40,396 nucleotides of DNA, from assembly GCF_028693495.1 (NCBI RefSeq), contig NZ_JAQUVG010000017.1, positions 1 to 40,396 of the forward strand, given 5' to 3'. Position 1 is the first letter of the stretch. The number at the start of each line of letters is the position of its first letter. Position numbers and translations under genes: made by a program. The notes beneath the pieces were generated by a model, which worked only from the letters and a program-made list of their open reading frames with translations, ran no database searches and was not told the DNA's origin. This DNA comes from Zoogloea sp. (GTDB taxonomy: Bacteria; Pseudomonadota; Gammaproteobacteria; Burkholderiales; Rhodocyclaceae). Shown one piece after another: positions 1 through 40,396 of the stretch.

Positions 1-962
1 GCCTGACCTTCGTGTGGTTTTCGGCTCCCGACCTGGCGCTGACCCAGCTTGCCGTGGAGGTGGTCACCGCAGTCCTCATCCTGCTCGGCCTGCGCTGGCT
101 ACCCCGGCGGGACGAACGGTTCCGGGAAGGAAGGCCCGAACCCCTGCGCTTCCATCTGCGTCGCCTCCGCGATCTGCTGGTTTCGATCACAGGGGGGGCC
201 GGCATCGCCGCACTGACCTACGCCGTGCTGAGCCGGCCCGACATCGACGGCATCTCACCCTTCTTCATCCGGGAATCCCTGCCCCAGGGAGGAGGGCTGA
301 ACGTGGTCAATGTGATCCTTGTGGACTTCCGAGGCTTCGATACCTTCGGCGAGATCACCGTGGTCGCCATCGTCGCCCTGACCGTATTCGCCCTGCTGCG
401 CCGTTTCCGCCCGGCCCCGGAGAGTATTCCCCTTCCAAGCCAGCAACAGGAACAGGAATCCCCTGCCGCCGATACCGAGGCCCCGTTGCCCTCCGGTTAT
501 CTCATGCTGCCCGCCGTTCTGGTACGCCTGCTGCTTCCGCTGGCCATGCTCATCTCCCTGTTCTTCCTGCTTCGCGGACATAACGCCCCCGGTGGTGGAT
601 TCGTCGGCGGACTGATTTTTGCCACCGCAATCATCCTGCAGTACATCGTGGGGGGCACCCTGTGGGTCGAGTCGCGACTGCGCATCCATCCGGTGTACTG
701 GATGGCAGGGGGCCTGCTGCTGGCCGCCGGAGCCGGCATCCTGGGGAGTTTCAACGGAGAACCCTTCCTGTCCAGCCAGGCAGTGCACGCCAGCCTGCCG
801 GTGGTCGGCGAGATCCATCTTTCCACCGTGCTGCTCTTTGACCTCGGCGTGTACATGCTGGTGGTCGGAGCCACCGTGCTCATGCTGGTCGCGATTGCCC
901 ACCAGTCCCTGCGCAGCCAGACCCGCAGGAGCAACACGACCGGAGGACGCGCATGGAACTGA
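1..962 (+). CDS. mrpA: Na+/H+ antiporter MrpA (A/B fusion), 3' part
   Basis: Only the C-terminal part (about 319 residues) is in the window; the reading frame is open from base 3 and runs off the left edge. The first visible residues ([15 protein letters not shown]) are typical of the end of the NuoL-like MrpA core. After a polar linker (about residues 125-165) comes a second hydrophobic block with [13 protein letters not shown], the hallmark of MrpB. This is therefore the fused A/B form found in group 2 Mrp/Sha/Pha antiporters. The product is an inner-membrane subunit of the multisubunit cation/proton antiporter, acting in Na+ or K+ efflux and pH homeostasis. It overlaps mrpC by 10 bases, so the genes are probably translationally coupled. 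Family assignment is firm; the exported ion cannot be read from sequence. Confidence 0.9.
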
Positions 963-1300
963 TCCTCTCCCTCGCCATCGGAATCATGGCGGGCTCAGGC
1001 ATCTACCTGATCCTGCGCCCCCGCACCTTCCAGGTGATCATCGGCCTGTCCCTGCTCTCCTACGCGGTCAACCTGTTCATCTTCGGGATGGGACGCCTGC
1101 GGGTCGGGGCGCCGCCCATCATCAATCCGGTCCTGGGCAGCAATCCAGCCCTCTACACCGATCCGGTTCCCCAGGCGCTGGTGCTGACCGCCATCGTCAT
1201 CGGCTTTGCGACGACGGCCCTGTTCCTGGTCGTACTGCTCGCCTCCCGCGGCCTCAGCGGAACAGACCATGTGGATGGCGTGGAGCCGGACAACGAGTAA
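953..1300 (+). CDS. mrpC: Mrp antiporter subunit C (NuoK-like)
   Basis: This 115-residue protein has three membrane segments and the NuoK-type pattern of MrpC, including [19 protein letters not shown] and a hydrophobic third helix with [14 protein letters not shown]. MrpC homologues in the antiporter complex resemble the NuoK subunit of complex I and line part of the ion path. The ATG at 953 lies inside the end of mrpA and is preceded by GGAGG at 942-946, which fixes the start. The length matches the family (about 110-125 residues). It is the second visible gene of the mrpA-C-D-E-F-G operon. Confidence 0.93.
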
Positions 1301-1317
1301 CAACGACCCGAACGACC

Positions 1318-2931
1318 ATGAATCCCTGGCTGAACCACCTGCCGATCCTGCCGGTACTCCTGCCGATGCTCACCGGGACCGTGCTGCTGCTGTCCAGCGA
1401 CAGCCGCCACGGACCGCGAACCGCCCTGGCCCTGTTCGCCACCCTGGCCCAGCTGGTGGTGGCCCTCGCGCTGCTCGCCCTGACCGATGGCCAGCTGGAC
1501 GGCTGGCCTGGCGGGGTGGGCTTGTACGCCCTGGGCAACTGGGCGGCCCCCTTCGGCATCGTGCTGGTGGTGGACCGGCTCGCCGCAGTGATGCTCACCC
1601 TCACGGCCACCCTCGGCCTGGCCGCACTGGTGTATTCGCTGGCTCGCTGGGAGAAGGCGGGCGTGCATTTCCTGCCCTTGTTCCAATTCCTGCTGATGGG
1701 CCTGAATGGCACCTTCCTGACCGGCGACCTGTTCAACCTGTTCGTCTTCTTCGAGGTGATGCTGGCGGCCTCCTATGGCCTGGTCCTGCACGGTTCGGGA
1801 GGACCCCGGGTCAATGCGGGCCTGCACTACATCGTGGTCAACCTGGTGGCGTCCCTGCTGTTCCTCGTCGCCGCCGCACTGATCTACGGCATGACGGGCA
1901 CCCTCAACCTGGCGGAGCTGCCGGTACGGGTAGCATCCCTCACGGCCGGCGATCGCCAGCTGTTCGACCTGGGGGCAGCCCTTCTGGGCATCGTGTTCCT
2001 CACCAAGGCTGGAGCCTGGCCGCTCAACTTCTGGCTTCCTGCGGCGTACGGGATCGCGGTTCCCCCGGTGGGTGCCATCTTCGCCATCCTGACCAAAGTC
2101 GGTGTGTATGCACTCCTGCGCATCAGCGTACTCCTGCAGGATGGCGGCGTGGCACCGGCGCCCTTCGGTGGAGACTGGCTTTTTTATTGCGGACTCGCCA
2201 CCCTCGGCGTGGGTACCCTGGGCCTGTTCAGTGCCCAAAAGCTGAGCAAGCTGGCCGCCTTCCTGGTGATCGTGTCATCCGGCACCCTACTGACCGCCTT
2301 CGGCTTCACCGGCACCCTGCTCACCGGCCCTGCCCTGTATTACCTGATCAGCTCGGTGCTGGGCAGCGGCGCCTTCTTCATGCTGGTGGAAATGGCGGAA
2401 CGCAACCGCACCCAGGTAGCCGATCTGCTGGCGATCAGCTTTGAGGCCTTCGGCGTGGAGTCACGCCATGACTCCGAGCATCCGGACGCCATGGTCGGCG
2501 TGGCCATTCCTGCGGCCATGGCCTTCCTGGGCCTGTCCTTCGTTTCCTGCGGGCTGCTCCTCACCGGCCTGCCTCCCCTCTCGGGATTCGTCGGAAAATT
2601 TGCGCTGCTCGGTGCCTCCCTCGACTCCCTGCCCAATGCGCCCGTCCTGCATGTGGGGCTGTTCATCGGGGCACTCCTCCTGTCGGGCCTGGCCGGGATC
2701 GTCGCCCTCTCGCGCCTGGGCATCCGCGTTTTCTGGGACGTAGCCCGCCCGACACCCCATCTCCAGTGGCTGGAGGCAGGCCCTGTCGCGGCCCTGCTGC
2801 TGATCTGCGTATGGCTGGCCGCCAATCCGGAGCCTGCCATGGCTTATCTGGCCTCCACGTCGGACTCCCTTTACGACGTCAATGCCTACGTCCGGACAGT
2901 CCTTCCGATTCCACAGACCAGTACGCCATGA
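1318..2931 (+). CDS. mrpD: Mrp antiporter subunit D (NuoM/N-like)
   Basis: A 537-residue polytopic protein of the proton-conducting membrane transporter family (complex I NuoL/M/N-like). The start is taken at ATG 1318 (MNPWLNHLPILPVLLP), which fits the usual MrpD N-terminus; the frame is open further upstream but that stretch overlaps mrpC. Core motifs include LTGDLFNLFVFFEVMLAASY, with the conserved Glu of transmembrane helix 5, and LTKAGAWPLNFWLPAAYG with the conserved Lys, both needed for proton transfer in this family. PPLSGFVGKF near residue 420 is also typical. It follows mrpC by 17 bases and its stop overlaps the start of mrpE. Confidence 0.93.
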   Translation: MNPWLNHLPILPVLLPMLTGTVLLLSSDSRHGPRTALALFATLAQLVVALALLALTDGQLDGWPGGVGLYALGNWAAPFGIVLVVDRLAAVMLTLTATLGLAALVYSLARWEKAGVHFLPLFQFLLMGLNGTFLTGDLFNLFVFFEVMLAASYGLVLHGSGGPRVNAGLHYIVVNLVASLLFLVAAALIYGMTGTLNLAELPVRVASLTAGDRQLFDLGAALLGIVFLTKAGAWPLNFWLPAAYGIAVPPVGAIFAILTKVGVYALLRISVLLQDGGVAPAPFGGDWLFYCGLATLGVGTLGLFSAQKLSKLAAFLVIVSSGTLLTAFGFTGTLLTGPALYYLISSVLGSGAFFMLVEMAERNRTQVADLLAISFEAFGVESRHDSEHPDAMVGVAIPAAMAFLGLSFVSCGLLLTGLPPLSGFVGKFALLGASLDSLPNAPVLHVGLFIGALLLSGLAGIVALSRLGIRVFWDVARPTPHLQWLEAGPVAALLLICVWLAANPEPAMAYLASTSDSLYDVNAYVRTVLPIPQTSTP

Positions 2932-3413
2932 AACAGCACTTCCAACCCATGCTGCCTGTGGTGCTCCTCGGCCTGTGGCTGCTCCTCAACGACTCGCTGG
3001 CATGGCACCAGTGGCTGATCGGCGCAGCCCTCGCCCTGGCCATCCCAAAACTGGCCAACACCCTGCGTCCACTTCCGGCCCGCCCACGGCGGCTGGTGGT
3101 GGCCATCGGACTTGTCTGGCACGTGCTGCTCGACGTAATCCGTTCCAACATCGCCGTAGGGCGGATCATCCTCGGCACCGTGAGACAGCAGCCGCAGGTC
3201 GGTTTCCTGAAGATTCCCCTCGACATGCGGACCCCCCATGGCCTGGCGGTGCTCAGCATCATCATCACGGCAACGCCCGGCACGGTCTGGGCCGGCCATG
3301 ATCAGGACAGCAACGAGTTGACCCTGCATGTGCTCGACCTGCAGGACGAAGAGGTCTGGCTACGGACGATCAAGGAACGTTATGAGCGCCCTCTGATGGA
3401 GATATTCGGATGA
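2928..3413 (+). CDS. mrpE: Mrp antiporter subunit E
   Basis: A 161-residue MrpE (PhaE/MnhE) protein. Two N-terminal membrane segments (about residues 7-40) are followed by a conserved region containing HVLLDVIRSNIAVGRIIL, and then ATPGTVWAGHD and the cytoplasmic WLRTIKERYERPLMEIFG tail, all family hallmarks. MrpE is an accessory membrane subunit needed for assembly or stability of the antiporter. The ATG at 2928 overlaps the mrpD stop codon (ATGA), indicating translational coupling; its own stop overlaps mrpF in the same manner. Confidence 0.92.
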   Translation: MKQHFQPMLPVVLLGLWLLLNDSLAWHQWLIGAALALAIPKLANTLRPLPARPRRLVVAIGLVWHVLLDVIRSNIAVGRIILGTVRQQPQVGFLKIPLDMRTPHGLAVLSIIITATPGTVWAGHDQDSNELTLHVLDLQDEEVWLRTIKERYERPLMEIFG

Positions 3414-3691
3414 ACGGAATTCTGGACTGGGCCATGCACTTCGCCCTCGCCTGCTTTGCCACAGGCATGGTCTGCGCAGCACTTCGCCTGCTGCGCGGGC
3501 CTTCCGCCCAGGACCGCATACTGGCCCTGGACACCCTCTACATCAACGGGATGCTGTCCATCCTGTGCCTGGGCATCGGGGTCGGCGCAGCCATCTACTT
3601 CGACATTGCACTACTGATCGCCCTGTTCGGTTTCGTCGGCTCGACCGCCATGGCCAAGTTCCTGCTGCGCGGCGAGGTGATCGAACCATGA
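3410..3691 (+). CDS. mrpF: Mrp antiporter subunit F
   Basis: A 93-residue protein with three predicted membrane helices and the MrpF pattern RLLRGPSAQDRILALDTLYINGM, followed by IALLIALFGFVGSTAMAKFLLRG. MrpF is a small inner-membrane subunit of the antiporter complex. The ATG at 3410 overlaps the mrpE stop and the gene's stop overlaps the mrpG start, so E, F and G form one coupled string. Length matches the family. Confidence 0.92.
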   Translation: MNGILDWAMHFALACFATGMVCAALRLLRGPSAQDRILALDTLYINGMLSILCLGIGVGAAIYFDIALLIALFGFVGSTAMAKFLLRGEVIEP

Positions 3692-4056
3692 CCCCAGCAG
3701 AGCTTCCCCTCTGGGCCGCCTTACCCGCATCCCTGTTGCTCGTGACCGGTGGCCTGCTGGCCCTGCTCGGCTCCATCGGCCTGCTGCGCTTCAACAACTT
3801 TTATGCACGCATTCACGCACCAACCCTGGCCAATACCCTGGGCGCGGGTTGCGTGCTGCTCGCATCCATGCTGATCTCCTCGGTGAACGCAGGACGGCCG
3901 GTGATCCACGAAATATTGATCACCCTGTTTCTGGTGCTCACCTCCCCCGTGACCACCATGCTGCTGATGCGGGCTGCCATGTTCCGTCGTGCGACCGGCC
4001 GGGATCACAAGGGGACCGAAGCCCCTCCCCCAGCCCCGGAGACTGACCGGCCATAG
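3688..4056 (+). CDS. mrpG: Mrp antiporter subunit G
   Basis: A 122-residue MrpG (PhaG/MnhG) protein with three membrane helices. Motifs are GLLALLGSIGLLRFNNFYARIHAPTLA and LTSPVTTMLLMRAA, which are diagnostic for the family. The start is ATG 3688, overlapping the mrpF stop; a longer open frame upstream lies inside mrpF. The C-terminus is a short charged and proline-rich tail. It is the last gene of the visible mrp operon; the next gene starts 119 bases downstream, so a transcription end between them is plausible although I see no clear terminator hairpin. Confidence 0.92.
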   Translation: MTPAELPLWAALPASLLLVTGGLLALLGSIGLLRFNNFYARIHAPTLANTLGAGCVLLASMLISSVNAGRPVIHEILITLFLVLTSPVTTMLLMRAAMFRRATGRDHKGTEAPPPAPETDRP

Positions 4057-4175
4057 ATGGTCAGCCCTGCTCAAGGCGCTTGTCCACCAGCCGATCCAGG
4101 ACCGCCATCACCTCCAGGCTGCCGTTTGCCATCCTCCAGACCGGCGACGATCTTCTGCTGGATCAAGTCACAGCC

Positions 4176-5546
4176 ATGAATACTCCCCTTGCCGACACGG
4201 TCAGCGCCTCTCCTCCACGACACTCCCCCTGGTCCGAGTACGCGGTCCTGGTGGTGGACGACGAGACCGGCGTACGCAACTTCCTGGAACGGGCCTTACG
4301 CGCCCGCGGGTGTAGGGTGGATGTGGCCGGATCCGCCGAGGAAGGCGCCCTGCGCCTGCAGGAGCATCACTTCGACGCCATTGTCCTCGACATCGCGCTG
4401 CCGGGCCGTTCGGGCATGGAATGGCTCAAGAATCTCCGGAACGGGGGCTTCGGCGGCGACGTCATCCTGATCACGGCCTTCGCGGACATAGAAACCGCCA
4501 TCGATGCCCTGCGCGCAGGCGCCTCTGACTTCATCCTCAAGCCCTTCCGGGTGGACCAGATCATCAACTCGCTCCAGCGCTGCTTCGAACGGGCCCGCCT
4601 GGACCGGGAAAATTTCGTGCTCCAGCGGCAGCTCGCCGGCCTGGGGGGACAGGTTGAGGGCCTGATCGGGCGTTCCGTGGCCATGCTCCAGTTATCCGAC
4701 CTGATCCGGCGGGTAGCACCAACACCCGCCACGGTCCTGATCCTCGGGGAATCCGGCGTGGGCAAGGAAGTCACCGCCCGCGCCCTGCACCGGGAGAGCC
4801 CGCGGGCCGAGCGCTCCTTTGTCGCCCTCAACTGCGCGGCAGTCTCGGCCGAACTGATCGAGAGCGAGCTGTTCGGCCATGTCCGGGGCGCCTTCACCGG
4901 CGCCCGGGAAGCCCGTCGGGGCCTGTTCCATTACGCCAACGGGGGAACCCTCTTCCTGGACGAAGTGGGAGAACTACCGCTTCCCATGCAGACCAAGCTT
5001 CTGCGGGTGCTGGAGGAGCGTCGTATCCGGCCGGTGGGCAGCGAAGCTGAAATGCCGGTGGACGTCCGGGTCGTGGCCGCCACCAACCGGGATCTGAAGG
5101 CCGAAGTGACCGCCGGGCGATTCCGCCAGGATCTCTTTTACCGGCTGGAAGTCGTCACCCTGACCATTCCCCCCCTGCGACAGCGCCCCGAGGACGTGGC
5201 GGATCTGGTCCTCCATTTCAACGAGCAGCTGGCAAGCCGTCTGGGGCTGCCTCCCCTAACCATCACCCAGGGAGATCTCGCCCGCCTGGCGGCCTACGCC
5301 TGGCCGGGCAACGTACGCGAACTGCGCAACCTGATAGAACGCTCCCTGATCCTGGGCAGCCTTCCGGTGAACAACCAGGTTCAAGGCATGGCCGACCCCC
5401 TGCCGCTCTCCCTCGCGGAAGTGGAGAAACGCCACATCCTGACCGTGCTCGAACAATGTGGCGGCAACAAGACCCGGGCAGCAACCCTCCTTGGCGTCTC
5501 GCGCAAGACCCTCGAGCGCAAGGCCGTGGAATGGGGCCTGGGTTGA
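4176..5546 (+). CDS. NtrC-family sigma54-dependent response regulator
   Basis: A 456-residue activator of sigma54 RNA polymerase. The receiver domain (about 22-140) has Asp28/Asp29, the phospho-acceptor Asp72 in VLDIALPGRSG and Lys122. The AAA+ domain (about 160-390) has Walker A GESGVGKE (191-198), the sigma54-contacting GAFTGA loop (238-243) and Walker B GGTLFLDEVGE. A Fis-type helix-turn-helix ends the protein (NKTRAATLLGVSRKTLERK). The ATG at 4176 was chosen because it begins just before the receiver domain; the frame is open to 4080 without a good start. It is followed after 4 bases by a sensor kinase, so the two form one system. Its target is not stated by sequence, but a sigma54 promoter with paired palindromes lies upstream of fdnG at 9755-9857, making the fdn operon the leading candidate. 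Confidence 0.92.
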   Translation: MNTPLADTVSASPPRHSPWSEYAVLVVDDETGVRNFLERALRARGCRVDVAGSAEEGALRLQEHHFDAIVLDIALPGRSGMEWLKNLRNGGFGGDVILITAFADIETAIDALRAGASDFILKPFRVDQIINSLQRCFERARLDRENFVLQRQLAGLGGQVEGLIGRSVAMLQLSDLIRRVAPTPATVLILGESGVGKEVTARALHRESPRAERSFVALNCAAVSAELIESELFGHVRGAFTGAREARRGLFHYANGGTLFLDEVGELPLPMQTKLLRVLEERRIRPVGSEAEMPVDVRVVAATNRDLKAEVTAGRFRQDLFYRLEVVTLTIPPLRQRPEDVADLVLHFNEQLASRLGLPPLTITQGDLARLAAYAWPGNVRELRNLIERSLILGSLPVNNQVQGMADPLPLSLAEVEKRHILTVLEQCGGNKTRAATLLGVSRKTLERKAVEWGLG

Positions 5547-5550
5547 ACCG

Positions 5551-7638
5551 GTGGCCTTGATACCCGCGTTCCCCCAGCGTATCGCCTGCTCGGTCCGAAG
5601 CAAGCTGCTCGCCATGGTGCTGGCCCCCCTGCTGCTGGGGGTGCCGATCCTCCTCAGCCTGGTGTGGATATGGGGAAACGAAGGCTACCACCGGCTGATG
5701 AGCTACAAGGTCGGCTCGGATCTGGTCACGGCCCACGAATACTTTGCCCGGATGCGCAACAACGTGGCGGTGGATATCGGGGCCCTGGCCGGCTCACGCT
5801 CCCTCGCCCAGGCCCTGGACAGCCGTGATCCAGAACAGTTGCAGAACTACCTGGAACAGGCCCGCAGGGAAACGGGCCTGGACTTCCTGTTCCTGCTCGA
5901 CACCCGGGGCGAGCTCCAGGCTCCCCGGATCTCCCCATCCCACGCCCGGCGCACCCACTGGCCGGTGGTCGTGAGCGCCCTTGCCGGCGAGGCGAGCACC
6001 GCCATCGACGTATTCGACGCTGACCATCTGGCCGCCATCAATCCCGTTCTGCGGCAGCGTAGCCGCCTGCCCCTGGTCCCGACTCCCAACGCCGCCCCCA
6101 CCCCCGACCGGGAAGAAACCCGCGGCCTGCTGATCCACTCGGCCATTCCGGTGCGGGACGAGCACAAGCGCCTGCTGGGCGTTCTTGAAGGCGGTGTGCT
6201 CCTGAATGGCAACAGTCAGCTGGTGGACCAGCTCAACGCCATCCTCTACCGGGAGGGCACCCTTCCCCTGGGCAGCCAGGGCACCGCCACCCTCTTTCTC
6301 GGCGATGCCCGGATCGCCACCAATGTCCGCCTGTTCCGTGGAGAGAGAGCCCTGGGGACTCGTGCCTCCCAGGTCGTCCGCGACCATGTGCTGGGCGCCG
6401 GCCACACCTGGCTGGACAGCGCCTTCGTGGTGAATGACCATTACGTGTCGGGCTATGAACCGGTCGTGGACAGTTTCGGCAAGCGGATCGGCATGCTCTA
6501 CGTGGGTTTTCTGGAAGCCCCGTTCCGGGGTGCCCTGTACGGAGCCATGTTCGTCCTGTTCGCGGTATTCGTGGCGATCAGTGTGGCGGGCTGCGTACTG
6601 TCCCTGCGCTGGGCCCGAAGCATCTTCAAACCCCTGGAACAGGTGGATGCCACGATTCGGAGGATCGCCAGCGGAGAAGCGGATGCCCGGGTCGGCCCGG
6701 TGGCGAGCCAGGATGAAATCGGCCAGTTGTCCGCCGCCTTCGACAAGCTTCTCGACACCCTGGCCGCCCGCCGGGCGGAGCTGCAACGCTGGGGAGATGA
6801 ACTGGATCACAAGGTGGCGGAACGCACTCTGGCGCTGGAAGATGCCCACGCGACCCTGGAAAAGGCCCAGCGGCATCTGGCCATGACCGAGAAGCTGGCT
6901 GCCATCGGGGAGCTCACGGCAGGCGTGGCCCATGAGATCAACAATCCGGTGGCCGTGATCCAGGGCAATCTGGACGTGCTGAAGGAAATCCTGGGTCCCG
7001 ACGCCGAACCAGTGAAGGAAGAGATCCGGCTGATCCATGAACAGACCCACCGGATCTGGCTGATCGTCACCAAGCTGCTGCAGTTTGCCCGACCCGGCGA
7101 GTTTGCCGGCTACACGGAAGGCGTCGATCCCAGTGCAGCCATTGCCGACTGCCTGGTCCTCACCCGCCATAACCTGGAGCGGCGGAACATCGAGGTCCGG
7201 ACCGACTACCGGGCCCAGCAACGGGTCGAAGTGAACACCAGTGAACTCCAGCAGGTGCTGATCAACCTGATCGTCAATGGGATCCAGGCCATGCCCGACG
7301 GTGGCATCCTGTGCCTGAACAGCATCGACTGGGAGGAGGGTGGCCAGCCCATCGGCGCCATCATCGAGGTATGCGATACCGGCCAGGGGATTGCCGAGGA
7401 CGACCTGTCACGGATCTTCGACCCCTTCTTCACCACCAAGAAGGGGGCAGGCACCGGGCTCGGGCTGTCGATCAGCTATGCCATCATCGAACGTTACGGA
7501 GGCAAGATCACGGTACGCAGCCAGCCGGGCGAGGGCGCCTGCTTCACCATCCACCTGCGCAGCGAAGCCTGCTATCAGGCCAGCCCCAGCGCCCCGGGCT
7601 TCGCAGCACGCTGGATCGAGGGCCCCAGCCGGACATGA
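5551..7638 (+). CDS. Cache-domain sensor histidine kinase
   Basis: About 695 residues if the GTG at 5551 is the start; TTG 5557 and ATG 5614 are alternatives. Membrane helix 1 (about 18-42) is followed by a large periplasmic region (about 43-328) with the YEPVVDSFGKRIGMLYVGF ending typical of Cache sensors. Then come helix 2 (about 333-355), a HAMP linker (IFKPLEQVDATIRRIASGE), a coiled coil, the HisKA domain with the phospho-acceptor His461 in AGVAHEINNP, and a HATPase domain with the N box (INLIVNGIQAMPDGG), DTGQGI and GTGLGLSISYAIIERYGG. The enzyme should autophosphorylate and pass phosphate to the regulator 4 bases upstream. Cache domains usually bind small organic ligands; which one is unknown here. 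The protein resembles the NtrB/DctB-type kinases that pair with sigma54 activators. Confidence 0.9.
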   Translation: MALIPAFPQRIACSVRSKLLAMVLAPLLLGVPILLSLVWIWGNEGYHRLMSYKVGSDLVTAHEYFARMRNNVAVDIGALAGSRSLAQALDSRDPEQLQNYLEQARRETGLDFLFLLDTRGELQAPRISPSHARRTHWPVVVSALAGEASTAIDVFDADHLAAINPVLRQRSRLPLVPTPNAAPTPDREETRGLLIHSAIPVRDEHKRLLGVLEGGVLLNGNSQLVDQLNAILYREGTLPLGSQGTATLFLGDARIATNVRLFRGERALGTRASQVVRDHVLGAGHTWLDSAFVVNDHYVSGYEPVVDSFGKRIGMLYVGFLEAPFRGALYGAMFVLFAVFVAISVAGCVLSLRWARSIFKPLEQVDATIRRIASGEADARVGPVASQDEIGQLSAAFDKLLDTLAARRAELQRWGDELDHKVAERTLALEDAHATLEKAQRHLAMTEKLAAIGELTAGVAHEINNPVAVIQGNLDVLKEILGPDAEPVKEEIRLIHEQTHRIWLIVTKLLQFARPGEFAGYTEGVDPSAAIADCLVLTRHNLERRNIEVRTDYRAQQRVEVNTSELQQVLINLIVNGIQAMPDGGILCLNSIDWEEGGQPIGAIIEVCDTGQGIAEDDLSRIFDPFFTTKKGAGTGLGLSISYAIIERYGGKITVRSQPGEGACFTIHLRSEACYQASPSAPGFAARWIEGPSRT

Positions 7639-7702
7639 CCGGAGCGAACCATGGCGTTATGATGAAGCGGCACCGCTATCCCTCCCCTTCACAGAGCATG
7701 TC

Positions 7703-8140
7703 ATGCGGACCCTTCTTCAGCACGCACTGTCCGGCCTCCCTGCACTGGCCCTTTGCCTGACGGTCGGCCTTGTCCTGCCGGGCACCGCCCTGGCAACACC
7801 GCAGCTGCTCTGCACGGTGAGCCAGAGCGGTACGGAGCGAACCCTTTCCGCTACGCCGACCCGGAATCCCTATGGCGTGCCTGCGACCGACATCCAGGGG
7901 CACTTTCGCTTCAAACCCGTCGTGGTCGGCGATGCGAACTCCATCGAATACGTCAGCATCCAGACCTACGTCCAGACCCCCAGGGGTCCGGTGCTTCTCC
8001 ATCAGGTAGGCTACACCCACCCACCTCTCCCGGAAGGGCCGGATTCAACACTTCCCCTCGGCGGTATCCATGCCGTCTACGCCCCCGGACTCGGCCGCGA
8101 GCTGCGCTATGCCTGCATCCTGCGGGAGGCAAAACCATGA
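7703..8140 (+). CDS. Secreted protein of unknown function
   Basis: A 145-residue protein that I do not recognise. It begins with a clear Sec-type signal peptide (about residues 1-32, cleavage near TALA-TPQ). The mature part is about 113 residues with two Cys (LLCTVS and YACILRE near the two ends) that could form a disulfide, and beta-rich composition. The ATG at 7703 starts the signal peptide; the frame is open upstream but overlaps the kinase gene. Its stop overlaps the ATG of the CapA-like gene, so the two are likely co-translated and both exported, suggesting a shared envelope job. No catalytic motif is visible. Confidence 0.7.
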   Translation: MRTLLQHALSGLPALALCLTVGLVLPGTALATPQLLCTVSQSGTERTLSATPTRNPYGVPATDIQGHFRFKPVVVGDANSIEYVSIQTYVQTPRGPVLLHQVGYTHPPLPEGPDSTLPLGGIHAVYAPGLGRELRYACILREAKP

Positions 8141-9156
8141 GGCAGCTCCTCCTTGCCCTGACGACCGGCCTGATGTGCTGGGCCGGCGGAGCGGCCCACG
8201 CCGGGCATCCCCTCCCCGAGGGACACGTCTCCCTGGTATTCGTGGGGGATATCCTGCTGGCCGAGACCCCAGGACGGCTGGTCCGGACCGGGCGGGACCC
8301 CTTCGCACCCTTTGCACGGCTGTTGGACGCCGCCGACGTACGGATCGGCAACCTGGAATGCGTTGTGGCTACCCGGGGTACACCGGAACCGGGCAAACCC
8401 TACACCTTCCGGGCACATCCACGGGTCCTCCAATCCCTCGGACGCCACTTCGACGTGGTAGGACTGGCCAACAACCATTCCGGTGACTACGGGTCCGACG
8501 CCTTCACGGAAATGCTGACCCGCCTCGACCGGGCCGGTATCGCCTATTTCGGCGGGGGACGCACCCTGGAAGAAGCCCATCGGCCCCGGATCATCGAGCG
8601 CAAGGGGCTGCGCATCGCCTTGCTGGGCTACAACGAGTTCTTTCCGCGGGCCTTCGAAGCGGACTTCGACAAGCCAGGCGTGGCCTGGAGCGAAGACGAA
8701 CAGGTCCGCCACGACATCCTCCAGGCACGCAGCATCCACCGCGCCGATCTGGTGATCCCCGTGATGCACTGGGGCTGGGAACACGAACCCGTGGCCAGCC
8801 CCCGACAACGGCAGCTTGCCCGGCTGATGATCGATGCAGGTGCCGACGCGGTGATCGGCGGTCATCCCCACGTGGTTCAGGACACAGAACACTACCGGGG
8901 CAAGCCGATCCTCTACAGCCTCGGCAACTTCCTGTTCGACGGCTTCACGGACAAGGCCAGCACTACCGGCTGGCTTGTCCGCCTGGAAATGGACCGGGAT
9001 GGGGTGCGGCACTGGCGCAGCTTCACCGCCCGGATCGACCACCAGGGCGTCCCCCATCCGGCCCCCGGCAGCGACGGCATGTGCTGGAACCGGGGCGAGG
9101 AAGACGCACGTCCCTGCCCTAACGCCCCTGCGCCACGTTCAAAAACCGTGCGTTAG
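8137..9156 (+). CDS. CapA-family (PGA_cap) metallophosphatase-like protein
   Basis: A 339-residue protein with an N-terminal signal peptide (about 1-22, ending AAHA-GHP) and a CapA/PgsA-type calcineurin-like fold. Metal-site motifs occur in the expected order: FVGDILL, GNLECVVATRG, LANNHSGDYG, PVMHWGWEHEP and GGHPHVVQ, followed by YSLGNFLFDGF. CapA proteins are associated with poly-gamma-glutamate capsule synthesis, but most stand-alone homologues have no proven substrate, and no capBC genes are present here. The ATG at 8137 overlaps the stop of the upstream secreted protein. It converges with the nuclease gene, whose stop lies 8 bases away. Confidence 0.85.
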   Translation: MRQLLLALTTGLMCWAGGAAHAGHPLPEGHVSLVFVGDILLAETPGRLVRTGRDPFAPFARLLDAADVRIGNLECVVATRGTPEPGKPYTFRAHPRVLQSLGRHFDVVGLANNHSGDYGSDAFTEMLTRLDRAGIAYFGGGRTLEEAHRPRIIERKGLRIALLGYNEFFPRAFEADFDKPGVAWSEDEQVRHDILQARSIHRADLVIPVMHWGWEHEPVASPRQRQLARLMIDAGADAVIGGHPHVVQDTEHYRGKPILYSLGNFLFDGFTDKASTTGWLVRLEMDRDGVRHWRSFTARIDHQGVPHPAPGSDGMCWNRGEEDARPCPNAPAPRSKTVR

Positions 9157-9164
9157 ACAAGACC

Positions 9165-9683
9165 TCACCCCGCCGCTGACACCCGCTTGCTCCGGCGGTA
9201 GTCCCACGGCGCCACGGGACGGGGATCGGACCACAAGCCCCGGCGTGCCTGCCGGGCCCGCAGTTCGTCCAGGGCATAGACAGTCCAATCCACCAGCGTC
9301 TGATCCCGGCCGTAGGCCCGGTAATGCCAGGCCAGACCCGCCGCCACCTGAGCCTGGTTCACATCGACCCCGTCGAGCTCGATGCGGCACAACCAGCGCT
9401 GGTAACGATCCCGCTTGAGACAGCGGGCAGTGACTTCCTTGCCCATCGTCCGGCGGGCCAGATGTTCCCGGGAGACACGACCGAACGCCTGTGCCCGCTC
9501 CGGCGCATCGATGCCCAGGAGACGGATCTTGTACTGGCTGTACCTGCGATCGAGCAGGGTCAGGGTATCACCGTCGGCCACCGCAACGACCTGGCCGGCA
9601 AGGGTCCGCGGCCGTGCCTTGGCATCCGCGTCCTCAGCGGACAGCAGGAACACGGTCATGATCAGCAGGAAAAAAGGCTTCAT
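9165..9683 (-). CDS. Secreted thermonuclease-like (SNase) protein
   Basis: A 172-residue staphylococcal-nuclease-fold protein, probably exported (hydrophobic segment at residues 3-14). The SNase signature is present: VVAVADGDTLTLL, KIRLLGIDAPERAQAFG with Arg, Asp and Glu of the catalytic site, and DRYQRWLCRI with the second catalytic Arg. The end (GLWSDPRPVAPWDYRR) is typical of bacterial secreted SNases. It should hydrolyse DNA or RNA with Ca2+. The start is taken at ATG 9683; a TTG at 9698 is possible but gives a less convincing signal sequence. It is transcribed divergently from fdnG, sharing a 224-base intergenic region. Confidence 0.88.
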   Translation of the reverse strand: MKPFFLLIMTVFLLSAEDADAKARPRTLAGQVVAVADGDTLTLLDRRYSQYKIRLLGIDAPERAQAFGRVSREHLARRTMGKEVTARCLKRDRYQRWLCRIELDGVDVNQAQVAAGLAWHYRAYGRDQTLVDWTVYALDELRARQARRGLWSDPRPVAPWDYRRSKRVSAAG

Positions 9684-9754
9684 CGCTTGAAGAGACAAAA
9701 AAGGGCGTCATTGTGCCGCAATGCAGCATCCGTCGGCCCTGACTTCTGGAAATG

Positions 9755-9789
9755 GAGACATTTTGTCCATCCACCAGACGAAATGTCTC
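9755..9789. promoter_or_regulatory. Paired palindromes, candidate enhancer for the fdn sigma54 promoter
   Basis: Two 13-base arms (9755-9767 and 9777-9789) form an inverted repeat with one mismatch around a 9-base spacer. Each arm also contains its own dyad, GACATTTTGTC at 9757 and GACGAAATGTC at 9777, spaced 20 bp start to start, about two helical turns. They lie roughly 80-110 bp upstream of the predicted sigma54 transcription start. That layout is typical of tandem dimer sites for NtrC-family activators. That the regulator at 4176-5546 binds here is inference. Confidence 0.65.
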
Positions 9790-9841
9790 ACCCTCTCCCA
9801 AGCCGGCTCTCCAAGGCATTGATTTCACTCGCCGTGCTCCC

Positions 9842-9857
9842 TGGCGCGGGGATTGCA
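9842..9857 (+). promoter_or_regulatory. Sigma54 (-24/-12) promoter of the fdn operon
   Basis: The sequence TGGCGCGGGGATTGCA has the invariant GG at 9843-9844 and GC at 9855-9856 separated by exactly 10 bases, matching the TGGCAC-N5-TTGCA consensus at all but one position. Transcription would start near 9868, about 40 bases before the fdnG ATG. Paired palindromes lie about 55-90 bases upstream of it, as expected for enhancer-dependent transcription. Confidence 0.75.
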
Positions 9858-9907
9858 TGAAAGCAAGACGCTCCCTATCCATTACAAACCCAGGAGGAAG
9901 AGTCACC

Positions 9908-12900
9908 ATGCAACTCTCACGGCGCCAGTTCTTCAAGGTGGCCGCCGGGGGCTTGACCGGATCGAGCCTGGCTGCGATGGGCTTCTCGCCCACCGCAGCC
10001 CTCGCCGAAGTCCGGACCTTCAAGCTCGCGCGCACCACGGAAACGCGCAACACCTGCCCGTACTGTTCGGTCGGGTGCGGCATCATCCTGTACAGCCTGG
10101 GCGACAGGGCCAAGAACGCCCACGCCGAGATCATCCATATCGAAGGGGATCCGGACCATCCGGTGAACCGTGGCAGCCTGTGCCCCAAGGGCGCTGGCCT
10201 GCTCGATTTCGTGCATAGCAAGAACCGCCTCAAGTATCCCGAGATCCGGGAACCCGGCAGCAAGGAATGGAAGCGCATCAGCTGGGACGAGGCCTACAGC
10301 CGGATCGCCAAGCTGATGAAGGAAGACCGGGACGCCAACTTCATTGCAAGGAACGCCGACGGCGTGACGGTGAACCGCTGGCTGACCACCGGCTTCCTCG
10401 CAGCCTCGGCCTCCAGCAACGAGGCCGGCTACATCACCCACAAGGTGGTACGCACTCTGGGAATGCTCGCATTCGACAACCAGGCACGTGTCTGACACGG
10501 CCCGACGGTGGCAAGTCTTGCCCCGACGTATGGCCGCGGCGCGATGACCAATCACTGGTCCGACATCAAGAATGCGGACGTGATCCTGATCATGGGCGGT
10601 AATGCCGCCGAAGCCCACCCCTGTGGGTTCAAATGGGTGACCGAAGCGAAGGCGAAGAACAAGGCCCGCCTCGTGGTCGTGGATCCGCGCTTCACGCGAT
10701 CCGCCGCGATGGCCGACCTCTACGCGCCCATCCGCACTGGCACCGACATCGCCTTCCTGGGCGGGGTGATTCATTATCTGATCACCAACAACAAGGTGCA
10801 CATGGACTACATCAAGTCCTACACCGACATGACCTTCCTCGTGAAGGAGGAGTTCGCCTTTGTGGACGGCTTCTTCTCGGGCTACGACGTGGAGAAACGC
10901 AAGTACGACAAATCCACCTGGGAATACCAGATGGGCGAGGACGGCTACGTCAGGACCGATCCCAGCCTGGAAAACCCGCGCTGCGTGTGGAACCTGATGA
11001 AGGCCCACTTCAGCCGCTACACACCTGAGGTCGTGGAGAACATCTGCGGGACACCAAAGAAAACGTTCCTGCAGGTAGCCGAGCTGCTGGCCTCGAGCCA
11101 CACGCCGGACCGGGTGATGACCATCCTGTATGCCCTCGGCTGGACCCAGCACTCCACGGGCTCCCAGATCATCCGCACCGCCGCGATGGTGCAGCTCCTG
11201 CTGGGCAACATCGGGCGGGCAGGTGGCGGGGTGAACGCCCTGCGCGGCCATTCCAACATCCAGGGCCTCACCGACCTGGGCCTCCTCTCCAACCTGCTCC
11301 CCGGCTACATGAGCCTGCCCGGCGAGAAGGAGACCGACTACGACACCTACATCGCCAAGCGGGCACCCAAGCCCATGCGGCCGGGCCAGATGTCCTACTG
11401 GCAGAACTACGGCAAGTTCCATGTCAGCCTGATGAAGGCCTGGTATGGCGCAGCTGCGACGAAGGAGAACAACTGGGCCTTCGACTACCTGCCCAAGCTG
11501 GACAAGACCTACGACGTCCTGCAGGTCTTCGAGCTGATGCACCAGGGCAAGATGAATGGCTATGTGGCCCAGGGCTTCAACCCCCTCAACTCTTTCCCCA
11601 ACAAGGCGAAGGTGAGCGCGGCCCTGTCCAAGCTGAAGTTCCTGGTCATCATGGACCCACTGGCCACCGAAACATCCGAGTTCTGGCAGAACTACGGCGA
11701 GTTCAACGATGTGGATCCGGCCCAGATCCAGACCACCGTGTTCCGCCTGCCCACCACCTGCTTTGCCGAGGAGGACGGAGCCATCGTCAACTCAGGCCGC
11801 TGGCTGCAATGGCACTGGAAGGGTGCCGAACCCCCCGGTGAAGCCAAGCCCGACACAGAAATCATGGCGGGCCTGTTCCTGAAACTGCGGGAGCTGTACA
11901 GGAAGGACGGCGGCGCCTTCCCCGACCCACTCCTGAACCTGGCCTGGAACTACAAGCTTCCCCACGAACCCTCGTCGGAGGAACTGGCCAAGGAGTACAA
12001 CGGGAAAGCCGTGGTGGATCTGCTGGATCCAAAGGATCCCACCAAGGTCATCAAGAAGGCCGGCGAACTGCTCGACGGCTTTGCCCAGCTCCGGGACGAT
12101 GGTTCGACCGCCTGTGGCTGCTGGATTTTCTCGGGCGCCTGGACCGAGAAGGGCAACATGATGGCCCGGCGCGACAACGCCGACCCCTGGCACAATGGCC
12201 AGACCCTGGGCTGGGCCTTCGCCTGGCCAGCCAACCGGCGCATCCTGTACAACCGGGCCTCGGCCGATCCAGCCGGCAAACCCTGGGACGCCCGGCGCAA
12301 GCAGGTGTGGTGGGACGCAGCCAGCAGCAAGTGGGTGGGTTCGGACATCCCCGACTTCAAGGCCGACTCGGCCCCCGAAGAGGGTATGGGTCCCTTCATC
12401 ATGACCCCCGAGGGTGTAGCACGCTTCTTTGCCCGCGGCATGATGAACGAAGGCCCCTTCCCAGAGCACTACGAGCCCTTCGAGACACCCATCGGTGTGA
12501 ACCCCATGCACCGCAACAACCCCAAGGCCACGTCCAACCCGGCCGCACGGGTGTTCAAGGGTGACATGGAAGCCTTCGGCACAGCCAAGGAGTTCCCCTA
12601 CGCCGCCACAACGTATCGGCTCACCGAGCACTTCCACTACTGGACCAAGCACGTGCAGTCCAATGCCGTGATCCAGCCGGAACAGTTCGTGGAGATCGGG
12701 GAGGCCCTGGCTGCAGAAAAGGGCATCCAGGCCGGCGACAGGGTCAAGGTAAGTTCCAACCGGGGCTATATCAAGGCCGTGGCCGTGGTGACCAAGCGCA
12801 TCAAACCCCTGCAGGTCGACGGAAAGACGGTGCACCACGTCGGGATCCCGCTCCACTGGGGCTTCAAGGGGGTGGCCAAGAACGGCTTCATCACCAACAC

Positions 12901-12979
12901 CCTGACGCCTTTTGTCGGAGACGGGAACACCCAGACGCCGGAGTTCAAGTCCTTCCTGGTCAACGTCGAGAAAGCCTGA
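9908..12979 (+). CDS. fdnG: Formate dehydrogenase major subunit, selenocysteine-containing
   Basis: A 1023-residue catalytic subunit (bis-MGD molybdenum or tungsten, one [4Fe-4S]) of the membrane-bound, periplasm-facing formate dehydrogenase. It oxidises formate to CO2. The start ATG 9908 has AGGAGG at 9892-9897 and opens a twin-arginine signal (SRRQFFK). The cluster Cys are 50, 53, 57 and 92 ([14 protein letters not shown]). A TGA at 10493-10495 interrupts the frame within [17 protein letters not shown], the conserved active-site context, and corresponds to Sec196, the same position as in E. coli FdnG. A SECIS hairpin follows at 10506. The frame continues without interruption to 12979 with typical Mo-binding domains ([14 protein letters not shown], GALAxG-type region absent). 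Gene callers that stop at UGA will split it into 9908-10495 and 10508-12979. It leads the fdnGHI operon under a sigma54 promoter. Confidence 0.96.
10506..10525 (+). promoter_or_regulatory. Bacterial SECIS hairpin for Sec196 of fdnG
   Basis: The hairpin starts 10 bases after the UGA codon. The lower stem CGG (10506-10508) pairs with CCG (10523-10525). A single bulged U (10509) is followed by GGCAA (10510-10514) pairing with TTGCC (10518-10522), with the small loop GUC. The bulged U and the G/U of the apical loop are the SelB-recognised features of the E. coli fdhF and fdnG elements, and the spacing matches. SelB is encoded at 16975-18906. Confidence 0.88.
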
Positions 12980-12989
12980 GGAAATCACC

Positions 12990-13886
12990 ATGGCACTGCA
13001 ATCACTAGATATCGCCAAGCGCTCGGCCACGACCACCGAGCCGCCCCAGGCGCGTCAGACCCTGGAAGTCGCCAAGCTCATCGACGTCTCCAAGTGCATC
13101 GGCTGCAAGGCCTGCCAGGTGGCGTGCATCCAGTGGAACGACCTGAAGGAAGAGGTCGGGAACTGTGGTGGCACCTACGACAACCCCACCGACATGACCG
13201 CCAACTCCTGGACGGTCATGCGCTACGCTGAGGTGGAATCGGAGGAACGGGGCCTCGAGTGGCTGATCCGCAAGGACGGCTGCATGCATTGCGAGGACCC
13301 GGGCTGCCTGAAGGCCTGTCCATCGCCGGGCGCCATCATCAAGTACGCCAACGGGATTGTGGATTTCCATCAGGAAAACTGCATCGGCTGCGGCTACTGC
13401 GTGACTGGTTGTCCCTTCAACGTGCCGCGCATCTCCAAAAAGGACAGCAAGGCCTACAAATGCACCCTCTGCTCAGACCGTGTCGCGGTCGGCCTGGAGC
13501 CGGCCTGCGTCAAGGTCTGCCCCACCGGCTCCATCACCTTCGGCTCGAAGGAGGACATGCAGGCGCTGGCCGACGAACGCATCACCGAGCTCAAGGAACG
13601 GGGTTTCAAAAATGCCGGCCTGTACGACCCGGCCGGCGTGGGCGGCACCCACGTCATGTACGTGCTCAACCACGCCGATAAACCGAGCCTGTACAGCGGC
13701 CTGCCCGCCGACCCGACGATCGCCCCCACCGTCTCCCTGTGGAAAGGCTTCACCAAGCCCCTGGCCATGGCTGGCATTGCCGCTGCAGCCCTGGGCGGCC
13801 TCTTCCACTACGTGATGAAGGGTCCGAACGAAGTGTCCAAGGAAATCGAGGCCGAAGTCGAAAAAGAACTGGAGGCTGAAAAATGA
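12990..13886 (+). CDS. fdnH: Formate dehydrogenase iron-sulfur (beta) subunit
   Basis: A 298-residue electron-transfer subunit carrying four [4Fe-4S] clusters. Cys motifs are [11 protein letters not shown] (Cys36/39/42/46), [27 protein letters not shown] and [23 protein letters not shown]-terminal membrane anchor (about residues 250-272, [19 protein letters not shown]) matches FdnH and FdoH. It passes electrons from FdnG to the cytochrome b subunit. The start is ATG 12990, 10 bases after the fdnG stop with GAGGA upstream; the longer open frame overlaps fdnG. The stop overlaps the fdnI ATG. The C-terminus is a charged Glu/Lys tail. Confidence 0.95.
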
Positions 13887-14509
13887 TCCGCGATCCAAAT
13901 GACCTGCAACGCTACACCGCGTCCGAAAGGGCCAACCACTGGGTCGTGGGCATCTGCTTCATCCTGCTCGGACTCTCCGGCCTGGCCCTGTTCCACCCGG
14001 CCCTCTTCCCGCTGACCCAACTGTTTGGCGGCGGTGTGTGGACCCGGATCCTCCACCCCTTCATTGGGGTAGTGATGATGCTGTTCTTCGTGGTGATGTT
14101 CTTCCGTTTCCAGCGCCTCAACCACATGAGCCCAACCGACTGGGAATGGGTCAGGCGGGCTCGGGAAATGGTGAACGGAGATGACCACACCATGCCGGAG
14201 ATGGGCAAGTACAACGGAGGGCAGAAGCTGCTGTTCTGGTTCCTCGGCCTATCCATGCTGGTCCTGTTCGCATCCGGCATCGTGATCTGGCGGGCCTACT
14301 TCTCCCAGTACTTCCCCATCGGCGTGATCCGCATCGGGGCCCTGGCCCACGCGGCCTTCGGTGCGCTGATGATCATTGCGATCATCGTCCATGTGTACGC
14401 TGCCCTCTGGGTCCGGGGCACCATCCGGGCCATGCTCTACGGTACCGTGACCCGCGCCTGGGCCAAGCAGCACCATCGGGCCTGGTACCGCCAGATGACC
14501 GGCAAGTAA
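13883..14509 (+). CDS. fdnI: Formate dehydrogenase cytochrome b556 (gamma) subunit
   Basis: A 208-residue integral membrane protein with four helices. Conserved His residues for two b hemes occur in [20 protein letters not shown], and the fourth helix [23 protein letters not shown]. It takes electrons from FdnH and reduces quinone in the inner membrane. The ATG at 13883 overlaps the fdnH stop, consistent with obligate coupling. Length agrees with FdnI/FdoI. A strong GC-rich hairpin lies 9 bases after the stop, between it and fdhE. Confidence 0.94.
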
Positions 14510-14517
14510 GCCCCACC

Positions 14518-14538
14518 GGGGCCGGGTTCCCCGGCCCC
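14518..14538 (+). terminator. GC-rich intercistronic hairpin after fdnI
   Basis: Nine perfect base pairs (14518-14526 with 14530-14538, GGGGCCGGG/CCCGGCCCC) close a 3-base loop. No U-tract follows, so it is more likely an mRNA-stabilising or partial attenuating structure than a classic Rho-independent terminator. It may let fdnGHI be expressed above fdhE-selAB. Confidence 0.55.
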
Positions 14539-14570
14539 TCCCACAGCCCGCTCCCGATTTCCCAGACGCC

Positions 14571-15500
14571 ATGCAGAACCTCCTCTCTCCCGAAGAAATC
14601 GCCACCCAAGCCGGGGGCGAGACCAGTCCCAACCGCCTGCCAGAGAGCCGCCTTTTCGCCCACCGGGGCCAGCGCCTGGGCACCCTGGCCGAAGGCCATG
14701 CCATGGGTGATTTCCTCCGCTTTGCCGCCGGCCTCTGCCATGCCCAGCAGCAGCGCCTGGACAGCCTTCCCCTGGCCAGGCGTCCCGACCTGGCCTTACT
14801 GACCCGCTGCCGCCAGCACGGCATGCCTCCCCTGGATGCCCCGGGTGGCGATCTCCCCGACGCCTGGCAGGACACCCTGCGGACCCTTGCCGCCACGGTG
14901 TCCGGTCTGGCACCAGCCAGCCTGCAGGACACTCTTGCCACACTATCTGACATTCCGGCCCAGCGCCTCGATACCCTGGCACGGTCCATCCTGAGGGCAG
15001 AGGAGGACCTCTCCGACCCGCTGGAGCTGGCCCTTGCTCCCTTGATCGGAGCCAGCCTCCAGGTGCTGTGGACCCACCGGCTGAGCTCCCTTCAGGCGGA
15101 AGACATCCCCACCGGCTTCGAGGGCAGCCTGTGCCCCGCCTGCGGCTCCCACCCGATGGCCTCTTTCGTGCGCATCGGAGATGCCGGCCACGGCGTCCGC
15201 TATGCCACCTGCAGTCTGTGCGCCTGTGAATGGCACGTGACCCGCATCAAGTGCGTGTCCTGCCACAACACCCGTGGCATCACCTACGAAGGTCTGCAAG
15301 GCGAGAGCGGTGACCTGCACAAGGGAGTGAAGGCCGAAACATGTCCCGAGTGCCACGCCAGCCTCAAGATCATCTCCATGGAAAAGGATCCGCTGGTGGA
15401 CGCCTTTGCCGACGATCTGGCCACGCTTGCCCTGGACATGCTGGTGGATGAGGCCGGCTTCCACAGGGCCGGCCGCAACCTCTTCCTGTTCATGCCCTGA
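14571..15500 (+). CDS. fdhE: Formate dehydrogenase accessory protein FdhE
   Basis: A 309-residue cytoplasmic maturation factor for Tat-exported formate dehydrogenases. The N-terminal half is helical. The C-terminal half carries four rubredoxin-like Cys pairs: [22 protein letters not shown] and CPECHASLK. In E. coli FdhE binds FdnG/FdoG and is needed for their activity. Length matches the family (about 305-310). The start is ATG 14571; the gene follows fdnI by 61 bases with a hairpin in between and precedes selA by 53 bases, so it belongs to the same maturation cluster. Confidence 0.94.
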
Positions 15501-15553
15501 CCCTGCTCCAGAAACAATCGCCCCCAATACCCCTTTACCGGAGATTCCCCACG

Positions 15554-16981
15554 ATGGCGTCCATGGTCCATGGCACCTCGTCCGACGACAGCATCGCTTA
15601 CCGCGCCCTGCCCAGTCTCGACCGACTTCTCACCGCCGCTGCCAGCCTCATCCGCACCTACGGACGGGACGAAACCATCCGGGGCCTCCGCCAGGGGCTG
15701 GCCGACGCCCGATCCCGGATCGCCCAGGGTCAGCCTGCACCGGATTCGCCCACCTTGCTCGCGGCAGCAGAAAGCCTTCTGGCCGACCGGAACAGGCCCC
15801 GACTGCAACGGGTGTTCAATCTCACGGGTACCGTGCTGCACACCAACCTGGGCCGCGCCGTGCTCCCCGAAGAAGCCATCACGGCCATCGTGGATGCAGC
15901 ACGCTCCCCCTGCGCGCTGGAATACGACGTGATCACCGGGGGCCGGGGCGACCGGGACGACGTGGTGAATGAACTGCTCCAGGAGCTGACCGGCGCCGAA
16001 GCAGCCACCGTGGTGAACAACAACGCAGCGGCGGTCTTCCTCCTCCTCAACACCCTCGCCCAGCGCAAGGAGGTCATCGTCTCCCGCGGCGAACTGGTGG
16101 AGATCGGTGGCGCCTTCCGCGTTCCGGACATCATGAAGCGGGCTGGTGCCAAACTGGTCGAAGTCGGCTGCACCAACCGCACCCACCCACGGGATTTCGA
16201 GGAAGCCATCAGACCCCGCACGGGCCTGCTGATGAAGATCCACACCAGCAACTACGCCGTCGAGGGGTTCACCGCCAGTGTCGGCCAGACCGACATGGCA
16301 CGCATCGCCCACGCCCAGGGCCTGCCCTTTGTCGAAGACCTGGGCAGCGGCACACTGACCGAGCTGGAACGCTGGGGGCTGCCCCACGAACCGACGCCAC
16401 GGGAGGCCATCGCCAACGGCGCCGACCTCGTCACCTTCTCTGGCGACAAGCTCCTGGGCGGCCCTCAGGCCGGCATCCTGGTCGGCCGCAAGGACCTGAT
16501 CGGCAAGATCAAGAAGAATCCCCTCAAACGCGCACTGCGTGTCGGCAAGATCACCCTTGCTGGGCTGGAAGCGGTGCTGCGCCTCTACCGGGATCCGGAC
16601 ACGCTAGCCGAACGACTGACCACGCTGCGCCTCCTGACCCGTTCCCGGGACGGAATCCTGGCCCAGGCCGAGCGCCTCCAACCTACCATCGCCCAAGCCC
16701 TGGCTCACTGGCCGCTGACGGTGAGCATCGCACCCATGCTCTCGCAGATCGGCTCCGGCAGCCTGCCGGTGGACCGCCTGCCATCGGCCGGTCTGGTATT
16801 CCATCCACAAGGACGCAAGGGCGGAGCGCTCCATCGCCTCGAAGCCGCCCTGCGCGGCCTGCCGCTGCCAGTCATCGGGCGCATCGCGGACAACGCGCTG
16901 CACCTGGACCTGCGCTGCCTGCCCGAACGGGATGAAGCCACCTTCCTCAGCCAATTCCGCCAGGGGTTCAAGTCATGTTGA
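15554..16981 (+). CDS. selA: L-seryl-tRNA(Sec) selenium transferase
   Basis: A 475-residue PLP enzyme that converts Ser-tRNA(Sec) to Sec-tRNA(Sec) using selenophosphate. Motifs include [48 protein letters not shown] and the PLP-lysine region [14 protein letters not shown], with Lys299 as the Schiff-base residue. Length fits the family (about 460-475). The last 7 bases overlap the start of selB, so the two are translationally coupled. Selenophosphate synthetase (selD) is not in the window and must be encoded elsewhere. Confidence 0.96.
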
Positions 16982-18906
16982 TTGGCACTGCCGGCCACAT
17001 CGACCATGGCAAGACAACCCTCGTCCGCGCCCTCACCGGCGTGGACACCGACCGCCTGCCTGAGGAAAAGCGCCGGGGGATCACCATCGAACTGGGTTAT
17101 GCCTACCTCCCGGTCTCAAGCCCCACCACCGGGGGGGACGAGGTGATCGGCTTCGTGGATGTACCGGGTCATGAGAAGTTCATTCCCACCATGCTGGCGG
17201 GCGCCAGCGGCGTAGATTTTGCCCTGCTGGTGGTGGCAGCCGATGATGGTCCCATGCCTCAGACCCGGGAACACCTGCAGATCCTCCAGTTGCTGGGCTT
17301 GACCCGGGGCGCGGTCGCCCTGACCAAGGTAGACCGGGTGGATGGAGAGCGACTTTCCGAGGTCACGGCCCAAGTCCATGCCCTGCTAGCCACCACCGGC
17401 CTTGCCGGCGCGCCCGTCTTTCCCGTCTGCGCCCTGAACGGCACGGGAGTCGCAGATCTGCGCCAGTACCTGCAGGCCGTCGCCTGCCAGCAGATTCGCC
17501 ACACTGCCCCCCACGAATCATTCCGACTCGCGGTGGACCGGGTCTTCACCCTACCGGGGGTGGGAACCATCGTTGCCGGAAGCATCCACACCGGACAGGT
17601 GCGCGTAGGGGACACGGTTCACCTCGCTCCCGGTGGTCAGGGCGCCCGGGTCAGGAATCTCCATGTCCAGAACCGCAAGGCCGGGCAGGGCCATGCCGGA
17701 CAACGTTGCGCCCTCAACCTGGCAGGCCTTGGCGTGGACGAGGCAAAGCGCGGCGACTGGCTCACCAGCGAACCGGCGCTACCCTCCACCCAGCGCCTGG
17801 ACATGGACCTGACGCTCTCCGGCGATGCCTCCCGTCCGCTCGTTCACGGGGCGGCCATCCAGCTTCACCATGGCACGCGCCACCTGCTGGGCCGGGTCGC
17901 CCTGCTCGATGCGAGGCTGGAGAAGAGCGGCCTGGCACCCGGCCAGCGCGGTCTCGCCCAGATCGTTGTGGACAGTCCCATGCACGCCTGCCGGGGCGAT
18001 CTGGTGGTGCTGCGGGACGGTCATGGCCAGCACACCCTGGGGGGCGGTCATATCCTCGATCCTTTCGGTCCCTCCCGTCACCGCCGCTCTCCGGAACGGC
18101 TGGCCCAACTCTCGGCCCAGGCCATCCCCGATGCGACGGAACGACTCCCCAAGGTGTTGGCCCTGGCGCCTTTTGGACTTGAACTCAGTCGGCTGGCCGC
18201 CGCCGAAAACCTGGCCAGCAACAACCTCCTGGCCCTGCTGCCGGACAGCCGTTCCCATGCACAGGCGGACTGGATCATCTCTTCCGCTTGCCTGGAAGAT
18301 CTGGCCGTCCGGGTAGAAAAACGTCTGACCGAGCATCACGAGAACAACGGGGACGAACGTGGTCTGGAACGGGATCGCCTACGCCGTATGATCGCTCCGG
18401 CCCTCCCCCCTGCTGCCTTTGCGGAATGGCTGGAAGAATGGCTGGCCAAAGGTCGCCTGGAGCGCAGTGGCAGCGCCTGGCATCTCCCGGGCCATCGGGT
18501 TGAACTGGAAGGTCGGGATCGTCTGAGGGCCGACCGGCTTCTACCCTGGCTGCTGGACGCCCCCTTCGACCCTCCCTGGGTACGGGACATCGCTGCCCGG
18601 CTTGGAGAACAGGAAGCCCAGACCCGGGAACTGCTCAAGCGCCTTGCAGCACAGGGGGAGGTCTGTCAGGTGGTCCGCGATCTTTTCTATGCCCCTGCTG
18701 CCATACGCAACCTGGGCCAGATCGCCTCCGGACTGATGACCGAGGAAGGCTGCATCCGTGCAGCAGCCTTCCGGGATCGCAGCGGCCTGGGCCGCAAGCG
18801 GGCAATCCAGATTCTCGAATACTTCGACCGCATCGGGTTCACCCGGAAGGTCGGGCGGGGTCACGAAGAAAATCACCGAATAAGAGGCGATCTTCCGGTA
18901 AATTGA
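16975..18906 (+). CDS. selB: Selenocysteine-specific elongation factor SelB
   Basis: A 643-residue translation factor that delivers Sec-tRNA(Sec) to UGA codons marked by a SECIS hairpin. The GTPase domain has G1 GHIDHGKT (residues 7-14), the G2 region [13 protein letters not shown]3 DVPGHEKF and G4 TKVD. EF-Tu-like domains 2 and 3 follow (to about 370), and the C-terminal part has the winged-helix repeats that bind SECIS (ending [22 protein letters not shown]). The ATG at 16975 overlaps selA. The gene ends 56 bases before the tRNA-Sec gene. Its substrate in this window is fdnG. Confidence 0.96.
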
Positions 18907-18928
18907 CAATAAATTGCGATAAAATAAA

Positions 18929-18940
18929 AAATCCGGATTT
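18929..18940. promoter_or_regulatory. 12-bp palindrome in the AT-rich leader of selC
   Basis: AAATCCGGATTT is a perfect palindrome in the unusually AT-rich 56-base gap between selB and the tRNA-Sec gene. The gap also holds a TTGACA at 18903-18908 that overlaps the selB stop, with no convincing -10 at the right distance. It may be part of the selC promoter or a regulatory or processing site; function is uncertain. Confidence 0.3.
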
Positions 18941-18962
18941 ATCATGAAATTCGGTAAACCAT

Positions 18963-19059
18963 GGAAGGGATGCGTCCCCCGGTGGGGCGACTGGTCTTCA
19001 AAACCAGGAGGAGCCGTCAAGCGGCTCCTGGTGGGTTCGACTCCCATTCCCTTCCGCCA
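18963..19059 (+). tRNA. selC: tRNA-Sec (anticodon TCA)
   Basis: A 97-base selenocysteine tRNA. The 8-bp acceptor stem pairs 18963-18970 with 19048-19055, followed by the discriminator G and an encoded CCA (19057-19059). The anticodon stem 18991-18995/19003-19007 closes a 7-base loop with anticodon TCA at 18998-19000. A long variable arm (about 19008-19030, GGAGCCG/CGGCTCC) and the T loop GGTTCGACTCC follow. The 8-bp acceptor and long extra arm are diagnostic for tRNA-Sec. Its position directly after selB and the presence of a UGA-containing fdnG make the assignment firm. Confidence 0.96.
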
Positions 19060-19080
19060 CTTTTTCGGCGAGTACCCGTG

Positions 19081-19557
19081 ATGCCCCAGTTGCGCGGCTG
19101 CGAATTTCCGGAACACCTTCTTTACCACGCGGAGAGCCACCTGTGGTTTGCGCCGCTGGGCGAGGGGCGCTTCCGGGTAGGCGTGAGCCAGTTCGGTATC
19201 GCCCTATCCGGGGAAATCCTGCTGTTCACCCCCAAACCCGTGGGAGTGGAACTGGATGCCGGGCGAGGCTTCGGCCTGCTGGAGGCTGGCAAGACGGTCT
19301 TTCCGGTCAAGACCCCCTTTCCTGCGCGCCTGCTGAAAACCAACGAGGGCCTGGACCCCTCCGCCCGGGCCATGAATCACCAGCCCTTCGATGCCTGGCT
19401 GGTAGAGTTGCAGGCCCTCACCCCTCCCATACCCCGCCTGCTTCTCCCCTGGACGGAAGCGGAGGGGGAGATCCTGAAGATCATGGAACGGCATGCCTTC
19501 CGGGATCTGGCCGACTTCACGACGCCCCTCTTCCATGAGGACGACCGTGAGTTCTGA
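19081..19557 (+). CDS. Glycine cleavage H-protein-like lipoyl carrier protein
   Basis: A 158-residue protein with an H-protein/lipoyl fold. HLWFAPLGEGRFRVGVSQFGIALSGEILLF matches the H-protein N-terminal region, and FGLLEAGKTVFPVKTPFPA aligns with the lipoyl site (usual FGVVESVKAASDLYAPVSG), placing the attachment Lys at residue 71. PFDAWLVELQ matches the PYGEGWL end. There is an extra C-terminal extension of about 45 residues. No gcvP or gcvT is nearby, so a role in glycine cleavage is not supported. The gene starts 21 bases after selC (ATG 19081; GTG 19078 is possible) and overlaps a DsrE-family gene, an arrangement reminiscent of lipoate-binding carriers in sulfur metabolism. A role in sulfur or selenium handling for formate dehydrogenase is inference. 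Confidence 0.75.
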   Translation: MPQLRGCEFPEHLLYHAESHLWFAPLGEGRFRVGVSQFGIALSGEILLFTPKPVGVELDAGRGFGLLEAGKTVFPVKTPFPARLLKTNEGLDPSARAMNHQPFDAWLVELQALTPPIPRLLLPWTEAEGEILKIMERHAFRDLADFTTPLFHEDDREF

Positions 19558-19939
19558 TCGCCCCACCGAACAGCTCGCCATCCTGGTCTGGGCTGCCGAC
19601 CCCAGTCGGCCGGAACTCTGTGCCACACCCTTCTACTTTGCCGCAGCAGCTGCGGCGATGGACGTGAACGTGGAAATGTATTTCACCGCCCGGTCGGTGG
19701 AATTGTTGCGCGAGGGCACGGCCGAAAGCCTCGAAGCAGCCAGGAACCGCGGCAAGTCGGTCGCCGAGTTCAGGGAGGAAGCCCTGGCCATGGGCGTACG
19801 CATGTTTGCCTGCCCCACGGCACTGATCAGTCATGACATCCCGGCCGGAGAACTGATCCCCCGGCTGGCAGGCCAAGCCGGGGCTGCAGCCTACCTGGGA
19901 CGGGCCCTGGACCCAGCCTGGCGGACACTGGGCTTCTGA
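19547..19939 (+). CDS. DsrE-family protein
   Basis: A 130-residue protein of the DsrE/DsrF-like (YchN/TusD) fold: N-terminal beta strand LAILVWAAD, helix with FYFAAAAAAMDVNVEMYFTARSVELL, and MGVRMFACPTALISHDI, in which the Cys occupies the usual position of the reactive Cys. Such proteins relay sulfane sulfur or bind small sulfur compounds. I favour the GTG at 19547, which has GAGG six bases upstream and overlaps the stop of the H-like gene; an ATG at 19535 lacks a Shine-Dalgarno. It is followed 2 bases later by mobA. Its location among formate dehydrogenase maturation genes suggests a role in sulfur or selenium delivery, but no function is proven by sequence. Confidence 0.78.
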   Translation: MSSDRPTEQLAILVWAADPSRPELCATPFYFAAAAAAMDVNVEMYFTARSVELLREGTAESLEAARNRGKSVAEFREEALAMGVRMFACPTALISHDIPAGELIPRLAGQAGAAAYLGRALDPAWRTLGF

Positions 19940-19941
19940 AC

Positions 19942-20526
19942 ATGGAGACCCGCCAGATCACCGGACTCCTGCTGGCAGGTGGCCTGGGCACCCGCATGGG
20001 AGGACGGGACAAGGGGCTGGTTCCGCTTGAGGGCCGCCCTCTGGCGGCACAGGTACTGGAACGGCTGTCTTCCCAAGTCGGATCGCTCCTGATCAACGCC
20101 AACCGAAATGCTGACCGCTACGGCCAGCTGGGGCCGGCAAGCGTGATTCCCGATCGCCTCCCCGGCTTCCTGGGACCCCTGGCCGGGCTGGATGCGGCGT
20201 TTCACTGCCCCCAGTGGCATGGGGAGTGGATCCTGACCAGCCCTTGCGATACACCCCGTCTGCCTGCCGATCTGGCCCATCGGCTGCTCGCTGCGGCCCT
20301 GGCAGAGCAGGCCGACCTGGCGCTGCCGGCGGTCCATGGACAACTGGAACCTGCATTCCTGCTTGCTCATCGGCGCCTGGCCCCGTCCCTCGCCCGCTAT
20401 CTGAAAGAAGGAGGGCGACGGATCCAGGGCTGGACAGGAAGCACAAGGCATGTGATCGTGGATTTTTCCGATCAGCCCGGCGCCTTCATCAACATCAACA
20501 CACCGGCAGAACTCGACGCCCCCTGA
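19942..20526 (+). CDS. mobA: Molybdenum cofactor guanylyltransferase
   Basis: A 194-residue MobA that joins GMP to molybdopterin to make the bis-MGD cofactor used by FdnG. The nucleotide-binding motif LLLAGGLGTRMGGRDKGLVPL is near the N-terminus, and GFLGPLAGLDAAF, LTSPCDTPRLP (metal-binding Asp) and FININTPAELD follow in the expected order. Length matches the family. The ATG at 19942 is 2 bases after the DsrE-like stop, so it is in the same operon. It converges with the NYN-domain gene only 7 bases away, leaving no room for a separate terminator. Confidence 0.94.
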   Translation: METRQITGLLLAGGLGTRMGGRDKGLVPLEGRPLAAQVLERLSSQVGSLLINANRNADRYGQLGPASVIPDRLPGFLGPLAGLDAAFHCPQWHGEWILTSPCDTPRLPADLAHRLLAAALAEQADLALPAVHGQLEPAFLLAHRRLAPSLARYLKEGGRRIQGWTGSTRHVIVDFSDQPGAFININTPAELDAP

Positions 20527-20533
20527 TACCGGC

Positions 20534-21871
20534 TCAGGAAGCCACCTTTCGACTGCGCCGCCGCCCCGTCTTGGGAGGTTCAACAGCGGCCGTTTCCACA
20601 GGCTCTGCGTCCGCGCTGCCCTCACGTACCTCCACTTTCTTGCGGGGGCTGCGTTTGCGGGGTTCGGGCACAGCCTCGGTACGGACTTCGGCTGAAGGAA
20701 CAGACTCCACAGGCGCCTCGGTCTTGCGGCTGCGCTTGCGAGGCTTCTTGACGGCACCGGTGTCACCCGATTCGACGGGGTCTTCCCGCTTCTCATTTCC
20801 GGGGAGGAGAGCAACGACCGGCATATCCATCGGCTCCGGAACGGATACTTCTCCTTCAGTCTCCGGCAATGACAGACCAGGCTGTTCCTGGGGAAGCGCG
20901 GCATCGACACGGCTCTTGCGGCCATTGCGACGACGACTCCCCCGGCGGTTGTCCCCTTCGTCACTGGCGAGAACCTCCTGCACAGGCACTTCCAGTGCTG
21001 GCAGCGTCTCCAGTGGGAAAGCCCCTTCTGCACGGTTTTCACCCCGCACCTGAGCACTGCGCATCACGAAGGTACCGGATTTGTCATCCCGACCCACTTC
21101 CAGGAAGCCCCGGGTCTGGGCTTCATCCAGCAGGTTGCCAAAGGCCTTGAAACCGTAGCGGGTCTCGCTGAAATCGGGCTTGCGGCGCTTGACCGCCTCC
21201 TTCAGCACGGAGGCCCAGATCTTGCCGGTATCTCCCCGCTCGGCCAGCAGAGCCTCGAAGGTTTCCGCGACGATATCCACCGCACGGCTGCGTCGGGCAT
21301 CCTGCTCTTCCCTGCGACGCTTCTCTTCCTCGGGCGTACGGCGCTGGGCCTGCTGGGTTTCGCGGGGCTCCCGTTTGGCTGCGGTCTGGCGGGTTTCACG
21401 CACAAGATCGTCGTAGAAGATGAACTCATCACAGTTGGCGACGAGGAGATCAGAGGTGGACTGTTTGACGCCGACTCCGATTACCTGCTTGGCATTTTCC
21501 CGCAACTTGGACACCAGGGGCGAAAAATCCGAATCACCCGAGATGATCACGAAGGTATCCACGTGGCTCTTGGTGTAACAGAGGTCGAGGGCATCCACGA
21601 CGAGCCGGATGTCCGCCGAGTTCTTGCCAGACTGGCGCACATGGGGAATCTCGATAAGCTCGAAATTGGCCTCGTGCATGGCCGCCTTGAAGCCCTTGTA
21701 ACGGTCCCAGTCACAGTAGGCTTTCTTGACGACGATGCTGCCCTTGAGCAGAAGGCGCTCAAGAACCAGCTTGATGTCGAATTTTTCGAATTTGGCGTCG
21801 CGCACACCCAGGGCCACGTTCTCGAAATCGCAGAACAGGGCCATGCTGACGTTATCGGGGGATGAGGCCAT
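20534..21871 (-). CDS. NYN (PIN-like) domain / OST-HTH protein with basic tail
   Basis: A 445-residue LabA/DUF88-family protein. Residues about 8-160 form a NYN domain with the acidic nuclease-type residues in ALFCDFENVALGV, KNSADIRLVVDAL and IISGDSDFSPLV. A charged linker (about 165-200) precedes an OST-HTH/LOTUS domain (about 203-285, IWASVLKEAVKRRKPDFSETRYGFKAFGNLL). The last 150 residues are low-complexity with repeated basic clusters (RRRNGRK, KKPRKRSRK, RKRSPRKK). NYN domains are predicted RNases and LOTUS domains bind RNA or G-quadruplexes, so an RNA-processing role is likely but unproven. ATG 21871 is preferred (GGAG eight bases upstream) over the TTG at 21886. Confidence 0.85.
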   Translation of the reverse strand: MASSPDNVSMALFCDFENVALGVRDAKFEKFDIKLVLERLLLKGSIVVKKAYCDWDRYKGFKAAMHEANFELIEIPHVRQSGKNSADIRLVVDALDLCYTKSHVDTFVIISGDSDFSPLVSKLRENAKQVIGVGVKQSTSDLLVANCDEFIFYDDLVRETRQTAAKREPRETQQAQRRTPEEEKRRREEQDARRSRAVDIVAETFEALLAERGDTGKIWASVLKEAVKRRKPDFSETRYGFKAFGNLLDEAQTRGFLEVGRDDKSGTFVMRSAQVRGENRAEGAFPLETLPALEVPVQEVLASDEGDNRRGSRRRNGRKSRVDAALPQEQPGLSLPETEGEVSVPEPMDMPVVALLPGNEKREDPVESGDTGAVKKPRKRSRKTEAPVESVPSAEVRTEAVPEPRKRSPRKKVEVREGSADAEPVETAAVEPPKTGRRRSRKVAS

Positions 21872-21923
21872 CAGGGGCTCCAGCAAAACAGGATAAGGGC
21901 GGCTTGGCCGCGGATGCCCGGCA

Positions 21924-21944
21924 GGGTACGCCCAAACCGTACCC
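21924..21944 (-). other. Hairpin between the ATPase and NYN genes
   Basis: GGGTACG (21924-21930) and CGTACCC (21938-21944) pair perfectly around a 7-base loop in the 86-base gap downstream of the PilB/GspE-type gene. No U-run follows on either strand, so it could be a weak terminator or an mRNA-stability element. Confidence 0.35.
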
Positions 21945-21957
21945 GTGGGAAAGAGCT

Positions 21958-23763
21958 TCAGGCTTCCCGCTCACTTTCAGCCGGAGGGGCTACCTTGACG
22001 ACTTCCTCCAGCGTGGTCAGGCCCGCCGCCACCTTGAGTGCCCCAGACAACCGGAGGGGTTTCATGCCCTCGCGCATCGCCTGCTCCCGAACCCTCGCCA
22101 GGTCCGCTTCCCCAGTGATGGTCCGACGCAGCTCAGGGGACATCAGCAAAATCTCATAGAGGCCAATTCGCCCCATGTAACCGGTCATCCGGCATTCCAG
22201 GCACCCCACGGCCCGGTGGAGGGTAGCAGGGCGAGGGGCTTTCCAGGGGCTGACAAGATGATCCCAGATAATCTCCTGCTCGGGACTCGGTGGGTGGGCC
22301 TCCTTACAGTGTGGGCACAGGATCCGCACCAGCCGCTGGGCCATGATGCCCAGCAGCGTGGCATTGAGAAGATAGGCCGGCACCCCCAGATCAAGGAGCC
22401 GGGTGATCGCCGATGGGGCATCGTTGGTATGCAGGGTAGACAGCACCAGATGTCCGGTAAGGGCGGCCTGGATGGCCATTTCAGCCGTTTCAAGATCACG
22501 GATCTCGCCCACCATGATGATGTCCGGATCCTGGCGCATCAAAGCCCGGACCCCATCGGCAAACCCCAGATCGATGGCCTGATGAACCTGCATCTGGTTG
22601 AAACTGGGCTCCACCATCTCGATGGGATCCTCGATGGTGCACACATTCACCTCAGGGGTCGCAAGCTGCTTGAGGGTGGAATACAGGGTGGTGGTCTTTC
22701 CTGAACCGGTCGGACCGGTAACCAGCACGATGCCATGGGGTCTGGCCATCATCGATCGCCAGCGGGTCTCGTCCTGCTCGGAAAATCCCAGCTCAACCAG
22801 ATTGCGGACAAGTACCTCCGGATCGAAAATCCGCATCACCAGTTTTTCGCCAAAGGCAGTGGGCAAGGTGGACAGGCGCAGCTCGACCTCCTTGCCGCTG
22901 GCCACCCCGGTCTTGATCCGGCCATCCTGGGGCCGGCGCTTCTCCACCACGTCCATCCGGCCGAGAATCTTGATCCGGCTCGTCATGGCAGTCAAAACCG
23001 GCATCGGCATCTGGTACACCTGATGCAGCACCCCATCGATCCGGAAACGCACGAGACCCAGGTCGCGCCGGGGCTCGATGTGGATATCGCTGGCCCTTTG
23101 CTCAAAGGCGTACTGCCACAACCAGTCCACGATGTTGACGATATGACGGTCGTTGGCATCAAGCTGACGATGGGTCTGGCCCAGTTCCACCAACTGCTCG
23201 AAACTGGAAGGCCCTCCTCCCTGGGTGGTGGAACGGACCGCGTTCTTGACGGACCGGGCCAGATTGTAGAACTCAACCAGGTAGCGGGCCACATCAGCCG
23301 GGTTGGCAATCACCCGGCGAATCTCCTTCTTCAGGATGCCGGCCACTTCCTTTTCCCATTCACGCAGGTAAGGCTGGGTAGTGGCCACCACGACCTCCCG
23401 CGGACCCACCTGGACCGGCAGCACACCGAAACGGGTGGCATAGGCCGAAGACATCACCGCAGTCACCGCAGCAAAATCGATCCGGAGAGGATCGATCCGG
23501 TAATACTCGAGTCCCACCCTGCCCGCCAGCCACTCGGTGAGCTCTTCAAGGCTGAGCACGCGCTGGCCAGGCAGGCGATCCAGCCATTTCTGGCTGGCGA
23601 TGATGATCAGGGGATGGGTGTCAGAGGGTTTCCGGGCATTGCTCAAGCGCAGGAAATCAGCATCCACCGCATTCACCCGTCCGTCCAGGACCAGCAAATC
23701 CAGCACCTCCGCCAGGTTCAGGCGGTGTTCGCGGACGGCATCGGCAGGCGGAGCATGAAACAT
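21958..23763 (-). CDS. GspE/PilB-family secretion ATPase
   Basis: A 601-residue hexameric-type ATPase of the type II secretion / type IV pilus assembly family. An N-terminal MshEN-like region (about 1-190) precedes the ATPase core with LVTGPTGSGKTTTLYS (Walker A), the Asp box CTIEDPIE, Walker B IIMVGEIRDLETAEMA and the His box LVLSTLHTND. A C4 zinc motif (CPHCKEAH ... CLECRMTGY) and RIGLYEILLM follow, all as in GspE and PilB. No secretin, pseudopilin or inner-membrane partner genes are adjacent, so it is an orphan here and its machine is elsewhere. The start ATG 23763 (MFHAPPADAV) is chosen because the upstream open frame is arginine-rich and lacks family similarity. Confidence 0.88.
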   Translation of the reverse strand: MFHAPPADAVREHRLNLAEVLDLLVLDGRVNAVDADFLRLSNARKPSDTHPLIIIASQKWLDRLPGQRVLSLEELTEWLAGRVGLEYYRIDPLRIDFAAVTAVMSSAYATRFGVLPVQVGPREVVVATTQPYLREWEKEVAGILKKEIRRVIANPADVARYLVEFYNLARSVKNAVRSTTQGGGPSSFEQLVELGQTHRQLDANDRHIVNIVDWLWQYAFEQRASDIHIEPRRDLGLVRFRIDGVLHQVYQMPMPVLTAMTSRIKILGRMDVVEKRRPQDGRIKTGVASGKEVELRLSTLPTAFGEKLVMRIFDPEVLVRNLVELGFSEQDETRWRSMMARPHGIVLVTGPTGSGKTTTLYSTLKQLATPEVNVCTIEDPIEMVEPSFNQMQVHQAIDLGFADGVRALMRQDPDIIMVGEIRDLETAEMAIQAALTGHLVLSTLHTNDAPSAITRLLDLGVPAYLLNATLLGIMAQRLVRILCPHCKEAHPPSPEQEIIWDHLVSPWKAPRPATLHRAVGCLECRMTGYMGRIGLYEILLMSPELRRTITGEADLARVREQAMREGMKPLRLSGALKVAAGLTTLEEVVKVAPPAESEREA

Positions 23764-23848
23764 GTATGCAGGCCGTCCCTGGGACCGGCCACGGTTGTTC
23801 TTCGCAGACCTTGAGAATAAGCGCAAACGCGTGCCGCCACGACCCCTT

Positions 23849-24043
23849 TTAGCGGTGTCCCCATCCCCTGCGGTGATCCCCACCCCAACCAGATCCCGGT
23901 CCGGGCACTGGCGGAACCCCCATCATCGGAGGTGCCACGTAGGGATGATGGGCACGCCCATAGCCGCCGTGATGATTCGCTGGCAGGACAATGCAGCCCC
24001 CCAGGGTGATGGACAACAGGACAAGGGACATCCAACGCTTCAT
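23849..24043 (-). CDS. Small lipoprotein, Gly/Pro/His-rich
   Basis: A 64-residue predicted lipoprotein. It has a short signal peptide with lipobox LGGC (Cys20 about) and a mature part of about 45 residues rich in Gly, Pro, His and Met (NHHGGYGRAHHPYVAPPMMGVPP, shown in part). The His-rich composition could bind metal, but no family is recognised. The ATG at 24043 has GGAG eight bases upstream. It is divergent from the ComEA-like gene across a 149-base region that contains several palindromes. Confidence 0.65.
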   Translation of the reverse strand: MKRWMSLVLLSITLGGCIVLPANHHGGYGRAHHPYVAPPMMGVPPVPGPGSGWGGDHRRGWGHR

Positions 24044-24101
24044 GACAGCTGCTCCAGACGGGTCTGGCTGTTCTAACGCAGCAGCCTGAACTCGGGTGGT
24101 C

Positions 24102-24113
24102 AGACAATTGTCT
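24102..24113. promoter_or_regulatory. Palindrome AGACAATTGTCT in the comEA-like upstream region
   Basis: A perfect 12-bp palindrome, 20 bases upstream of the -35 element of the ComEA-like gene and between it and the divergent lipoprotein gene. Its symmetry and position suit a regulator-binding site; the regulator is unknown. Confidence 0.4.
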
Positions 24114-24117
24114 CGAG

Positions 24118-24129
24118 ATGTTGCAACAT
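24118..24129. promoter_or_regulatory. Palindrome ATGTTGCAACAT in the comEA-like upstream region
   Basis: A second perfect 12-bp palindrome, starting 16 bp after the first and ending 3 bases before the TTGACA element. With the first palindrome and the inverted repeat around the -10 it forms a dense dyad-rich control region. Confidence 0.4.
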
Positions 24130-24132
24130 TCG

Positions 24133-24161
24133 TTGACAATGACAATTGGCTTAACTATTAA
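24133..24161 (+). promoter_or_regulatory. Sigma70-type promoter of the comEA-like gene
   Basis: TTGACA (24133-24138) and TATTAA (24156-24161) are separated by 17 bp. An inverted repeat, TGACAATG (24134-24141) and CATTGTCA (24165-24172), flanks the -10 and could be an operator or a leader hairpin. The predicted start, about 24168, lies 25 bases before the ATG. Confidence 0.7.
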
Positions 24162-24192
24162 TTACATTGTCATCACACCCGGAGACATCACC

Positions 24193-24462
24193 ATGAAACA
24201 CATCCTGTCCTTCCTCGGCCTCTCCATCGCCGGCATCCAGCTTGCACTGGCCGCAGTCAACATCAATACGGCAACCCAGTCCGACCTCGACGGCGTCAAG
24301 GGGATCGGGCCCTCCAAAGCCCAGGCCATCATCGAATATCGAACCAAGAACGGTCCCTTCAAGAACCTGGATGACCTGAAGAACGTGAAAGGCTTCGGGG
24401 AGAAAAGCATCGATAAGCTCAAGGGTGAGCTGACCGTGAGCGGAGGGGACAGCAAAAAATAG
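24193..24462 (+). CDS. ComEA-like helix-hairpin-helix DNA-binding protein
   Basis: An 89-residue exported protein: signal peptide (about 1-20, ending LALA-AVN) followed by two helix-hairpin-helix motifs in the standard ComEA order, VNINTATQSDLDGVKGIGPSKAQAI and FKNLDDLKNVKGFGEKSIDKL (shown in parts). It lacks the N-terminal membrane anchor of Gram-positive ComEA, as is usual for Gram-negative homologues. Periplasmic binding of incoming DNA in natural transformation is the known role of this family. The start is ATG 24193 with GGAG at 24181. It has its own promoter and is followed by a hairpin terminator. Confidence 0.85.
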   Translation: MKHILSFLGLSIAGIQLALAAVNINTATQSDLDGVKGIGPSKAQAIIEYRTKNGPFKNLDDLKNVKGFGEKSIDKLKGELTVSGGDSKK

Positions 24463-24476
24463 GTATTCCGGAAAAT

Positions 24477-24517
24477 CAGGGCTTCTCCCGGGGATTCTTC
24501 ACCCGGGGCAAGCCCTG
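24477..24517 (+). terminator. Hairpin downstream of the comEA-like gene
   Basis: CAGGGCTT (24477-24484) pairs with AAGCCCTG (24510-24517), and inside it CCCGGG pairs with CCCGGG around a 9-base loop. No long U-run follows. It lies between convergent genes and could act in both directions. Confidence 0.55.
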
Positions 24518-24589
24518 ATCCACAACACCGGATAAAACACAGGATCCCCCGGCACCACCATGAAACCGGGAAATCTCCAGGCTTCGACT

Positions 24590-25723
24590 TCAGCCGTGCA
24601 GCAAGGACTCCAGGGCAGCCAGGCACAGGGTAATGTTGGCCTGCCTGCTGGAATGCCCCATCAGGCCAATCCGCCAGACCCTTCCGGCCAGAGCGCCCAG
24701 ACCTGCACCAATCTCGATGCCGAACTCCTGGAGAAGACGGGTTCGGACAGCCGCCTCATCCACACCGTCCGGCACCCAGACGGTATTGAGCTGGGGTAGC
24801 CGGGCATTTTCCCGGACCACAAAACTCAGGCCAAGAGCTTCCAGGCCACTCCGCAAACGCAGGTGGTTGTCCCGATGACGCTGCCAGGCGTTCTCCAGAC
24901 CTTCTTCGGCCAGCATCACCAGAGACTCATGAAGGCCATACAGGGGATTGACCGGTGCTGTGTGGTGATAGGTCCGCTTGGCTCCGCTCCAGTAACCGAG
25001 CACCAGTCCCAGATCCTGGAACCAGCTGGGACAGGGCACCTTACGGGCCTTGATGCGCTCGACCGCGGCCACCGAGAAGCTTACCGGCGACAGACCCGGA
25101 GTGCAGGAAAGACACTTCTGGCTCCCAGAATAGGCAGCATCAATGCCCCACTCATCCAGCAGCACCGGCACCCCCCCCAGGGAGGTGACGCAATCCATGA
25201 TGGTCAAAGCACCGAAACGACGGGCAATCGCCGCCAGACTAGCGGCATCGGACAGGGCACCCGTAGATGTTTCTGCATGCACAAAGGCCAGGATTACCGC
25301 ATCCGGATGAGCCTTGAAAGCCTCCTCGACCTTGGCCGGGTCCACCGGATCTCCCCAGCGATCTTCAACGATCACTGGAGTACCGCCACATCGACGTACA
25401 TTCTCGGCCATGCGCTGACCGAAAACACCATTGATACAGACGACGACCTTGTCCCCAGGGCTCACCAGGTTTACGAAACAGGTTTCCATGCCCACTGAAC
25501 CGGGGGCAGAAACGGCAAAGGTCAGCTCGTTACCGGTCTGGAAAGCATAGCGGAGCAAGCCTTTCAATTCATCCATCATGCCAACGAAAGCCGGGTCCAG
25601 ATGCCCGATCGTCGGACGGGCCAGGGCACTCAGAACCCGGGGATGAACATCAGACGGCCCTGGGCCCATCAAAGTCCGGATAGGAGGCTGAAAAGAAGAA
25701 ATCTCGGGTTTTGCAACCAGCAT
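24590..25723 (-). CDS. PLP aminotransferase, alanine/serine-glyoxylate type
   Basis: A 377-residue class V aminotransferase of the AGXT/SgaA family. Typical motifs: MGPGPSDVHPRVLSAL near residue 19, SAPGSVGMETCFVNL, VHAETSTGALSD, IMDCVTSLGGVPVLLD (PLP Asp) and SGSQKCLSCTPGLSPVSFS with the PLP Lys203. RIGLMGHSSRQANI matches the C-terminal substrate-binding Arg region. It likely transfers an amino group between Ala or Ser and glyoxylate; the exact donor cannot be read. The ATG at 25723 has AGGAG six bases upstream, better than the longer open frame. It is the last gene of a minus-strand operon with the AtaL-like and DMT genes. Confidence 0.88.
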   Translation of the reverse strand: MLVAKPEISSFQPPIRTLMGPGPSDVHPRVLSALARPTIGHLDPAFVGMMDELKGLLRYAFQTGNELTFAVSAPGSVGMETCFVNLVSPGDKVVVCINGVFGQRMAENVRRCGGTPVIVEDRWGDPVDPAKVEEAFKAHPDAVILAFVHAETSTGALSDAASLAAIARRFGALTIMDCVTSLGGVPVLLDEWGIDAAYSGSQKCLSCTPGLSPVSFSVAAVERIKARKVPCPSWFQDLGLVLGYWSGAKRTYHHTAPVNPLYGLHESLVMLAEEGLENAWQRHRDNHLRLRSGLEALGLSFVVRENARLPQLNTVWVPDGVDEAAVRTRLLQEFGIEIGAGLGALAGRVWRIGLMGHSSRQANITLCLAALESLLHG

Positions 25724-25763
25724 GGTGTCTCCTGAATTTTTCTGGATAAGGGCCCAGGCTGAC

Positions 25764-26237
25764 CTACTGAGGCCGACCATTGAGGGCGATCATACGAATA
25801 GCACGGGCGGTGTCCAGATCCGACTGCCGGTAAGCTGACTTGACGAATTCCGAGACCTGCACCCCCTCATTGCTGGTAATCCCCTCCGGCAGGGAGGTCT
25901 CATAGGTAAACCGCAGAAAGATCTGCCCATCCTCCGGCTCTTCGATCCGGATGGTGAGTTGACCACCAGCGTGCTCCCCGTTGGCAGCCGACTCGAAGCA
26001 CAACCAGACCTGCTCCATGAAGGTCACCGTATCGCGGATACTCACCTGCCCGAAATGCAGAAGACGCTCTACCCGGGCAGCAGACGAGGAAAGGATCTCG
26101 CACCGTTCAAGACCTGGCAGAAAAATGCCAGGTTCATGCACCCGGTAAAACAACGCATCCCATACCTGACGGCGGTTGAGGGTCTCGATCAGCGGATTAT
26201 GGGGATCATTGATCTCGATGAGATGTTCAAAATGCAA
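25764..26237 (-). CDS. AtaL-like (DUF1857) SRPBCC-fold protein
   Basis: A 157-residue protein of the DUF1857/AtaL-like family (START-like SRPBCC fold). The start region HFEHLIEINDPHNPLIETLNR is diagnostic, and VERLLHFGQVSIRDTV and LRFTYETSLPE are further conserved parts. The cavity of this fold usually binds hydrophobic small molecules; no specific role is known. The start is an unusual TTG at 26237, supported by GGAG six bases upstream and by the exact family N-terminus; no ATG fits. It lies 28 bases after the DMT exporter and 40 bases before the aminotransferase, so the three are co-transcribed. Confidence 0.78.
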   Translation of the reverse strand: MHFEHLIEINDPHNPLIETLNRRQVWDALFYRVHEPGIFLPGLERCEILSSSAARVERLLHFGQVSIRDTVTFMEQVWLCFESAANGEHAGGQLTIRIEEPEDGQIFLRFTYETSLPEGITSNEGVQVSEFVKSAYRQSDLDTARAIRMIALNGRPQ

Positions 26238-26265
26238 GGCGTACTCCAGCGCTAGGCCCCGCAGT

Positions 26266-27171
26266 CTAGCGTTTCTTGAAGCCAGTCGTCAGCCAGATGC
26301 CACTCAGAATCAGCCCAATCCCGAAAAAATGATAGATCCGGGGGATTTCATCCAGGAAAAACATGGCCAGGAGGGTACTGAAAGCGGGCATCAGGTGAAT
26401 GAAGAGCCCGGCAGTGGAGGGTCCCACTTCTCCCACCGCCCGATTGTAAAAAACGTATCCCAGGAAAGCAGGGAAAACACCCGTGTAGACCACACCGGCG
26501 ACTGCGCCAGGTGTTAACTGGACAGGTCGTCCCTCCATCAGCTCCCAGACGCACAGAGGCGCCAGGAGCATCAGGCCGATCGCCGTAAGCACCGCAAGCA
26601 GGGCCATTGGGTGTAAGCCAGCTGGCCGCCATCGTAGCCCGATTGTGTAAAGCGCCCAGGACAGGACGGCTGCCAGCATCCACAAATCCCCCGCGTTCAG
26701 GCTGAGTCCTGCCAGAACGGTCATATCTCCCCGGCTGATGATGGTCATCACTCCGGCAAACGACAAGGTAACGCCAATGGACTCCAGGGCGCTCGCCCGA
26801 TGTCCCATGAACCAGCTGATGGCAATGATGGCGATGGGGATGAAGGAGTTCAACAGGGCGGCATTGGTTGCCGTGGTATGAACCAGGGCAATGTAGGCCA
26901 GGGTGTTGTAGGCACCGACACCAAGTACGCCCAGCACCATCAGGATGGTCCACTTGCTCCTCGACAGGCCTTTCAGTGTGTGGAGATGGGGCCAGGCGAA
27001 AGGAAGGGTCAGCAGGAAGGCCAGAATCCACCGCCCGAGGGCCAGTGTCATGGGAGGTACGACTTCCCTGAGTCCTCGCCCCACAACCATGTTCCCTGAC
27101 CAGAACAGTACGGTGAGGGTTAACAGTAAGTAAGGATGAGTCAGGAAACGAGGATGGCAACGTTCGGACAT
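26266..27171 (-). CDS. DMT-superfamily (EamA) transporter
   Basis: A 301-residue inner-membrane protein with ten predicted helices in two EamA repeats (about residues 13-140 and 155-295). Motifs include LLTLTVLFWSGNMVVGR in helix 1, GAYNTLAYIALVHTTATNAALLNSFIP in the first repeat (in parts) and GLFIHLMPAFSTLLAMFFLDE in the second, typical of metabolite exporters of the RhaT/EamA group. The substrate is unknown. It heads a three-gene minus-strand operon. Its start codon is the left border of the AT-rich origin-like region. Confidence 0.87.
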   Translation of the reverse strand: MSERCHPRFLTHPYLLLTLTVLFWSGNMVVGRGLREVVPPMTLALGRWILAFLLTLPFAWPHLHTLKGLSRSKWTILMVLGVLGVGAYNTLAYIALVHTTATNAALLNSFIPIAIIAISWFMGHRASALESIGVTLSFAGVMTIISRGDMTVLAGLSLNAGDLWMLAAVLSWALYTIGLRWRPAGLHPMALLAVLTAIGLMLLAPLCVWELMEGRPVQLTPGAVAGVVYTGVFPAFLGYVFYNRAVGEVGPSTAGLFIHLMPAFSTLLAMFFLDEIPRIYHFFGIGLILSGIWLTTGFKKR

Positions 27172-27282
27172 GACAGAGCCTGAAGGCTGGATGGCTCTTG
27201 ATTATGGCCGAGCATGCTTGTCTTTGATCTTGGGAGCAACCCTTATGGCGGACCTGCCCGTGGCATCCATCTGTTTCAGCTT

Positions 27283-27325
27283 GTTTTGTATATGTTTTTA
27301 TTTATATATATAAGACTATGTTAAC
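27283..27325. other. AT-rich stretch left of DnaA box 1 (DUE-like)
   Basis: A run of almost pure A/T (for example TTTTTATTTATATATATAAG) ending with GTTAAC at 27320-27325. Its place directly beside a perfect DnaA box matches the duplex-unwinding element of oriC. The counterpart in the second copy ends with GTTAAC at 27671-27676. Confidence 0.55.
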
Positions 27326-27342
27326 TATGCACCTGACTTTTC

Positions 27343-27351
27343 TGTGGATAA
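27343..27351 (-). other. DnaA box, perfect, copy A
   Basis: TGTGGATAA on the plus strand, that is TTATCCACA on the minus strand, a full match to the 9-base consensus. It sits next to the AT-rich stretch as R1 does in oriC. Confidence 0.85.
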
Positions 27352-27369
27352 CTACTTAAATTTCTTTTA

Positions 27370-27382
27370 ATTCAATAGCTTA
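27370..27382 (+). other. IHF-type site, copy A (one mismatch)
   Basis: ATTCAATAGCTTA differs at one base from WATCAANNNNTTR. It lies 18 bases after DnaA box 27343-27351, the usual R1-to-IHF geometry, and is matched 354 bp downstream by a perfect site. Confidence 0.5.
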
Positions 27383-27467
27383 ATAACTGTAAAAAGCTCT
27401 GGAAAAGGATCGGGACAAGCTTGGGAGGAAATGGGGAGGATTTTTTGCCCAGGTGCTGAAACGACAG

Positions 27468-27476
27468 TTGTCCACA
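27468..27476 (+). other. DnaA-box-like 9-mer, copy A
   Basis: TTGTCCACA, one mismatch from TTATCCACA. The equivalent position in copy B (27822) reads TTGTGCACA. Confidence 0.6.
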
Positions 27477-27501
27477 TTTTGCTGGACAGTAAACGAGCGG
27501 C

Positions 27502-27510
27502 TTATGCACA
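27502..27510 (+). other. DnaA-box-like 9-mer, copy A
   Basis: TTATGCACA, one mismatch from consensus. The equivalent in copy B (27856) reads TTATCCCCA, also one mismatch. Confidence 0.6.
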
Positions 27511-27696
27511 GATTCAGTTTCAGCAGAATGTTGGCAGAAGTGTCTTTGCAACGGGATCGGGGTATTCCTGCCTGGTGTGTGAAGAGATCAGTTCAGACCT
27601 TTTCAGGGTTTCTGGGGCCCGTCATTGATTCAATGTGTTTGTGTACTTCTTTTATGTATACATAAATACTGTTAACAACAATGCTCGGGCTGTTTC

Positions 27697-27705
27697 TGTG
27701 GATAA
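27697..27705 (-). other. DnaA box, perfect, copy B
   Basis: TGTGGATAA, full consensus match in reverse orientation, within the shared context TTTCTGTGGATAA that is identical in both copies. Confidence 0.85.
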
Positions 27706-27723
27706 GTAGTTTTTTTTAAATAA

Positions 27724-27736
27724 AATCAATTGTTTA
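27724..27736 (+). other. IHF consensus site, copy B
   Basis: AATCAATTGTTTA matches WATCAANNNNTTR at every defined position and lies 18 bases after the DnaA box. Confidence 0.6.
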
Positions 27737-27821
27737 AATCGTTGATAAGGCTGTCGGAAAAGGGTGGGACTGGATGTGTGTGATTTGTTGAGGAAATTTT
27801 GCCTCGTCTAAAACAGGGGCT

Positions 27822-27830
27822 TTGTGCACA
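27822..27830 (+). other. DnaA-box-like 9-mer, copy B
   Basis: TTGTGCACA, two mismatches from consensus; it is nearly palindromic and lies 354 bp from its copy A partner. Confidence 0.45.
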
Positions 27831-27855
27831 ATTTGAGTGCTTTCTTTTCCCAGAT

Positions 27856-27864
27856 TTATCCCCA
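27856..27864 (+). other. DnaA-box-like 9-mer, copy B
   Basis: TTATCCCCA, one mismatch from consensus, 354 bp from TTATGCACA of copy A. It lies 36 bases before the earP start. Confidence 0.5.
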
Positions 27865-27900
27865 GACGTGTCATTCCTCCGGTCATCCTTGCCTCCCGTG

Positions 27901-29040
27901 ATGTCCTTGCAACCCCGTTGGGACATTTTTTGTCCGGTAGTGGATAATTTTGGCGACGTAGGTGTCTGCTGGCGCCTGGCGCGTCAGCTGGCCCGGGAAG
28001 AAGGGATTGCACCGCGCCTGTGGGTCGATGATCTGGCCAGTGCCCGTCGTCTGATTCCCTCGCTGCCTTCCAATGCCCTCTGTCATCTGGTGGAAGGGGT
28101 GGAAATCCGCAGCTGGCAGACCTGCTTTCCCCTTGTGGAGCCGGGTCCAGTGGTCATTGCCGCTTTTGCGGCGACGCTTCCGGAGGGTTTCCTGGAGGCC
28201 ATGGCGGGCTGTGTACCGCCGCCCCGCTGGATCAATCTGGAATACCTGAGCGCCGAGGATTGGGTTGCCGGTTGCCATCGTTTGCCCTCTCCCCACCCTC
28301 GGCTGCCTTTGGTGCAGCACTTTTTCTTTCCAGGTTTCGATCGTTTCACCGGTGGCTTGCTGAGGGAAGGGGACTACGCCTGGAGACGTTCGGCCTTCCA
28401 GGAGAGTGTTTTTCTAAAGGCTGGGGGCATTCCCTCACGTCAGCCTGGTGAACTCTTCATTTCATTGTTTTGTTATGAAAATCCTGCTCTTCAGGGGCTG
28501 CTTTCAGCCTGGGGCCAGGGGCCAGGGCGGGTCACCTGCCTGGTCCCCGAGGGGCGCGCCCTGCCAGATATTTGCGACTTTTTTGGTATCAGTGCTCTGA
28601 AGGCTGGGGACAGGCTCACGAAAGACCATCTTGTGGTTCATGTCCTGCCCTTTGTCGAACAGACCCGATACGACGAGTTGTTATGGGCCTGCGACCTGAA
28701 TTTCGTGCGTGGTGAGGATTCCTTTGTGCGTGCCCAGTGGGCTGAAAAGCCCTTTGTCTGGCACATTTATCGCCAGGAAGACGAGGCCCACCTGAAAAAG
28801 CTGGCTGCTTTCCTGTCCCGGTTCTGCGCAGGGCTTGACCCGGAAGTGCGTTCAGTACTGCAAACCTTCTGGGTAGCCTGGAATCAGGGGGACGGGCAGG
28901 CCGTGGTTGCATCCTGGCCTGCCTTCAGGAAAGCCTTGGCTGCTCTTGCCGCTCATGGAGAAGCCTGGTCGGCCCGTCTTCAGCTTATGGAAAGCCTCTC
29001 TGCTCAGCTGGTGCGTTTTTGCAAAGATGGGATAGAATGA
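27901..29040 (+). CDS. earP: EF-P arginine rhamnosyltransferase
   Basis: A 379-residue GT-B glycosyltransferase (DUF2331) that attaches rhamnose from dTDP-rhamnose to Arg32 of elongation factor P. The N-terminal catalytic motif [18 protein letters not shown] (Asp15 and Asp19) and the C-terminal nucleotide-sugar motif [23 protein letters not shown] are both intact. The start is ATG 27901; the open frame continues upstream into the origin-like region but lacks family similarity. It is followed 58 bases later by its substrate gene efp. It directly abuts the candidate origin, so its promoter must lie within copy B of the module. Confidence 0.94.
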
Positions 29041-29098
29041 GAAGTTAACTATTTACCGTGGCACGTGCCGCGCAATCAACAGCTCAGCAGGAAAAAGC

Positions 29099-29659
29099 AT
29101 GAAAACCGCAATGGAACTCCGCTCCGGCAACGTGATCATGGTGGGTAGCGATGCCCTCGTGGTGCAGAAGGCCGAATACAACAAATCCGGCCGTAACGCT
29201 GCCGTCGTCAAGATGAAGCTCAAGAACCTGCTTACCGGTGCGCCGTCCGAGTCGGTTTATAAGGCTGATGACAAGTTCGAAGTTGTGGTTCTCGATCGCA
29301 AGGAAGTGACTTACTCCTACTTTGCTGACCCGATGTATGTGTTCATGGATGCCGACTACGAGCAGTACGAAGTCGAGGCCGAAAACATGACCGATGCCCT
29401 CAAGTACCTGATTGACGGGATGCCTTGCGAAGTGGTGTTCTTCAACGGCAAGGCCATCTCTGTAGAGTTGCCTAATTCGGTGGTCCGCGAAGTGGAATAC
29501 ACTGAACCTGCAGTCAAGGGTGACACGTCTGGCAAGGTTCTGAAGCCTGCCCGCATTGCCCCGAGTGGCTTCGAGCTTTCCGTCCCGGCTTTCGTCGAAA
29601 TTGGTGACAAGATCGAGATCGACACCCGCACTGACGAGTACCGGAACCGCGTCAAGTAA
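29099..29659 (+). CDS. efp: Elongation factor P (Arg32 type)
   Basis: A 186-residue EF-P that relieves ribosome stalling at polyproline stretches. The three beta-barrel domains are complete. The modified loop reads [10 protein letters not shown] with Arg32 at the tip, where E. coli-type EF-P has Lys34; this matches the EarP partner encoded upstream. ATG 29099 is preceded by CAGGAAAAAGC. Many polyproline-containing proteins would depend on it. A strong Rho-independent terminator follows at 29682. Confidence 0.96.
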
Positions 29660-29681
29660 GCTGTTTCCTGTCTGCTGGCAC

Positions 29682-29714
29682 CTGAAGGGCCCTCATCGGG
29701 CCCTTCAGATTTTT
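29682..29714 (+). terminator. Rho-independent terminator of earP-efp
   Basis: An 11-bp perfect stem (29682-29692 with 29698-29708) closes a 5-base loop and is followed by a T-run at 29710-29714. Confidence 0.88.
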
Positions 29715-29790
29715 GGGTTTGTCATCTTTCCTTATCCCGTCTGCGTTACTGTAAGACGACCATTCCCCACTTTTTCAGGAGATTTCCCAG

Positions 29791-30129
29791 ATGACTACCC
29801 GTGTTCTCGTCCTTGCTGCCCTCATCGCCCTTGGTGTAACTGCCTGCTCCAAGAAGGAAGAAGCGCCTGCTGCAGTACCCGCTCCGGTTGTCGATGCGGT
29901 CAAGGAAGCAGCCAGCAAAGCTCAGGAAGCTGCTGAGGCAACCAAGGAAGCCGCGGGTGCAGCTACTGAAGCAGGCAAGGAGGTTGCAGCCGAGAAGGCT
30001 GAAGTGGCAAAAGAAGCTGCCCAGGATGCTGTCGCCGCTGCCAAGGAAGCGGGCAAGGAGGCAGTTGCTGCCGCGGCAGATGCCACCAAGGAAGCCGCAG
30101 AAAAAGCCAAGGCAGCCGTCGGCAAGTAA
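29791..30129 (+). CDS. Small Ala/Lys/Glu-rich lipoprotein
   Basis: A 112-residue predicted lipoprotein: signal peptide and lipobox LGVTAC (Cys19), then SKKEE. The mature part is almost entirely Ala, Glu, Lys, Val and Asp in an amphipathic helical pattern with loosely repeated units such as ATKEAAGAATEAGKE and AAAKEAGKEA. Such sequences resemble the LEA or Lpp-like coiled-coil style and may associate with membranes or peptidoglycan. No specific family is recognised. AGGAG at 29778-29782 precedes the ATG, and a terminator follows, so it is a single-gene unit. Confidence 0.8.
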   Translation: MTTRVLVLAALIALGVTACSKKEEAPAAVPAPVVDAVKEAASKAQEAAEATKEAAGAATEAGKEVAAEKAEVAKEAAQDAVAAAKEAGKEAVAAAADATKEAAEKAKAAVGK

Positions 30130-30153
30130 AATCCGGCTGGCCTGCTCTGTAAT

Positions 30154-30175
30154 CCGGGCCTCTGGCCCGGTTTTT
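30154..30175 (+). terminator. Rho-independent terminator of the small lipoprotein gene
   Basis: CCGGGCC (30154-30160) pairs with GGCCCGG (30164-30170) around a 3-base loop and is followed by five T. Confidence 0.85.
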
Positions 30176-30198
30176 CGTTCACTGACCGGATTTCACCC

Positions 30199-30744
30199 AT
30201 GGCTCTTAAATCCACCATTTTCCGTGCCACTCTTGCTGTTTCCGACCTGGATCGCGGCTATTTTGGCGAGCACGTGCTGACGATTGCCCGTCATCCCTCG
30301 GAAACCGACGAACGGATGATGATCCGGGTACTGGCTTTCGCCCTGCACGCAGCCGAGTATCTGGAGTTTGGTAAGGGAATCTCGTCTGAAGACGAGCCAG
30401 CCCTGTGGCAAAAGGATGATACCGGCCGGATCCTCCGGTGGATCGAGGTGGGTCTGCCCGATGAAAGACTCCTGAGGCGGGCAGCAGGGCGGGCCGACGA
30501 GGTCTTCGTACTGGCCTATGGGGGGCGGGTTGTGGATATCTGGTGGCAGAAGGATGCCGCCACTCTGGCCAGGCTCGGTAACCTCAGGATCATGTCGATC
30601 AGCCAGGAGGATTCGCGGGCTCTGGCTGCCCTGGCTGAGCGCAACATGAGCCTCAGTTGCACCATTCAGGATGGTCAGATCTGGTTTTCAGCCGGGGAGA
30701 CCACCCTCAGCCTGACCCTGCAAACGGTGTATCCGCCTGCCTGA
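30199..30744 (+). CDS. yaeQ: YaeQ family protein
   Basis: A 181-residue member of the YaeQ family (PD-(D/E)XK-like fold, function unclear). The family start MALKSTIFRATLAVSDLDRGYF and ETDERMMIRVLAFALHAAE, PALWQKDDTGRILRWIEVGLP and WWQKDAATLARL (in parts) are all present. The E. coli homologue was once linked to transcription antitermination. The ATG at 30199 follows closely after a terminator, so its promoter must be very near or overlap it. It converges with the acyltransferase operon. Confidence 0.9.
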   Translation: MALKSTIFRATLAVSDLDRGYFGEHVLTIARHPSETDERMMIRVLAFALHAAEYLEFGKGISSEDEPALWQKDDTGRILRWIEVGLPDERLLRRAAGRADEVFVLAYGGRVVDIWWQKDAATLARLGNLRIMSISQEDSRALAALAERNMSLSCTIQDGQIWFSAGETTLSLTLQTVYPPA

Positions 30745-30782
30745 GTTTCCTTTTGCTTCCGCGTGAGCGGCATCGTTTATTT

Positions 30783-32657
30783 TCACTTGCCCCGCAGTTC
30801 TGTCACCCGGGTCTGGAGTATCTCCAGGCTGACGGTTGAAGGATTCAGGGCAGGTCCGCCGATCAGTTCGATCTGGTTAAGCAGACCACACCTCGGCAAC
30901 CGCCTGGAGGCTGAGCCGTCCCCTCGGGAAAGCGTGCTGCGCCACAGGCCGCGCAGTGCCAGGGGCACGACAGGCACCGGGTTGGCCTTCAGTATCCGGG
31001 TGATACCCGGCTGAAAAGGGCCGATTTTCCCATCGGAAGTGATCCTCCCTTCCGGAAAAATCCCTACCAGTTCGCCTGCAGCCAGAGCTGAGGATGCTTC
31101 GGTGAAGGCGGCTTTCATCATTGCCGGGTCTTCCTTGGCCGGGGCGATGGGTATGACACGGCTGTGGCGGAAGAAAAAAGCAAGTATTGGCCAGCGGAAG
31201 ATCCTGTGGCTCATCACGAAGCGGATTGGCCGGGGGCAGGCTGCGGTGATCACCAAGGCATCCACGAAGCTCACGTGATTGCACACCAGGATGGCGGGTC
31301 CCTCCGCCGGGATATGTTCGAGGCCCCGGGTGCGCAGACGGTACACGCTGTGGATAAGTAGCCAGACAATGAAGCGCAGCAGGAATTCAGGGGCCTGTCT
31401 GTAAATGTACAGGGCCACGGCGGCGTTCATCAGGGCTGCTATCCCGAACAGTATCGGCAGTGAAAGACCGGCGCTCAGCAGGCTTCCTGCTGCCAGGGCT
31501 CCAGCGACCATGAACAGTGCGTTCAGGATGTTGTTGGCGGCAATGATCCGGGCCCGCTGTTCAGGGGCAGAGCGGCTCTGCATCATGGCGTAAAGTGGGA
31601 CGATGAAGAATCCTCCGAAAACTCCCAGCATCATCAGGGCAACCAGAATCCGGAGTGTTCCAGGCCCGGCGAGTACATCCCCGATGGCCATGGAAGTGAC
31701 GCTGGGTATGACCGTGGGGGATGCCCACGCCAGATCCAGTCCGAACAAGGTCAGCCCGATGGAGCCAAAGGGCACCAGTCCGATTTCCAGATGCCCTCCG
31801 GAGAGTTTTTCACAGAGGAGGGAGCCCACTCCAATACCCACTGTGAAAGTAGCCAGGAGCAGGGTGACGGTGCCTTCCCCCCCGCCCAGCAGGGTCTTGG
31901 CGTAGGCCGGAAACTGGGCCAGGAACAGGGCACCGTAGAGCCAGAACCAGGAGATGCCCAGGATGGCCAGGAATACGCTGCGGTTCTGCCGCGCAAAGGC
32001 GATGTTCCGCCAGGTCTCGGTCAGAGGGTTTGGATTGATTTTCAGGCCAGGCGCAGGGGCTGGCGCTGGCGGAATATGCCGGCTGCTCAGGTAGCCGGCC
32101 ACGGCTACGGTCATGCCGCCACCGGCGATCCATAGCGCCCCCTGCTCTGCTGCCGCGAGCAGACCACCAGTCAGGGTTCCGAGCAGGATCGCCACGAAGG
32201 TGCCCGCTTCTACCAGTGCGTTGCCTCCCACCAGTTCGTCCGGCTTCAGGTGCTGGGGCAGCAGGGCGTACTTAACTGGCCCGAACAGCGTCGAGTGGCA
32301 GCCCAGCAGGAACAGTGCGCCGAACAGGATGATCAGGCTGTGGGCGAGGAAGCCTGTCAGGGCGACACCCATGATCCCGATTTCCAGAAGCTTGACCAGC
32401 CGGGTCAGTGCCGCCTTGTCGTACTTGTCCGCCAGTTGCCCGGCGCTGGCCGAGAACAGGAAGAAGGGAAGGATGAAGATCCCGCCAGCCAGATTGGCCA
32501 GGAGTGCGGGATCCAGGGGTGTCCAGCGGGCCGCCTGGAAGGTGAGCAGAACGACCAGCGCGTTCTTGAACAGGTTGTCGTTGAAGGCTCCCAGAAACTG
32601 GGTAAGGAAGAAGGGGCGGAAGCGGTGGGTGGCCAGGAGCCGGAATTGATTGGTCAT
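30783..32657 (-). CDS. MFS lysophospholipid transporter fused to PlsC acyltransferase
   Basis: A 624-residue two-domain membrane protein. Residues about 1-400 form a 12-helix MFS transporter of the LplT type (FLTQFLGAFNDNLFKNALVVL near the start). Residues about 420-624 form a PlsC glycerolipid acyltransferase with NHVSFVD (HX4D) and FPEGRITSDG. In E. coli LplT flips lysophospholipids inward and has no acyltransferase attached, so this is a fusion. The start is ATG 32657, 5 bases after the upstream gene's stop. With the adjacent Aas-like protein it should import and re-acylate lysophospholipids. It is the last gene of the arsR operon. Confidence 0.88.
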   Translation of the reverse strand: MTNQFRLLATHRFRPFFLTQFLGAFNDNLFKNALVVLLTFQAARWTPLDPALLANLAGGIFILPFFLFSASAGQLADKYDKAALTRLVKLLEIGIMGVALTGFLAHSLIILFGALFLLGCHSTLFGPVKYALLPQHLKPDELVGGNALVEAGTFVAILLGTLTGGLLAAAEQGALWIAGGGMTVAVAGYLSSRHIPPAPAPAPGLKINPNPLTETWRNIAFARQNRSVFLAILGISWFWLYGALFLAQFPAYAKTLLGGGEGTVTLLLATFTVGIGVGSLLCEKLSGGHLEIGLVPFGSIGLTLFGLDLAWASPTVIPSVTSMAIGDVLAGPGTLRILVALMMLGVFGGFFIVPLYAMMQSRSAPEQRARIIAANNILNALFMVAGALAAGSLLSAGLSLPILFGIAALMNAAVALYIYRQAPEFLLRFIVWLLIHSVYRLRTRGLEHIPAEGPAILVCNHVSFVDALVITAACPRPIRFVMSHRIFRWPILAFFFRHSRVIPIAPAKEDPAMMKAAFTEASSALAAGELVGIFPEGRITSDGKIGPFQPGITRILKANPVPVVPLALRGLWRSTLSRGDGSASRRLPRCGLLNQIELIGGPALNPSTVSLEILQTRVTELRGK

Positions 32658-32662
32658 GGCTT

Positions 32663-34804
32663 TCAGGCTCCTTCGGCCCACGTCTTCAGGGTGACATAAT
32701 CGGTCTTGCCCGTCCCCAGCAAGGGGAGTCCATCCACCGGGATGATTCTGCGTGGTACTGCGATCTCCGGCCAGCCACCGGTTCGCGCGGCGGCCTGGAG
32801 GGTTTCCCGGGTCAGATCAGGGTCGGTACTGAAGAGCAGGATGCTCTCGCCCCGGGAGGGATCCGTCCGGGTGGTGGCGCCGTGGCTGGCGTGGGGTGAG
32901 GCGCTGGTGGCCAGTTTCTCCACGGACTCCAGGGAAACCATCTCGCCTGCCACTTTGGCAAAACGCTTGACCCGGCCAACGATCTTCACGAATCCCTCGT
33001 CATCCACTTCGACCACATCCCCTGTTTCGTACCAGCCCTCTCCGACGGTAGATGCAGGGGGATGCAACAGGCCTGGATCCTCCACCCGCAGATAACCCGA
33101 CATCAGATTGGGTCCCTTCACGTGAAGCATGCCGCCGCTGGCAATGCCAGGGACCGGAAGCAGTGTTGTCTGGATGCCCGGCAGGAATTGGCCTACGGTA
33201 CCGCTGCGGTAGGCCATCGGCGTGTTGACGGCCAGTACGGGGGCCGTTTCGGTGGCTCCGTAGCCTTCAAGGATGCGCAGACCGAATTTCTCGAACCATA
33301 GATCCCTGACTGATGGGGACAGTTTTTCGGCACCGGCGATCACGTAGCGCAGGCGGTAGAAATCGTAGGGGTGGGCAAATTTCGCGTAGTTGCCCAGGAA
33401 GGTGCTGGTCCCCAGCAGAACCGTGCAGTTGCGATCATAGGCAAGCTCGGGGATGACCCGGTAATGGAGGGGCGAGGGGTAGAGGAAGACCCGGGCACCC
33501 GTCAATACCGGTAGCAGGCCGCCGGCCGTCAGTCCGAAGGAATGGAACAAGGGGAGTGCATTGAGGATCTTGTCGTCGATGGAAAAATCCACCACTGCGC
33601 GAATCTGGGCCACATTGGCGAGAAGGGCCCGATGGGAGAGCACCACACCTTTGGGCTTGCCTTCCGACCCCGAGGTGAACAGCACCACGGCGGGATCTTC
33701 CGGGGAGCCCAGCCCCAGGGCCAGGCCGGGAAAGGGAAGTGCCCACAGCATCAGCCACAGCCTGTCGCCGATGGACAACGCTGCCCGCAGGTCCTCGAGC
33801 CACAAGATGCGTACGTTTTCGAGTGCAGCCAGCTTGTCTCCCAGTTTCGCTTGTTCCACGAAGGCCCGGGAAGTGATGATGGTCCGGATCCGGGCCGCCG
33901 TCAGGGCTGCCTGAATGCCGTCTACTCCGGCGGTGTAGTTGAGCATCGCGGCGGTGCGGCGGTGGGCCGACAAGCCGAAAACCAGCGCCAGGGTCGGTGC
34001 GAGGTTGGGCAGCAGCAGGCCGACGGATTCCCCGGGCTGGCTTTGTCGGGCGCTCAGTCTGCCCAAGGCCAGGCTCATCTTGATCAGGTCACGATAGCTG
34101 TACTCCGTCTGCCGGAGATCCTCCAGCAGCCGGCGGCTCCTTCCCTGGATTCGGGCCGCATCAAGCAGTGTCTCGAACAGGGTCAGGTTCGGACGTGTGG
34201 CGAAGATCATTTCCTGCATCAGCCGGCGCATTTCTTCCCCCGCCTTGCGGCGGCGCTGACGGGCGGACCCAGCAACGGGCATGGGAATGTGGGTGCTTGG
34301 CAGGATGGACAGGCTGATCCGGGGGAACAGACGACGGGGCACGTGGGCCGACAGACGGGAGAAATAGGTCCTTGCTGCGCCGTCGATGCGCACGGGCAGG
34401 ATCGTCGCTCCGGTCTTGGCGGCTACAAAAGCGGGGCCATCGTAGGTTTTCATCAGGCTGCCGGTGGTGGTGATGCGTCCTTCCGGGAAGATCACAACGG
34501 GTCGGCCAGCCTCGATCAGCCGGATCACCTTTTTCATGGCCATCGGGCTGGTGGGATCCACGGCCAGATAATCCACCAGCGACAGCACGGCCTTGAAGAG
34601 TGGATTGCCCAAGACCCCCGTATGCACCACAAAAACCGGATCCAGGGGCAGAAAGAGGCCCAGGAGCAGTCCGTCCAGAAAGGACTCATGATTGGCGACC
34701 ACCAGGAGGCGGGGGCTCCGGCCCGGAATCTGGCCCTGCATCCGGACCCGGAACAGCAGGGAAGCGGCGATCCGCAGGATCGTCTTCAGGAGAGTCCGCA
34801 GCAT
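32663..34804 (-). CDS. aas: Aas-like acyltransferase / acyl-ACP synthetase
   Basis: A 713-residue bifunctional protein with the same domain order and nearly the same length as E. coli Aas (719). The PlsC domain (about 1-215) has VANHESFLDG (HX4D) and FPEGRITTTG. The AMP-binding domain (about 230-713) has VVLFTSGSEGKPKGVVLSH, ILEGYGATETAP and YETGDVVEVDDEGFVKIVGR. The acyl-activating half should load fatty acid and the PlsC half should transfer it to 2-acyl-lysophospholipid. The ATG at 34804 is 8 bases after the ArsR-type gene, and the next gene begins 5 bases after its stop, so the three are one operon. Confidence 0.87.
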   Translation of the reverse strand: MLRTLLKTILRIAASLLFRVRMQGQIPGRSPRLLVVANHESFLDGLLLGLFLPLDPVFVVHTGVLGNPLFKAVLSLVDYLAVDPTSPMAMKKVIRLIEAGRPVVIFPEGRITTTGSLMKTYDGPAFVAAKTGATILPVRIDGAARTYFSRLSAHVPRRLFPRISLSILPSTHIPMPVAGSARQRRRKAGEEMRRLMQEMIFATRPNLTLFETLLDAARIQGRSRRLLEDLRQTEYSYRDLIKMSLALGRLSARQSQPGESVGLLLPNLAPTLALVFGLSAHRRTAAMLNYTAGVDGIQAALTAARIRTIITSRAFVEQAKLGDKLAALENVRILWLEDLRAALSIGDRLWLMLWALPFPGLALGLGSPEDPAVVLFTSGSEGKPKGVVLSHRALLANVAQIRAVVDFSIDDKILNALPLFHSFGLTAGGLLPVLTGARVFLYPSPLHYRVIPELAYDRNCTVLLGTSTFLGNYAKFAHPYDFYRLRYVIAGAEKLSPSVRDLWFEKFGLRILEGYGATETAPVLAVNTPMAYRSGTVGQFLPGIQTTLLPVPGIASGGMLHVKGPNLMSGYLRVEDPGLLHPPASTVGEGWYETGDVVEVDDEGFVKIVGRVKRFAKVAGEMVSLESVEKLATSASPHASHGATTRTDPSRGESILLFSTDPDLTRETLQAAARTGGWPEIAVPRRIIPVDGLPLLGTGKTDYVTLKTWAEGA

Positions 34805-34812
34805 GTCCAGGT

Positions 34813-35124
34813 TCAGAGATCGTTGTGAAGGTAGGTGGTCACGCGAACGAAGGCTTCCTCCAGGAAGTGCTTGTTCACCGAGTAGTAGATCTCCTTGCCC
34901 TCCCTTTCGGAGCGCAGCACGCCTGCCTGCCGGAGAACCTTCAAGTGATGGGAAACCGTTGAGCGAGCGAGTGTGGAGACCTGGGCGATCTGTCCCACGT
35001 TGAGGCGTTCGCCAGGCTCGAAGGTGAGCAGCATGCGCTGACGGTGTTCATCACCAAGGGCTGTGAAAACGGCTGCAATGTCGCGCCAGGCGCTGGGGAT
35101 TGATCGAGAGTAATCCTTATTCAT
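34813..35124 (-). CDS. ArsR-family transcriptional regulator
   Basis: A 103-residue winged-helix repressor (start at ATG 35124; ATG 35133 is possible). AVFTALGDEHRQRMLLTF begins the domain, LARSTVSHHLKVLRQAGVL is the recognition helix and REGKEIYYSVN the wing. The Cys pair of metal-sensing ArsR (ELCVCDL) is absent, so it probably senses something other than arsenite. It is the first gene of the operon with the two phospholipid acyltransferases. A perfect inverted repeat overlaps its start codon, pointing to autoregulation and control of the whole operon. Confidence 0.88.
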   Translation of the reverse strand: MNKDYSRSIPSAWRDIAAVFTALGDEHRQRMLLTFEPGERLNVGQIAQVSTLARSTVSHHLKVLRQAGVLRSEREGKEIYYSVNKHFLEEAFVRVTTYLHNDL

Positions 35125-35143
35125 ATCGATCATCTTCGATATG
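35122..35143. promoter_or_regulatory. Operator-like inverted repeat at the arsR start
   Basis: CATATCGA (35122-35129) and TCGATATG (35136-35143) are exact inverted copies around a 6-base spacer. They overlap the start of the ArsR-type gene, a usual place for ArsR-family operators. Binding there would block transcription or translation initiation of the lipid-remodelling operon. Confidence 0.7.
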
Positions 35144-35235
35144 TATTTTTGGTCTGTCAAGCAGGTGGCTCGAAGGCTGGAATGGAAGCCTGCTGGATCA
35201 ATGCCCTGTCCCGTTTTGTTGCAGTGCCGCGATGA

Positions 35236-35264
35236 TTGACATTCCTGCGGTTAACCCCTACCAT
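35236..35264 (+). promoter_or_regulatory. Candidate sigma70 promoter of the atp operon
   Basis: TTGACA (35236-35241) and TACCAT (35259-35264) are spaced 17 bp. The predicted start near 35271 gives a leader of about 50 bases before atpI. The -10 is a 4-of-6 match, so it is plausible rather than certain. Confidence 0.5.
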
Positions 35265-35320
35265 CCACACGTTTTTAGTACGGCGGACGGCGCATTACCC
35301 GGCGTGCCACGCAGAGAGCC

Positions 35321-35662
35321 ATGTTTAAAGCGGTATACCTGCAGATAGGCGCGACAATACTGGCGGCAGCGATCGCCGGATTGATATCAGGGACGCGCGG
35401 TGCGTTGTCGGCGGCGTTGGGAGGCGCAGCCTGTACACTTCCCAATTTGCTGTTCGCCATTCGCCTGTCTCTGGTTTCCAGAAGGCCGGCTGCGTCGTAC
35501 CCGATCGAGTTTTTCGTTGGCGAGTTCTTGAAGATCGCGTCAACCGTAGGATTGTTGGCGACCGTTCAATTCGCGTATCCAGACGTCCATTGGTTGGCGT
35601 TGTTTGCCGGGTTGATCGTGGCGCTTAAGGCGAATTTGTTTGCATTTTTGGTGAAGACCTGA
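35321..35662 (+). CDS. atpI: ATP synthase subunit I
   Basis: A 113-residue membrane protein with four helices (for example [18 protein letters not shown] and [22 protein letters not shown], shown in part) typical of AtpI. It is a chaperone-like factor for assembly of the c ring rather than a structural subunit. It starts at ATG 35321 and ends 2 bases before atpB, as first gene of the F1Fo operon. In many betaproteobacteria parA/parB or gidB precede it; here an ArsR-type operon lies upstream instead. Confidence 0.9.
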
Positions 35663-35664
35663 CC

Positions 35665-36498
35665 ATGAGCACTGGTACCGAAGCACACGCCCCGACCGCG
35701 GGTGAATACATCGTCCACCACCTGACCCACCTCAACTCCACCGGTCACGCGCAAACCGCGATCATCGACTGGAGTGTCTGGAACCTGGATACCCTCTTCT
35801 TTTCCATTGGCCTGGGTGTCGTCACCCTGCTGATCCTGATCAAGGCCGCCAATGGTGCGACCTCCGGTGTTCCTGGTCGTTTTCAGGCTGCCATCGAGAT
35901 TCTGGTCGAGATGGTGGCTGATCAGGCCAAAGGCATCGTCCATAGCGCTGAATCCCGCAAGTTTGTTGCTCCTGTTGCCCTGACGGTGTTCTTCTGGATC
36001 TTCCTGATGAACTCCATGGACTTCCTGCCGGTTGATCTGCTGCCGCGTATTGGTGAGATGTTCGGTCTGCATTACATGCGCGTCGTTCCCACCGCTGATC
36101 TCAATGGCACCCTCGGCATGTCCATCGGCGTGCTGCTGATCTGCCTCTACTACAACATCAAGATCAAGGGCTTCGGCGGCTGGATTCACGAACTTTTCAC
36201 CGCCCCCTTCGGCTCTCACCCGTTGCTCTATCCGATCAACTTCCTGATGCAGATGATCGAGTTTCTGGCCAAGACCGTTTCCCACGGCATGCGACTGTTC
36301 GGCAATATGTACGCCGGTGAACTGGTCTTCATGCTGATCGCGCTGATGGGCGGTACCGCCACTGTGTTCGGTTTCCTCGGTCACATCGTTGCCGGGTCCA
36401 TCTGGGCGGTCTTCCATATCCTGATTGTCGCCCTGCAGGCCTTCATCTTCATGATGCTGACCCTGGTATATATCGGGCAGGCTCACGAAAGCCACTAA
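35665..36498 (+). CDS. atpB: ATP synthase Fo subunit a
   Basis: A 277-residue membrane subunit forming the proton half-channels. The essential Arg lies in [19 protein letters not shown], and [21 protein letters not shown] is the last helix (in part). The N-terminal region HHLTHLNS is typical of proteobacteria. It contacts the c ring and subunit b. It begins 2 bases after atpI. Confidence 0.96.
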
Positions 36499-36539
36499 GT
36501 AGTTTCAAGGTTCAAGCAGTCGTTTCGGTTTCAATTTAA

Positions 36540-36809
<270 letters not shown>

Positions 36810-36844
36810 GTTTCGCGGCTCAACCTGACTAAAGGAAGATAACC

Positions 36845-37318
36845 GTGAATCTGAACGCAACCCTGGTAGCCCAGCTCGTTGTGTTCTTCATTCTGGCGTG
36901 GGTCACGATGAAATTCGTGTGGCCCCCCATTGTGAAGGCACTTGACGAGCGCGCGAAGAAAGTCGCTGACGGGCTTGCGGCTGCGGACAAGGCGAAGAAT
37001 GACCTCGCCCTCGCCGAGAAGAAAGTCGTTGAAGAGCTGCGCAAGGCGCGCGAGTCCGCTACGGACGTGCGTGCTTCTGCTGAAAAGCAGGCTGCAGTGT
37101 TCCTCGATGAAGCTCGTGCCGAAGCCGCCCGAATCATTGCCCAGGCCCGCGAAGCCGCCGAAGCCGAAGCTGGCGTCGCTGCCCAGCGTGCCAAGGAAGC
37201 CCTGCGTGATCAGGTCGCCCAACTCGCTGTCGCTGGCGCCGAGAAGATTCTCCGTAAGGAAATCAATGCTCAGGCCCATGCGGACCTGCTGGCCAACCTG
37301 AAACAGGAACTTCAATAA
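36845..37318 (+). CDS. atpF: ATP synthase Fo subunit b
   Basis: A 157-residue stator subunit: N-terminal membrane helix [19 protein letters not shown], then a long charged coiled coil (about residues 30-150). The start is a GTG at 36845, backed by AAAGGAAG nine bases upstream and by the family N-terminus [10 protein letters not shown]. It links the a subunit to F1. It is followed 3 bases later by atpH. Confidence 0.95.
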
Positions 37319-37321
37319 GCC

Positions 37322-37858
37322 ATGGCCGAGAACGTCACCATCGCACGCCCCTATGCTGAAGCGGCATTTCAGCTCGCTTCCGCGGGCAATGCGCTGGGGC
37401 CTTGGTCGGAAGCACTAGGTCGGCTGGCGGCTATCGCCGCCGATCCGCAAATGGGGGATTGCATCAGCGATCCCAAGCTCCAGCCTGCACAACTGGCCGG
37501 GCTTTTCCTCGACGTCGCTGGAACCACACTGTCTGCTGAACAGCAGAACTATGTGCGTGTTCTGGTCGAAAACGAGCGTCTGCAAGTGCTTCCCGAGATC
37601 CGTGACCTGTTCGTTGCCCTAAAGAACGAACATGAAGGTGTCAAGGAGGCGAACATCGCCTCCGCTTTTCCCATGGACGATGCCACGCTGAAAACGCTCG
37701 TTGCTGACCTGGAAGCTCGCTTCAAGGCCAGACTCAACGTGACTGTCAGCGTCGACCCCGAGTTGATCGGTGGGGTCAAGATCGTCGTTGGGGATGAAGT
37801 CATCGACGCCTCGGTCCGCGGCAAGCTCGCGAACATGGCCGCCGCGCTAAAGAACTAG
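37322..37858 (+). CDS. atpH: ATP synthase F1 subunit delta
   Basis: A 178-residue OSCP/delta subunit. [14 protein letters not shown]-type start (here [14 protein letters not shown]) and the C-terminal [25 protein letters not shown] are diagnostic. It joins the b stalk to the top of the alpha/beta hexamer. It starts 3 bases after atpF and ends 11 bases before atpA. Confidence 0.95.
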
Positions 37859-37869
37859 GAGCATAAGCT

Positions 37870-39408
37870 ATGCAACTCAACCCCTCTGAAATCAGTGACC
37901 TGATCAAGAGTCGGATTCAGAACCTGCAGCTGTCCGCGAATGCCCGCACCGAGGGTACCGTGGTTTCAGTGACCGACGGTATCTGCCGTGTTCACGGCCT
38001 TTCCGATGCCATGCAGGGCGAAATGCTGGAATTCCCCGGCAACGTCTTTGGCCTCGCCATGAACCTCGAGCGCGACTCCGTCGGCGCCGTGGTCCTGGGT
38101 GAATACGAAGGCATCTCCGAAGGCGATACCGTCAAGTGCACGGGCCGCATTCTGGAAGTTCCGGTTGGTCCGGAACTGCTCGGTCGTGTGGTCAATTCCC
38201 TCGGCCAGCCGATCGACGGCAAGGGTCCGATCAACGCCAAACTGTCCGAGCCGATCGAAAAGGTTGCTCCCGGCGTGATCTGGCGCAAGTCGGTGTCCCA
38301 GCCGGTGCAAACCGGCCTGAAGTCGGTGGACGCAATGGTTCCCGTTGGTCGTGGCCAGCGTGAGCTGATCATTGGTGACCGTCAGACGGGCAAGACTGCC
38401 GTCGCTGTTGACGCGATCATCAACCAGAAGGGCGAAGGCGTCCTGTGCATCTACGTGGCAGTCGGCCAGAAGGCTTCGACGGTTGCCAACGTGGTGCGCA
38501 AGCTTGAAGAGCACGGCGCACTGGAATACACCATTGTCGTTGCTGCCACCGCTTCCGAGTCCGCTGCGATGCAGTACATCGCTCCGTACTCCGGCTGCAC
38601 TATGGGCGAGTACTTCCGCGACCGCGGTCAAGACGCCCTGATCGTTTATGACGATCTGACCAAGCAAGCCTGGGCTTACCGTCAGGTTTCCCTGCTGCTG
38701 CGTCGTCCCCCGGGCCGTGAAGCCTACCCCGGCGACGTGTTCTATCTGCACTCCCGTCTGCTCGAGCGCGCTGCCCGCGTGTCCGAGGAGTATGTCGAGA
38801 AATACACCAACGGTGAAGTCAAGGGCAAGACCGGTTCGCTGACCGCGCTCCCCGTGATCGAAACCCAGGCCGGCGACGTTTCCGCGTTCGTTCCGACCAA
38901 CGTGATCTCGATTACCGACGGCCAGATCTTCCTGGAAACCGACCTCTTCAACGCAGGTATCCGTCCCGCCATCAACGCGGGTATTTCGGTGTCCCGCGTG
39001 GGTGGCGCTGCCCAGACCAAGGTCATCAAGAACCTCGGCGGCGGCGTGCGTCTGGCTCTTGCCCAGTATCGTGAGCTGGCTGCGTTCGCGCAGTTCGCTT
39101 CCGATCTGGACGAAGCAACCCGCAAGCAGCTCGAGCGCGGTCGTCTCGTTACCGAACTGATGAAGCAGCCGCAATACGCTCCGCTCAAGGTTTCGGAAAT
39201 GGCGATCACGCTGTTCGCAGTCAATAAGGGTGCTTTCGACGATGTCGAGGTCAAGCGTGCCCTGGCTTGCGAAACTGCGCTGCACCAGTTCGTGAAGACC
39301 AAGGCTGCCGATCTGGTTGCCAAGATCGAGTCGACCAAGGTTCTGGATGGCGAAGGCGAGAAGCAGCTCTCGTCCGTCATCGAAGAATTCAAGAAGAGCT
39401 GGGCTTAA
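37870..39408 (+). CDS. atpA: ATP synthase F1 subunit alpha
   Basis: A 512-residue nucleotide-binding subunit. The P-loop [10 protein letters not shown] is near residue 170, with the conserved [30 protein letters not shown] stretch (shown in part as [13 protein letters not shown]) and the arginine-finger region [10 protein letters not shown]. Length and domain order are standard. It alternates with beta in the F1 hexamer. Confidence 0.97.
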
Positions 39409-39429
39409 CGCAGGCATACGGAGAGCGAA

Positions 39430-40299
39430 ATGGCTAGCGGTAAAGAGATCCGTAACAAGATCAAGAGTGTCCAGAACACTAAAAAGATCACCAAGGCCAT
39501 GGAGATGGTTGCTGCGTCCAAAATGCGGAAGGCTCAAGACCGCATGCGGGCAGCCCGTCCCTACGCCGAGAAGATCCGCCGTCTCGCCGCGAATCTGTCT
39601 GCAGCCAACATCACCGACTACAAGCATCCGTTCCTCGTCTCGAAGAACGATGTCAAGCGTGTTGGGCTGATCGTCGTAACGACCGATAAAGGTCTGTGCG
39701 GCGGCCTCAACACCAACACCTTGCGCACTGGGTTGAACGCGCTCAAGGATTGGGAAAGCAAGGGTGTCACCGATATTCGTGTGACCTGTATTGGCAACAA
39801 GGGGCTGGGTTTCATGCAGCGCCTGGGTGCCAAGATCGTCTCGCATGTCACCCAGCTCGGGGATACCCCCCATCTGGAAAAGCTGATCGGGCCTGTCAAG
39901 GTCATGATCGATGCCTTCCAGAATGGTGAGCTGGACGAAGTGCACCTTGTCTACTCCCGCTTCATCAATACGATGAAGCAGGAGTCCCAGCTTGAGCAGC
40001 TTCTCCCGCTGACCGGCGAGCGTCTCGGAACCCCGGAAGGGAACTGGGATTACCTCTACGAGCCGGATGCGCAGGTGGTGATCGACGAACTCCTGGTGCG
40101 CTATGTAGAAGCGCTGGTGTACCAGGCGGTCGCCGAAAACATGGCATCCGAACAGAGTGCCCGGATGGTGGCGATGAAGGCAGCCTCCGACAATGCAGGA
40201 AGCGTGATTGGTGAACTCCAGCTGGTCTACAACAAGACCCGCCAGGCCGCGATCACCAAGGAACTGTCCGAAATTGTCGGCGGCGCAGCCGCGGTGTAA
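39430..40299 (+). CDS. atpG: ATP synthase F1 subunit gamma
   Basis: A 289-residue central rotor shaft. The N-terminal helix ([20 protein letters not shown]) and the C-terminal helix ([19 protein letters not shown]) form the coiled-coil axle, and [11 protein letters not shown] is a conserved core motif. It starts 21 bases after atpA and ends 27 bases before atpD. Confidence 0.96.
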
Positions 40300-40326
40300 C
40301 GCTTTAACAAGTTTGGGGAAACGACG

Positions 40327-40396
40327 ATGAGTCAAGGAACGATCGTTCAATGCATCGGCGCCGTGGTGGATGTGCAGTTCCCGCGCGACGCGATGC
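40327..40396 (+). CDS. atpD: ATP synthase F1 subunit beta, 5' end
   Basis: Only the first 23 residues are present (start [20 protein letters not shown]). They match the N-terminal barrel of the beta subunit, and the gene order demands atpD here. The gene runs off the right edge; atpC should follow. Confidence 0.93.

Follow-up and report, generated by a model that had tools for sequence, protein, structure and literature searches.

The standard picture of a bacterial chromosome gives it one origin core with one unwinding element. In E. coli the core of oriC runs from an AT-rich element through a leftward DnaA box R1 (TGTGGATAA) to an IHF site, which as read from the sequence lies close behind R1, and on to rightward outward boxes. 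Bipartite origins are described in Bacillus subtilis, Helicobacter pylori and other Epsilonproteobacteria (PMC4285127, PMC5043019, PMC6669920); they are divided into two subregions, one with the DUE, and between them lies a spacer gene, usually dnaA (PMC4285127). Opening is reported in oriC2 only (PMC5043019). Putative double origins, including that of Ralstonia pickettii 12D, were reported by Gao in 2015, and Pseudomonas aeruginosa has two autonomously replicating elements (PMC4403523). The exact position of the chromosome 1 origin of Burkholderia cenocepacia is uncertain according to its authors (PMC4948915).

Here we describe a doubled core at positions 27273-27872 of a 40-kb stretch of DNA (the window, 40,396 nucleotides, analysed as a whole), which is contig G000:C88 of a 3.5-Mb Zoogloea genome in 179 contigs. 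The doubled core coincides with the turning point of the GC skew and consists of two modules, A and B, which are same-direction copies of a whole oriC-type core, related but different. Each module has the order of parts of E. coli oriC (NC_000913.3): an AT-rich element, a leftward R1, an IHF-like site close behind it and outward DnaA-like boxes to the right. However, E. coli has one core only, and its outward boxes stand at +106 and +180, positions that neither A nor B shares, their own being R1+125 and R1+159. Direct alignment to E. coli oriC scored 41 for A and 30 for B, within the range of the shuffles of the A-B comparison given below, so that the likeness is one of order and position only.

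As in the bipartite origins, two DnaA-box clusters are found here that would form one origin. In the cited accounts of those origins, however, the DUE lies in one subregion and a gene occupies the spacer, whereas here the AT-rich elements of both modules are equally unstable in 22 of 22 loci and the tandem full cores are separated by a gene-free 136-374 bp. With two AT-rich elements and a gene-free gap, the doubled core is, judged by its sequence, different from the published bipartite origins as far as those accounts describe them. It shares with the double origins of Gao the presence of more than one origin-like element per chromosome, but in those cases dnaA neighbourhoods are duplicated or the sites are 150-882 kb distant from each other, and the account describes no tandem core repeat (PMC4403523). 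The B. cenocepacia origin, compared by description only, is also betaproteobacterial and has DnaA boxes, an IHF site, an AT-rich block and a second DnaA-box cluster, but no repeated core is described in that account (PMC4948915). In full-text searches of a literature collection with few subscription papers, neither tandem complete oriC cores nor a Zoogloea origin could be recognised from the titles and abstracts of the papers listed.

Anatomy and setting of the doubled core

The features of the two modules are collected in Table 1. IHF-like sites were scored against the consensus WATCAANNNNTTR, and the stability of 50-mers is a calculated value.

Table 1. Predicted features of the doubled core and its flanking genes, with positions in the window.
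Feature	Position	Strand	Remarks
DMT-type transporter gene	26266-27171	minus	left flank of the gap with the doubled core
Module A	27273..27518	+	model match 27280-27514, 145.3 bits (sequence itself part of the model)
AT-rich unwinding-type element of A	27280..27329		least stable 50-mer of the 40-kb window
DnaA box R1 of A	27343..27351	-	TTATCCACA, 0 mismatches; TGTGGATAA as read at 27343
IHF-like site of A	27370..27382	+	ATTCAATAGCTTA, 1 mismatch to WATCAANNNNTTR
Outward DnaA box2 of A	27468..27476	+	TTGTCCACA, R1+125
Outward DnaA box3 of A	27502..27510	+	TTATGCACA, R1+159
Module B	27627..27872	+	model match 27634-27870, 140.3 bits (sequence itself part of the model)
AT-rich unwinding-type element of B	27627..27676		fourth least stable 50-mer of the window
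DnaA box R1 of B	27697..27705	-	TTATCCACA, 0 mismatches; TGTGGATAA as read at 27697
IHF-like site of B	27724..27736	+	AATCAATTGTTTA, 0 mismatches to WATCAANNNNTTR
Outward DnaA box2 of B	27822..27830	+	TTGTGCACA, R1+125
Outward DnaA box3 of B	27856..27864	+	TTATCCCCA, R1+159
earP coding region as searched	27919..29040	+	right flank; TIGR03837, 474.7 bits against a cut-off of 347; start codon, not fixed, slightly upstream

The IHF stretches of A (27347-27396) and B (27700-27749) rank second and third among the least stable 50-mers of the window. The DnaA-box cluster at 27343-27864 comprises five sites with at most one mismatch to TTATCCACA, two of them perfect, together with TTGTGCACA; by the E. 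coli standard the right-hand boxes of B are weak, TTGTGCACA having two mismatches and TTATCCCCA one. The initial annotation had placed the R1 boxes, the IHF-like sites and both pairs of outward boxes exactly 354 bp apart (27343/27697, 27370/27724, 27468/27822 and 27502/27856), GTTAAC 351 bp apart (27320/27671) and GGAAAAGG 355 bp apart (27401/27756), and all of these coordinates are right. The two unwinding elements that it proposed correspond to two AT-rich elements of the unwinding type, putative and identified by calculated stability. Its view that an origin-like module is duplicated agrees with the local alignment of 27270-27560 to 27620-27915, which scored 104, the best of 500 shuffles (blocks of 40 bases) reaching 48, and the likeness of A and B is therefore more than chance. 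A gap-free direct-repeat finder returned no repeat family in 26800-28500.

The spacer between A and B is 136 bp long in the window and contains no gene, and some 50 bp separate the end of module B from the earP coding region. EarP is 62-66% identical, over the best segment, to its nearest named relatives, which come from ten Zoogloea loci. The transporter protein on the other side had no match in the loci searched and was unusable as a synteny anchor.

Calculated in one-kb bins, the GC skew stays below zero in each of the 27 bins as far as 27 kb and is above zero in 10 of the 13 that follow. The cumulative skew of the window has its minimum at 26-27 kb, a resolution too coarse to separate two starts that lie within a few hundred bp of each other. 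In a relative (G006), a 1.4-Mb contig sampled in 20-kb stretches shows negative skew in 11 of 14 samples to the left of the site and positive skew in 5 of 6 to the right. The turning point is thus seen locally and on a 1.4-Mb contig, a scale below that of the whole chromosome. The dnaA gene of the window genome is on another contig; the stretch beside it (L241) contains two boxes within one mismatch and gave no match to the module model at E up to 1. Features by which an oriC is recognised, namely a DnaA-box cluster, an AT-rich element (two, by calculated stability) and a skew turning point, are present in the region of the doubled core.

Retention and differentiation in the genus

Relatives were searched with a profile built from 40 aligned modules (A, B and 38 others), 36 of them from the genus; matches within the genus are expected by this construction, second modules elsewhere can be missed, and the model itself partly selects for the module ruler in matches from other families. 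Of 23 genomes of the genus, 22 yielded two full-length modules, the exception being G001 (72% complete), in which the search found no module. Four of the 22 had an extra short third match (E 0.18 to 0.59), which was excluded from the count. Both modules are also present in 11 of 11 named loci (L032-L042, ten Zoogloea and one Rhodocyclales bacterium), which represent mostly the same genomes as the 23.

Distances were compared in 22 loci, comprising the window, 20 others and L033; L017 (from G008), in which the model finds both modules but the R1 boxes are weak, was left out, and the alignment used for the distances also took in two loci that do not belong to the genus, L023 and L024. The R1-R1 distance varies from 354 to 592 bp, the window being the shortest, and the spacer, gene-free in these loci, reaches 374 bp. 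Within the modules, box2 lies 125 bp from R1 in all 22 B modules and in all but one of the 22 A modules; box3 lies 159 bp from R1 in 17 A and 16 B modules, and in the remainder of the 44 it is one base off. Since the inner offsets are constant while the R1-R1 distance varies, the sequences indicate that selection is acting on the geometry of the module and not on the distance between modules. The initial annotation had supposed that selection holds the 354-bp spacing, and this is not supported by the range observed. Helical phasing of the A-B distance was rejected as well, the mean vector being 0.34 at 10.5 bp for 19 distinct spacings (maximum of the period scan 0.46, near 21 bp). Alignment across relatives had been suggested as a check on whether both copies and their spacing are conserved; the copies are, in the 22 of 23 genomes, and the spacing is not.

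Mean pairwise identity is 0.69 for A and 0.71 for B, as compared with 0.61 for the spacer (from the 98 of 231 pairs that are similar in length), 0.59 upstream and 0.52 for shuffled modules; A-to-B identity averages 0.64 over the 22 loci. At ten positions at least 85% of the A modules are fixed for one base and at least 85% of the B modules for another. Box2 is TTGTGCACA in all 22 B modules and TTGTCCACA in 17 of 22 A modules, and box3 is TTATCCCCA or TTGTCCCCA, an unusual pattern (TTRTCCCCA), in every B module and in none of the A modules. R1 is perfect in 21 of 22 A versus 16 of 22 B, the other six B modules having TTTTCCACA (TGTGGAAAA). In G008, R1 is weakened to TGTGGACAA in A, and none is found within one mismatch in B. 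Given these variants, in some loci one core, or both, may be weak. Each of the 44 AT-rich elements of the 22 loci is less stable than any sequence of its own locus beyond the masked core zones, with means of -54.1 kcal/mol for A and -54.4 kcal/mol for B (E. coli, -53.4). Of the 22 modules of each kind, 19 A and 20 B have an IHF-like site with at most two mismatches, versus 1.4% of random places.

In a tree of 74 modules (247 columns), which included 11 loci of the genus, the A and B modules of the genus are separate, each needing one change. Support for B was 96/78 alone and 96/89 with both modules of G066; for A it was 85/61 with two long-branched G084 modules and 98/88 for 10 of the 11 A modules. 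Because A and B group apart, the doubling seems to be older than the radiation of the sampled genus. With the two about equally conserved, separate in the tree and distinguished by ten fixed differences, neither looks like a decaying copy.

Modules beyond the genus

The profile matches 144 of 150 genomes of the family and 65 of its 68 genera (E up to 0.01). The stretches around the best matches (L161-L218) represent 58 of the 68 genera, the window included, by one genome per genus; these are the genera for which a position was listed, and two further genomes were added. In 8 of the 58 genera two same-strand modules are separated by 0.3-1.2 kb, and in 6 there are two modules of opposite direction within 8 kb (g45, g51, g55, g72, g91 and g86, the last in one genome across contig ends), while 44 have a single module in the chosen genome. 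Other genomes of such genera can be doubled, as is G123 of g43. When only same-strand or clearly separate full-size matches were counted, leaving out reverse-strand and short weak ones, two matches were found, among the matches listed, in 4 of 4 genomes of g8, 3 of 3 of g12, 3 of 3 of g63 and 2 of 2 of g58; for g68 and g73 the figure was 1 of 3 each, so that doubling is not always kept. The stretches L161-L218 contain dnaA in 36 of 58 cases, earP in 14 and neither in 8, the gene being mostly directly beside the module. This presence of homologous modules in stretches with dnaA or earP supports the identity of the modules as origin parts.

A module upstream of earP with an inverted one 2.5-4 kb away was found in 9 of 10 named Thauera loci, the tenth having only the first, and Azoarcus indigens has both the earP-upstream module and the inverted second one. 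The same arrangement was seen in one Rhodocyclaceae locus. The loci concerned are L051, L057, L061, L063, L069, L073, L074, L076, L090, L097 and L110.

In the order, 206 of 300 sampled genomes match the profile, and at least 23 of the 300 have same-strand pairs or triples within 1.2 kb, which belong to at least six family codes (f1, f5, f8, f27, f49 and f51). Among the matches listed, 9 of 9 genomes of f27 are doubled and 8 of 9 of f8 have two or three modules. The R1-R1 distance in f27 is exactly 246 bp in five of the six genomes measured (L155, L252, L254, L256, L257 and L258) and 256 bp in the sixth, a near-constant spacing unlike that of Zoogloea. Three f8 loci (L259, L260 and L261, from G411, G436 and G223) each have a row of three same-strand modules at distances of 367-778 bp. 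The profile matches 110 of the 232 genomes sampled from the class; outside the order the sensitivity of the model is lower, and same-strand neighbours no more than 1 kb apart are listed for 2 of at most 229 genomes, G661 and G654. The description of a doubled origin core as unusual for a proteobacterium therefore needs qualifying. The two outlying loci, L271 (G654) with three and L270 (G661) with two same-strand module-like matches, have degenerate R1 boxes and dnaA in the stretch.

In the module tree the pairs of g8, g73, g86, g45, G042 and G312 are sisters and the six g12 modules form one group. The ten f8 modules also form one group, in which A and B lines are common to different genera. 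The copies of g51, g72 and g91 fall into two clades, one beside earP and one not; the g60 pair lies apart, and the pairs of g68, g63 and g58 show no clear placement. The pattern, as read from these sequences, is one of repeated doubling, concerted evolution or both, which a 247-column tree cannot separate.

How the two cores could act

From the anatomy, doubling, retention, differentiation and skew position described above we infer the following protein binding, opening and division of labour. We favour, with moderate confidence, an oriC of two non-equivalent tandem cores, of which one, likelier A, would be opened while the other gathers DnaA. Each module should be able to assemble an orisome, since the opening parts of the left half of E. 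coli oriC and right-hand boxes are present in both, and DnaA-ATP and IHF would assemble on the two cores alike. They would nevertheless not be equivalent: A has the more constant R1 and a box2 and box3 nearer to the consensus, and B is distinguished by its fixed unusual outer boxes. One core, likelier A, would be opened and loaded with helicase, and the other would gather or deliver DnaA and perhaps provide a second start point. As the cores are only a few hundred bp apart, a fork from either would copy the other at once, the pair would act as one origin per cycle, and once-per-cycle control need not suffer.

It is also conceivable, and we put it forward tentatively, that such loci are compound origins of two or, in some relatives, three complete specialised cores sharing one intergenic gap, gained repeatedly in the order, in which each core opens its own element and helicase loading is split between them, for example with the helicase of one fork loaded on each core. 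That the two cores are instead equivalent and redundant, each firing alone, with the doubling only raising the chance or robustness of initiation, we consider unlikely. All parts are indeed present in both, the mean stabilities of the AT-rich elements are equal (-54.1 and -54.4 kcal/mol), and the sister copies of G042, g8, g73 and g86 are close to each other; but ten fixed differences and constant, distinct outer boxes in B are not expected of interchangeable copies, and fixed differences of this kind speak against plain redundancy and for a division of labour. An arrangement of one working core and a regulatory copy that binds DnaA, likelier B, and either titrates it or couples earP expression to it appears improbable to us. 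It would fit the more variable R1 of B, its unusual box3 and its end so close to earP in the window. On the other hand, B is slightly more conserved than A (0.71 versus 0.69), and its AT-rich element is as unstable as that of A in 22 of 22 loci, where a titration site needs none.

We think it very improbable that one copy is a functionless, decaying relic of a past duplication. The R1 variants of B, the weak R1 boxes of G008 and the absence of doubling from some genomes of g68 and g73 (among the matches listed) are what decay might leave behind, but both copies are retained in 22 of 23 genomes, are equally conserved, above the level of spacer and upstream sequence, and have copy-specific constant positions; on the last two grounds decay was regarded as unlikely. 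We give hardly any credence to the idea that the region is not a chromosomal origin. The genome is a draft of 179 contigs with dnaA on another one, which makes the skew evidence local, but the local turning point, the extreme instability, the DnaA-box cluster and the homologous modules beside dnaA in other genera all argue against it.

A whole genus retains two non-identical cores in a span of about 0.6 to 0.85 kb, and related families have two or three. Such naturally occurring variants could be used to study which oriC parts are limiting for initiation, whether once-per-cycle control tolerates two unwinding elements, and how origins shift their chromosomal position, being beside dnaA in some genera and beside earP in others. 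The module profile also flags likely origins in draft genomes of these bacteria.

Other genes and elements lie further from the doubled core in the window. Rfam SECIS_3 matches 10490-10548, at the start of an ORF at 10508-12979, and a selenocysteine tRNA gene is at 18963-19059, so that selenoprotein machinery is encoded some 8 kb upstream of the origin. Two adjacent minus-strand genes at 30783-34804 resemble acyl-ACP--phospholipid acyltransferases; one scores above the PRK08043 cut-off, and the other matches PRK06814 in the transporter and acyltransferase part, with a score below the cut-off. F0F1 ATP synthase genes, with subunits a, alpha and gamma identified, occupy 35665-40299, about 8 kb from the origin.
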